From positions 1-36,452 of the IMG/VR virus record IMGVR_UViG_3300040808_000141: a stretch of 36,452 bases of DNA; one strand, written 5' to 3'. Of the stretch, positions 1 to 36,452 are shown in pieces; within the stretch, counting starts at the first letter, position 1, and each line of letters opens with the position of its first letter. The notes beneath the pieces are model-generated. The model made no database searches. It saw only the letters and a list, made by a program, of their open reading frames with translations, and was not told the origin of the DNA. Origin of the DNA: a virus. The translations under genes and the position numbers were made by a program.

Positions 1-141
1 ATCCCGCCCTCGGCAAGATTCCGCGCCATAACCTCAACTTGAGCAGCTCCAGCCTGTTTTGTGATTTGGGCAGCTGTAGCAGTAGTGTTCTGCAATGCAT
101 CCGGATCAAGGCCCATAGAGGCCCTATAAACGCCTGTTTTG
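1..141. repeat. Terminal overlap of the circular contig (copy 1)
   Basis: Bases 1-141 match 36312-36452 except at one position (T at 127, G at 36438). The portal reading frame is open through both copies, and joining 1 to 36311 restores a full-length portal gene. This is what an assembler leaves when a circular or circularly permuted genome is written as a line. It is too short, and too internal to a gene, to be a convincing genuine terminal repeat. Confidence 0.93.
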
Positions 142-1427
142 GTCTCAATGGAGTCATCCATATACTGGAGAGCTGGAAGCGTCTGAGAGGCCACAAATGG
201 CACTGCAAGCGGCACAATCGCTTGAGGATTCTTCATCCTGACAATGCCGCCAATCTCGTTGTTTAGCACATCATCCATGTTGGCCTGATCTGCAACAACG
301 CCAATCCTTGGATTATTTGTCAATGCCACGTTATCTAGGACACCTCGTAACATTGCCGTGGACGCATCCTGATCATCCATGATGAGATCTGCGATTGACC
401 GACCAAAGAATGCATGTGGCTCGGGATCGACTTCAAACACTGCAAATGGAATATAACCAAATGGCTCGTAATCTAAAAGCTTATATCCGCTACCGCCAAG
501 TGTAAATTTATACAGCTGCGCGACTCCAGTTCCTTCAACATCCATCCGCATATAAGCTTCTGTGATCGCCACAAGTTTCATCGATGGATCTTCTGTATGC
601 TCTTCCTCTTCCATCTGATAGCCACGTCGCTCAAAGTCTTCAGCCTCTGAGTAAGTGTCGCTCGATCCAATGTCATCTAAGTTTGAGATTTCGTCGAAGT
701 CGTATCCCATGTTGACAACATCAGATACGCGCATTTCAGTGCGATGTGCAACGACATAAAAGTCGTCAATAGATCGAGCATTTCTGTCCACCATGAATTC
801 CTCTGGCGGCACAGATTCGACCATTAACTTCCCTTTTTCAGTCTTTCTGCTAATCGTGACAGAATGCTCTGGCATTTCGACTTCCATCCCCATGTCGTCA
901 ATAGAAATTGACATTTCCTGAGAATGTTCAATAACGTCGACATCATCATCGTTAACAATGACAGCAAACTCTTCATCCGTGAGATTAGTATATGAGTACG
1001 TTTCGGCATCGGTATATTTGTCCCAGTAAACTTTAAGAACTCCGGCCTTCTTAACCATCGCGTCATGGAACGCATCATTCAGCAATTTGTAGCCGTTTAG
1101 TTCGTTGAATGCCCAGTGCATGTACTGTGTTGCCTGTTGCGCTACTGCTACGTCCTCCGGGCCTTGAGGCGTGTACTCTACCGACCTGTCGGTTGATAAG
1201 AACACGCGCATGAGACTCGGCTTAATTGATCTAACCGTGTCTCGAACTTTTGTTGCGACGACTTTTGATCGTCCGTCTTCCTCGCCAATATCTACTTCGC
1301 CATCAAAGTATCTTTGAGCCTTGATTCGATCATCAGCAATCTCGCTCTCAATAAAATCGACGGCTTCTTGCACAGCATTTCTAACTATGCCCTCGATTGT
1401 CGATTTATCCATCTTTTCTGGCTTCAT
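1..1427 (-). CDS. Portal protein, N-terminal part (gene continues at 36311)
   Basis: Dodecameric portal at the capsid vertex through which DNA is packaged and ejected. The ATG at 1427 follows AAGG seven bases upstream and starts MKPEKMDKSTIEGIV. The frame runs without a stop to base 1 and continues in the same frame at 36311, ending at 35645. Joined, the gene is 2094 nt, 697 aa, close to P22-type portals (about 725 aa). Recognisable text includes IKPSLMRVFLS near residue 75, the long acidic wing region, and DPEPHAFFGRSIADL before the clip region. It lies directly after the 695-aa ejection-type gene (9-bp gap) in the late transcript. The family call rests on length, motifs and the downstream scaffold and capsid genes. 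The split is only an artefact of where the circle was cut. Confidence 0.9.
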   Translation of the reverse strand, partial: MKPEKMDKSTIEGIVRNAVQEAVDFIESEIADDRIKAQRYFDGEVDIGEEDGRSKVVATKVRDTVRSIKPSLMRVFLSTDRSVEYTPQGPEDVAVAQQATQYMHWAFNELNGYKLLNDAFHDAMVKKAGVLKVYWDKYTDAETYSYTNLTDEEFAVIVNDDDVDVIEHSQEMSISIDDMGMEVEMPEHSVTISRKTEKGKLMVESVPPEEFMVDRNARSIDDFYVVAHRTEMRVSDVVNMGYDFDEISNLDDIGSSDTYSEAEDFERRGYQMEEEEHTEDPSMKLVAITEAYMRMDVEGTGVAQLYKFTLGGSGYKLLDYEPFGYIPFAVFEVDPEPHAFFGRSIADLIMDDQDASTAMLRGVLDNVALTNNPRIGVVADQANMDDVLNNEIGGIVRMKNPQAIVPLAVPFVASQTLPALQYMDDSIETKTGVYRASMGLDPDALQNTTATAAQITKQAGAAQVEVMARNLAEGG

Positions 1428-1436
1428 CTATTTTCC

Positions 1437-3524
1437 TTATTGCATTAAACCAAAAAGGCCAACTGCGGTATCTCTAGGATTCGCAGAAGCTTGTCGTCTC
1501 ACACCGCCAAATGCAGTTCTGACAGTTGCGTTAACTAGATTTTGAAGTTGTCCAAAAGCGCCATCGTCATACAATGCTCTTTTCATTAAGTCGACATTGT
1601 TCTTGTCAGCTAATATTATTCGTGTTACTTCGCCAAGTTGCCTATCAGAGAGACCTTTGTTAAACATACCAATTATTGCTGGAAGAACCGTCGTGAAGTT
1701 CCCGCGCAATGCGTCCGCTATGGCTTGTGTCGGAATTGGCGCCCTAACTAAAGATTGAGCGAGTAATTTATCTTGCGTGTCAGATCCAACACTCATTTTA
1801 GAAATAGATTTTCTAGATTTAGATGCGACTCCAAGATCCTCAAGAACTTTGTCCAACTGTCCTTCTGGAACAATTTTAGATAACAAAGTGTATTGGTTAG
1901 AGCCGGGACTTGATAGCGCAGTTGCTATATCCTGTTTTCCACCAAACTTGTTCTTCAATGATGTAAGTATTGCAAGTCGATAAGCATCCAGCTGCTCTGG
2001 AGATCCAGACTCAGCAAGATCAACCAACTTGTTAACAAAAGACATAACTTCTTCTTGATTCTCTCTACCAAGATCAGTCAAACCTCTCTTGTAAGCTTTT
2101 CCACTATCAATAAACACGCTTGCCCTAGCTCTGGCTTGCTCTAACTCTGGAGCAAATTTATTTAGCTTTGTGACAAACGCATCTCTTCTATCGGCCAAAT
2201 TGTTTGCGGCAGTTGTATTCCCTTTATAAAACTCTGTTATCGCATCATCAAGGCCTCGCTTTATAAGTTCAGCATCTTCGATGGTTGGCCTTCTTGTTAG
2301 TATGATTCTGCCTCGTGAATCAGTTTGAATCCGTCCATTTTTATCTACTTTGAAGAACTTTGATGCCCTAGGATCAGTAGAGTATATGTCTTCTAACTTT
2401 TTTTGAACTGTTCGGTTGCCCTTCATTAATTCTGTTGCGTCGCTCCACAATTCATCCGAAAGTTGTACTGGATTATTGAATACGTCGCCATATGCATCTC
2501 TAACAACTTTAGCTTGATCTGCTTTGCTTGCATTCAGATAATCTACTAAATTGTCATCCATCCTAGATGCTGGTGCTAATGCCGATTGCAGAGATTCCTG
2601 TGCAACTGCCTCCACGTCACGAACTCGGCTAGATGCTGCCCCCTTCTCGTAATCCAAAATGGCTTGCATTCGCCTATTTGCTTCGCCACTTTCCTGTTTT
2701 AGCACCTTCATTATCGCGTTCATGCTCTGATCTTCAGCGAGCAGCTCACCGCGCATAATCTTTGAAACTACTTCATCTGGAGTGAAACCTGTTTTCTCTA
2801 CAATCTCTTGAACTTTTCTTTCGGCAACAGTTCTTCCTTTTACTCCCAAAGCAGACGTCGCCATGTCGTAGAAAAAGTTTGGTATCGCTCCAGCTGTCCT
2901 ACCTAGTACAGATAGCACCGCAGATATACCAGCTCCCATTCCAGCTCCAGCGCCTATCTCAAGGCCAGAATCAAGAAATGGATTTTGGCTTGCGCCGTAA
3001 GTTGCAATACCGCCCTCAAGAGCACCTTTGCCCGCAGTAGGAAGCGCGCCTCTTAGTAAGTTTCCAATTCCAGTCGCCTCTCTACCAACTCGACCAGCTT
3101 GCATAAATTTCTGCCCAACACTAGCTCCTCTTGCTACTCCAGCCGCTTGACCGCCGGGGAGTAAGAATGTTGCAGCCGTAGGCGCAATAGAACCAATCAG
3201 TTCGTATGTAAGCGCCTCGCCCGGATTTGCTCTTTGATAATTCGTAATCTTGCTTCGGATCTCATCTCTGATTGTTTCGTAATCAGTCTCACCGCCCATT
3301 AACTTGTTGTAATTAGAAACAGCGAACGCTTCAAGTTCGTCGCCAAAATTTAACGTCACGCCTTGGGCAAGCATTCTTGCGCGCTGAGGATCATCGCTGC
3401 TCAATGGAACTCTAGAATAATTACCATCAGCTGGCGGCTCTTCTCCGCCATCAAACATTCTCTTAGTGCTCCTTACTGGCGCTTCGTTTGGCGATCCGTA
3501 TTTTCTTTCCCAAGGTTGTGGCAT
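1437..3524 (-). CDS. Large internal virion (ejection-type) protein, 695 aa
   Basis: Function inferred from position and composition: a capsid-internal protein ejected with the DNA, possibly helping it cross the cell envelope. Residues about 1-100 are polar. Residues about 105-225 contain several Gly/Ala-rich weakly hydrophobic stretches (for example IGSIAPTAATFLLPGG and GLEIGAGAGMGAGISAVLSV), as in membrane-active ejection proteins. The rest, about 230-690, is mostly predicted helix with many charged residues. The start is backed by AAGGA six bases upstream. The gene lies between the 639-aa protein and the portal, where podoviruses of this type carry gp16/gp20-like DNA transfer proteins. I see no lysozyme or transglycosylase motif. 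No specific family is recognised, so the role is an inference. Confidence 0.6.
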   Translation of the reverse strand: MPQPWERKYGSPNEAPVRSTKRMFDGGEEPPADGNYSRVPLSSDDPQRARMLAQGVTLNFGDELEAFAVSNYNKLMGGETDYETIRDEIRSKITNYQRANPGEALTYELIGSIAPTAATFLLPGGQAAGVARGASVGQKFMQAGRVGREATGIGNLLRGALPTAGKGALEGGIATYGASQNPFLDSGLEIGAGAGMGAGISAVLSVLGRTAGAIPNFFYDMATSALGVKGRTVAERKVQEIVEKTGFTPDEVVSKIMRGELLAEDQSMNAIMKVLKQESGEANRRMQAILDYEKGAASSRVRDVEAVAQESLQSALAPASRMDDNLVDYLNASKADQAKVVRDAYGDVFNNPVQLSDELWSDATELMKGNRTVQKKLEDIYSTDPRASKFFKVDKNGRIQTDSRGRIILTRRPTIEDAELIKRGLDDAITEFYKGNTTAANNLADRRDAFVTKLNKFAPELEQARARASVFIDSGKAYKRGLTDLGRENQEEVMSFVNKLVDLAESGSPEQLDAYRLAILTSLKNKFGGKQDIATALSSPGSNQYTLLSKIVPEGQLDKVLEDLGVASKSRKSISKMSVGSDTQDKLLAQSLVRAPIPTQAIADALRGNFTTVLPAIIGMFNKGLSDRQLGEVTRIILADKNNVDLMKRALYDDGAFGQLQNLVNATVRTAFGGVRRQASANPRDTAVGLFGLMQ

Positions 3525-3533
3525 CTTTTTTCC

Positions 3534-5453
3534 TTATTCTACAAGTTCCCAACTCTCTTCCAGAGATGGATCACCGCCCTTAAATCTATATTTTTTCCCT
3601 TCCTCACCAGCTACCACTTCTCCAACTTTAGGCGGAGCATAAATTTTTTCATCAGATCCTTCTTTCCCAAATCTTTCTTTTGCTCTATATCTAATGTCTG
3701 GAATCAAAGGTATGTCTGGATCGTAGAATTCTTCTCCTTTTGCTATATCAATGTAGGTATCTACGGCAGATTGATATCCTGACTCTGCTTTTGTATACAA
3801 AGCAGCAGCTCTATTCACAAAGTCTTCTCTTTGAGATGGAATCAGCATTGTTCCTTTTGATGCTTTTTCAATCCATGTTCTAACAAAATTAGGAATGTTG
3901 AACGATTCTCCATCCCTTTCTCTTTGCTGTATGTTATAAAGCCACGCTTTTGCGTCTTGAGCAGTTCTGAATTCGCTTTCTCTAACAACAGAACCCGGAT
4001 CCAACATCTTCATGTAGTTGAATATCAACGCAAGGTCTCCAGCCGCGCTAGGATTCGATGCAGATGCTTCTATCCGTCCAAATGCACTTACTACGCTCTG
4101 GAAATCTTTTGTCGATTGGAGACTGTTAAAACTGTTTCTTAAATCTTTTCTTCTTTCATATTTAGTTTTACTTGGATCCGATGGACTTCCGCCAGAAATT
4201 ACTGAATTGTATTCAGGAGTTCCCGGCGTAAGATTTAACGCTTGCGCGGCCTGCATCCTTGTTCTCATTGCTTCTGTAAGCTTAGTTGCATCGCCAACTT
4301 TAGCAATGTATGTCAACGCATCTTTTGCTTCTAAGCCACCAGTCCTGATCATGTCTGCGATCTCTGGATAATCTTTTGAGAAATACTCAGCAGTTCTCAT
4401 TCCTTGGAATCGCTTCCGATTGCTCTTGATCCTCTCTGCCATAATGACTGGCAGCTGCTGATCTCGCAGTCTAGGATCCCGAAGCGTGTTGAATGCTATC
4501 GCTGCGTTAGCAAAAAAGTTTTGCCATCTATATGGATCTTTCAACGCTCCAGATAGTTGTCTTTTCAACTCATCAGATGCATCGCTACCACCGCCTGATT
4601 GTTTTTCAGCTTGCTCTACCGCTTTAACAATTGTTGCAGCATTATTTGCTTTTTCTTCTTCAGGCTTTTCAGCTTCTACTACTGGATCGATGACTGGCCC
4701 ATCTCCGCCAGCATCGCCACCGCCAGTTCCTACGACTGTTGTTTGACCACCTCCATCGCCTCCGACGATAGATTGACGCATTGGATAATCTAATCTGCCG
4801 TTTGCGCCAGATCGAGGATAGTACGCAGCATCTGTGCCAGTGCCGCTGGCTTGAGACTGATCGACTCCTCCAGCTCCAGCAAATGCAGATCCACCTACTG
4901 CTGTCGGAGAATACGCTGACATTTGGTTGTATACGTTAGGTCGAACGACCATGTTATTCGTATCAACGCCTTGATATCCCTGTGCCGCCATGCTGTTCAT
5001 GTCGTACTGAGGAGAATATGATCTGCCATCTGATGGAGGCATAACAGTTTGTATCGGATTCACAGCGCCAGTCTCTGGCCCAGCTGCCACTGGATATGTC
5101 GCCTCTGCTTGTGGCAATCTCTCAGATCTTTTCTGCATAACTTGTTTGCCGAGACCTTCCAAAAGCCCCGGTAAAGCTTGCATCGCAGATTCGCCAAAAG
5201 ACATCCCAGCACTAGGTTGAGCGTTAGGACTCGATGCTGCTTGGCCTGAGTATTGGAAGTTTGGCTGCAAGTTCCTATCTGGAGAAATTACGCCCTGTTG
5301 ATTTGCTATGTTTGATTTTGGCCCCTGTGGAACTCTGATGGCAGATCTTCCTCCGGGAAGGACTATAATTTCGTCGCTATGAGGAGTTGCCTCGCCTTGC
5401 TCAAAAACGTAATATTGTTCGCCAGTTTGTGCATTCGTTTCGATTGTTGGCAT
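3534..5453 (-). CDS. Internal virion / DNA-transfer-type protein, 639 aa
   Basis: Likely a structural protein carried inside the head. The N-terminal half (to about residue 265) is low complexity, rich in Gly, Ser, Pro, Gln and Tyr, including a Gly-Gly-Asp-rich tract near 230-250. The C-terminal half is helical and carries the stretch LALIFNYMKMLDPGSVVRES near residue 485, a sequence signature I recognise from internal/ejection proteins of many podoviruses. The N-terminus, with TGEQYYVFEQG, looks like a short beta region. The start codon is 3 nt past the stop of the upstream 151-aa gene, so translation is probably coupled. Its place between other ejection-type genes supports the call. The exact role in ejection is inferred. 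Confidence 0.62.
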   Translation of the reverse strand: MPTIETNAQTGEQYYVFEQGEATPHSDEIIVLPGGRSAIRVPQGPKSNIANQQGVISPDRNLQPNFQYSGQAASSPNAQPSAGMSFGESAMQALPGLLEGLGKQVMQKRSERLPQAEATYPVAAGPETGAVNPIQTVMPPSDGRSYSPQYDMNSMAAQGYQGVDTNNMVVRPNVYNQMSAYSPTAVGGSAFAGAGGVDQSQASGTGTDAAYYPRSGANGRLDYPMRQSIVGGDGGGQTTVVGTGGGDAGGDGPVIDPVVEAEKPEEEKANNAATIVKAVEQAEKQSGGGSDASDELKRQLSGALKDPYRWQNFFANAAIAFNTLRDPRLRDQQLPVIMAERIKSNRKRFQGMRTAEYFSKDYPEIADMIRTGGLEAKDALTYIAKVGDATKLTEAMRTRMQAAQALNLTPGTPEYNSVISGGSPSDPSKTKYERRKDLRNSFNSLQSTKDFQSVVSAFGRIEASASNPSAAGDLALIFNYMKMLDPGSVVRESEFRTAQDAKAWLYNIQQRERDGESFNIPNFVRTWIEKASKGTMLIPSQREDFVNRAAALYTKAESGYQSAVDTYIDIAKGEEFYDPDIPLIPDIRYRAKERFGKEGSDEKIYAPPKVGEVVAGEEGKKYRFKGGDPSLEESWELVE

Positions 5454-5455
5454 AT

Positions 5456-5911
5456 TTAAAGTCCAAATAAGTTTCCGCTAAACCTCATTGGCATCGCCTG
5501 TCTAGCAATGCTCCCGATATTTCCTTGTATTCCAAACGCATTGTTTGGCAATCCAATGTTTGGATTCTGTGGGATAGCAGCGCCTCGAATGTAGTTGCTG
5601 CCAAGTAAGTTATCCCTGAACGTAACGCCGGGGCCAGTTGCGCTCTTTATCTTTTCCAGCAGTCCCTGAATGTTCCTTAATCCACCTGAACCTCCAGCAG
5701 CGCCTCCTCCCATTGCTTGCTCCATCGATGGGGCAGCTGGCATAGGCATCGGCATCGATGGCGCCCTTTGAACTGGAGCCACCGCTTGCGGTGGTGTTAT
5801 AGGTGCAGCAACATTAAACGGAACGTATCCAGCAGTTCCGGGAGCCTGATATGCCGACTGAGGCGACATAGAAAGCAGCATTTTTAATCGTTCAAGTTCT
5901 TCTGGCGTCAT
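5456..5911 (-). CDS. Small Pro/Met/Gly-rich virion-associated protein, 151 aa
   Basis: I do not recognise the family. The protein begins with a short helix (MTPEELERLKMLLSMSP), continues with a Pro/Ala/Met-rich linker (about 25-70) that includes a PMPMPMP-type run, has a poly-Gly/Ala spot and ends in a Gly/Asn/Ile-rich tail. Its ATG overlaps the stop of the 254-aa gene (ATGA), so it is translated as part of the same string. Low-complexity, glycine-rich make-up is shared with both neighbours, which suggests a minor structural or ejected component. No enzyme motif is visible. Confidence 0.55.
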   Translation of the reverse strand: MTPEELERLKMLLSMSPQSAYQAPGTAGYVPFNVAAPITPPQAVAPVQRAPSMPMPMPAAPSMEQAMGGGAAGGSGGLRNIQGLLEKIKSATGPGVTFRDNLLGSNYIRGAAIPQNPNIGLPNNAFGIQGNIGSIARQAMPMRFSGNLFGL

Positions 5912-6672
5912 GCTGGAATCCCTGATGCAAGACTTGCAATTGATGAGAGCATTCCAAAGAGGCCCGGACTACTGCTTGTTGTCTGCGTTGTCGTACCGCC
6001 ACCGCCCTGTGGAACTGCGTTGAGTGCGTTTGACACATAACCAATTGTTGATGCCGGAGCGTTTGTGTATCCAGCATATTGCTGTTTAGCCGCATCAATC
6101 AATGCTTGCTGTACGCCCTGTTGCAATGCGCCTTGCTGCATCAAGTTTTGCTGTACTTTTTGGCCCATGCCAAAACCAATGTTCCCGATGTCTGCAAGTT
6201 GACCAGCAGCCGCCAAACGAGCTTGCTGACCAGATAATCCAGACTGAACATTAAATTGATCTGCGGCTAATCTATTTGCGATATCTTGCTGTGCCGCCGA
6301 TTGGGCATTCTGGAACGCTTGCGCTCTAAGTGCTGATGACTGTTGCCCTAAAGTTTCTGTCACGCCTCGACCAAGTTCCGCCTCGGCAATCCCGTGCCTT
6401 GATCCACCAAACGCCCTTGCGGCCTGAGCCTGAGCGCCTAAATTGCCCAATCCTATTTGGGCGTTTCTTAGAACATCAGCGGCCTGTGCGTCAATAACTT
6501 GTTGAGTGTATGGATTCATGTATGGCGCGTAGTCTGTCGTCGCCAACTGCCCAGCCTGTACTTGCTGAGGCCCGTAGAACATGTCCTGTCCAGTAGACAA
6601 TCCAGCGTTTAAAACCGCTGTTGCCGCCGCCTGATTTACGTTTCCAATTCCACCTTGTGGTGCGCCAGCCAT
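5908..6672 (-). CDS. Ala/Gln-rich internal virion protein, 254 aa
   Basis: Predicted long-helical protein rich in Ala, Gln and Gly. It has the phrase AFGGSRHGIAEAELGRG near residues 88-104, common in a family of podoviral capsid-internal or tail-associated proteins encoded next to the tail hub and portal. N-terminal YAPYMNPYTQQVIDA is also typical of that family. The C-terminus is Thr/Ser/Gly-rich and ends in a weakly hydrophobic segment (SSIASLASGIPA). AAGGA lies upstream of the ATG. It sits between the 185-aa MGGGGK-type protein and the 151-aa protein. I infer ejection-complex membership from the neighbourhood; no catalytic motif is seen. Confidence 0.6.
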   Translation of the reverse strand: MAGAPQGGIGNVNQAAATAVLNAGLSTGQDMFYGPQQVQAGQLATTDYAPYMNPYTQQVIDAQAADVLRNAQIGLGNLGAQAQAARAFGGSRHGIAEAELGRGVTETLGQQSSALRAQAFQNAQSAAQQDIANRLAADQFNVQSGLSGQQARLAAAGQLADIGNIGFGMGQKVQQNLMQQGALQQGVQQALIDAAKQQYAGYTNAPASTIGYVSNALNAVPQGGGGTTTQTTSSSPGLFGMLSSIASLASGIPA

Positions 6673-6687
6673 GTTTATTTCCTTTTA

Positions 6688-7245
6688 TTAAGTTCTTCCA
6701 AAATACATTGAAGCGGGCCTATTAAATGTACCTCCGGGTAATCCCCCTTGTATATAATTGCCGCCAGTGTAACTTCCAACCGCACCTAAATATGTTGGTT
6801 GATTATTAACTGGAGCTGGCTCTTCTTTTACCAATGGCTCTGGTTGCGTTCCAGATACTGGATTAACAAAAAGCTTGTTGTACTGTTCAACTTGCCCCGG
6901 TCGTCTTGCCGCTAACTCTGCAACCGCTTGATCGAAAAGATCTCCAGATGAATAAGCCTGAAGGCCGCCTTCATATGTCGTTGGCGCTGGCGTCATGCCT
7001 TGCATTGCTGTCAATGATCCTTGTGGCACTAATCCAAACGCCTCTGCCGCGCCAATGTTTGCATTAAACGCCGCCTGTTGAGTTGGATTGAATGCCGCAA
7101 TGTCTGGGCCATAATATGGCATATAGCCAATTTTTTGAGCAGTTTCTGCTCTAGCAAGATTCCTCAATGCTGGTTGCTTAACCCATTCTGGGATCGTAAC
7201 CGTTGAGGACGTTGTTTGTTTTCCACCTTTACCACCGCCGCCCAT
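6688..7245 (-). CDS. Gly-rich N-terminus virion protein (MGGGGK type), 185 aa
   Basis: Starts MGGGGKGGKQTTSS, a glycine-rich opening seen in many podoviral internal or tail proteins. It continues with IPEWVKQPALRNLARAE and a region containing YGPDIAAFNPTQQAAF, then a Pro-rich linker and a Gly/Tyr/Asn-rich end. A good AAGGAG site lies before the start. It is probably a partner of the 254-aa protein, since the two are adjacent and share composition. I infer a structural or ejection role. No enzyme domain is visible. Confidence 0.58.
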   Translation of the reverse strand: MGGGGKGGKQTTSSTVTIPEWVKQPALRNLARAETAQKIGYMPYYGPDIAAFNPTQQAAFNANIGAAEAFGLVPQGSLTAMQGMTPAPTTYEGGLQAYSSGDLFDQAVAELAARRPGQVEQYNKLFVNPVSGTQPEPLVKEEPAPVNNQPTYLGAVGSYTGGNYIQGGLPGGTFNRPASMYFGRT

Positions 7246-7632
7246 TTAAATCTCCTTTTTCAGCGTCGTGAACTGGAATCCCCAGCCCAATTTGTCTAAT
7301 GCTCTTTCCCATCCCGGTCTGCCAGCAATAGTCATCGCGGTACAGCCATTTGCCTTGGCAAATTGAGCAAATGGCTCATTTAACTCTAAAATTTCATTGA
7401 GTGTACCTCCAGCTAACCAAACGTGAAAGTGTTTTGTTTGCGGATAAATCACAAATTCTGTCACCGCGCAACTATTCTCCAAAGGCCATAGATGATGAGT
7501 TCCTTGCAAAACGCCACGAGCCACATCGTCAAAAGTATGAGTACCGTCCCCGTAAGCAAGAGCATTCTCAATCCAAACACGACACCTGACCAGTTCTTCG
7601 GTGAGACTGTGTTTCGGCTTGTATTCATCCAT
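7246..7632 (-). CDS. GNAT-fold-like phage protein, 128 aa
   Basis: Compact globular protein of a family often found beside podoviral tail and ejection genes. The phrase IENALAYGDGTHTFDDVARG is followed by central strands (VTEFVIYPQTKHFHVWLAGG) and a C-terminal signature NGCTAMTIAGRPGWERALDK. Small size and strand-helix order resemble a minimal acetyltransferase (GNAT) fold. I see no clear acetyl-CoA loop (Q/RxxGxG/A), so catalytic activity is uncertain. Start ATG overlaps the stop of the C1q-like gene (TAATG). It may act in virion assembly or modify a virion protein; that is inference. Confidence 0.6.
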   Translation of the reverse strand: MDEYKPKHSLTEELVRCRVWIENALAYGDGTHTFDDVARGVLQGTHHLWPLENSCAVTEFVIYPQTKHFHVWLAGGTLNEILELNEPFAQFAKANGCTAMTIAGRPGWERALDKLGWGFQFTTLKKEI

Positions 7633-8309
7633 TAACTAATACTCTTAATCATTAAAGTAACCGATGGGACTGCTGGGCAGAATGTCTCTGCGGCGTATGT
7701 TTTCAGCGCTGTATCAAGATCATCGACAGCGAACATTGCCTCTAAATAGTCGTTTGCAGACACATCAAATATTGCGGCTCGCGCAATTGTCTTTGCCTCA
7801 TCATTGTCATGCAATGTAATACGCATTGTAGATCCTGTGACGTCAGTTCCGTTTAATCTTGGCCAGAACCAAAACGTTTTTGCGTTTGCTGACTGAGAAT
7901 TTAACTGTGCCGTGAAGTGAATATAATACTTTCCGGCATTGGCGAATACGATCCTGCTGGTTGGTGAGCCGACCGATATATTCTTTGAATATGCCGTTTG
8001 CCCCCATGTAATCGCAGTTGCGGTATCAACTGTTAACGCGGTCTGATCGCTAAAATCAAGAAATGCGCCATAGCCGTATCCCATGTATTCGTTGTCGCCA
8101 TATGCAAGAGGAATCCACTCGCCATCTAAAGAAACAACTGGATGCTCGATCTCTCGATCCCACATCAACACGGCATCTTCAGCCGCAGAATCTCTGCTCG
8201 TGAGACTTCTCAGGTTTCCACGGGTACGCATCAAGAATGCGTTAAGCCTTTCTCCCCATGTATGCCATTGGCCGCCTACTGGACTTGGCGGTATATCTGG
8301 ACTGCTCAA
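7632..8309 (-). CDS. C1q/TNF-like fibre or decoration protein, 225 aa
   Basis: The N-terminal third is short and polar (SPVGGQWHTWGERLNAFL). The C-terminal about 140 residues read like the C1q/TNF jelly roll found on many phage fibres: a strand ending RIVFANAGKYYIHFTAQLN, then FWFWPRLNGTDVTGSTMRI, then YLEAMFAVDDLDT and a last strand PSVTLMIKSIS. Such domains form trimers at fibre tips or capsid surfaces and bind surface ligands. Start is TTG, whose last bases form the stop of the tail-hub gene (TTGA), so translation is coupled. Position directly after the hub favours a tail-attached fibre over a head decoration. Confidence 0.68.
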   Translation of the reverse strand: MSSPDIPPSPVGGQWHTWGERLNAFLMRTRGNLRSLTSRDSAAEDAVLMWDREIEHPVVSLDGEWIPLAYGDNEYMGYGYGAFLDFSDQTALTVDTATAITWGQTAYSKNISVGSPTSRIVFANAGKYYIHFTAQLNSQSANAKTFWFWPRLNGTDVTGSTMRITLHDNDEAKTIARAAIFDVSANDYLEAMFAVDDLDTALKTYAAETFCPAVPSVTLMIKSIS

Positions 8310-9790
8310 CGCTTGCCTCCAGCTTTCGCCTCGATTCGCATTATTCCGGCCCTCCAGTCTGTGTTGACGTTTCCTTCAACTCTCATCCTGATCTGTCTGC
8401 CAGTAAATCTTACGTCAGTCGGATTTGCCATTGAGAATGGGCCAAATGATGACTCAGATGCGTTTGGATAGAACCTAGTCTTGAATGTGACCGTCACATT
8501 GCCTTGATTCTTCTCGTCTGGGATCAAACTCGTGACCTTCATCACTTTGTCGCCAGCCGCGAGACTAATTGGGCCAGTTTCAGCAAAAACTGTGTACGAT
8601 CCATGACCTAAACTAGCACTCATCTCTTGATTGTAAGTGTTTCCGCTAGCATCTGCCCATATTGGGTTATTAAACACGCCTCGATCAACGCCACATGTGC
8701 GATCAATCTCGCCAATCTCCCAATGATTCTCTAAATAGTCATATGCGACGTATTTATTGTTTTCAAATGAGTCATTGCTAGGATAAAACCACCAAATCTC
8801 GCCAAATTGACTGTTATGAACGGCGTAAGTTTTGCTTATTTGATTTCTATTTATGTTTGAGAACACATAGTCTGACACTTCGCACGGGATTTCCTTTGCG
8901 ACAGAGCCATCAAACATGAAAAATCCTCTCGGCCCCATCCAAAAAGCGCCTTCATCCACTGCCGCAACAGCTTTTCTTGCAATAATCCCGCAAGCCGTTC
9001 CAACTCGCTCAAATCCAAACACAAATGGTGGGCCTGAATATGTGGCAATGTGTGCATCATTGTCAGTAATGATTAACGTGCGGCCTCGAACTCGTACTGC
9101 GGTCATGATCTGGCCGCTTGTTTGCAACTCAATGTCGCCAGCTTCATTTGTTGCCGCTGGAGTCCACAAAGTGTTGTCTTCTTTGTCGCACCATTGGACT
9201 TTTCTAGGATTCCCGCCAGCGCCTAACGCAAACAAAAAGCGTTCCTCTGTAACAATTAGACCTAAATTGTTTGTTGGCGCGTTTGAAACCTGTGCGGCCG
9301 CGACTGCTGTATCAAGTTGCCACTCATATATCTTTCCGTCGGCCGGATTACATGCAACCAGATACTCGCCCCAATTATCGAGTGACCAAGTTGTGGCCTC
9401 TTGGAACGCGCCGTTGTTTGGCCTCTCAACGCCATAATATCCAGTCCCGTAAAACGTGCCGCCGTATCCAACATTGACTTCAGCATCCTCTGCTCCATCT
9501 AGTATTCCAGCTGGAGTGATGTCTGTCGCTGTGCCTGATGCATTAACATAGATAAGCGAATTGTAATCGCCAAGAACTGTGTTTGATCCGTCTGTGTTAT
9601 CAGACCAAACGTGCATCCCCCTTGGAGCGGCCGCAGTTACAGTTGACGTTCTGACAGACCAGCCACCAACTGGCCGCATTGAGCCGTTGTGCCATCGAAC
9701 AAGACTGGCATCTCTCCATCTGTTCGACTGCTCATATTCTGTGCCGACTCTTACCACTCCCGGTGGTATCTGCAATGGAATTAATGCCAT
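8306..9790 (-). CDS. P22 gp10-like tail hub / DNA stabilisation protein, 494 aa
   Basis: Closes the portal channel after packaging and anchors the tail fibres. Length is near P22 gp10 (about 470 aa). The start MALIPLQIPPGVVRVGTEYE and the repeated beta-blades with WY/F-rich strands (RWHNGSMRPVGGW; TTWSLDNWGEYLVACN; VQWCDKEDNTLWTPA; FWMGPRGFFMFDG) are typical of the six-bladed propeller of this family. The C-terminal 110 residues form a separate beta region (VTVTFKTRFYPNASESSFGP). AAGGA lies seven bases before the ATG. Genes for the zinc peptide, tail fibre and C1q protein flank it, as expected for a tail module. Confidence 0.82.
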   Translation of the reverse strand: MALIPLQIPPGVVRVGTEYEQSNRWRDASLVRWHNGSMRPVGGWSVRTSTVTAAAPRGMHVWSDNTDGSNTVLGDYNSLIYVNASGTATDITPAGILDGAEDAEVNVGYGGTFYGTGYYGVERPNNGAFQEATTWSLDNWGEYLVACNPADGKIYEWQLDTAVAAAQVSNAPTNNLGLIVTEERFLFALGAGGNPRKVQWCDKEDNTLWTPAATNEAGDIELQTSGQIMTAVRVRGRTLIITDNDAHIATYSGPPFVFGFERVGTACGIIARKAVAAVDEGAFWMGPRGFFMFDGSVAKEIPCEVSDYVFSNINRNQISKTYAVHNSQFGEIWWFYPSNDSFENNKYVAYDYLENHWEIGEIDRTCGVDRGVFNNPIWADASGNTYNQEMSASLGHGSYTVFAETGPISLAAGDKVMKVTSLIPDEKNQGNVTVTFKTRFYPNASESSFGPFSMANPTDVRFTGRQIRMRVEGNVNTDWRAGIMRIEAKAGGKR

Positions 9791-9800
9791 CTCAATATCC

Positions 9801-9956
9801 TTACCACTTTCTCAATGGGCAACTAGAATTTGCGACAACCACTTTCAACTTAATCACGCATCCGCATTTTGAGCAAATACCGACTTTGTTGTTCTCGCAA
9901 TTATCGCAAATCCTTCTCCGCAAATCCTTAACTTCCTTAACAGCAACCAATGACAT
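9801..9956 (-). CDS. 51-aa zinc-ribbon-like small protein
   Basis: Small ORF in the gap between the 111-aa gene and the tail hub. It reads MSLVAVKEVKDLRRRI, then ICDNCENNKVGICSKCGC, then CPLRKW at the end. Five or six cysteines in CxxC, CxxCxC and C patterns indicate one zinc-binding knuckle. I recognise similar tiny Cys-rich proteins beside tail genes in marine phages, but their function is not known. The stop lies inside the ribosome-site region of the tail-hub gene, so translation may be coupled. The even spacing, motif and lack of any other explanation for this gap make it a real gene. Confidence 0.75.
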   Translation of the reverse strand: MSLVAVKEVKDLRRRICDNCENNKVGICSKCGCVIKLKVVVANSSCPLRKW

Positions 9957-9958
9957 AT

Positions 9959-10294
9959 TTATGGATTGGCGGCGGCCTCTTCGAGAGCGGCGGCTAATGC
10001 GGCTTGTTCAGCGGCGTCAGCGGCTTCTTTAGCCGCCACTTCAGCTTCATAAGCAGTTTTCGCGTTTTCCCAAGCAGTTAATGCCCAATTGTATGGATCA
10101 ATCGATTCAATGATCGTGTTTGCTTGCCTCGTCTTGACGCCATTTGATACGACCGTTTTATATTCAATCTCTCCCCATGTGTCGTACCATTGGAGCGCAT
10201 GAACATTCGAAGGAAGTTGCGATAGATCAATATTTCGATAGAACTCAGAATCTTTGCCGATCATCTGATCATCTGCAATTATTGTAAGTCTCAT
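9959..10294 (-). CDS. Hypothetical tail-region protein with Ala-rich helical tail, 111 aa
   Basis: Residues 1-70 are a mixed alpha/beta domain ([32 protein letters not shown]). Residues about 72-111 form one long Ala/Glu-rich helix (KTAYEAEVAAKEAADAAEQA), probably a coiled coil. I have no firm family name. Small proteins of this design, a small beta domain plus a helical tail, are often tail-fibre assembly or attachment factors, which the position next to fibre genes would fit. Start overlaps the 103-aa gene (ATGA) and the stop abuts the 51-aa gene. Confidence 0.55.
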   Translation of the reverse strand: MRLTIIADDQMIGKDSEFYRNIDLSQLPSNVHALQWYDTWGEIEYKTVVSNGVKTRQANTIIESIDPYNWALTAWENAKTAYEAEVAAKEAADAAEQAALAAALEEAAANP

Positions 10295-10602
10295 TTTTTC
10301 ACCTCTAAAATTCTCATTTCTGGATTGTTTTGTTGCACACTAGCCAATAAGACTTGCTGACTCTTCTCATTGGCCTTAACCATTTCATTTCTAAAACTTT
10401 CAACCGCCGCACCAGTGCTTCTTTGTTGTTGCGAATTTTCGATCATTAGCACAGGCAACCATGCCATTGAACAGCCATACTCATCAACATCTTCTCCGGT
10501 GTTCGGATTCTTCCCCCTTATCTTCATGAACCATGCACAATCTAATTGCTTGCATGGCTCAAAATTGTTAAGGGGGCAGTTATCTTTAGGCTCTAGCTTC
10601 AT
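10291..10602 (-). CDS. Conserved Cys-containing phage protein, 103 aa
   Basis: Starts [20 protein letters not shown] with four to five cysteines in the first 45 residues (C9, C17, C22, C44), suggesting a metal site. The second half is a helix containing [21 protein letters not shown] recognise this arrangement from many marine phage genomes, where it is annotated only as hypothetical and sits near tail-fibre genes. ATGA overlap with the upstream fibre gene. The role is unknown; co-translation with the tip fibre suggests fibre assembly or a small virion component. Confidence 0.6.
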
Positions 10603-11336
10603 GCATCCTTGCTCGCGATAATGATATCAACATAATTTACATTGATTGTCGCTGATCCAGAACCTGAAATGGTGTGATCGTGAGAACCACCACCGCCTGT
10701 TGATCCGGTACTAATTCCACTTCCTGTCCTGTATCCAGTAAATTTACTTGGACAACAGTCACTATCACTAGATGATCCACCAACTGTGTGAGTGTGGCTT
10801 GGCATCTCTGATGTGGTCAACGTGTGCGCTCCAGCACTCAATCCAGAAACATCAATTGCCGGAGTTGCCATCGCCGTACTAAATGCGACAGAACCGCCAG
10901 AACTTGCCGTTCCAGAAACAACACGCAACGCTTTATCGTCGTGCGTAGTTTGCTTCGTCCATCCTGTTGGAGCAGAAGTCTGCTGGAACAACATTAACGT
11001 TCCTGATGGGAACGATGGCGGCGCTGGCACCAGATCAATGATAGATTGAATTGTTGCCTTAGCGTTCGCAGTTCCAGACGTGTCGTAGATCAGAACTTCA
11101 TCGAGTTCATCTGCTGTTGCAGATCCAGTTCCGTTAATATCAACAGATACTGTTGTTCCTGATGATGTCAGGCCACTTCCAGCGGTATCAAATGCCGCGT
11201 CAGCAACATCTGAGACGGCCTTGATTGTTGTATCCAACGTATCAAGGTTTGTGTTTATTTTAGTTCCCCAAGTATCCTCTGACGCGCCGACCTCTGGCTT
11301 CGTCAAAGAATAATTGGTCGTGGTTGTATCAGCCAT
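10599..11336 (-). CDS. Tail fibre / receptor-binding protein with T4 gp12-like metal-binding tip, 245 aa
   Basis: Likely recognises the host surface. Residues about 1-100 are a trimeric shaft-like region ([20 protein letters not shown], frequent in phage fibres attached to the baseplate or hub). From residue 109 the tip domain reads [18 protein letters not shown], with two HxH motifs: MPSHTHT (178-184) and SHDHT (218-222). It ends [14 protein letters not shown], the classic end of collar-type fibre tips where paired His residues bind iron in the trimer. Ser/Gly-rich loops lie between the motifs. AAGGAG precedes the ATG. The short shaft suits a stubby podoviral spike. Confidence 0.75.
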
Positions 11337-11348
11337 TTTTCACTCCTT

Positions 11349-12023
11349 TTAGGCGGCTAGTTTAATCCAATCAACAGATGTTACAGGTATATATTCCCAC
11401 TTCTCTCTCGCAAAAGCGGCGGTTGATGATTCAAGTACAAATAATGATCCGCTGTTTCTCTTCCTGATATAAGAGATATCAACAGATGCCGATGCAGACG
11501 TCGATCCACTTGCAACAACAATATAAACCGCTGTTGCAGTTCCAGTCGCTGACGCAGATGATGTTCCGTCTGACTCTCTAACTCGCGTTGCCGCAGATGT
11601 CGTTGACGTGGATGCAGAAATAGTTGCTTCGGCAGATTGTACTTTTGATGCTGATGACGATGTCGATGCTGTTGCGGCAGACGTTGTTTGCAAGTCTGCT
11701 TGGTCAAACACATAATTACCATACGTCGCAGTGCCGTATGAGAACATGTTTGACTCTTTAAGGATGAATTCCTCACCAGCAGATGCGGTTGTAAGGACTG
11801 ATTGAACAGTTACCGCCTCAGATCCAAATGTGCCGTATCCCGTCGCAGACGTTGACGATAAACAAGATCCAGATATTGTCCCTGAAAGTCTTGTGTTATA
11901 GCCATCTGCGGCGGCAGACGATGATGCAGACGTGCTGGCACTTCCGGTGTGCGTTACACCTTCAGTCCCAAAGTCTCCATCACTGTATAGGCCGTAGCCG
12001 TAACCGCCGCGAACAATTGGCAT
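11349..12023 (-). CDS. Ser/Thr/Ala-rich low-complexity virion protein, 224 aa
   Basis: About half of all residues are Ser, Thr, Ala or Gly, with many short repeats such as SASTSASSSAAA, SATGYGTFGS and STSSSASK. It starts MPIVRGGYGYGLYSDG and ends with a compact piece (FAREKWEYIPVTSVDWIKL). Such proteins are common beside fibre genes of marine podoviruses and probably form an extended beta or glycosylatable surface structure; I infer a fibre or decoration role. The composition makes homology hard to judge. Repeats in the DNA follow the protein repeats. Confidence 0.55.
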   Translation of the reverse strand: MPIVRGGYGYGLYSDGDFGTEGVTHTGSASTSASSSAAADGYNTRLSGTISGSCLSSTSATGYGTFGSEAVTVQSVLTTASAGEEFILKESNMFSYGTATYGNYVFDQADLQTTSAATASTSSSASKVQSAEATISASTSTTSAATRVRESDGTSSASATGTATAVYIVVASGSTSASASVDISYIRKRNSGSLFVLESSTAAFAREKWEYIPVTSVDWIKLAA

Positions 12024-12026
12024 CTA

Positions 12027-12413
12027 TTAATCCAGAGTAATCGACAAATCGCCAGATGGCACTCTAAAAACGTCGCCAGTATCAATCGTCTTTGAACTCG
12101 TTAACGCCGCATAAGCAATCATGTTTCCAGCCGTAGACGCATCATAAACAGCAACATGGGTTACAGTTCCAAAACTTGCAGTCGCTGTTGAATACTCAAC
12201 TGCGGCATTTGTTGTGGCAGTGTTACCTGAAACCGTAAACGTGACAGATTGTCTGGCATACGCTGTTCCAGATGTCGATACTTCAGTTCCTGATGCATCG
12301 TCAGCTGGATTGCTCGTAAAAAGCGCTAAATACAGCGTCGATGGCGCTGTATACGCATTGTTTGCGAAAACGTGATCTAGTAATTCTGTTTCTAGATAGT
12401 TTGAAAAGCTCAT
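12027..12413 (-). CDS. Conserved virion protein (beta-sandwich type), 128 aa
   Basis: MSFSNYLETELLDHVFANNA opens a short helix, followed by YTAPSTLYLALFTSNPADD and alternating strands that include GTAYARQSVTF and THVAVYDASTAGNMIAY. This layout is a recurring small phage structural family, usually found among tail and fibre genes, with an Ig-like or beta-sandwich look. The start overlaps the stop of the adaptor gene (TAATG). Function within the virion is not established; minor tail or decoration protein is the likeliest reading. Confidence 0.6.
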   Translation of the reverse strand: MSFSNYLETELLDHVFANNAYTAPSTLYLALFTSNPADDASGTEVSTSGTAYARQSVTFTVSGNTATTNAAVEYSTATASFGTVTHVAVYDASTAGNMIAYAALTSSKTIDTGDVFRVPSGDLSITLD

Positions 12414-13039
12414 TAGCCTAGTCCTCTTACTTTTAATGTTAAACCTGAGCCAGACATTCTTGCCTGTTCAGATGAGTCAATTACTCGTTTTGCTGCTGCC
12501 GCATATAGCTGAGTCCAGATCGTGGCTCGCTCGTCTTCCGCCAAGTATGGCGCAGAATGAATCAACGATCCATATAAATATACATCTGGATGTTCTTCTA
12601 GCAACCAGTTTGTGCTGTTTGTTGCTAAAGCTGGGATTTTCTCGTAGAACAGCAGCTCTACTGTGTACTCGGCATCTGGCGTTGGATACAGCTGAAACTG
12701 CCCGTCTGCCATGCAGTAATACTCTGGCCGACCGCTCGTATCTTCTTTCCCGGCCCTTTTGTCAGCCATAGCAGCCCTCGAGATCAGGTCGAGTGGCGTA
12801 GTGCCACCGCCTTGCACATGCGCTCGGATATTCTCGAGCCATGTTGATGGAACTTGCATGTACTCGTCGCCAGCATCCTGAACACCTGTGCTTCGCGCCT
12901 CCATCTCGTAATGACGGATATCTCGATTCATCTGTGCCTCGGCCAGCTGTATGAATACAGGAATGACGCTAGTCAGGTCATCGCGATTGAGATAGTCAGC
13001 AATCGTCGACTGTAGATTTGTGTAATTAGTGATTGCCAT
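12413..13039 (-). CDS. Head-tail adaptor (P22 gp4 / SU10 adaptor-like), 208 aa
   Basis: Ring protein expected to dock beneath the portal. The helical core reads TNLQSTIADYLNRDDLTSVI, then IPVFIQLAEAQMNRDIRHYE, and the C-terminal part contains VELLFYEKIPALATNSTNWL and HPDVYLYGSLIHSAPY, the pattern of the SU10/P22 adaptor family. The frame is open 10 codons further up, but ATG at 13039 has AGAGG about seven bases upstream and starts just after the stop of the oxygenase gene, so I choose it. Adaptor, hub and portal together define the short-tail machine. Confidence 0.75.
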   Translation of the reverse strand: MAITNYTNLQSTIADYLNRDDLTSVIPVFIQLAEAQMNRDIRHYEMEARSTGVQDAGDEYMQVPSTWLENIRAHVQGGGTTPLDLISRAAMADKRAGKEDTSGRPEYYCMADGQFQLYPTPDAEYTVELLFYEKIPALATNSTNWLLEEHPDVYLYGSLIHSAPYLAEDERATIWTQLYAAAAKRVIDSSEQARMSGSGLTLKVRGLG

Positions 13040-13040
13040 A

Positions 13041-13607
13041 TTAACCTCTAGATTTAATCCAATTAACAATATGCCTTGGCGTTTCCGGCCAAAGGTTAGA
13101 CATAAACGACCTTCTCTCTCCAGACGTCACCTGAGTCACCTGATGCTCTCTCGATGGATCAAATATCACCAAACGATTTGGAATAGGATCAACTTGCGTG
13201 ACTTCCCCATCATCATTTTTCACTTCCAGTCGTCCACCGTCTGGCTTTTCTTGATGACAGTAATAAATAAAGCCATGCTTAGTCGCCTTTGTCACGCCTT
13301 CCTCAATTAACTTCTTTTCTTCCCATATTTCCATGCTGCTGATACCGTCGGTATCTATATGAAGCGGGACTGAGTTAATTCCTTGCGGATTGAGTATGTG
13401 TGACCAATACTCCCATCCATGATTCTTGACGTCATCATCTGGTTGATGAACATTTGTCCAAACTTCATGACAAAGTTCTTCAAACACGTTTTCTGACCTG
13501 CTATCTCTATCTTTCCAGTTAAACCGCATTTGCTTTTTCCACGGCTCATCTGACTGAAGATGCTTTCTAGTCACAGGATCAGAAACGAAATCATCGATGA
13601 CTATCAT
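13041..13607 (-). CDS. 2-oxoglutarate/Fe(II)-dependent oxygenase, 188 aa
   Basis: Uses Fe(II), O2 and 2-oxoglutarate to hydroxylate a substrate. The iron triad is visible: H83 and D85 in VPLHIDTDG and the distal H155 in FDPSREHQVTQV, followed by R165/R166 in SGERRSFMSNLW for 2-oxoglutarate. GGRLEV (124-129) is the usual strand between them. Length fits single-domain prolyl-4-hydroxylase-like phage enzymes. It is encoded inside the tail module, overlapping the upstream gene (TAATG) and 1 nt before the adaptor start. A virion-protein side chain is a plausible substrate; that is inference. Confidence 0.82.
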   Translation of the reverse strand: MIVIDDFVSDPVTRKHLQSDEPWKKQMRFNWKDRDSRSENVFEELCHEVWTNVHQPDDDVKNHGWEYWSHILNPQGINSVPLHIDTDGISSMEIWEEKKLIEEGVTKATKHGFIYYCHQEKPDGGRLEVKNDDGEVTQVDPIPNRLVIFDPSREHQVTQVTSGERRSFMSNLWPETPRHIVNWIKSRG

Positions 13608-13924
13608 TAGATTCTTGGCCCTCTAGGATCTGCGGCGAATCCCTTTGGATTGTCATCATTGAAACGCCTAAACAAATCTTTCCGCATATCGAGAGGATAA
13701 GTGTTGAAATCCACTAAATTCCCACCAGCCTCTTCAAGAAGTCTGGCAGCGAATTGATACATCTCTGGAGGCATATACTCAAAAGTAAAAGGATCGATCT
13801 CGGGCGGCGGAGCATTGACGCTTCCACCGTCTGGGCCAGCTGGTGGCATTCCAATCACGCCGCCGACTCTGGCGTCTACTTTCGGCCTGTCTCCAAATAA
13901 ATAATCTAATAATCCGTTCGGCAT
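13607..13924 (-). CDS. Hypothetical protein, 105 aa
   Basis: I do not recognise it. Residues 1-45 are Pro/Gly-rich and probably flexible (MPNGLLDYLFGDRPKVDARV). Residues about 50-90 look helical (PPEMYQFAARLLEEAGGNLV; LDMRKDLFRRFND). A strong AGGAGG site precedes the ATG. It lies between the 590-aa virion-type protein and the oxygenase, so co-expression with virion genes is certain if the late operon is continuous. No enzyme or membrane feature is visible. Confidence 0.55.
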   Translation of the reverse strand: MPNGLLDYLFGDRPKVDARVGGVIGMPPAGPDGGSVNAPPPEIDPFTFEYMPPEMYQFAARLLEEAGGNLVDFNTYPLDMRKDLFRRFNDDNPKGFAADPRGPRI

Positions 13925-13933
13925 TTGTGCCTC

Positions 13934-15706
13934 CTAATAAATGAAATCCCACACACTGCTTCCAACTCTCTCTGCAAACTTCTTATCATTCTCGCCTAAG
14001 TATTTGGCTTTGTAATCTGGCACAAGTTGCCTGTTGAAATCTTTCATTGCCTCGTTGCGACGATCCCACCTAGGATCGTAATCGTCAGTGCGGCCCATCT
14101 CTGCAACGTCTGAGAATAAATCAAAAAGTCCTATGGGAATGCCACGCGCTATTGATAGGCCAATCTCACCTAATATTCCGGGCGCCTGAGAGATTGGAAC
14201 GTCAGCGCCTTTGACTTGCGACAGATCCATGCCTGTCATCGGATCGCCTTGGTAGTTATCTACTGATCGTACTCTGTCACCTGTAAACCACTCTTGAGGT
14301 ATGGCTGGATTGATGCCAAGATCTCCGCGTCCATCTCCTCCAGAGGCATTTTGGGCAAGTGCATCAGTTGCAAGAATAGATCCACCGATAATGGAAGTTG
14401 CTCCGCCAGCATTTTTTCCAGTATTGGATTTGGGAGTAGACCAATCAACCGTTCCAAATCCTCCCGCTCTTTCAACAATGGCGCTTCTTGCATCATTAAG
14501 TGATATCTTCCCTTTTTTGTACATGTCCCAGATGGCGTTGATCGCTTGGACATTTTCTTTAGTCTTAAACGTTCTTGGGAACATAGTTCGAGCAACGTCC
14601 CATGTCACAGACTGCATTTCTCTTGGCATTATACCAGCTTCTTTAGCCGCCAATCTTGCGGAATCAGCCCTCATGCCATATGTTCCTTTAGCGCCGCTTA
14701 ACGAAGTATTTGAAGCTCCTCCTCCAGATCCAAAGTTTGCTTTCACCTCTGGAGATTCCCCACTAAACGGCTTCATAGATGCGGCGGCTACAGCATGAGT
14801 ATCAATAGTTACGTCGCCGACTAATGGATTGTCATATGCATAATTAGGATTAACAATGTTGTTATAAAAATTCCTGACCTTGTGTGCATCGCCCATCGAC
14901 CTACTAATGTTTTCAATAGATGGATCGTCAAGAACACTAATCGCCTTTCCTATGTCTGTGTTGCTTCCCCAACTGATCTTAGATGGAGTCCCATCTTTAT
15001 TGAGTGCTAAACCTACAATATCTCCAATTGGATTGGACAAATTGTAGTTTGTGCTATTGAACGTTTTATCAACTGCCCTGACGTACATCGCCTTCTGATT
15101 GTTTGTCAATTCCTGAAACGGAACTCCTGACTCTATAACTTTGATATCACTAGCGTATGGTGAGCCGGGCTTTTCATATATCTGCCTTAGTGCTTTAAAT
15201 GCGTCTTTCTCTAGTGGTCTGCCTTGTGACCGATTGTAGATACTGATAACTCTATCAGCCAAAGAAACATTCTTGTTCCAATCCATTTGCGGCGAAAGAG
15301 CGGCAATAACGCCAGCAGATGATTCATTTGATACATTGTGTTTTTTTGCTAATTCTTGCGAAGTCTTGTTGGCTCCAAGATACCAATTTCTTGATACGTT
15401 CCTTATTTCCTCTGGAGCATTGTTGTAGAGCCAAAGTAGGTTATCAGCATCAGCATCTATAGCGGCTTGCGCTCTCCCTTCCAGTGATCTCGCCCTAGTT
15501 TTGACGTAATTCTGGCCTGCCAACAATCCAACATTGTTTTCATATCCTTTTGGTGACGCTCTCATTGCATCTTGGTTGATGACCAAACTTGGATCGAATG
15601 GATTTTGTATAGCGTCTTTTGATGTTGGATATCTCTGGGGAATTCTCTGACCGCTAGTCGCTAACTCCCACAAACTTTTTGCCGCCTTAAATGGATTTTT
15701 TGCCAT
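13934..15706 (-). CDS. Large virion-associated protein with HhH-GPD-like motifs, 590 aa
   Basis: Begins with a basic amphipathic stretch. The conserved core spans about 100-380 and contains SSAGVIAALSPQMDWNKNVS (129-148), GDAHKVRNFYNNI (272-284), VTIDTHAVAAA (299-309) and MPREMQSVTWDVARTMFP (360-377). The order resembles the helix-hairpin-helix DNA glycosylase layout, in which a G-x-K helix precedes a strand with an invariant Asp (IDTH); this is my reading, not a proven homology. The C-terminal 200 residues are Gly/Asp-rich with an amphipathic helix (LGEIGLSIARGIPIGLFDL). It follows TerL and the 262-aa gene. Good AGGA ribosome site. Possibly a head-internal protein injected with the DNA. Confidence 0.55.
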   Translation of the reverse strand: MAKNPFKAAKSLWELATSGQRIPQRYPTSKDAIQNPFDPSLVINQDAMRASPKGYENNVGLLAGQNYVKTRARSLEGRAQAAIDADADNLLWLYNNAPEEIRNVSRNWYLGANKTSQELAKKHNVSNESSAGVIAALSPQMDWNKNVSLADRVISIYNRSQGRPLEKDAFKALRQIYEKPGSPYASDIKVIESGVPFQELTNNQKAMYVRAVDKTFNSTNYNLSNPIGDIVGLALNKDGTPSKISWGSNTDIGKAISVLDDPSIENISRSMGDAHKVRNFYNNIVNPNYAYDNPLVGDVTIDTHAVAAASMKPFSGESPEVKANFGSGGGASNTSLSGAKGTYGMRADSARLAAKEAGIMPREMQSVTWDVARTMFPRTFKTKENVQAINAIWDMYKKGKISLNDARSAIVERAGGFGTVDWSTPKSNTGKNAGGATSIIGGSILATDALAQNASGGDGRGDLGINPAIPQEWFTGDRVRSVDNYQGDPMTGMDLSQVKGADVPISQAPGILGEIGLSIARGIPIGLFDLFSDVAEMGRTDDYDPRWDRRNEAMKDFNRQLVPDYKAKYLGENDKKFAERVGSSVWDFIY

Positions 15707-15715
15707 GCTTATTCC

Positions 15716-16504
15716 TTATGGGCCTATCAGGTCTAAAAGACCAGCACTTTTCAACTGCTTTTTGGCTTCCTTAGTCAATCGAGATAAATCGACTTTGCCA
15801 GACTTGATCAGCTCATCTATCGTTGGTAAGTCTGAGACTCCGGCACGTTTGTTTATGTCCGCCACCTCTTCTCTATCTAACAATCTGTTGACCTTTATCC
15901 TGTCAGATATAAGCCAGTCTCCAGCGACGTTAGAATTCGTGTTGTAGTTGTAGCTACCACCAAGCGGCAACTGATCTTTAATCTCTGCTGTCTGCGGATC
16001 AATGCGTCCATCGTTAGTTAATCTGGCTCGATACATTGCCTCGTTATACCAGTCGTAATCTTTTGGCACTTCTATCTCGCCCCAGACCTGATTGTATTTG
16101 CGATAATCAGTTGGTAAAGATTTATCTGACTTGCCGCCAATGTGGTGAGCAAACGGATTTGTTCCGCTATGGAATCCCGGCCGATACGCCAAACTTCCTA
16201 TTTTTGACGATATCTCTCCCTTGTCATTTGGCGGAATATGCTTGGCATACATCCACTCATTCATCGGGATCGGTTGCTGGTTATCGACATACAGCGGATA
16301 TATCCCGCCTCTCTTTTGTGCAAACAGTTTGTAAGCTTTACGAGTCTCTTTCGGCTCATCAATCAATGCGCCTTCCAGATTCATCCACTGATTATTCTTG
16401 ACTATCTGCTCGGCCTCATCAGGGCTCATTTTGTACTTCTTGACCAAAGCATCAATAATATCTGGCGCTTCACGCAACATCTTAAGAAGTCCTATTTTAG
16501 CCAC
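15716..16504 (-). CDS. Conserved phage protein with LAYRPGFHSG domain, 262 aa
   Basis: The N-terminus has a small helix-turn-helix-like region (about 10-45) and a basic stretch. The conserved middle contains LAYRPGFHSG (105-114), HHIGGKSD, YNQVWGEIEVP (137-147), GGSYNYNTN (182-190) and WLISDRIKVNRLLDREEV (197-214). I recognise this domain from many phage and prophage proteins, often inside large multi-domain virion proteins. The R-x-G-x-H-x-G start and strand layout recall ADP-ribosyltransferase folds, but I cannot verify a catalytic triad. Start is GTG overlapping the TerL stop (TAGTG). Role unknown; perhaps an injected effector. Confidence 0.5.
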   Translation of the reverse strand: MAKIGLLKMLREAPDIIDALVKKYKMSPDEAEQIVKNNQWMNLEGALIDEPKETRKAYKLFAQKRGGIYPLYVDNQQPIPMNEWMYAKHIPPNDKGEISSKIGSLAYRPGFHSGTNPFAHHIGGKSDKSLPTDYRKYNQVWGEIEVPKDYDWYNEAMYRARLTNDGRIDPQTAEIKDQLPLGGSYNYNTNSNVAGDWLISDRIKVNRLLDREEVADINKRAGVSDLPTIDELIKSGKVDLSRLTKEAKKQLKSAGLLDLIGP

Positions 16505-17766
16505 TATGCTATCCCTCGCAGATTACGTCTGATCGGCTCGCCCCAACTCGATTGCTGTGGTCGATAGCCAACTGCTAAGTATCTCATTGCATCAGCACCA
16601 TGAGATGTCCAATCGTGTCTTGGTCGACCTCGCCACGTTCTGCCCTTCTCGTCAAAGTCTCGCTGATACTGTCTCAATGCCTCGATCCCGCGATTGCAAT
16701 TGCTCTCATCAAACCAACAGCGATCCAACATGGATCTCACCGCCTGTATCCCGTCGTCAACGTTAAGCTTTGGCGCAATCTCGACAGGTCTAATCCCGAG
16801 ATTGTCGAGCGTCTCAAGTCTCGACTTACCAGTGCCCAACTCCTTTACTTGGACATCATGAGGGAGAATGTGCGATTCGTACAGGTATTTTTTTTCTTGC
16901 AACACGCCAGCGTAATGATCGAGGCCAACTCCAGACGATTCATAGTAGTCAATGAGTCGCACCTCAGCTCCGACAAACTGTGCAAACCATATCGCAGTAG
17001 AATCCCCAACGCCAAGATCCCACGCCGTCACAACACCAAGTGCTCGATCGTGCGGAACGGTTGTGATCCTATTGTCTGCTGTCGCACGTTTCATCTCTGT
17101 TCCGTAATACGCTCCAGCAATCGCGGCCTCGAAACTGCACTCGAACTCTTGCTCGTACCGATCCTCTCCCATTGTCTTTATCGCCGCATCGAGTTCCTCT
17201 TGCGGCAACAACTTGGTCTCGCTCGCTTTATGCATCGCGGAATACCATGATGGATCATCCCTAGCCGCGTCCCATATTTCGAAGAAACTGTTGCGGCCTT
17301 TCGGAGTCCCGATAAACGTCGCCTTGCCCTGACGGTCAGCAATCGCTGGTCGAATGACCGTCGACCATGCGTTCATCGGGAAGTCGGCTGGCTCGTCCAA
17401 CACCACCGAGTCAAAGTACAGACCTCGCATCGAGTCAGCGGTCTCAGCGCCAAACAGTCTGATACGAGCGCCGTTCGGGAAGTCGATCCGCAGCTCCGAC
17501 TCGTTGACTTTGATGCCGGGGATCGAGCGCGTGAATTCCTTGCAGTAATCCCAAGCCACCGCTTTGGACTGTCGATAGGTCGGCGAGATGTACGCAACGC
17601 GCACGTTATCGCGCTGGATCGTCAGCGCATCACGGATCAAATCATTGATCGCCGCTACAGTCTTGCCGCACCTTCGATGCGCCACCAAACATGCAAAACG
17701 CTCTTTTCTGTTGTGAAACGGGAGCATGACCTCCCGTGGAGTGTACGGAATTGTTATTTCAGGCAT
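16504..17766 (-). CDS. terL: Terminase large subunit, 420 aa
   Basis: ATP-driven DNA packaging motor with headful nuclease. Visible motifs: Walker A AHRRCGKT (29-36), Walker B VVLDEPADF (121-129), coupling motif FIGTPKG (151-157), and the RNase H-type nuclease with AWDLGVGDST (D250) and HGADAMRY (D392). The Walker B line ends DEPADF, where DEaAd or DEyA is usual, yet the D-E pair is intact. Length 420 aa is typical of short terminases. Its ATG overlaps the end of the 32-aa membrane peptide by 8 nt. TerS lies upstream, the 262-aa gene downstream. Confidence 0.93.
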   Translation of the reverse strand: MPEITIPYTPREVMLPFHNRKERFACLVAHRRCGKTVAAINDLIRDALTIQRDNVRVAYISPTYRQSKAVAWDYCKEFTRSIPGIKVNESELRIDFPNGARIRLFGAETADSMRGLYFDSVVLDEPADFPMNAWSTVIRPAIADRQGKATFIGTPKGRNSFFEIWDAARDDPSWYSAMHKASETKLLPQEELDAAIKTMGEDRYEQEFECSFEAAIAGAYYGTEMKRATADNRITTVPHDRALGVVTAWDLGVGDSTAIWFAQFVGAEVRLIDYYESSGVGLDHYAGVLQEKKYLYESHILPHDVQVKELGTGKSRLETLDNLGIRPVEIAPKLNVDDGIQAVRSMLDRCWFDESNCNRGIEALRQYQRDFDEKGRTWRGRPRHDWTSHGADAMRYLAVGYRPQQSSWGEPIRRNLRGIA

Positions 17767-17857
17767 AGAATCCTAGAAAGTCGACGATCATAGCCGTCGT
17801 CGTAAAAACCAAACCAACCACCAACGCAAAGATAAACCAGTCGAACTTATTCTTCAT
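17759..17857 (-). CDS. 32-aa single-span membrane peptide between terS and terL
   Basis: Reads MKNKFDWFIFALVVGLVFTT and continues TAMIVDFLGFYA. That is a positively charged start followed by one hydrophobic span of about 20 residues. A GGAAGGGA site lies about six bases before the ATG, inside the last codons of terS. It overlaps the terS stop by 11 nt and the terL start by 8 nt, filling the gap exactly. The fit of ribosome site, overlaps and composition argues for a translated gene. Function unknown; a holin-like or signalling peptide is speculative. Confidence 0.55.
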   Translation of the reverse strand: MKNKFDWFIFALVVGLVFTTTAMIVDFLGFYA

Positions 17858-18257
17858 CTGATCCCTTCCATTTGATAACCAAAGGCCCGCCATCTTCGCC
17901 AGTATGCTCAATCTGCTGCTTTTCCGAGTAGCGCTTAGGCAGCAACTTGCTCGCTAACCACTTGTGAGCGTCGATCTGCAATCGCGCCACGTTGTAAGTC
18001 TCTGGCGTTGCACTATACGCAATCTCCATGATGTCTTCAGCTGCGTATTCTTGCTGCGCGTTCTTCGCGCGCGCGTATTTGTCGCGAATCTGTGGATGAC
18101 GATACATCCAGCGGTAGAACGTAGACTTATCAGGCGACCAATCTTCTTCAGAGCAAATCTTATTCAACGATCGACCAGCTGCGATTTCCTCGCAGATTCG
18201 ATCCACCAACTCATCAGTAAAGTCTGTTGGCCTTCCCATTTTCTTTTCTTCGTCCAT
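17847..18257 (-). CDS. terS: Terminase small subunit, 136 aa
   Basis: DNA-recognition partner of the large terminase. The N-terminal helix-turn-helix reads GRPTDFTDELVDRICEEIA then SLNKICSEEDWSPDKSTFYR, a typical phage terS layout, followed by a helical oligomerisation region (YARAKNAQQEYAAEDIMEIA) and an end rich in charged residues. An ATG four codons earlier (18269) also fits the frame, but the 18257 ATG has GGAG six bases upstream, so I prefer it. It is the first gene of the late block, right next to the repeat-rich putative origin, and overlaps the 32-aa peptide. Confidence 0.85.
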   Translation of the reverse strand: MDEEKKMGRPTDFTDELVDRICEEIAAGRSLNKICSEEDWSPDKSTFYRWMYRHPQIRDKYARAKNAQQEYAAEDIMEIAYSATPETYNVARLQIDAHKWLASKLLPKRYSEKQQIEHTGEDGGPLVIKWKGSDEE

Positions 18258-18273
18258 CCCATACTCCATGTCT

Positions 18274-18286
18274 CGGTTGCTACTTA
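18274..18286 (+). repeat. 13-bp direct repeat CGGTTGCTACTTA, copy 1
   Basis: CGGTTGCTACTTA occurs here and at 18302-18314, a period of 28 bp, just upstream of terS. A related inverted CAACCG is at 18320-18325. It is placed like a paired regulator-binding site. Confidence 0.7.
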
Positions 18287-18292
18287 ATTACG

Positions 18293-18306
18293 AACCGAAT
18301 TCGGTT
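18293..18306. promoter_or_regulatory. 14-bp perfect palindrome AACCGAATTCGGTT
   Basis: Perfectly self-complementary and centred between the two CGGTTG direct repeats, about 25-35 bases upstream of terS. A dimeric regulator controlling the late genes, or an origin component, could bind it. No clear -10/-35 pair for terS is visible around it. Confidence 0.5.
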
Positions 18307-18314
18307 GCTACTTA
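18302..18314 (+). repeat. 13-bp direct repeat CGGTTGCTACTTA, copy 2
   Basis: Second identical copy, 28 bp downstream of the first; its first bases form the right arm of the palindrome at 18293-18306. Confidence 0.7.
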
Positions 18315-18330
18315 GATATCAACCGAAAAG

Positions 18331-18339
18331 TTATCCACA
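18331..18339 (+). promoter_or_regulatory. Consensus DnaA box TTATCCACA
   Basis: Exact match to the bacterial DnaA-binding consensus (TTATNCACA), followed by G. It sits between the palindrome and the iteron array. A single box could be chance, but its place in the only repeat-rich gap of the genome supports an origin that uses host DnaA. Confidence 0.6.
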
Positions 18340-18362
18340 GCACAGATTTTACATCAGACATT

Positions 18363-18605
18363 CGGATACGGATATGTCTCTTACGAGACATATATCCGTT
18401 TTATCCGCCTACTGCCTCTGACAAAAATTTGTCCGCTACTTTTATCCGTCTTCATGTAACTCATTGTTTTTATTAAGTTTATAAACAGACACCAACGGAT
18501 AAAATAATTTATCCGTCTGTATCCGTTTTATCCGTTTACAAGATGATTTGAGATAACTCATTGATTCTAATTGGAAATACAAACGGATAAATGCGATTTA
18601 TCCGT
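18363..18605. repeat. Iteron array built on TTTATCCGT / ACGGATAAA
   Basis: ATCCG or its complement occurs at 18363, 18369, 18394, 18403, 18444, 18495, 18511, 18521, 18530, 18583 and 18600. Full TTTATCCGT or ACGGATAAA copies are at 18441-18449, 18495-18503, 18508-18516, 18527-18535, 18583-18591 and 18597-18605. Two pairs face each other with 4- and 5-base loops (18495-18516, 18583-18605). ATATGTCTC and its complement (18372-18393, loop ttac) add a hairpin. Spacing is irregular. Confidence 0.75.
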
Positions 18606-20634
18606 CGTAGTCAATTATCCCTCCATCGTCGTCACCAAAATCCATGATCGCACTGTCACTTGTAGCCGCCCATCCGTTCTTGTACGGCTCAATATATTCA
18701 GCATCTAATAAGATACCGATGAACGTATTAGCAGTCGGCTGCATCTGACGTTTCGCATACGAGTCCTTCATTCCGATACTTGGCCCAGTTAAAAAACTCA
18801 GCATCGAGTATCGATCGACGAACGGTCTGCCTTTGTCATCCCTATCACGATGGCAAGAATGCCACGCTCGCTCAAACCGTCTACGATTTTCTTCGACCTT
18901 CGATACTTTTTTGTCCATCTTCATCGGCTCACTGACAGACTCCAACACGACAGTCGATACCTGTTCGCCATCCTCATCACGCCAGCCAGCAATGTCTACC
19001 TTACGCAGCTCAAAGAACAGACTGTCCTTCATCTCAGCGTCTTTCATTTTGCGCTGCACAACTTCGATTGGACTCGATCCCTTTGATGGCTTCACGCTGA
19101 TCTCGATATCCAATGCGCCTCGCCATGCCGATGATCCTCTGGCTCGATGCTGCGCTTCCTCTGATACGCCTGTGTGGTGAACTAAGATAACTGTGCAGTC
19201 AAACTCTTTCATTAGCAATGCACACGCATCTAACATTGACTTGGCGTCCTGTGCGCTATTCTCGTCGCCTAGAAGATGCCTATGGAGCGTGTCTATGCAG
19301 ATCACCCCCGGCCTCTCTGGAAGCGCCCTGACGTTCTCTATGACCTTTAGCAGCCCCTCATTGGTATTAAGATCAGTCCCAGTCCGACTCATCCAAAACT
19401 TAATCTTGTTCACACCAAACTTCTGCATCCATCCAGCAACTCTGGCCCGTAGTCCGTAATGTCCCTCACCAGCGAGATAAACGATCGGCAAATGCTTTGT
19501 CTTATTGCCGCACCAGTCTCTGTCCTCGATCTCATCTGCCGCCATACGAAGACACCAGTCGAGCACTAGGAACGTCTTTCCAGAGCCTGACGGCCCATGC
19601 ACCATGCACAGACTATTGCTGACCAGCCAAGACTTGATCAGATACGATATCGGCGCTGGAGAGTCTTTAAACTCATTACCATCGACCAGCCAATCATAAA
19701 CTGGCAACTCAGGCTCGAGCAGCGCAGACAAATCATTCCCAGCCAGCAAGTAATCGTTCGCATCCATTCCTTCAATCGGTGGAATGACGACAGTTGCATT
19801 GTGTTTTGCGCTGGCCTGATCAGCATAACTGCGACCGACTCCAGACTTATCATTATCAGCGACGATGATAAGCCGCGTAGAAGCGCCGTAGCGCTCTCTA
19901 AGTTGTCCGACAACTGTTGGTATGTTCGAGGCCGAGTAAGCGACGTAACACGCCTTAGAAGTCGTCTCAGAGATAGTTGCAGCAGTAGCGTATCCCTCGG
20001 CGACATACACAATAGTGTTATCGTCATCCTCACCGATACGCCAATACGATCCACCAGTTTTGCCGCCAGAGTGATAAAGCTTGCCCCCAGCTGCATCGAT
20101 GTATTGCACCGTCGTCATCTCGCCGTCGTCATTGTAGAGCGGAACGATCAGTCGGCCATCCCCAGTAACTCTTGCGCCATGTGGCTTAATTTGCTTCTTG
20201 ATTAGGTAAGGATGATCCTCGGTGGCGTGAGCAGACTCGCTCCAGATCTTATTGACGACCTCGGATACGTTCTCCCGCATCACGGCATCTGACTCTGCCC
20301 GCGCTTTCTTTGCGGCCTCAATCCGTCTCGCAAACTCAATCTCTTCGCTCTGCGTGAGTCGACGACCGATGTCTTCACACCATGAGCGTTGCTCGCCAGT
20401 TCTCCAGCAGCCAAAACTCCCAGCGCGAATGCCGTCACCAAAAACAATATACCAGCCACTTTTATCTGAACGACCTGATCTTCCACTGCTACCCGAATTA
20501 AATCTATGTATTCTTCCGTCAAAAATGATTTCACGAGGCGGCTCCAATCCAGCATCAACAATTGCGTTTCGTAACTGTATCTCGGGAGGATCTACAGGCT
20601 TTTTGTCTTTCCAAATCTCGGTAATGTTAGCCAT
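18598..20634 (-). CDS. Primase/helicase: TOPRIM primase fused to RepA-like ATPase, 678 aa
   Basis: Replication initiator and helicase. Residues about 55-80 carry the primase-associated YIVFGDGIRAGSFGCWRTG. TOPRIM motifs are VYVAEGYATA (209-218) and LIIVADND (255-262). The RecA/RepA-type ATPase has Walker A HGPSGSGKT (346-354), Walker B VICIDTLHRH (444-453), VHHTG (485-489) and RGSSAWRGALD (499-509). The acidic C-terminus ends in the iteron array. GAGG lies seven bases before the ATG, which overlaps the end of the HTH gene. No zinc finger is seen at the N-terminus. With no polymerase in the genome it probably loads host DNA polymerase III at the adjacent repeats. Confidence 0.9.
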   Translation of the reverse strand: MANITEIWKDKKPVDPPEIQLRNAIVDAGLEPPREIIFDGRIHRFNSGSSGRSGRSDKSGWYIVFGDGIRAGSFGCWRTGEQRSWCEDIGRRLTQSEEIEFARRIEAAKKARAESDAVMRENVSEVVNKIWSESAHATEDHPYLIKKQIKPHGARVTGDGRLIVPLYNDDGEMTTVQYIDAAGGKLYHSGGKTGGSYWRIGEDDDNTIVYVAEGYATAATISETTSKACYVAYSASNIPTVVGQLRERYGASTRLIIVADNDKSGVGRSYADQASAKHNATVVIPPIEGMDANDYLLAGNDLSALLEPELPVYDWLVDGNEFKDSPAPISYLIKSWLVSNSLCMVHGPSGSGKTFLVLDWCLRMAADEIEDRDWCGNKTKHLPIVYLAGEGHYGLRARVAGWMQKFGVNKIKFWMSRTGTDLNTNEGLLKVIENVRALPERPGVICIDTLHRHLLGDENSAQDAKSMLDACALLMKEFDCTVILVHHTGVSEEAQHRARGSSAWRGALDIEISVKPSKGSSPIEVVQRKMKDAEMKDSLFFELRKVDIAGWRDEDGEQVSTVVLESVSEPMKMDKKVSKVEENRRRFERAWHSCHRDRDDKGRPFVDRYSMLSFLTGPSIGMKDSYAKRQMQPTANTFIGILLDAEYIEPYKNGWAATSDSAIMDFGDDDGGIIDYDG

Positions 20635-20815
20635 TGTTTGGCCTCGGACACGTCATTGAGAAATACTCAAATAACCGATTGACCGTCTTGATGGACGGAT
20701 CGGGATCCGGGCTGGACATGATGTTCCGCAACGTCGAGTAGCTGACACCAGTGCGGCGGCTTACCTCTCGCAGATTGCGGTCAGACAATAAGTGTTTGAT
20801 TTCTTTAACTTCCAT
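20627..20815 (-). CDS. Small HTH (Cro/XRE-like) DNA-binding protein, 62 aa
   Basis: Reads as one helix-turn-helix: REVSRRTGVSYSTLRNIMSS (residues 16-35), the recognition helix being STLRNIM, followed by PDPSIKTVNRLFEYF, the standard XRE end. It is the first gene of the minus-strand replication transcript and faces the HExxH gene at 20899 across an 83-bp gap. AGGAG lies six bases before the ATG. Its gene overlaps the primase/helicase start by 8 nt. It likely regulates the divergent promoters between the two genes. Confidence 0.8.
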   Translation of the reverse strand: MEVKEIKHLLSDRNLREVSRRTGVSYSTLRNIMSSPDPDPSIKTVNRLFEYFSMTCPRPNNG

Positions 20816-20844
20816 CTATTTCTCCTAGTTAACAGCGTTTTTTT

Positions 20845-20873
20845 TTAATCTTAGAGCAAAAAAGAATTATACT
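20845..20873 (+). promoter_or_regulatory. Divergent promoter region, plus direction
   Basis: TATACT at 20868-20873 with a weak TTAATC 17 bases upstream (20845-20850), reading toward the HExxH gene. On the other strand TATAAT (20866-20871) reads toward the HTH gene without a clear -35. The two -10 boxes overlap, so the promoters would exclude one another. Confidence 0.5.
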
Positions 20874-20898
20874 CAACCTTCAAACTACGGGAGGCGAC

Positions 20899-21177
20899 AT
20901 GACTGAGATTCTTGCATTCCTAGCATTGTTCAATCTGCAATATCCTGATAACACGGTTATCACGCCAAGCAACGCTACCTTTTTCCTCGCTGGCGATATT
21001 CCGGTGATTTACCTTGCGCCACACATGAATAAACCAAACGTGATTCTTCACGAAGCGTGTCACGCGGCTCAATATGCCAGAGCCGGGAATAAACCAGCCC
21101 AGACTTGGGAAGAGTGGGAGAACCGCGAGATCGAGTGCGCCAAGATCGAGAGGATTTATCTCGACCTGACAGAATAA
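20899..21177 (+). CDS. Mini zinc metallopeptidase-like protein (HEACH), 92 aa
   Basis: ILHEACHAAQYARAG (49-63) is a textbook HExxH zinc helix (H51, E52, H55). It is followed about 20 residues later by NREIECAKIERIYLD (75-89), whose Glu77 or Glu79 could be the third ligand, as in ImmA/IrrE and related gluzincins. Two strands precede (TVITPSNATFFLAG, IPVIYLAP), matching the edge strands of that fold. At 92 aa it is near the lower limit for a peptidase. GGGAGG lies upstream. It is divergent from a small XRE gene, the arrangement of ImmR-ImmA-type switches. Proteolysis is inferred. Confidence 0.6.
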   Translation: MTEILAFLALFNLQYPDNTVITPSNATFFLAGDIPVIYLAPHMNKPNVILHEACHAAQYARAGNKPAQTWEEWENREIECAKIERIYLDLTE

Positions 21178-21209
21178 AAAAAGGACACCTAGCCGGCTAA
21201 GTATCCTTT
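21176..21209 (-). terminator. Rho-independent terminator for the 21220-22043 genes
   Basis: On the minus strand a 15-bp stem (21180-21209, two G-U pairs) is followed directly by seven T (21182-21176). Read on the plus strand the same stem has mismatches and no T-run, so it mainly stops minus-strand transcription, before it would invade the HExxH gene. Confidence 0.85.
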
Positions 21210-21219
21210 CGTGTGTTAG

Positions 21220-21474
21220 TTAAATTTTGTACAGCATGATTGTCTCTGCGTCGTATGGCGAGGCATACCATCCACATTTTGTGAGGAAGTCGTTGAGTTT
21301 GTTATCTTCCATCGTGGCATCTGCGTAGTTGTAGTAATCGGTCTCAGGCTTGGCGATGTCGTCTCTGACCCAGAGGCCACCAGCATCACCGTCGAATTCT
21401 TCACGCGGCACAACGTTAAGATTGAATTTTGTGCCGAGTAATTTGATCATCTGATTTTCTGATTTTGCTCTCAT
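21220..21474 (-). CDS. Hypothetical early protein, 84 aa
   Basis: I do not recognise the family. Basic N-terminus (MRAKSENQMIKLLGTKFNLN), then an acidic middle (REEFDGDAGGLWVRDDIAKP; ETDYYNYADATMEDNKLNDF) and CGWYASPYDAETIMLYKI at the end. Good AGGAG seven bases before the ATG. Last gene of a three-gene minus transcript ending at the terminator 21176-21209. Small acidic proteins in this position are often host-takeover or anti-defence factors; nothing here proves that. Confidence 0.6.
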   Translation of the reverse strand: MRAKSENQMIKLLGTKFNLNVVPREEFDGDAGGLWVRDDIAKPETDYYNYADATMEDNKLNDFLTKCGWYASPYDAETIMLYKI

Positions 21475-21483
21475 GTTTTTCTC

Positions 21484-21684
21484 CTAACGGTTATATTCAA
21501 GTTCTGCCATTGCTTCTTCGTAAACCTCAACCTCGTCGACCATCTGACCTACCTCTTCGGTCGTGATGCCGTAGTATTCGGCAACGTGTCTGTGCGTATC
21601 CTCGAGGAACCAGATGTCCTTTTGCTCGGCGATCTCATCGATCTTGTCTAAAATCATGTAGTGAAGTTTGCTTGGCTTTTGCAT
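21484..21684 (-). CDS. Hypothetical acidic helical protein, 66 aa
   Basis: Reads MQKPSKLHYMILDKIDEIAE with a strongly acidic second half (EEVGQMVDEVEVYEEAMAEL). It is predicted to be almost wholly helical. An in-frame ATG at 21690 sits only one base from AGGAGA, while the ATG at 21684 has it at seven bases, so I use 21684. Preceded by the GGGGCC hairpin (21702-21715). Unknown function; acidity and small size would suit a DNA-mimic or an inhibitor, but that is a guess. Confidence 0.6.
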   Translation of the reverse strand: MQKPSKLHYMILDKIDEIAEQKDIWFLEDTHRHVAEYYGITTEEVGQMVDEVEVYEEAMAELEYNR

Positions 21685-21701
21685 GGTCATTCTCCTGAAG
21701 A

Positions 21702-21715
21702 GGGGCCGTGGCCCC
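21702..21715 (-). promoter_or_regulatory. GC-rich hairpin GGGGCC-AC-GGCCCC in an intergenic gap
   Basis: Six-base-pair GC stem between the 107-aa and 66-aa genes, immediately before the AGGAG of the latter. There is no T-run, so it is not a terminator. An mRNA processing site, a stability element or an attenuator are possible readings. Confidence 0.5.
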
Positions 21716-21719
21716 GTAA

Positions 21720-22043
21720 TTAAAAGTTGTAGTCGTAAAACTTAATTGGCTGATCTGATAAAAAGTGTCGACCATACTTGCTTTTCCAAAAACCATGCTT
21801 ATGACCTTTTGGCTTATTGAGTCTGGCCTTAACGACGGGCTGTGTTTCATCAGATGTGATTAACCAGCGCTGTCTATCTTGATTAGTAACGTGACCGAAA
21901 AAACCGCCAGCAACAAAATCTATGCCCCAATCCAACTCGCGGTACTTCATCTTGCGAATCTCGATAGTCTTATCTGAAATCACGCGGATAACCTCGAACG
22001 GCTCAACGTCTGTATACAAGTGTTGGTTTGCAAATTTTTCCAT
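21720..22043 (-). CDS. Conserved phage protein, 107 aa
   Basis: I recognise the layout of a widespread small phage family from MEKFANQHLYTDVEPFEVIR, IEIRKMKYRELDWGIDF, FVAGGFFGHVTNQDRQRW, and the final FLSDQPIKFYDYNF. It appears as a hypothetical early protein in many phage genomes. Mostly beta-rich, with no transmembrane span. GGAG lies seven bases before the ATG. First gene of the minus transcript whose promoter and leader hairpin lie at 22065-22128. Function unknown. Confidence 0.75.
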   Translation of the reverse strand: MEKFANQHLYTDVEPFEVIRVISDKTIEIRKMKYRELDWGIDFVAGGFFGHVTNQDRQRWLITSDETQPVVKARLNKPKGHKHGFWKSKYGRHFLSDQPIKFYDYNF

Positions 22044-22064
22044 GTTTTTCTCCGTCTTTGTCTA

Positions 22065-22091
22065 GGAATGTCGGCCCAATGCCGTGTTTCC
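22065..22091 (-). promoter_or_regulatory. Leader hairpin L1 (two-tier stem with ACA/ACA internal loop)
   Basis: On the minus strand: GGAA, ACA, CGGC, loop ATTGG, GCCG, ACA, TTCC. Four-base outer stem, symmetric 3x3 internal loop, four-base inner stem, five-base loop. It begins about three bases after the predicted transcription start and is followed by CCTAG. The same architecture is found at 22386, 23715 and 29805 on the plus strand. Confidence 0.7.
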
Positions 22092-22100
22092 ATATACGTT

Positions 22101-22128
22101 ATTCTATACATATTAGGATCGAGCACAA
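22101..22128 (-). promoter_or_regulatory. Promoter for the minus-strand early genes
   Basis: TTGTGC (22128-22123) and TAGAAT (22106-22101) are 16 bases apart, reading toward the 107-aa gene. The sequence after the -10 (ATAACGT..ATGGA) closely matches the segment after the plus-strand promoter at 22348-22377, which supports both as real promoters. Confidence 0.65.
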
Positions 22129-22168
22129 TACCTAAAAGCACTTTTTTTAACAAAATAAGCAAAAAAGT

Positions 22169-22342
22169 ATGAAAATATACAGAGTCCAAGTCGAAACACT
22201 GCCCACGGCCTACTTTGGCACATTGCGAGAGGCGCAGGCATATACCGACAAACACCAGCATTTAGGCTGGATCGTAACTGAGCTGCGTATGCCCAAGACC
22301 AAGCCAGCCATCATGAAATGGCTTGCCAAACACTTTAGTTAA
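22169..22342 (+). CDS. Hypothetical small protein, 57 aa
   Basis: Reads MKIYRVQVETLPTAYFGTLR with an EAQAYTDKHQHLGWIVTEL middle and a basic end. One plausible alpha/beta mini-domain, ending in a Lys-rich helix. The ribosome site is weak and a promoter-like sequence is not clear, so transcription could come from the HExxH side only if it passes the terminator at 21176. It lies between the two divergent leader hairpins (22065-22091 and 22386-22410). The balanced amino-acid use supports coding. I do not know the function. Confidence 0.5.
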   Translation: MKIYRVQVETLPTAYFGTLREAQAYTDKHQHLGWIVTELRMPKTKPAIMKWLAKHFS

Positions 22343-22347
22343 AATTA

Positions 22348-22377
22348 TTTACACAAAAATATTAGTTGGTCTATAAT
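22348..22377 (+). promoter_or_regulatory. Sigma70-like promoter for the plus-strand middle genes
   Basis: TTTACA (22348-22353), an 18-base spacer, and a perfect TATAAT (22372-22377). The predicted start lies near 22384, about two bases before hairpin L2. The best promoter for the 96-aa gene and what follows. Confidence 0.78.
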
Positions 22378-22385
22378 AACGTCAT

Positions 22386-22410
22386 GGACACACGGAATCG
22401 CCGAAAGTCC
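22386..22410 (+). promoter_or_regulatory. Leader hairpin L2
   Basis: GGAC, ACA, CGG, loop AATCG, CCG, AAA, GTCC, then TAG. Same two-tier layout as L1, and starts about +3 from the predicted transcription start. Both L1 and L2 are preceded by ATAACGT and followed by a CCTAG. Confidence 0.72.
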
Positions 22411-22432
22411 TAGTCAAAAAAAGGAAACAAAA

Positions 22433-22723
22433 ATGAAAGTAGAAAACACAGTCGAAATGTTGGTCGATAAAGTTGGCGCAATGAAAAAAATCGTTGCTGA
22501 TTACAATCGCGAAATCAAAGCGCTTGAGGAAGAAATCAAAGACCAGTGCCAGAAAAACGATATCAAAAAAGTTTACGGCTCAGTCTTTAACGCAACGTAT
22601 GTCGAGGCCAATCGCAGAGTTCTTGATTGGAAAACATTGATCGACGATATGGGCGTCGACTCTAACACTCGCGAAAAATACACAACGACTTCAGCGATCT
22701 TCTCGCTACGAATCGGTGTTTAA
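22433..22723 (+). CDS. Coiled-coil hypothetical protein, 96 aa
   Basis: Residues 1-45 form a charged helix (KKIVADYNREIKALEEEIKD), likely a coiled coil. Residues 46-96 are a small beta/alpha part (VYGSVFNATYVEANRRVLDW; TTTSAIFSLRIGV). The helix plus substrate-grip pattern recalls small nuclease-inhibitor or recombination-helper proteins of phages, but no name is justified. AAGGA lies upstream, and the gene is the first one after the promoter and leader hairpin L2. Its stop overlaps the following GTG start by 8 nt. Confidence 0.65.
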   Translation: MKVENTVEMLVDKVGAMKKIVADYNREIKALEEEIKDQCQKNDIKKVYGSVFNATYVEANRRVLDWKTLIDDMGVDSNTREKYTTTSAIFSLRIGV

Positions 22724-22985
22724 AGTAATCATCAACGGATATGTGGTCGGCGAGTACGTTGACCACGCTTCCGCAAAAATGCATTATGACGAAGCTTGCT
22801 ATGAAAATTTGCATGGCGACAATTGGAAAATAAACTCAGTAAAACTTGAAGGAGAAAACATTGCCAGACCAAAGACTAAAAATAAATCAAATGCGCGAGG
22901 CCGTAGCTCAATATACGGGCGAGCGTCACTGCGCCTATTGCAGCAAATACAGACCGCTCGCGGGCGGCAAGTTCAAGGCAAATAA
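22716..22985 (+). CDS. Hypothetical protein, GTG start, 89 aa
   Basis: Reads MFKVIINGYVVGEYVDHASA and then a compact alpha/beta part to about residue 45 (NLHGDNWKINSVKLEG), which looks like a genuine small domain. From residue 49 to the end the frame is Arg/Gln/Ser-rich without regular structure and overlaps the zinc-finger gene (22861-23049) by 125 nt in another frame. The GTG start lies within the end of the 96-aa gene. Either the tail is overprinted, or the true product is shorter and the stop has been lost. Confidence 0.45.
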   Translation: MFKVIINGYVVGEYVDHASAKMHYDEACYENLHGDNWKINSVKLEGENIARPKTKNKSNARGRSSIYGRASLRLLQQIQTARGRQVQGK

Positions 22986-23049
22986 CTCACGATGGATGTG
23001 CAAGTCCTGTATCGATTTTAGGAAGGGAGATAAACGTGGTAGTAATTAA
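22861..23049 (+). CDS. Small zinc-finger-like protein, TTG start, 62 aa
   Basis: Contains ERHCAYCSKYRPLAGGKF, then WMCKSCIDFRKG: two CxxC knuckles about 22 residues apart, a single structural zinc finger. The frame is open to a TTG at 22846, but AAGGAG (22849-22854) sits six bases before the TTG at 22861, so that is the probable start; ATG 22891 is a second option without a good site. The gene overlaps the 89-aa ORF. Likely DNA- or RNA-binding accessory protein; target unknown. Confidence 0.62.
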   Translation: MPDQRLKINQMREAVAQYTGERHCAYCSKYRPLAGGKFKANNSRWMCKSCIDFRKGDKRGSN

Positions 23050-23308
23050 AGTAAACACATTGTTCCTCGCTATGGCAGCTGACCGCGATCACGAGATTCC
23101 AGAGATCCTCAAAGTAGAGGGCAAGTTCTCTTATATTTTGCGAGATGATCCAGCGCTACCTGACGTGCTCGAGTACGCCGGATACTTTGCCGAGATCGAG
23201 ACTGCCTCCATCGAGACATATGAGTACGAGATGCACAAAGAGGCCAAGATCTTTTGCGATATCGTTGAGCCAATCATGGTTGAGAAATGGGATAACTGGA
23301 ATGCTTAA
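23036..23308 (+). CDS. Hypothetical acidic protein, GTG start, 90 aa
   Basis: Starts at GTG as MVVIKVNTLFLAMAADRDHE and continues with an acidic mixed domain (DDPALPDVLEYAGYFAEIET) and a helical end (EAKIFCDIVEPIMVEKWDNW). No known motif. It begins within the end of the zinc-finger gene and ends overlapping the ATG of the next gene (ATGCTTAA), so it is part of a tightly packed operon. Unknown function. Confidence 0.55.
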   Translation: MVVIKVNTLFLAMAADRDHEIPEILKVEGKFSYILRDDPALPDVLEYAGYFAEIETASIETYEYEMHKEAKIFCDIVEPIMVEKWDNWNA

Positions 23309-23510
23309 ATTATTTGAGAGATTTATCGACTTAATGTATTTCCTCGTTGGCGGATTGGTCACGCTGATGCTCATCTACATTATCGCGTTAGAATGGGATG
23401 AGAGGATAATGAATGAAAATAAAAAAGTTTGTCAGCACGAAACAAGACTCCACGATGCTTGTAATACTCGTGTCGGTGAGTTCAAGCGACCGAGACACGA
23501 CTGTGCTTGA
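23301..23510 (+). CDS. Single-span membrane protein, 69 aa
   Basis: Reads MLKLFERFIDLMYFLVGG, then a hydrophobic span LVTLMLIYIIALEW (residues about 18-32), then a charged tail with Cys/His (CQHETRLHDACNT). An N-terminal amphipathic helix plus one span suggests a membrane protein with a cytoplasmic or periplasmic tail. I choose the ATG at 23301 because it overlaps the stop of the 90-aa gene; the frame is open further upstream without a good start. Its last 98 nt overlap the following gene. Confidence 0.55.
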   Translation: MLKLFERFIDLMYFLVGGLVTLMLIYIIALEWDERIMNENKKVCQHETRLHDACNTRVGEFKRPRHDCA

Positions 23511-23703
23511 CCATCATCTGCCCGGCGCTGGCCTCTACGTTATCGAACAGGACGACATGACATCTATCGCTGAGTCTTGCGAGGATTTCTTTCCTGAGTT
23601 TGATCTCAGTGTGACAGCGCAGCGCGATGCGGCATTTTCTGAGTATTCAGAAATGTTGATTGATAGCGAGTCTTACGCACCATTACCAAAAAGACTTTGC
23701 TAA
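23413..23703 (+). CDS. Hypothetical acidic protein, 96 aa
   Basis: Basic start (MKIKKFVSTKQDSTMLVILV), then an acidic part (TVLDHHLPGAGLYVIEQDDM; ESCEDFFPEFDLSVTAQRDA) and an end rich in Ser/Pro/Leu. AGAGG seven bases before the ATG at 23413 supports this start even though it overlaps the membrane gene by 98 nt. It is followed by the extended -10 and leader hairpin of the next transcription unit. No family recognised. Confidence 0.55.
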   Translation: MKIKKFVSTKQDSTMLVILVSVSSSDRDTTVLDHHLPGAGLYVIEQDDMTSIAESCEDFFPEFDLSVTAQRDAAFSEYSEMLIDSESYAPLPKRLC

Positions 23704-23706
23704 AAT
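23698..23706 (+). promoter_or_regulatory. Extended -10 promoter for the recombination genes
   Basis: TGCTAAAAT is an extended -10 (TGn + TAAAAT at 23701-23706). A -35 is not clear. The predicted start is near 23713, two bases before leader hairpin L3, the same spacing as for L2. Confidence 0.5.
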
Positions 23707-23714
23707 AACTAACT

Positions 23715-23738
23715 GGCGAATGGGATTTCCCGACCGCC
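23715..23738 (+). promoter_or_regulatory. Leader hairpin L3
   Basis: GGCG, AAT, GGG, loop ATTT, CCC, GAC, CGCC. Outer stem of four base pairs and inner stem of three, with a 3x3 internal loop, as in L1, L2 and L4. The ribosome site GGAGG of the ATPase follows 10 bases downstream. Confidence 0.6.
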
Positions 23739-23756
23739 GTTTAACTTGGAGGAACT

Positions 23757-24416
23757 ATGGCAATAACTGTAAATAGTACGGCGACGATTGCTAATTCGGC
23801 GAAGCTTTTAGTCTACGGACAGGCTGGAGCTGGAAAAACAACGTTGATTAAAACACTACCTAATCCAATCATCCTCTCTGCCGAAGGCGGACTGTTGAGT
23901 ATTCGTGACGCTGATCTGCCGTTCATCGAGATCAGTAACATGGAAGATCTCAAGGAAGCGTATATGTGGTTGATGGATAACTCCAAAGACTTTTCCTCGG
24001 TGGCAATAGACTCGATCAGCGAGATTGCTGAAGTGATTCTGAATCACCAGAAAAAGACTGCGAAAGATCCTCGACAGGCATATGGGGCGATGCAAGAACA
24101 GATTACAGATCTGATTCGCTCATTCCGAGATTTACCTATGCACGTTTTGATGACAGCAAAACTCGATAAAATGCAAGATGAGATGGGGCGCATTCTTTAC
24201 TCTCCCTCGATGCCCGGCAACAAAACTGGTCAACAGCTCCCATACTTTTTCGACGAAGTGTTAGCGCTTCGAATTGAAAAGGATTCTGAGGGGAACACTT
24301 GGCGCGGATTGAAATGCATTGCCGATGCATCTTGGCAAGCGAAGGATCGCTCAGGAAAGTTGGATGAGTGGGAAGAACCAGACTTATCGAAACTAATCTC
24401 TAAGATCGGAGGATAG
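23757..24416 (+). CDS. Sak4-like RecA/AAA ATPase (ssDNA annealing), 219 aa
   Basis: Single-strand annealing ATPase in phage recombination. Walker A is GQAGAGKTT (21-29), Walker B SVAIDSISE (81-89), and a sensor-like ILSAEGG region lies near 39-45. The layout matches AAA_24/Sak4 proteins, which pair with a ssDNA-binding protein. A second motif region is HVLMTAKLDKMQDEMG. Good AGGAG ribosome site. Downstream are the DUF7173-like, DUF669 and exonuclease genes, a standard recombination cassette. Confidence 0.85.
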   Translation: MAITVNSTATIANSAKLLVYGQAGAGKTTLIKTLPNPIILSAEGGLLSIRDADLPFIEISNMEDLKEAYMWLMDNSKDFSSVAIDSISEIAEVILNHQKKTAKDPRQAYGAMQEQITDLIRSFRDLPMHVLMTAKLDKMQDEMGRILYSPSMPGNKTGQQLPYFFDEVLALRIEKDSEGNTWRGLKCIADASWQAKDRSGKLDEWEEPDLSKLISKIGG

Positions 24417-24417
24417 T

Positions 24418-24819
24418 ATGCTGCCGAAGACTCTTAAGGGACTTAGTTCTGCTTGGATCGATGCGAAAGAAATTGAGCGACAGGCCGTTGAAAAACGGCG
24501 ATCGATCGAAGACGCAATGAAAGTCATGATGGAAATCGATGATATGAATGACACAACGACCACAAAACGGATCGAAGACATTCGCATCAAAGTGACCACC
24601 AGACTCAACCGCAAGATTAATTCTGAAAAGCTTCAAGACTTAGCAGCTGAGTCTGGACTATCGGAATACTTGCCGACCTTATTTCGGTGGAAACCCGAAA
24701 TCAATATGTCAGTGTGGAAGAAAACTGACAGCAGCATCACAGATAAACTGCTAGACGCGGTCACTACCGTCCCGAGCAGACCATCTTTTAACATCATCAA
24801 CGAAGACGAAGGAGAATAA
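24418..24819 (+). CDS. DUF7173-like phage protein, 133 aa
   Basis: Mostly helical, charged protein: GLSSAWIDAKEIERQAVEKR, then ALSI-type helices, then a middle section with KVTTRLNRKINSEKLQDLAA and an acidic tail. It occurs regularly between Sak4-like and DUF669/SSB genes and is thought to help recombination, but its biochemistry is unknown. The gene begins one base after the ATPase stop and ends one base before the DUF669 gene. Good GGAGG site. A name beyond the DUF is not supported. Confidence 0.7.
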   Translation: MLPKTLKGLSSAWIDAKEIERQAVEKRRSIEDAMKVMMEIDDMNDTTTTKRIEDIRIKVTTRLNRKINSEKLQDLAAESGLSEYLPTLFRWKPEINMSVWKKTDSSITDKLLDAVTTVPSRPSFNIINEDEGE

Positions 24820-24820
24820 A

Positions 24821-25288
24821 ATGGATTTAGAATTTGATAGTCACGACTTAGTTATCGACGACGAACCACGAGAGTACACGCCAGTTCCAGACGGCTGGTA
24901 TGACGCTCGGATTATGGGAGCTGAGTTGAAAACAACTAAGGCCGGAAACGGAAGATACATTTCCGTTCGCTACGATATCACTGGCTCTGATTACGCTGGT
25001 CGTGTTGTGTTCGGTAACATCACCATCAACAATCCGAATGCAGCTGCTGAGACGATCGGTCGTAAGCAGTTGAGTCAGATTGCACTTGCTGGCGGACTAA
25101 GTTCACTCCCGAAAGATACTGACGAATTGGTCGGCATCGATCTTAAAGTGAAAGTTACTGTACGCCCAGCGACCGAGCAGTACGCCGCATCGAATGATGT
25201 GCGCGATTGGAAGCCACAGGCTGGCGGCGCTCAACCTCCAGCTGCAAAACCTAAAGAGGCGAATCCAAACGCACCTTGGGCAAAATAA
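24821..25288 (+). CDS. DUF669 / ssDNA-binding-like protein, 155 aa
   Basis: OB-fold-like protein thought to bind single-stranded DNA. The family signature is YTPVPDGWYDARIMGAELKT followed by GRYISVRYDITGSDYAGRVV and NPNAAAETIGRKQLSQIALA. The C-terminus is Pro/Ala/Lys-rich (about 127-155), typical of an SSB tail. Strong AAGGAG site. The rho-independent terminator at 25292 follows within 4 bases of the stop, so some transcripts end here. Confidence 0.82.
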   Translation: MDLEFDSHDLVIDDEPREYTPVPDGWYDARIMGAELKTTKAGNGRYISVRYDITGSDYAGRVVFGNITINNPNAAAETIGRKQLSQIALAGGLSSLPKDTDELVGIDLKVKVTVRPATEQYAASNDVRDWKPQAGGAQPPAAKPKEANPNAPWAK

Positions 25289-25291
25289 ACT

Positions 25292-25311
25292 GGGGGCTTC
25301 GGCCCCCTTTT
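25292..25311 (+). terminator. Rho-independent terminator (UUCG hairpin)
   Basis: GGGGGC, loop TTCG, GCCCCC, then TTTT. A six-base GC stem with a UUCG tetraloop directly before the nuclease ribosome site (AAGGAG). The short T-tract suggests partial termination, lowering expression of the nuclease and downstream genes. Confidence 0.8.
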
Positions 25312-25324
25312 CTTAAGGAGTCAC

Positions 25325-26335
25325 ATGAGCAAAATAGTTGAACGCATCGACGAATACCATCGCAAAAACACAGACACACAGCGTGGGCATATGGGCGGAT
25401 CAATCCTCGGGCATAAGTGCGAGAGATATCTTTGGTATATGTTTCGCTGGACATTCCAAGAAAACTTTTCAGGTCGAATGAGGCGATTGTTTCGTCGCGG
25501 TCAACTAGAGGAACGTGTGATAGTTTCCGATTTGCGAGCGATCAACATCAACATAAAAGAAGTTGGCAACAATCAATCGCGAGTTGAATTTGGCAATCAC
25601 ATTAGCGGATCTGTTGATGGGATTATTCATGGCGGAGTTCCTAACCATGAGGAAGAAAAATTTATTGCTGAGTTCAAGACTCATAACAAAAAATCTTTTG
25701 ACCTTGTAGCGCGCAAGGGCGTACAGGAAACAAAGCCAATGCACTACGCGCAAATGCAAGTCTATATGAAGGGCAAGGATATACCGAAGGCGCTGTACGT
25801 TGCGGTATGTAAAGATAACGATGAGATGTACACAGAGATCGTTGAGTTTGACGAAGAATACGCAGACAGATTATTGCGTAAAGGCGAGTACATCACACTG
25901 TCTAACGAAGCGCCGCCAAGGTTATCTAAAGATCCCACATGGTTTATGTGCAAGACTTGCCCAGCAAAGCATATCTGTCACGAGGGCAAACCAACTAAGC
26001 AAATTAACTGTAGGACGTGCTCTCATGCATCCCCGCAGCCGGACGGAACTTGGGACTGCACGAGATTCGACGCTGAAGAAATCCCAGAGGATTTTCAGCG
26101 CAAGGGATGCGACTCACACGTCTTGCATCAGGACGTTGTGCCTTGGCCGAGGATGGAAAGCAGTACGCCAGTCGAGGCGGTGTATGAGATTGAAGGACAG
26201 TTTATCCGCAACGGAGAAGGCGACGCAAATACATTCAAAAGCATTGAGTTGGTCAGTAACTTGGATGCGTGTTTGAATCCAGATGAAACGATTAAAGATT
26301 TACGATTTAACTTCGGAGGGAAAATTACAGGATGA
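25325..26335 (+). CDS. PD-(D/E)XK nuclease with cysteine cluster, 336 aa
   Basis: Likely single-strand or end-resecting exonuclease. The PD-(D/E)XK core is SGSVDGI (D98) and AEFKTH (E116, K118), followed by HYAQMQVYM (140-148), the helix expected after the third strand. Cysteines C209, C212, C218, C229, C232, C245 and C262 form a cluster that could hold zinc or an iron-sulphur centre, as in RecB/Cas4-like enzymes. AAGGAG precedes the ATG. Works with the Sak4-like and DUF669 genes upstream. The metal type cannot be told from sequence. Confidence 0.78.
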   Translation: MSKIVERIDEYHRKNTDTQRGHMGGSILGHKCERYLWYMFRWTFQENFSGRMRRLFRRGQLEERVIVSDLRAININIKEVGNNQSRVEFGNHISGSVDGIIHGGVPNHEEEKFIAEFKTHNKKSFDLVARKGVQETKPMHYAQMQVYMKGKDIPKALYVAVCKDNDEMYTEIVEFDEEYADRLLRKGEYITLSNEAPPRLSKDPTWFMCKTCPAKHICHEGKPTKQINCRTCSHASPQPDGTWDCTRFDAEEIPEDFQRKGCDSHVLHQDVVPWPRMESSTPVEAVYEIEGQFIRNGEGDANTFKSIELVSNLDACLNPDETIKDLRFNFGGKITG

Positions 26336-26616
26336 CTATGAAAAGCATTGAAGCAACACTAGCAGAGCGTCACGGACAGTATGGCAAGTACACATATGTA
26401 AGCAAAACAAGCCAGAGTCTAAAGAAGATCGTGCGCGAGTCGCCTAATTACCGAACTATGCCCCCGCCGATGCAAGAAAGTCTCGACATGATCTGTAACA
26501 AGTTGGCGAGGATTCTTTGCGGTAATTATTATTTGCATGATACTTGGCACGACATTGGTGGATACGCAAAGTTGGTAGCCAATGAATTAGAAAATCTAAA
26601 CGCAAGTGATGATTAA
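26332..26616 (+). CDS. DUF6378-like small phage protein, 94 aa
   Basis: Known as a small phage family of unknown role: MTMKSIEATLAERHGQYGKY, then SLDMICNKLARILCGNYYLH and DTWHDIGGYAKLVANELENL. Mostly helical; the D-x-W-H-D-I-x-G phrase is the family core. Its ATG overlaps the nuclease stop (ATGA), so translation is coupled. It might be an accessory factor for DNA metabolism. Confidence refers to it being a real gene of this family. Confidence 0.72.
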   Translation: MTMKSIEATLAERHGQYGKYTYVSKTSQSLKKIVRESPNYRTMPPPMQESLDMICNKLARILCGNYYLHDTWHDIGGYAKLVANELENLNASDD

Positions 26617-26618
26617 TC

Positions 26619-27254
26619 ATGAAAAGTATGTATTCGATAACGCTTTGCGACAAAAAAGATATTTTTCCATTGTTAAAAGAGCATCATTATCTTTCAAAAA
26701 TTTCTCGTGGATTTAAAACAAAATTTAACGTTGGATTGCAGCACAAGGAAAAGATTGTAGGCGCTTGTATTTTTACAGGCTTCCCTGTTCCTGAATTAGC
26801 AAAAGGATGTTTTGGTTTAGAGCGAAATGAACAGGAAGGATTGTGGGAGTTGAGCCGTTTTGTCTTGCATCCAGAACATCAATTGAAAGAACATAACCTT
26901 TCGACATGGTTTATGTCTCGGGCAATAAAAGAGCTTAAAAGAAAAGAATTAGTTCGCGCGATTTTGTCTTACGCAGATAATGATGAGCACAGCGGCGTGA
27001 TTTATGCAGCAAGCAATTTTAAATATTACGGATTGAGTTCTGCTAAAAAAGATTTCTGGATAAAAGAACAAGATGGGACATTTAAAAAACACTCTAGAGG
27101 AAAAATAAAAGGTGTTGATGGAGAGTGGAGACCTCGCAGTCAAAAGCATCGTTTTTTATTAACTTTTGACAAAAAGTTGGATTGCCGTTGGCAAGAAGAA
27201 AAATGGAAAAACAAAAAACAATATGCTGAGGAAATATCAGAAAACGGCAATTGA
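26619..27254 (+). CDS. Mom-like DNA modification enzyme (GNAT fold), 211 aa
   Basis: Resembles phage Mu Mom, a GNAT-fold enzyme that adds a carbamoylmethyl group to adenine in DNA and so blocks restriction. Visible: GLWELSRFVLHPEH (74-87), STWFMSRAIKELKR, then VRAILSYADNDEHSGVIYAA (112-131) and SNFKYYGL, all typical of the Mom core (SYAD, G.IY.A.N). The acceptor base and the product in this phage are not known. The gene is visibly AT-richer than its neighbours and has no good ribosome site, hinting at recent acquisition. Its end overlaps the helicase start by 32 nt. Confidence 0.75.
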   Translation: MKSMYSITLCDKKDIFPLLKEHHYLSKISRGFKTKFNVGLQHKEKIVGACIFTGFPVPELAKGCFGLERNEQEGLWELSRFVLHPEHQLKEHNLSTWFMSRAIKELKRKELVRAILSYADNDEHSGVIYAASNFKYYGLSSAKKDFWIKEQDGTFKKHSRGKIKGVDGEWRPRSQKHRFLLTFDKKLDCRWQEEKWKNKKQYAEEISENGN

Positions 27255-28812
27255 GCAGCTGTACAGCTGGTTTAGGGCGCACGAGTATGGCAATCCATGC
27301 ATAGTGCTGCCCACTGGCAGCGGCAAGTCTCACGTCGTCGCAGCGCTTTGCAAGGACGCAATAACCAACTGGCCTGAGACTCGCGTTCTAATGGTCACGC
27401 ACGTTAAAGAGTTGATCGAGCAGAACGCTGAAAAAATGTTGCTGCACTGGCCTGAAGCGCCGCTCGGGATATACAGCGCTGGAATCGGGCGTAAAGAGGC
27501 CCATGAACAAATCACGTTTGCTGGGATACAGTCTATCAGGAAAAAGGCGCACGAAATAGGACATATCGACCTAATGATCGTGGACGAAGCGCATCTGATA
27601 TCCACGAACGAAAACACTGGTTATCGAAAACTGATTGATGCGCTGAAGATAATTAATCCAGCGCTGAGAGTCATCGGCTTGACGGCTACGCCGTACCGAC
27701 TTGGTCACGGGATGATCACGGATAAGCCAGCCATATTTGATGATCTGATCGAGCCGACGTCCATCGAGGCGCTGGTCGAGGATAAATACTTGGCCCCGCT
27801 AAGGTCAAAGCTTACTGACACAAAGTTGACGGTCGAAGGCGTACATAAACGCGGCGGAGAATACATAGAAAAAGAACTGCAAGATGCCGTTAACAAAACA
27901 CACAAGAACGATGGAGTTGTGCGCGAAGTAATTAAATTGGCTGGAGATCGCAAGGCATGGTTGTTCTTTTGTGCTGGCGTAAAACACGCATACGCCATCA
28001 AAGATTTACTAATTCAGAATGGAATTGTTGCTGAGTGCATCACTGGCGACACGCCAAAAAAAGAACGAGAAGAGATCATTAGTCAGTTTAAGTCTGGGCG
28101 CATCAGAGCGCTCACAAACGCCAATGTTCTAACGACTGGATTCGACTATCCAGATATCGATTTGATTGCGATGCTGAGGCCCACAATGAGCGCTGGTTTA
28201 TATGTTCAGATGGCTGGTCGCGGCATGAGAATCAAAAGCCATACAGATCACTGCCTTGTGCTCGACTTCGCTGGCGTCGTTCAGGCTCATGGCCCAATAA
28301 CTAACGTCCAGCCGCCTAATAAGCCAAGCAAAGGCGACGGTGAAGCGCCAGTGAAAGTTTGCCCAGAGTGCGATAGCCTATTGCCACCAGCCGTAAGAGA
28401 ATGCCCAGACTGCGGTTATCAGTTCCCACCGCCCGAAGAGAAAAAAATGAAGCTTCATGACGTGGACATAATGGGCAATTCAAACAATGTTCTCGCAGTT
28501 CATGATTGGGATTGGTCAACGCACGTCTCCAGAGCGAGTGGGAAGAGAATGATTAAAGTGAAATATTACTCTAAGTTGCTGAGTGATCCAGTGGTGTCTG
28601 AGTATTTTCCGATAACTCACGAAGGATTTGCTGGAAATAAAGCTAGAATATCTTTAGCACAAATAGCAGCTAAGGCGGATGCTGAAGCATTCGATATTTC
28701 TGACTTGAACGACATTTGTTACTTTATGAATGAGGGCGATCCACCGAATGAGATATCCTACAAAAAGGAAGGCAAATACTTCCGCGTCACAAAAAGGGAG
28801 TGGGCGGACTGA
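27223..28812 (+). CDS. SF2 DEAD/DEAH-box helicase with zinc ribbon, 529 aa
   Basis: Walker A PTGSGKS (30-36), DEAH box VDEAH (120-124), TATPYR (154-159), and motifs V/VI LTTGFDYPDID (303-313) and QMAGRGMR (329-336). A zinc ribbon CPECDSLLPPAVRECPDCG (380-398) follows, placed as in ComFA/DEAD-box phage helicases. A C-terminal domain of about 120 residues has no known motif. I start at the ATG 27223 because the protein then begins with the Q-motif-like RKYQKTAIEQL; the frame is open to a TTG at 27166. Likely unwinds branched DNA in replication or recombination. Confidence 0.88.
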   Translation: MLRKYQKTAIEQLYSWFRAHEYGNPCIVLPTGSGKSHVVAALCKDAITNWPETRVLMVTHVKELIEQNAEKMLLHWPEAPLGIYSAGIGRKEAHEQITFAGIQSIRKKAHEIGHIDLMIVDEAHLISTNENTGYRKLIDALKIINPALRVIGLTATPYRLGHGMITDKPAIFDDLIEPTSIEALVEDKYLAPLRSKLTDTKLTVEGVHKRGGEYIEKELQDAVNKTHKNDGVVREVIKLAGDRKAWLFFCAGVKHAYAIKDLLIQNGIVAECITGDTPKKEREEIISQFKSGRIRALTNANVLTTGFDYPDIDLIAMLRPTMSAGLYVQMAGRGMRIKSHTDHCLVLDFAGVVQAHGPITNVQPPNKPSKGDGEAPVKVCPECDSLLPPAVRECPDCGYQFPPPEEKKMKLHDVDIMGNSNNVLAVHDWDWSTHVSRASGKRMIKVKYYSKLLSDPVVSEYFPITHEGFAGNKARISLAQIAAKADAEAFDISDLNDICYFMNEGDPPNEISYKKEGKYFRVTKREWAD

Positions 28813-29167
28813 ACACGTTGAGCAGCGAGAGTTTGTAAGTTGGTTTCGAAAAAACTACCGAGGGATACGGATCATCGCGATACCAAACGGCGGGCAAAGA
28901 AATATAGTCACCGCAGCACGTCTGAAGGCCGAAGGCGTAGTCCCCGGCGTCCCAGATCTTTTTATACCAGAATGGGATCTGTGGATCGAAATGAAGAAAA
29001 TTAGCGGCGGTCGAGTATCGCCGCAGCAGGTGGATTGGCACAATTATCTGCAATCCATTAACCAAAGTGTTATTATCTGCAAAGGATTTGAGGATGCTAA
29101 GTCTCAAATTGAGGAATTTAAAACGACAACTATTATGGAGAACTATGGTGGAACGGAACCTGACTAA
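28748..29167 (+). CDS. VRR-NUC nuclease, 139 aa
   Basis: PD-(D/E)XK nuclease of the VRR-NUC family, structure-specific and often tied to recombination. Seen: HVEQREFVSWFRK (23-35, E25), IPNGGQRN (45-52), GVPDLF (67-72) and WIEMK (79-83), the standard E, PD and ExK set. The ORF is open upstream to 28730. The ATG at 28748 is my choice; neither has a good ribosome site, and both overlap the helicase end, so it is probably translated by coupling. The C-terminus overlaps the following HTH gene by 23 nt. Confidence 0.8.
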   Translation: MRYPTKRKANTSASQKGSGRTEHVEQREFVSWFRKNYRGIRIIAIPNGGQRNIVTAARLKAEGVVPGVPDLFIPEWDLWIEMKKISGGRVSPQQVDWHNYLQSINQSVIICKGFEDAKSQIEEFKTTTIMENYGGTEPD

Positions 29168-29489
29168 AAACATGCGGTCTGCTGACAACATCAGATCGCA
29201 CAGAATTAAACTTAAACTAAGCCAGCGTGAACTTGCTGTCATGCTTGGCGTCAGTCGCAAAACAGTGAGTGATTGGGAAAACGGCGCTAATTTGCCGTCA
29301 GACGTTAACAAGCAAAAGCTTGAGCAGTTGTTTTATACAGGAAAGATTGAGCAAGATCAGATCTATCTCGATCCCGAGCGCAATGCGCTTCTGTACAGCA
29401 AAATTAATTGGATTGGGATGACTGCAATGATGCTTGGATGTGCGGCTATCTTCGCTATGATTTATCTAGTCCTTGGAATGTATGGTTAG
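29145..29489 (+). CDS. Membrane-anchored HTH regulator (XRE), 114 aa
   Basis: Residues 11-60 are an XRE helix-turn-helix (RIKLKLSQRELAVMLGVSRK at 20-39 then TVSDWENGANLP). Residues about 88-112 are one transmembrane span (INWIGMTAMMLGCAAIFAMI). So a DNA-binding head is tethered to the membrane. The frame is open further up; I choose ATG 29145, which has GGAG five bases upstream and overlaps the VRR-NUC end. Its role is probably regulatory. The next gene starts within its last codons. Confidence 0.75.
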   Translation: MVERNLTKNMRSADNIRSHRIKLKLSQRELAVMLGVSRKTVSDWENGANLPSDVNKQKLEQLFYTGKIEQDQIYLDPERNALLYSKINWIGMTAMMLGCAAIFAMIYLVLGMYG

Positions 29490-29700
29490 TTTCAACCTTA
29501 GAAAACACAACAAAAGAATCAAACATATCAAGTTCGGCCCGTACTACTTGGTCGCACTTGATAAAGTGAAAGATGGAGAGCCATTGTTTACGTTTATAGA
29601 CGGCAAGACGTATAAGGCGTCTGAGGCGCTGTCTTTGGCTAGGAAATATGGTTATAATCATGTGGAGCGAGTCTACGAAGCGTTTAATTCGCTTGGTTAA
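29482..29700 (+). CDS. Hypothetical protein, 72 aa
   Basis: Reads MVSFNLRKHNKRIKHIKFGP, then YYLVALDKVKDGEPLFTFID and a helical end (SEALSLARKYGYNHVERVYE). Small alpha/beta fold, mildly basic. The frame extends 3 codons to a TTG at 29473; the ATG at 29482 is near GGA. It overlaps the end of the membrane-anchored HTH gene, and its stop is followed 30 bases later by the terminator at 29731. No family name. Confidence 0.55.
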   Translation: MVSFNLRKHNKRIKHIKFGPYYLVALDKVKDGEPLFTFIDGKTYKASEALSLARKYGYNHVERVYEAFNSLG

Positions 29701-29730
29701 CTTACTTTTTTCATAGATTTCTCCTTCTTC

Positions 29731-29757
29731 GGCCCACTTCGTGTGGGCCTTTTTTTT
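29731..29757 (+). terminator. Rho-independent terminator of the plus-strand middle operon
   Basis: GGCCCAC, loop TTCGT, GTGGGCC, followed by eight T. Strong hairpin after the 72-aa gene and before the next promoter, so it ends the long plus-strand transcript. Confidence 0.9.
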
Positions 29758-29764
29758 GCACTTG

Positions 29765-29794
29765 TTGACACAAAAGTGTTTTTTCGTGCATAAT
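29765..29794 (+). promoter_or_regulatory. Sigma70-like promoter for the DUF6011 gene
   Basis: TTGACA (29765-29770), 18-base spacer, CATAAT (29789-29794). Perfect -35 and good -10. The predicted start is near 29801, a few bases before leader hairpin L4. Confidence 0.8.
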
Positions 29795-29804
29795 TCAGTT
29801 ATCG

Positions 29805-29832
29805 GATCAAACGGGAATGGCCCCGACCGATC
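29805..29832 (+). promoter_or_regulatory. Leader hairpin L4
   Basis: GATC, AAA, CGGG, loop AATGGC, CCCG, ACC, GATC. Same two-tier scheme as L1-L3: four-base outer stem, 3x3 internal loop, four-base inner stem. An alternative fold with ATCGG/CCGAT (29801-29831) also exists. Followed by CTAGGAG before the ATG. Confidence 0.6.
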
Positions 29833-29849
29833 TAAACTAGGAGAAAAAA

Positions 29850-30299
29850 ATGAGCAAATTCGACGACCACAAATCTGCAATTGAGTTCATCTACGGCGGC
29901 AATGCTGTCTTCACTATCAAGTCTCTCAAGACTGATAAGCATTTCACATACAAAGTGACTCAAGCTAAACGCGAGAGTGAGCGCGACGCAGCTCCATATT
30001 TTGTTCGCGTTCTTGCTGGCCCTGACAATCAAGACTGGGCGGCTAGTCAGTACATTGGATTTCTTAAAGAGTACGCGCTTCCAGTTGACGCTGATCCATT
30101 GCTCGCTGGTAAAAAAGGCAAGCCTGATGCCCCTAGTTTCAAGGCGCTACAATGGGTTTTGATGAAGTTGTACCGCCGAGATATGGACGGTTTCGAGATC
30201 ATGCACGAGGGCCGTTGCTGCCGCTGCAATCGCACTCTTACTCATCCAGATAGCATCAAAACTGGCGTTGGCCCGGAGTGTGCAAAACACTTCGGCTAA
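29850..30299 (+). CDS. DUF6011-type zinc protein, 149 aa
   Basis: The C-terminal 30 residues (GRCCRCNRTLTHPDSIKTGV then GPECAKHF) are the DUF6011 signature, a small zinc knuckle with C123/C126/C144 and nearby His. The N-terminal part (NAVFTIKSLKTDKHFTYKV; YFVRVLAGPDNQDW) is the beta domain typical of this phage family, about 100 residues. Single-gene transcript: own promoter and leader L4, and it converges with the lipoprotein gene, overlapping by 4 nt. Probably a nucleic-acid-binding regulator; function unknown. Confidence 0.75.
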   Translation: MSKFDDHKSAIEFIYGGNAVFTIKSLKTDKHFTYKVTQAKRESERDAAPYFVRVLAGPDNQDWAASQYIGFLKEYALPVDADPLLAGKKGKPDAPSFKALQWVLMKLYRRDMDGFEIMHEGRCCRCNRTLTHPDSIKTGVGPECAKHFG

Positions 30300-30547
30300 G
30301 GCCGGAAACAATCCACCTCTGGATCGCACGTCTCAAAGTGACGATCCATCTCCGCATCAATTATTATGTACTCCCTGACGGTCTCTAAGACCGTCTCAGG
30401 CATCATGGCCGGACACTCGTAGGTTATGTTATAGACAGGCGCTGACGGCTCTTGTAGCTTCTCCACGATCCTCTTGGCCGTCATGATGGAACAACCTTGG
30501 CACACTAGCGCAATGCAGAGCGCGCCAAGGATGCGCCGTGGGATCAT
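30296..30547 (-). CDS. Small lipoprotein (o-spanin candidate), 83 aa
   Basis: The N-terminal 19 residues are a lipoprotein-type signal: [17 protein letters not shown], with Cys19 after VCQG as the likely lipidated residue. The rest is acidic, with Pro-rich and Cys residues ([23 protein letters not shown]). Small outer-membrane lipoproteins at the end of a lysis region are often Rz1-like spanins, but this one is longer and lacks a Pro-rich run. Its ATG overlaps the preceding gene (ATGA). It converges with the DUF6011 gene. Confidence 0.62.
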
Positions 30548-30684
30548 TTCTTTTTCTTTTTCGAAGCCTTCTTTTTTACAGCATATGCGATGGCGACCGC
30601 CTGTTTCGGCGGCTTACCAGCTTTGATTTCGGCCTCGACGTTTTTCTTAAATGCCTTCTTGGACTTACTTTTAACGAGCGGCAT
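30544..30684 (-). CDS. DUF6496-like basic small protein, 46 aa
   Basis: Reads [20 protein letters not shown] and ends [14 protein letters not shown], matching the DUF6496 layout (MPLVKxKSKKAFxxNVxxE, then [13 protein letters not shown]). Extremely Lys-rich, about a third. Overlaps the 36-aa gene by one base and the lipoprotein ATG. Such proteins are common in phage genomes and probably bind nucleic acid, but no function is proven. Confidence 0.75.
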
Positions 30685-30794
30685 TATTTCTTCTTTTTAG
30701 CAACTGGCTTTTTTGTTTTGACCATTGCCTTCATTAGACATTTGCCAGCTGCCATGCAGCTTCTAGGATTGGGACAGGTAGGGCAAGTTTTCAT
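30684..30794 (-). CDS. 36-aa cysteine-rich basic peptide
   Basis: Reads [20 protein letters not shown], four cysteines in CxxC-x5-C-x5-C order, then a Lys-rich tail ending KKPVAKKKK. Good small zinc-binding candidate. It lies between the 3TM holin and the DUF6496 gene, overlapping the latter by one base. Recurs next to DUF6496 proteins in marine phages, function unknown. Confidence 0.68.
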
Positions 30795-30796
30795 TT

Positions 30797-31267
30797 TCAC
30801 CTCTTAACAGCGGAACTACCAACATAGAATGAGAATATCATCACCAAGATCGTGTCGAAATTCTCCCGAAACATTACTGCATTTTTGATTGTGTGCCATT
30901 CAATCCAAGTCTTGCTTGTATCAATTAGGCCCAACAAATATTTGCCACCAGACTTCATCTCAACTGGCACAGCAATGTCGACCGTCCCTAACATCGGAGC
31001 CAGACTAATTACCGCCACCATGAGCATGAAGAATATTACCAATACTCGCCTAGTCATGCTGGAGAATCGATCCTTAGATCGCAACTCAAACTCTCTGTTG
31101 GACATCTCGGATTGGGCCTTCATGCGCTCAACGTCAAACGTCAAACGCTCCATCAGCATCTTCTGATGATCTGCTTTGCTTTTCTGGCTATTCGCCATAA
31201 GACCAGATATGACACCAACGACATTTCCGCCAATAGCGAGTAACACCTCTGTAGGAAGTCCAAACAT
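30797..31267 (-). CDS. Three-span membrane protein, holin candidate, 156 aa
   Basis: Spans at about 7-24 (VLLAIGGNVVGVISGLM), 73-93 (RVLVIFFMLMVAVISLAPML) and 136-150 (ILVMIFSFYVGSSAV), with a charged coiled middle (27-72). The MFGLPTEVLLAIGG start matches a family of 3TM phage/GTA holin-like proteins. It lies in the lysis-type cluster between the endonuclease VII and the cysteine-rich peptide genes. No clear ribosome site precedes the ATG, and the upstream ORF overlaps it. Holin is the best inference; a structural membrane protein is the alternative. Confidence 0.6.
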   Translation of the reverse strand: MFGLPTEVLLAIGGNVVGVISGLMANSQKSKADHQKMLMERLTFDVERMKAQSEMSNREFELRSKDRFSSMTRRVLVIFFMLMVAVISLAPMLGTVDIAVPVEMKSGGKYLLGLIDTSKTWIEWHTIKNAVMFRENFDTILVMIFSFYVGSSAVKR

Positions 31268-31617
31268 TTGTGTTTCACATGAAACTTAATTAAATAAAAT
31301 GCTGCCATGAATGCCAGTTTGTGGTCATCACCAATCAGACCTATACTGCTATTGCAGTGGTGACATAGCAGTTTTCTTATTCTGCCAGTCTTGTGGCAGT
31401 GGTCAATATATAATTTTCCCTTGCCAGTATCCTTGCCGTCCATCCCGCAAATAACGCACTTGTTGTTCTGCTTGTACGCCATCTCAACATAGTCAGCGAA
31501 TACTATGCCGTATTTGTGTTTTAAGTGGTGGTCACGTTGCTGTTCTGGAGTTTTTTTTCTTTTTCGGCGTTTTTGCTGTTTTTGCGGCTTTTTTAAATTG
31601 CTCTGCTGTTGGTGCAC
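31153..31617 (-). CDS. Endonuclease VII-like HNH nuclease, GTG start, 154 aa
   Basis: Resolves branched DNA before packaging. The zinc/HNH core reads CVICGMDG (54-61), LYIDHCHKTGRI (69-80) and LLCHHCNSSIGL (83-94), with C54, C57, C85, C88, H73 and N89. The N-terminal 30 residues are Lys/Gln-rich and overlap the 59-aa gene by 86 nt. The C-terminal 38 residues overlap the holin gene start by 115 nt and lack the family's usual end. GTG at 31617 is the only start in reach; a frame extension from the upstream gene would need a +1 shift. Confidence 0.78.
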   Translation of the reverse strand: MHQQQSNLKKPQKQQKRRKRKKTPEQQRDHHLKHKYGIVFADYVEMAYKQNNKCVICGMDGKDTGKGKLYIDHCHKTGRIRKLLCHHCNSSIGLIGDDHKLAFMAAFYLIKFHVKHKCLDFLQRCYSLLAEMSLVSYLVLWRIARKAKQIIRRC

Positions 31618-31711
31618 CTTTACTACCAGCCTTCCTCATTTTCTCACCACTCCCAGCGGCAATGCGTTTACGTTTAGCGTGTATGTTCGCGTAGAGTCCT
31701 TTTTTAGCCAT
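31532..31711 (-). CDS. Basic small phage protein (MAKKGLYANIHAKRKRI), 59 aa
   Basis: Reads MAKKGLYANIHAKRKRIAAG, then GSGEKMRKAGSKGAPTAEQF and a Lys-rich tail. I recognise this phrase from many marine phage genomes as a tiny basic hypothetical protein near the capsid/lysis genes. The frame is open two codons earlier, but ATG 31711 overlaps the preceding stop (TAATG), so I prefer it. It overlaps the endonuclease ORF by 86 nt. Probably binds DNA or RNA. Confidence 0.68.
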   Translation of the reverse strand: MAKKGLYANIHAKRKRIAAGSGEKMRKAGSKGAPTAEQFKKAAKTAKTPKKKKNSRTAT

Positions 31712-32028
31712 TACCATTTCACCTTGTTAAAGAAAACTGACAATGCGAACGCACCAGCCCCAGTCACTAATGCCTCTGCTGGGAAGTGAGCTGGATGCAC
31801 AATCCAATCGCCAAATGCTGTCATTACTCCAATTGTCCAAGCGATCGCCCATTGGCTTGGATTGTTTTTTACAAATGTGCATAACGCTACGCTCGCGGCA
31901 GATATCACGCCAAGCTTAGATGCAGTCATAGCATGTTTTAAAGTAAGGACAGTTACGTCTCCTTGAACCATAGATAACATACAAGCGATCCACGACTCCC
32001 TGAATGCTTTCAAGCATTGCTTCAACAT
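31711..32028 (-). CDS. Multi-span membrane protein, 105 aa
   Basis: Reads MLKQCLKAFRESWIACMLSM, then helices or spans around ASKLGVISAASVALCTFV and WAIAWTIGVMTAFGDWIV, ending with TGAGAFALSVFFNKVKW: two to three transmembrane spans. Frame is open 18 codons upstream; I take ATG 32028, which begins directly after the stop of the DUF6321 gene (32030). A second holin-like candidate of the cluster. Nothing shows which one lyses. Confidence 0.62.
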   Translation of the reverse strand: MLKQCLKAFRESWIACMLSMVQGDVTVLTLKHAMTASKLGVISAASVALCTFVKNNPSQWAIAWTIGVMTAFGDWIVHPAHFPAEALVTGAGAFALSVFFNKVKW

Positions 32029-32029
32029 A

Positions 32030-32302
32030 TCATTTCTTCTTGTGTTTGTTAGCAAAATTTCTTGCGGCTTCAACACTACCAAAGCCCCATGCTTTTAGCG
32101 CCAATGCTTTACGAGTTGGCTTACCTTTAGAATCTTTCATCGGCCCCTTCATGCCAGCAAATCGAGCGGCAAATGAAACACGTCGAGGATTGGTGCCAGA
32201 CTTAACTGGAGCCTTCAGATTGCCTCCATCCTTCGCCTCAAAATGTTTGCGGCCTTTTTCATTCAAGCCACCTTTCGGATTTTGATACTTTTTAGCTACC
32301 AT
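32030..32302 (-). CDS. DUF6321-like basic phage protein, 90 aa
   Basis: Matches the DUF6321 layout: MVAKKYQNPKGGLNEKGRKH, then PVKSGTNPRRVSFAARFAGM, then KGKPTRKALALKAWGFGS and a Lys-rich end. Rich in Lys, Arg and Gly. The family is common near phage capsid genes, possibly packaged in the head, without known activity. Overlaps the 91-aa gene by 11 nt. Confidence 0.8.
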   Translation of the reverse strand: MVAKKYQNPKGGLNEKGRKHFEAKDGGNLKAPVKSGTNPRRVSFAARFAGMKGPMKDSKGKPTRKALALKAWGFGSVEAARNFANKHKKK

Positions 32303-32567
32303 GATTGCCTTGCCTTTCCAACAGTTTGACTCTAACTTTCAGATCGTGAATGTGCTCCAACATTTCTTCTTTTAGTTCTTGGCGCGCAAATGCGTTCCCC
32401 GGACTTGGAACAATCTCGCCATTAGGACTAATAAGTTGCATTTGGTTGGCGCGGATCAGCTGAATGTCTGAACGTATCTCGCCAATGGAAGAAATAACCC
32501 ACCACATGGCCGCAAGCAGAACTGGAACTAAACTAGCCAGCGCCTTTGCTATGTCAAAATCTTTCAT
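32292..32567 (-). CDS. Membrane plus coiled-coil protein, 91 aa
   Basis: One N-terminal span (ALASLVPVLLAAMWWVISSI, about 9-28) followed by a charged coiled coil (RSDIQLIRANQ and EEMLEHIHDLKVRVKLLERQ). This is the layout of an inner-membrane spanin or a small Xhl-type protein. Could pair with the lipoprotein at 30296, although the two are more than 1.7 kb apart. Its ATG overlaps the 38-aa gene (ATGA). Confidence 0.58.
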   Translation of the reverse strand: MKDFDIAKALASLVPVLLAAMWWVISSIGEIRSDIQLIRANQMQLISPNGEIVPSPGNAFARQELKEEMLEHIHDLKVRVKLLERQGNHGS

Positions 32568-32680
32568 CTAAACAATGAGCGCTTGGCGTTCGACTTCTTC
32601 ATCAAACGCTGACGCTGTTTTTTATTTAACTTTGTTCGCTTCGGAATTGGGCGAACTATCTCTTTATTTGCTTTTGCCAT
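32564..32680 (-). CDS. 38-aa very basic peptide
   Basis: Reads MAKANKEIVRPIPKRTKLNK then QRQRLMKKSNAKRSLF. Nearly 40 percent Lys or Arg. Overlaps the 51-aa gene by 17 nt and the 91-aa gene's ATG. Good candidate for a nucleic-acid-binding peptide. Small but frame position and overlaps fit a real gene. Confidence 0.55.
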   Translation of the reverse strand: MAKANKEIVRPIPKRTKLNKKQRQRLMKKSNAKRSLFR

Positions 32681-32819
32681 TCCAAAGATCGAATAAGGTT
32701 TTTATTTTCTCTTCTAAATGTTTTAATCTGAGAAGAGTCTCACTACGAAAACTGATCAACATCGCGGCCAAGATTCCTAGCGCCGAAATTATGGGCCAGA
32801 GTTCAACAAATTGGCTCAC
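32664..32819 (-). CDS. 51-aa single-span membrane peptide, GTG start
   Basis: Reads MSQFVELWPIISALGILAAM then LISFRSETLLRLKHLEEKIK. One hydrophobic span (about 7-23) followed by a short amphipathic, charged helix. GTG start overlaps the stop of the upstream gene (GTGA), so translation is coupled. The pattern, span then coil, repeats that of the two flanking genes at 32292 and 32816. Confidence 0.55.
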   Translation of the reverse strand: MSQFVELWPIISALGILAAMLISFRSETLLRLKHLEEKIKTLFDLWNGKSK

Positions 32820-33067
32820 TTGTCCGCCTTGCGGTCAATCTTGTCGTCGATGCCGTCGAGCTTGCACATGATGCGATCAACAAATTTTTCAAATTCTTGT
32901 TTTTTAAGATAGTCGCCAGCAACGAGTATTTCTATCTCGCTTAGGCGACGTTCTGTTCTTGATTGTGCGCGTTGCAAATCTCTCATCGCGATAAATATCA
33001 AGCTACCTAGCGCACCTAGAAGTCCGCTGACTCCACCAAGTAGCCAGTTGATGAAAGACTGATCCAT
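32816..33067 (-). CDS. Membrane plus coiled-coil protein, 83 aa
   Basis: N-terminal span (INWLLGGVSGLLGALGSLIF, about 6-25) followed by a highly charged helix (RAQSRTERRLSEIEILVAGD; LDGIDDKIDRKADK). Same design as the 91-aa protein, so the two may be related or may form a complex. Candidate inner-membrane spanin or holin regulator. AAGGA lies 10 bases before the ATG. The stop overlaps the next gene's GTG. Confidence 0.6.
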   Translation of the reverse strand: MDQSFINWLLGGVSGLLGALGSLIFIAMRDLQRAQSRTERRLSEIEILVAGDYLKKQEFEKFVDRIMCKLDGIDDKIDRKADK

Positions 33068-33364
33068 TTAGAATGTTCCTTCCCATACTCTAAACTTTGC
33101 AAAATCACTAGACATGATTTTCCTTCGCAGTACATCCTGAGCGGCATCAGTATCAGACCAATCGACACCAGCTTCTTTTAGCCACTGAGCGACAATGTGC
33201 ATCGGTATCCGCCCAACAAGTCTATTATCACCTTTTACTCGATCGTATCCAGCATCTTTTAACTGTTTTACTTGATTAAGTGTTGGCTCGTTGTCGTACA
33301 CACTCTCTATCGTAAGTGTGTCCCCACCGTCGTCATGATGCACGATCTCTTTAATTTTGCTCAA
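33068..33364 (-). CDS. Conserved head-region protein, TTG start, 98 aa
   Basis: Starts at TTG with AGGAG six bases upstream, right after the capsid-gene terminator. The text includes NQVKQLKDAGYDRVKGDN, RLVGRIPMHIVAQWLKEAGV and SDFAKFRVWEGTF, a phrase set I recognise as a small conserved protein found just downstream of capsid genes in marine podoviruses. No enzyme motif; maybe a head-completion or scaffold-release factor. TTG start implies modest translation. Confidence 0.68.
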   Translation of the reverse strand: MSKIKEIVHHDDGGDTLTIESVYDNEPTLNQVKQLKDAGYDRVKGDNRLVGRIPMHIVAQWLKEAGVDWSDTDAAQDVLRRKIMSSDFAKFRVWEGTF

Positions 33365-33375
33365 ACTAATCTCCT

Positions 33376-33401
33376 AAAAAAAGGGGGGCATAAAGCCCCC
33401 C
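33376..33401 (-). terminator. Rho-independent terminator after the major capsid gene
   Basis: On the minus strand GGGGGGC, loop TTTAT, GCCCCCC, then seven T (33382-33376). Strong GC stem. Lies 11 bases past the capsid stop and probably lowers expression of the downstream small genes relative to capsid. Confidence 0.92.
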
Positions 33402-33411
33402 ATACACCTGA

Positions 33412-34389
33412 TTAAGATGTTGTGCAATCGTAGATTGCGCCGTGTGCTACTTCAGAATTACACATAAGCGTTAGCTCAGTGATAACCTGTCTACGGCTTG
33501 AATCACCAGTTTTCGCCAACTCAGTGTTGCGTGTTGGGCGAAGGTTTCCGATTGTCCAATACTCATCTGACATGATGAATACGTCACGCGAACGGTGCTC
33601 CCGGCTTGGAATGAACGAGACTGTACCGAAAGATGTGACGTAGACATCGAGTGCTGAAACGACGGAATTATTTCCACCCACAGCTGCGCCGATTGTCGAA
33701 CGCTGGTTGTTCATACCAGTGAAGTTGTCAACAGCTGTTTGCATCTGGAATGCTGACAAATAAACTGATTGTGGCTTACCGCCTTGCTCCCAAATTGACT
33801 GCATGACTGTGTCAAATTTAGTTTGGCTGAAAGCTTCCTGATCGGATGAGTCCGTTCTAGTGTCTGTCCCATCGCCTGTAGGATCTGCACCATCAGTAAC
33901 GCCACCAGTAACAAAACTTGTGTTTGTCGTTAGCCAAGTTGGAACACCAGCGAGACGACGTGCAGTCGTTGTGCTGTTTCCGGCATTGCGCGCGGTGTTA
34001 GAAAAGAGCGCCTTTTCCACATCGAGCTTTTGCTCTTTAGCGACCTTCAACATTTGATAAGCCATCTCAGATGCGCGACCAGCTTTTTTAAGGCCAGCGT
34101 CTGTATCTGGAATAGAGACAGAGTTCTTGAAGATCTGCGTGTACGAACCTAGTCGTGTTGTAGCAGTTCTTGCCTCTGAAGTTGTTTCGTCACCTTCAAT
34201 GTGAGCATTGTCAGCAGACGAACGGAGTGTATCGGTTTGCCATTCTACAAAGGTGTTCGCAACTTTGACTTTTTTAGTCTTTGAGTAAAATGGTGTGTCT
34301 TCTGGGGACAGATTCGTTATTACCTCACTTAAGTCCTCGCGGATACCGACAGCATCGTAACTGTCGAAAGTATTACTAGGTTGTGCCAT
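33412..34389 (-). CDS. Major capsid protein (SU10-like, HK97 fold), 325 aa
   Basis: Forms the icosahedral shell. The N-terminus MAQPSNTFDSYDAVGIREDL and the following LSPEDTPFYSKTKK are typical of the SU10/DUF5309 capsid family. The central part has RLGSYTQIFKNSVSIPDTDA (E-loop side) and the C-terminus ends with HRSRDVFIMSDEYWTIGNLR and QVITELTLMCNSEVAHGAIY, the P-domain strands. The gene has AAGGT before its ATG and is preceded by scaffold and followed by a strong terminator. Length matches the family (about 320-340 aa). Confidence 0.9.
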   Translation of the reverse strand: MAQPSNTFDSYDAVGIREDLSEVITNLSPEDTPFYSKTKKVKVANTFVEWQTDTLRSSADNAHIEGDETTSEARTATTRLGSYTQIFKNSVSIPDTDAGLKKAGRASEMAYQMLKVAKEQKLDVEKALFSNTARNAGNSTTTARRLAGVPTWLTTNTSFVTGGVTDGADPTGDGTDTRTDSSDQEAFSQTKFDTVMQSIWEQGGKPQSVYLSAFQMQTAVDNFTGMNNQRSTIGAAVGGNNSVVSALDVYVTSFGTVSFIPSREHRSRDVFIMSDEYWTIGNLRPTRNTELAKTGDSSRRQVITELTLMCNSEVAHGAIYDCTTS

Positions 34390-34406
34390 GATAAATTACC
34401 TTTCAG

Positions 34407-35405
34407 TTATTCATTAACAATTAAAGCGAGTGCATCTTCGATGCTACCGCTCTGTTTAAATTTGGCTCTTTGCCGTTCCATCGCTTTGCGGCTAGGATTC
34501 TGTGCCTTCTTAGCGCCCGGCTTGATCACTGGTTTCGCGCCCTTGGCTTTCGCCTCGGCCTTCGACTTGCCAGCCATGATCTCGCGGTACTTTACGGCAT
34601 CATTCAAAACCCGTATCGCTCTTGAATCCATAATAGATCCAATTTCTTCTTGAGAGTAGCCATAATAATTCTGACCACCTTCGACCAACTTTCCTTTGAG
34701 TTTAGATGCTTTTTGAGCGTCTCCGAACTCAGGAATTATCTGAACTAGGTTAGACATTTCTTGCTGGAGATACGCTTGTACAGCACGTTCACGAGCCTGT
34801 TCCGATTCTTGCATTACTTGGCCCATTCTCTGTTGTTGCTGATTGTATTGATCCATAGCTTTGTCGTATCTGGCCTTCTCCTCAATGTATCCAATAGGAT
34901 CATTGCTGAGTAGTTCTTCAGATGGTGGACTTGGCTGTGTCAAGAACTGTCCTTGCTGCATTTGTTGGTACATCTCAACTAACTGCTGCCGCTCTGCTAA
35001 AAGATGAGAGTAAACCTCTTCGGTTTGTTTGCGCTTCTCAGCGACCTCTTGCATCCCTTGCTGGACGTACTTTTGGCCTGAATAACCTCGCTGTAGATCC
35101 TCAAGCGTTACCTGTTCCTCTTTACCGTCGACTTTAACGGTATATAGAACTGGCGCTTCTTGATCGGCTTCGTCATCTGCCTCGTTATCGTCCTCCATTT
35201 CGACTTCTACTTCTTCATCTTCCTCACCGTCGTCGACCTCGGTGTCATCAACGTCCTCTGATTCCGATGCTTCCACTTCTGGAGATACATCCTCAGATTC
35301 TGTAATTTCTTGCTCCTCGACTTGTTCGGATTCCTCTGGCTGAGTAATTAAACTTACTGCTGACTCGATGCTCCCATCGAATTGAGTTTCAGTCGTGTTA
35401 TCCAC
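34407..35405 (-). CDS. Scaffold protein, 332 aa
   Basis: Directs capsid assembly. The first about 85 residues are extremely acidic (many Glu/Asp; QVEEQEITESEDVSPEVEAS). A YTVKVDGKEEQVTLEDLQRG phrase near residue 87, typical of phage scaffolds, leads into a long coiled coil (YSHLLAERQQLVEMYQQMQQ) and a basic C-terminus (KSKAEAKAKGAKPVIKPGAK) that binds the shell. GTG start; GGGAG is 11 bases upstream. Located between the 77-aa helper and the capsid gene, the standard order. Confidence 0.85.
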   Translation of the reverse strand: MDNTTETQFDGSIESAVSLITQPEESEQVEEQEITESEDVSPEVEASESEDVDDTEVDDGEEDEEVEVEMEDDNEADDEADQEAPVLYTVKVDGKEEQVTLEDLQRGYSGQKYVQQGMQEVAEKRKQTEEVYSHLLAERQQLVEMYQQMQQGQFLTQPSPPSEELLSNDPIGYIEEKARYDKAMDQYNQQQQRMGQVMQESEQARERAVQAYLQQEMSNLVQIIPEFGDAQKASKLKGKLVEGGQNYYGYSQEEIGSIMDSRAIRVLNDAVKYREIMAGKSKAEAKAKGAKPVIKPGAKKAQNPSRKAMERQRAKFKQSGSIEDALALIVNE

Positions 35406-35411
35406 GGTACT

Positions 35412-35645
35412 TTATCTCCCTTTTTTATCGAAGATCTTCTCGTCCGCAAAAACGGTGTTGATGTAATCTTCAATTTTACTTAATGCACGAATAATTTCGT
35501 GCGCCTCATCACGATCCTCGACAGTCGAGTTCGGATCCATGAAGATGCCGACTTGCAGCATCTTTACGGCTTCCATGACTTCCTGAAATACGGGATCGTC
35601 ATTGAGCCGTTTGAGTTTACTTGCTCGCTCTTTTGCGTTAGCCAT
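35412..35645 (-). CDS. Small head-assembly-region protein, 77 aa
   Basis: Helical protein: MANAKERASKLKRLNDDPVF, then VMEAVKMLQVGIFMDPNS and a helix AHEIIRALSKIEDYINTVFA. It sits between portal and scaffold, its ATG overlapping the portal stop (TAATG). I recognise a small conserved gene in this slot in other podoviruses, with no known function; portal- or scaffold-associated helper is inferred. Confidence 0.62.
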   Translation of the reverse strand: MANAKERASKLKRLNDDPVFQEVMEAVKMLQVGIFMDPNSTVEDRDEAHEIIRALSKIEDYINTVFADEKIFDKKGR

Positions 35646-36452
35646 TAATACCTACCTCCAGACACAGCATCACTCGGTTGCTCATCTGGATATCTTGCCT
35701 CTTGCTGCGCCTTGCGAATATTTGCCACGTCAACTTGTGTGCCGTACTGCCCTAGAATCTTAGCGGCTTCAACGAGTAGATCCTGATCCATCTTATCTCT
35801 CTCTCTATCGTCTTGAGCGATGGCCTTTTGTGCATCGACTTGGATCTTGGCGAGATCGCTCTGGGCCTTGGCCTGAGCTTTGAGCTGCTCGGCCTGTACC
35901 ATTGCAGCGCCCGGATCCATCGGCTTAGGCTGCATCGCTGCTTGCTGCTGCTTCATCATAATCAGCTGCTGCTCGAACTGCTCATTCATCGGTGAGAAAT
36001 ATCTGTCGCTGTTTCTGACGCCAGCCATCGCCAACATATCGGCAAGTGTGTTGCGAATAAGAGTCATTGTAACGAGACCGTTGCCGGGGCCGTAGGTCTG
36101 CCAGATCTGCATTTGCAGCTGTAACGCCTGTTGCAGTACCGCCATCTTCTCGTCCTCTTTGCCAGTACCAAGTCCGACATTACACATGACGTCCATGCTC
36201 GTGTTCCATACTCTAGGATCAACTGGCACAAACTGGCTATTCATCCGCATCATTTTCTCTTCGTCGGTATTCTCAACAAAGAGCCTGAGCATTAACTTAA
36301 ATAGACGCTTCATCCCGCCCTCGGCAAGATTCCGCGCCATAACCTCAACTTGAGCAGCTCCAGCCTGTTTTGTGATTTGGGCAGCTGTAGCAGTAGTGTT
36401 CTGCAATGCATCCGGATCAAGGCCCATAGAGGCCCTAGAAACGCCTGTTTTG
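35645..36452 (-). CDS. Portal protein, C-terminal part (gene begins at 1427 on the other side of the joint)
   Basis: Continuation of the portal gene from base 1 to 36311; the last 141 bases repeat the start of the window. From the joint the protein reads SRASMGLDPDALQNTTATA (Ser at the polymorphic position; Tyr in the copy at base 127). Then comes the clip and wing (MKRLFKLMLRLFVENTDEEK) and a long Gln/Met/Ala-rich coiled coil (EQQLIMMKQQQAAMQPKPMD; ALDLAKIQ-type helices), the C-terminal barrel known from P22 portals. The stop overlaps the next gene's ATG. Confidence 0.9.
   Translation of the reverse strand, partial: KTGVSRASMGLDPDALQNTTATAAQITKQAGAAQVEVMARNLAEGGMKRLFKLMLRLFVENTDEEKMMRMNSQFVPVDPRVWNTSMDVMCNVGLGTGKEDEKMAVLQQALQLQMQIWQTYGPGNGLVTMTLIRNTLADMLAMAGVRNSDRYFSPMNEQFEQQLIMMKQQQAAMQPKPMDPGAAMVQAEQLKAQAKAQSDLAKIQVDAQKAIAQDDRERDKMDQDLLVEAAKILGQYGTQVDVANIRKAQQEARYPDEQPSDAVSGGRY
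36312..36452. repeat. Terminal overlap of the circular contig (copy 2)
   Basis: Matches bases 1-141 apart from G at 36438 versus T at 127. The difference changes a portal residue (Ser here, Tyr there), so it may be real population variation or a read error. Confidence 0.93.

Follow-up and report, generated by a model that had tools for sequence, protein, structure and literature searches.

The phage genome analysed here (a virus record of 36,452 bases, referred to below as the window) carries between its small terminase gene (terS) and a primase/helicase gene an array of short repeats that is very probably its replication origin. We put the probability that the stretch 18331-18605 is the phage replication origin, with the primase/helicase as a self-targeting initiator, at about 0.86. 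The evidence for this reading is the anatomy of the locus, its conserved place in related phages, and the co-variation of the iterons with the C-terminal domain of the primase/helicase and with its residue 629, all of it seen at the level of the sequence. A preliminary description of this DNA had already proposed an origin with a DnaA box and iterons that is coupled to the primase/helicase, and the comparison of relatives strongly supports this proposal. Going beyond it, the sequences compared indicate that each lineage has repeats of its own and that these follow the C-terminal domain encoded by the helicase gene that they overlap. The iterons are therefore probably read by the phage protein, with DnaA in an accessory role.

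Anatomy of the locus

The gap between terS and the primase/helicase gene is about 330 bp long and holds 11 TATCCG iterons in both orientations (18363-18604) out of 25 in the whole 36,452-bp window, which agrees with the about eleven ATCCG-type copies described before. This array is the top cluster of any 6-mer per 250 bp in the entire window (11 copies); Markov-simulated windows of the same dinucleotide content showed a maximum of 5 copies of any 6-mer per 250 bp. The longer motif TTTATCCGT occurs six times in the window, and all six copies lie inside the array.

The iterons are arranged in two clusters (Table 1). In cluster B, iterons face each other across the included hairpin, for which the 9-bp arms of the preliminary description were recovered, and the two facing pairs that it mentioned were found at 18495/18508 and 18583/18597. 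Iterons had also been said to extend over the end of the helicase gene, and the stop codon (18598-18600) indeed lies within the last iteron of cluster A. The AT-rich sequence noted earlier is located between the iteron clusters; only 0.16% of all 30-mers in the window reach the AT content of this tract, which is probably a DNA unwinding element. The degenerate IHF-type site in the window at 18457-18469 has as its equivalent an exact IHF consensus in L003, L005 and L007. Outward from the helicase gene the order of elements is cluster A, AT-rich tract, cluster B, TTATCCACA and terS.

The DnaA box claimed at 18331 is present and is the only exact copy of TTATCCACA in the window. With a chance expectation of 0.33 it is not beyond chance and has no weight in this single window; it becomes informative through the cross-locus comparison given below. 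The neighbours of the array are those named before, TerS on one side and a primase/helicase with Toprim_3 and AAA_25 domains on the other, and the statement that the phage has no DNA polymerase holds for the ORFs scanned, a subset of all ORFs. The cumulative GC skew, which had been suggested as a check, speaks neither for nor against an origin at 18.3-18.6 kb: it has its global minimum at 36,365 and a local one near 22 kb, at a point of divergent transcription, with no inflection at 18.3-18.6 kb. Skew follows the coding strand in this genome and is therefore uninformative as an origin test.

The interval from the DnaA box to the start of terS contains two direct repeats of 27-28 bp (18273-18327), each of them an imperfect inverted repeat (TCGGTTGCTACTT...AACCGAA). 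They are conserved in L003, half present in L007 and absent in L005 and L006, and the 16-mer CTAAGTAGCAACCGAA taken from them matched only two other viral contigs. The repeats may serve terS as an operator or promoter element.

Table 1. Features of the proposed origin and of the adjoining genes, in coordinates of the window; signs in brackets give the orientation of iteron cores.
Feature	Position	Strand	Remarks
TerS (Sf6_terminase)	17847-18269	-	
DnaA box TTATCCACA	18331-18339	+	beyond cluster B; conserved in L003, L005, L006
Iteron cluster B	18363-18449		TATCCG cores at 18363(-), 18369(-), 18393(+), 18402(+), 18443(+)
Hairpin	18372-18380/18385-18393		9-bp arms, 4-nt loop; centre of cluster B
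AT-rich tract	18454-18487		between clusters A and B; AT-richest 30-mers of 18.0-18.8 kb
Degenerate IHF-type site AAACAATGAGTTA	18457-18469	-	1 mismatch to WATCAANNNNTTR
Iteron cluster A	18496-18604		TATCCG cores at 18496(-), 18510(+), 18520(+), 18529(+), 18584(-), 18599(+)
IHF-consensus site AATCAATGAGTTA	18554-18566	-	exact; inside cluster A; conserved in the clade while iterons change
Primase (Toprim_3)/helicase (AAA_25)/C-terminal winged helix	18598-20634	-	678 aa; proposed initiator
Predicted winged-helix domain	18601-18903	-	codons 578-678; proposed iteron binder
Predicted helix with residue 629	18745-18765	-	codons 624-630; residue 629 is Arg in the window protein
Small HTH regulator	20627-20815	-	overlaps the primase gene start; cassette member, not iteron reader

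The array in related phages

With the primase/helicase as query, relatives were retrieved from phage records, from viral contigs and, as prophages, from bacterial genomes; isolated phages among them are Alteromonas phage PB15, Idiomarinaceae phage 1N2-2 and Salicola phage CGphi29. More than 100 related phages and contigs have short repeats just 3' of the primase/helicase gene, and in nearly all relatives the array begins at its stop codon or shortly past it. It keeps company with the primase gene whatever gene comes next. After dereplication there were 49 loci, and in 41 of these the 300-bp window at the primase stop outscored all others of the same locus, as it did in 30 of the 36 newly fetched loci. 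The other eight of the 49 did not stand out by 6-mer count, some of them having short or mixed iterons, and no clear array was seen in L062, L065, L168 and L177.

The iterons themselves differ between lineages and include CGGATAA, GGGACAA, AGGACAA, GGTAAC, GGAAC, AGGGTAAC, AGGGGC, AGGGTGA, GGTACAC, GGTTCAC, GGGGACA, CGGACC and others. A motif search anchored on GG used 8-mers, which are too long for iterons of 6 bp, and it performed weakly where arrays are GC-rich. L003, L006 and PB15 also showed, by eye, two iteron sets flanking an AT-rich centre; a GC-rich freshwater clade has no such centre. In this freshwater clade (L008-L082), the place of the window's AT-rich tract, between the iteron sets and about 80-110 bp past the primase stop, is taken by a GC-rich motif close to GGGGGCAAGGCGGCG; GATGCGG comes after the hairpin.

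Putative sites for host proteins are concentrated in the same place. We counted 31 copies of TTATCCACA in 15.0 kb of arrays (3' flanks) versus 7 in 380 kb elsewhere, a 112-fold higher density, with DnaA boxes present in only 18 of the 49 loci. In the window's own clade (the window, L003, L004, L006 and L007) the IHF consensus WATCAANNNNTTR was found 8 times in 1.65 kb of arrays versus 10 times in 70.7 kb elsewhere. DnaA and IHF sites hold their position in this clade while the iterons change. Hairpins are present in the arrays of most relatives; their position and strength vary and many are no stronger than in shuffled sequence, and the hairpin was not relied on as a conserved structural element.

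The primase/helicase as candidate reader of the iterons

The primase/helicase carries a Toprim_3 match at residues 209-298 (E 3.7e-10), as expected for a TOPRIM primase of the P4 alpha family, and had no match to D5_N or Prim_Zn_Ribbon. Its full predicted model resembles T7 gp4, Twinkle and RSF1010 RepA (Foldseek E 1e-10 for RepA). The C-terminal domain of about 100 residues is predicted as a winged helix (pLDDT 81.6), with weak and generic fold matches to many DNA-binding proteins of the winged-helix type (best Z 7.0, Foldseek E 0.1), and a sequence search with its profile against solved structures gave no match.

Across the 49 loci, iteron similarity had a partial rank correlation of 0.213 with the C-terminal domain, 0.025 with the helicase and 0.082 with the N-terminal part. 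The C-terminal value was reached in none of 999 label permutations, in tests that ignore the tree although the loci are related and not phylogenetically independent. Natural exchanges point in the same direction. L053 and L055 are 99-100% identical in primase/N-terminus and helicase, versus 28% in the C-terminus, and have no top iteron in common; the C-terminal helix and the iteron of L053 match those of L013 and L014, which are otherwise only 57-60% identical to L053. A common primase and helicase is also found in L035, L037 and L060, but these have three C-termini and three iterons.

In a scan of all 678 columns residue 629 ranked first (partial r 0.42), followed by residue 625, with residue 626 in fifth place; all three are in one predicted helix, probably the recognition helix. 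Gln-629 is associated with GTAAC iterons with a phi of 0.95. The newly fetched loci, as far as their sequences tell, largely obey this residue/iteron rule: GT-type iterons were present in all eight loci with Gln-629 (6 GTAAC, 1 GTGAC, 1 GGTACC) and GGAAC in both loci with Val-629, while three of the four new loci with a window-like C-terminus carry 12-15 copies of CGGATA and the fourth a CGGAAA variant. In the other direction the rule does not hold strictly, GTAAC being found also with Met or Leu at 629 (L140, L142, L167, L169, L170). As the repeats change in step with the C-terminus, it looks as if the protein recognises its own origin through a readable code. Some of the association between C-terminus and iteron is mere linkage, because the coding DNA adjoins the array and recombination moves both. 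The strongest arguments against linkage alone are the joint change of many iteron copies at dispersed positions and the association of specific bases with individual helix residues, and not only with whole domains, which extends to loci fetched later.

An origin with another reader was considered as well, for example the small HTH regulator upstream or host DnaA acting on degenerate boxes. The HTH gene is a member of the primase operon in many relatives, and TTATCC is common to the DnaA box and the iterons in the window. We nevertheless regard such a reader as very unlikely. Identical HTH proteins accompany different iterons in L021 and L034 (GGTAAC) and in L067 (AGGGGC), which is why this regulator was rejected as iteron reader; near-identical copies in L031 and L073/L075 also go with different iterons, different HTH proteins go with the same iteron (L008 versus L009, L021 versus L031), and iterons such as AGGGGC and GGTTCAC are unlike DnaA boxes.

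That the array is a packaging (pac/cos) site recognised by the adjacent small terminase is a highly improbable reading, even though about 60 bp separate the DnaA box from the start of terS in the window, terS is close by in the nearest relatives, and many others have terS-like counterparts 0.2-0.9 kb downstream. Among the window, L003, L006 and L007, whose iterons differ, TerS shows 85-89% identity, its N-terminal HTH region included; as TerS varies so little between relatives that do not share iterons, co-variation excludes it as the reader. Several loci moreover have an array and no detectable terS within the 3 kb or more that follow; in CGphi29 three genes come before terS, which is about 1.9 kb off, and PB15 has no terS near. 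The location of the repeats upstream of terS, adjoining a stop codon and with hairpins, would also fit operators or a terminator for downstream late genes instead of an origin. This we consider extremely improbable, given that the array stays with the primase whatever gene comes after, that besides two iteron sets it includes DnaA and IHF sites and an AT-rich tract, and that the iteron type tracks the helicase C-terminus.

Some loci depart from the common pattern. Both the C-terminal helix and the iteron of L060 (GAGTGCTAC) are off the GG-type pattern of the family, its primase and helicase being 98% identical to those of L035. The C-termini of L152 and L153 (ending in KK/KKE) do not align to the winged-helix motif, yet both loci have strong arrays (CGTTAC and CTAACA) and may use a different iteron binder. 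In L067-L082 the TOPRIM N-terminus is about 80-90% identical to that of L030 and the helicase domain is different (about 23-25%), so the helicase, too, was exchanged as a module.

Proposed mechanism and known origin systems

For the origin read by the primase/helicase we infer iteron binding, melting, helicase loading and priming with use of host DnaA, IHF and polymerase. The C-terminal winged helix (about residues 578-678) would bind its cognate iterons in two sets, and IHF together with host DnaA would help to bend and open the AT-rich tract between them. The RecA-fold helicase (RepA/T7 gp4-like) would then assemble on the opened strands, the TOPRIM domain would make primers, and host polymerase would extend them. 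The DnaA box (18331) and the IHF site (18554-18566) are features of theta-type iteron origins.

The helicase of P4 alpha is of the SF3 type. The phage helicase differs from it in having a RecA fold (AAA_25) and is not of the SF3 (D5_N-type) kind. The likeness to P4 alpha is that one protein combines a TOPRIM-type primase, a helicase and a winged helix, the last predicted here. In P4 alpha, which has the TOPRIM primase, the winged helix binds origin repeats (PMC4234260). The corresponding domain of the phage protein is a predicted winged helix linked to the iterons, with generic and weak fold matches, and the P4 alpha origin-binding domain was not noticed among the matches listed.

PICI origins contain two iteron sets around an AT-rich centre (PMC6092414), and SaPI Rep uses its C-terminal domain to recognise iterons that directly follow its gene (PMC7581432). 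The phage locus is similar in that the putative origin lies immediately 3' of the initiator gene, the array being at the stop codon in the window and its relatives, in that two iteron sets flank an AT-rich tract (clusters A and B around 18454-18487), and in that the initiator is fused or adjacent to a primase. In contrast to PICIs and SaPIs, the window is a phage with its own terminase and not a satellite, its helicase is RepA/T7 gp4-like (AAA_25), and DnaA boxes and IHF-type sites are conserved. The phage origin would work like a PICI or P4 origin, and it is not a member of either family.

Partial likeness was also found to other replicons. The ORF56/ORF904 region of pRN1, with a repressor followed by a primase-helicase-winged helix protein and the origin just downstream, has the same operon plan as the phage cassette, but its prim-pol is archaeal, its helicase is of the SF3 class and its origin is a stem-loop of 100 nt that lacks iterons (PMC4234260). 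RSF1010 (RepA/RepB'/RepC, oriV) shares the RepA-fold helicase, iterons, hairpins and a primase, distributed there over three separate proteins and in the phage on one polypeptide (PMC4234260); for a separate iteron binder like RepC the small HTH protein was the candidate, and it does not co-vary with the iterons. In SCCmec, the C-terminal domain of the Cch2 helicase binds short repeats just downstream of its gene, and the differences are a D5-type helicase, three 5-nt iterons and a separate primase (PMC7581432). In the searchable literature, outside of which most subscription journals lie, no previous account of such origins was found for these phages.

We think it reasonably probable that this is a large phage family with exchangeable origin-specificity modules, each consisting of a winged helix and the iterons past the stop codon, in which residues 629, 625 and 626 set the iterons. 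If this is true, the origin of a phage would be predictable from its protein, as few recognition-helix positions set the iterons, and related phages in one cell would be shielded from one another's replication proteins. Most origins of metagenomic phages are unknown, and the rule to look just 3' of the primase/helicase gene predicts those of more than 100 contigs. It would extend to phages with RepA/T7 gp4-like helicases an organisation that, as reported, no known replicon shares with the PICI satellites. With the natural exchanges and the residue-629 association, co-evolution of initiator and origin can be put to a direct test.

The 36-kb phage further encodes TerS, TerL and a Sak4/Cas4-exonuclease/helicase module. 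Within the block of recombination and replication genes lies a gene for a Mom-like DNA modification protein (26619-27254; Pfam Mom E 7.6e-20, PHROG 1384 E 4.1e-30).

Follow-up and report, generated by a model that had tools for sequence, protein, structure and literature searches.

A covarying two-tier leader hairpin at predicted mRNA 5' ends in a group of marine and freshwater phages

The 36,452-base virus record IMGVR_UViG_3300040808_000141, which we analysed over its whole length and call the window, is from a tailed phage. The capsid, portal, and terminase genes are all on the minus strand, and the early region contains genes for a Sak4-like annealase, a DUF669 SSB-like protein, a Cas4-type exonuclease, a helicase, and a primase. 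An earlier note on this DNA had pointed to four promoters (at 22.1, 22.4, 23.7, and 29.8 kb), each followed by a hairpin of the same two-tier form. This raises the question of whether these hairpins are copies of a genuine RNA element and, if so, what such an element might do at the start of phage transcripts.

Four promoters and their leader hairpins

At all four promoters we observed the same order of a -10 element, a gap of 7-10 nt, a two-tier hairpin, an SD sequence, and a start codon (Table 1). The sigma70-type or extended -10 promoters proposed in the earlier note were each found, as were the four hairpins at the coordinates claimed for them. The register of L3 was corrected from 23715-23738, with internal loops AAT/GAC, to 23714-23739, with loops GAA/ACC, based on the relatives L008 and L017 and on a covariance model. 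In L4, an outer G-U pair extends the hairpin described at 29805-29832 by one base on each side. Judged from its sequences, the element in general form is an outer stem of 4-6 bp, an A-rich 3x3 internal loop, an inner stem of 3-4 bp, and an apical loop that begins with A. Using a strict descriptor (four Watson-Crick outer pairs, a 3x3 loop, 3-4 inner pairs with at least three GC, and a loop of 4-6) we found five sites on both strands of the 36,452 bases, comprising L1-L4 and one intragenic site at 10965-10990.

The leaders form a single hairpin of 24-30 nt. Unstructured RNA and the SD come after it, and in the folded leaders of the window the SD is unpaired. Folding energies of single leaders are unremarkable (z from -0.3 to -2.3). 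Thus, single leaders are not unusually stable and the case for the element rests on comparison. The promoter of the cro-like/primase genes near 20.86 kb has no hairpin, indicating that the element is not general to early promoters. In the window's group, the hairpin is present at almost all strong promoters, defined by at least 10 of 12 matches, that have a normal-length leader.

The replication operon of the window also contains a Mom-like DNA modification gene (26619-27254). In the gap between the primase and terminase small subunit genes (18490-18610), ACGGATAAA occurs several times, together with two palindromes of ~24 nt; these are possible origin iterons or terminators.

Table 1. Coordinates in the window of the promoters, hairpins, genes, and terminator-like structures discussed in the text.
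Feature	Position	Strand	Basis or remark
L1 promoter, -10 TAGAAT, 9 nt upstream of hairpin L1	22101-22106	-	sequence
Hairpin L1, GGAA-ACA-CGGC-AUUGG-GCCG-ACA-UUCC	22065-22091	-	R1 24.5 bits, R2 26.9 bits; MFE fold
107-aa gene led by L1, phrog_19789, function not known	21720-22043	-	opens short leftward unit
Terminator-like hairpin, 14 pairs and T run	21179-21210	-	closes L1 unit before cro-like/primase genes
L2 promoter, sigma70-type, TTTACA-18-TATAAT	22348-22377	+	11/12 matches
Hairpin L2, GGAC-ACA-CGG-AAUCG-CCG-AAA-GUCC	22386-22410	+	R1 28.9 bits
96-aa gene led by L2, function not known	22433-22723	+	
L3 promoter, -10 TAAAAT with extended -10 TG	23701-23706	+	
Hairpin L3, relatives' register, UGGC-GAA-UGGG-AUUU-CCCG-ACC-GCCG	23714-23739	+	relatives, covariance model
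Sak4-like ssDNA annealing protein, L3 operon gene 1	23757-24416	+	phrog_124, 6.7e-60
DUF669 SSB-like gene, L3 operon	24821-25288		
Terminator-like hairpin and T run within L3 operon	25292-25307	+	SSB-like/exonuclease gap
Cas4-type exonuclease gene, L3 operon	25325-26335		
Terminator-like hairpin closing L3 operon	29731-29749	+	upstream of L4 promoter
L4 promoter, sigma70-type, TTGACA-18-CATAAT	29765-29794	+	11/12 matches
Hairpin L4, GGAUC-AAA-CGGG-AAUGGC-CCCG-ACC-GAUCU	29804-29833	+	
149-aa gene led by L4, phrog_20259, C-terminal DUF6011	29850-30299	+	

Recurrence and covariation in related phages

Relatives were retrieved by means of two genes, the Sak4 gene headed by L3 and the gene headed by L4, and most of them have the element at the matching position. 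A covariance search, which the earlier note had named as a way to refute its proposal, found further copies at homologous promoters. The model gave 78 matches in 1.17 Mb of relatives, and those that were checked lie in 5' leaders. In scores of related IMG/VR contigs, and in the named carriers given below, the placement is the same, 7-10 nt past the -10 and just before an SD and ATG, and the element heads at least seven unrelated downstream genes. Counterparts of L3 include TGGC-GAA-CGG-ATTTC-CCG-ACC-GCCG in L008 and TGGC-GAA-CTG-ATTT-CAG-ACC-GCCA in L017. Loci that were at first scored as element-free carry other inner stems (CTG/CAG, CAG/CTG, UUGA/UCAA, and UGA/UCA) within an unchanged outer architecture. 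Named carriers are the Alteromonas phages PB15 and XX1924, the Idiomarinaceae phage 1N2-2, the Salicola phage CGphi29, and the metagenomic MW202867; others are IMG/VR contigs from marine and freshwater settings, together with phage-like contigs from alpha- and betaproteobacterial MAG bins.

Among other phages that have Sak4 or are related, no copy was found in MW202475 or in the examined regions of Seurat, CRP-901, Stenotrophomonas ply2008005c, Variovorax VPv64, and Sulfitobacter M39. When 2.9 million viral contigs were scanned by pattern, using two fixed outer stems, the real matches came from this phage group; the remaining matches had no promoter and SD context, and many were in coding sequence. 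An exact-pattern scan of genome contigs gave 0 matches, and a covariance search of 369 bacterial genomes from one class gave 4 matches at E <= 0.01 per genome, approximately the chance expectation.

Several other features were observed in the relatives. A near twin of the window (L089, 36,476 nt) also has four copies of the element. At 1749-1775 of L089 a hairpin leader heads a plus-strand cassette at the position of the leftward L1 cassette of the window, as if promoter, leader, and genes had been swapped as one unit. There is a group I intron in L017 (9982-10208, minus strand). Freshwater relatives contain a different hairpin, for example GCTG-GTCA-TGC-AAAAGA-GCA-GAT-CAGC, followed by a T run and located 10 nt past a TATAGT -10 (L027 8248, L045 14389, L056 11595, L060 11320, L073 11402, L076 12851). 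This hairpin is a candidate for another leader element or an attenuator.

The observation in the earlier note that the stems differ while pairing is kept extends to the relatives, where both stems covary and G-U pairs occur, pointing to an element at the RNA level. Among 36 diverse sequences, a set partly chosen by pairing because the first relaxed scan demanded outer pairs and an A at the first loop position, all eight pairs change on both sides, double-change cells number 80 compared to 21.9 after shuffling, and the covariation score is 0.714 compared to 0.141 after shuffling and at most 0.141 with slid partners. Fitch counts on a Sak4 tree, made from sites parsed with pairing required, gave at least 13, at least 10, and at least 15-17 independent compensatory changes for the three variable outer pairs and 6 changes for an inner pair. 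As checks on selection we used a context scan blind to the outer pairs and a parse of the Sak4 leaders with no base requirement. The context scan selected CGGA[AT]N3-4CCG sites that are preceded by a -10 and followed by an SD and start codon. At least three of four outer pairs were present in 26/26 of these sites and all four in 23, whereas four pairs were present in 0/64 occurrences of the motif elsewhere. From these comparisons it is near certain that the two-tier RNA structure is real and under selection.

The parse of 32 distinct Sak4 leaders yielded 20 different outer stems. In these same leaders the 5' internal loop has A at its second position in 32/32, and the 3' internal loop has A at its first position in 30/32, the two exceptions having the L3-type register shift. 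The first base of the apical loop (AAUUGG, AUUCC, AGUC, and similar) is an invariant A in 36/36 aligned sequences, some of which came from the scan that demanded A there and others from searches with no such demand. At promoters of genes other than Sak4 the internal loop reads ACA, AGA, or AAA on its 5' side, indicating that the element has subtypes. Stems saturated with changes beside fixed loops point to loops that are recognised or to a defined fold.

Predicted placement at the transcript start and possible roles

The first paired base is 7-9 nt past the -10 in 27 of the 34 leaders with a two-tier MFE structure, and the hairpin is 9 nt past the -10 in 22 of the 32 distinct Sak4 leaders. Transcription initiates ~7 nt after the -10, suggesting that 0-3 unpaired bases precede the hairpin and that the element is the predicted extreme 5' end of the phage mRNA. 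The earlier note was thus right to place the hairpin at the predicted transcription start; its offset of 3-5 bases after the start is revised, with the stem beginning at about +1 to +4. We infer that the carrier operons are early.

Among the three roles first offered for the hairpins (5'-end protection, antitermination as by put RNA, and binding of a small Cys-rich protein), 5'-end protection suits this placement best. RppH prefers 5' ends that are single-stranded, which are also where RNase E tethers, so that 5' structures stabilise mRNA (PMC3997798). The strict spacing to the start fits 5' shielding more directly than any other reading. Based on placement and this biochemistry, shielding of early phage mRNA from RppH and RNase E is the most likely function of the leader hairpin, with about an even chance of being correct. 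Host sigma70 RNA polymerase would make an early phage mRNA that begins with the two-tier hairpin. With 0-3 unpaired leading bases the triphosphate end would be a poor substrate for RppH, RNase E would be unable to tether at the structured end, and replication, recombination, and small early genes would thereby be expressed longer. Shielding needs no sequence, yet the loop A's are fixed, which counts against simple shielding, and the conserved loops probably serve a further role. The internal and apical loops may perhaps be read by something, with RNA polymerase or a factor of the host as the likeliest reader.

The unremarkable folding energies of single leaders would suit chance hairpins picked by eye, a reading that the covariance search refuted and to which the covariation, the recurrence at homologous promoters, and the low rate elsewhere leave a negligible probability. 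The inverted symmetry right at the promoter could also be that of a DNA operator, in which a repressor would bind an imperfect palindrome at the transcription start. However, the four sites of this one phage have four different outer arms, the arms vary freely yet stay complementary, with G-U pairs in L025 and L084, and the 3x3 mismatches are kept unpaired. We rejected an operator, which we regard as very improbable, because the arms vary but remain complementary. Readers of RNA are harder to dismiss. Invariant A's and fixed loop-adjacent pairs amid saturated stems resemble protein-bound RNA hairpins, and there are several copies per genome at unrelated genes, as might be expected of a site for an RNA-binding protein, either from the host or phage-encoded but not universal, that jointly controls translation or decay of early mRNAs. 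This is unlikely in our estimate, as the hairpin is clear of the SD and a search for a co-inherited trans factor across the named carriers found only replication and recombination genes common to all, genes that are present also in the copy-free MW202475. The same search gave no support to the small Cys-rich phage protein suggested previously. A CsrA/RsmA site, with GGA exposed in the loop, was rejected because GG is paired in the CGG form and the CTG/CAG forms have no loop GGA. It is possible, and we suggest it tentatively, that the hairpin serves to identify early mRNA of the phage, with a host component recognising the A-rich 3x3 loop and the apical A whatever the stem. This reader could be RNA polymerase, a decay enzyme, or the ribosome, and would work by a mechanism unlike that of put or boxB; the outcome would be either persistent antitermination or phage mRNA that selectively outlives that of the host.

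The chief alternative to shielding is a put-like antiterminator, in which the nascent hairpin would bind RNA polymerase and allow it to pass in-operon terminators with no phage protein. It would account for an element at the very start of operons, for conserved unpaired bases among varied stems, and for carriers that have no dedicated trans factor in common. In addition, a terminator-like hairpin with a T run is found at the same place within the Sak4 operon of the window, L007-L018, PB15, XX1924, and 1N2-2, and in the window the exonuclease SD is directly 3' of this terminator. MW202867 has a hairpin at that position with no T run. Against this reading, put is ~70 nt with two stem-loops (PMC9378689), whereas the element is a single short hairpin, and put does not need strict spacing to the start (putR is ~270 nt downstream). 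Many freshwater relatives with the 5' hairpin show no in-operon terminator, the L1 and L3 units stop at strong terminators just before other promoters, and L4 heads one short gene. We therefore consider put-like antitermination rather unlikely.

Relation to known leader structures

The statement in the earlier note that no described RNA family has this form agrees with our searches of Rfam 15, which gave no match at gathering score for the whole window or for the element in carriers, and weak chance-level matches or none at lowered thresholds. A literature search of incomplete coverage found no published description of the element. Structured phage mRNA leaders are known from only a few model phages, and in this case a single compact RNA form stands before unrelated operons of one genome and is retained throughout a large group of phages from marine and freshwater habitats, even as its stems change. 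Because PB15, XX1924, 1N2-2, and CGphi29 are cultured, the function is directly testable. In phage genomes from metagenomes the element points to predicted sites of early transcription initiation, and a portable element of 25 nt would be useful in itself if it raises or protects mRNA.

The closest parallels for 5'-end protection are the ompA and papA mRNAs of E. coli, which are stabilised by 5'-terminal stem-loops (work of Emory, Bouvet and Belasco, as cited in PMC3997798). As in these mRNAs, the hairpin is predicted to be within a few nt of the 5' end and upstream of a free SD; it differs in being a defined two-tier form with conserved loops found at unrelated operons across a phage group. 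The leader of T4 gene 32 has a hairpin of the CUUCGG type that stabilises its transcript (PMC8948821). This too is a 5' hairpin of a phage transcript for replication (single-strand binding), but the element has no CUUCGG loop, has a symmetric 3x3 internal loop, and is found in many operons and phages. A stem-loop in the T7 gene 10 leader raises the mRNA level in a betaproteobacterium (PMC6146998). It is likewise a hairpin in a phage mRNA leader, one that raises mRNA level and expression, but it has one tier and belongs to a transcript of T7's own polymerase. We know of no family-wide covariation in the T7 gene 10 leader.

The put RNA of HK022 is similar in being a cis-acting structured RNA that opens early phage transcripts with no dedicated phage protein, early timing being the probable case for the element. 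Like put, the element is located in transcripts of putative early promoters, at 7-10 nt past the sigma70-type -10 of replication/recombination and small-gene operons. The put RNA acts by binding the beta' zinc-binding domain of RNA polymerase and suppressing termination. The covariance model had no match in an HK022 stretch, within which putL and putR were not located. The two adjacent stem-loops of put differ from the single hairpin of 24-30 nt. Taken together, the sequences describe what appears to be a 5'-terminal leader hairpin, which is a known kind of structure, in a form that is new, widely shared, covarying, and apparently undescribed.
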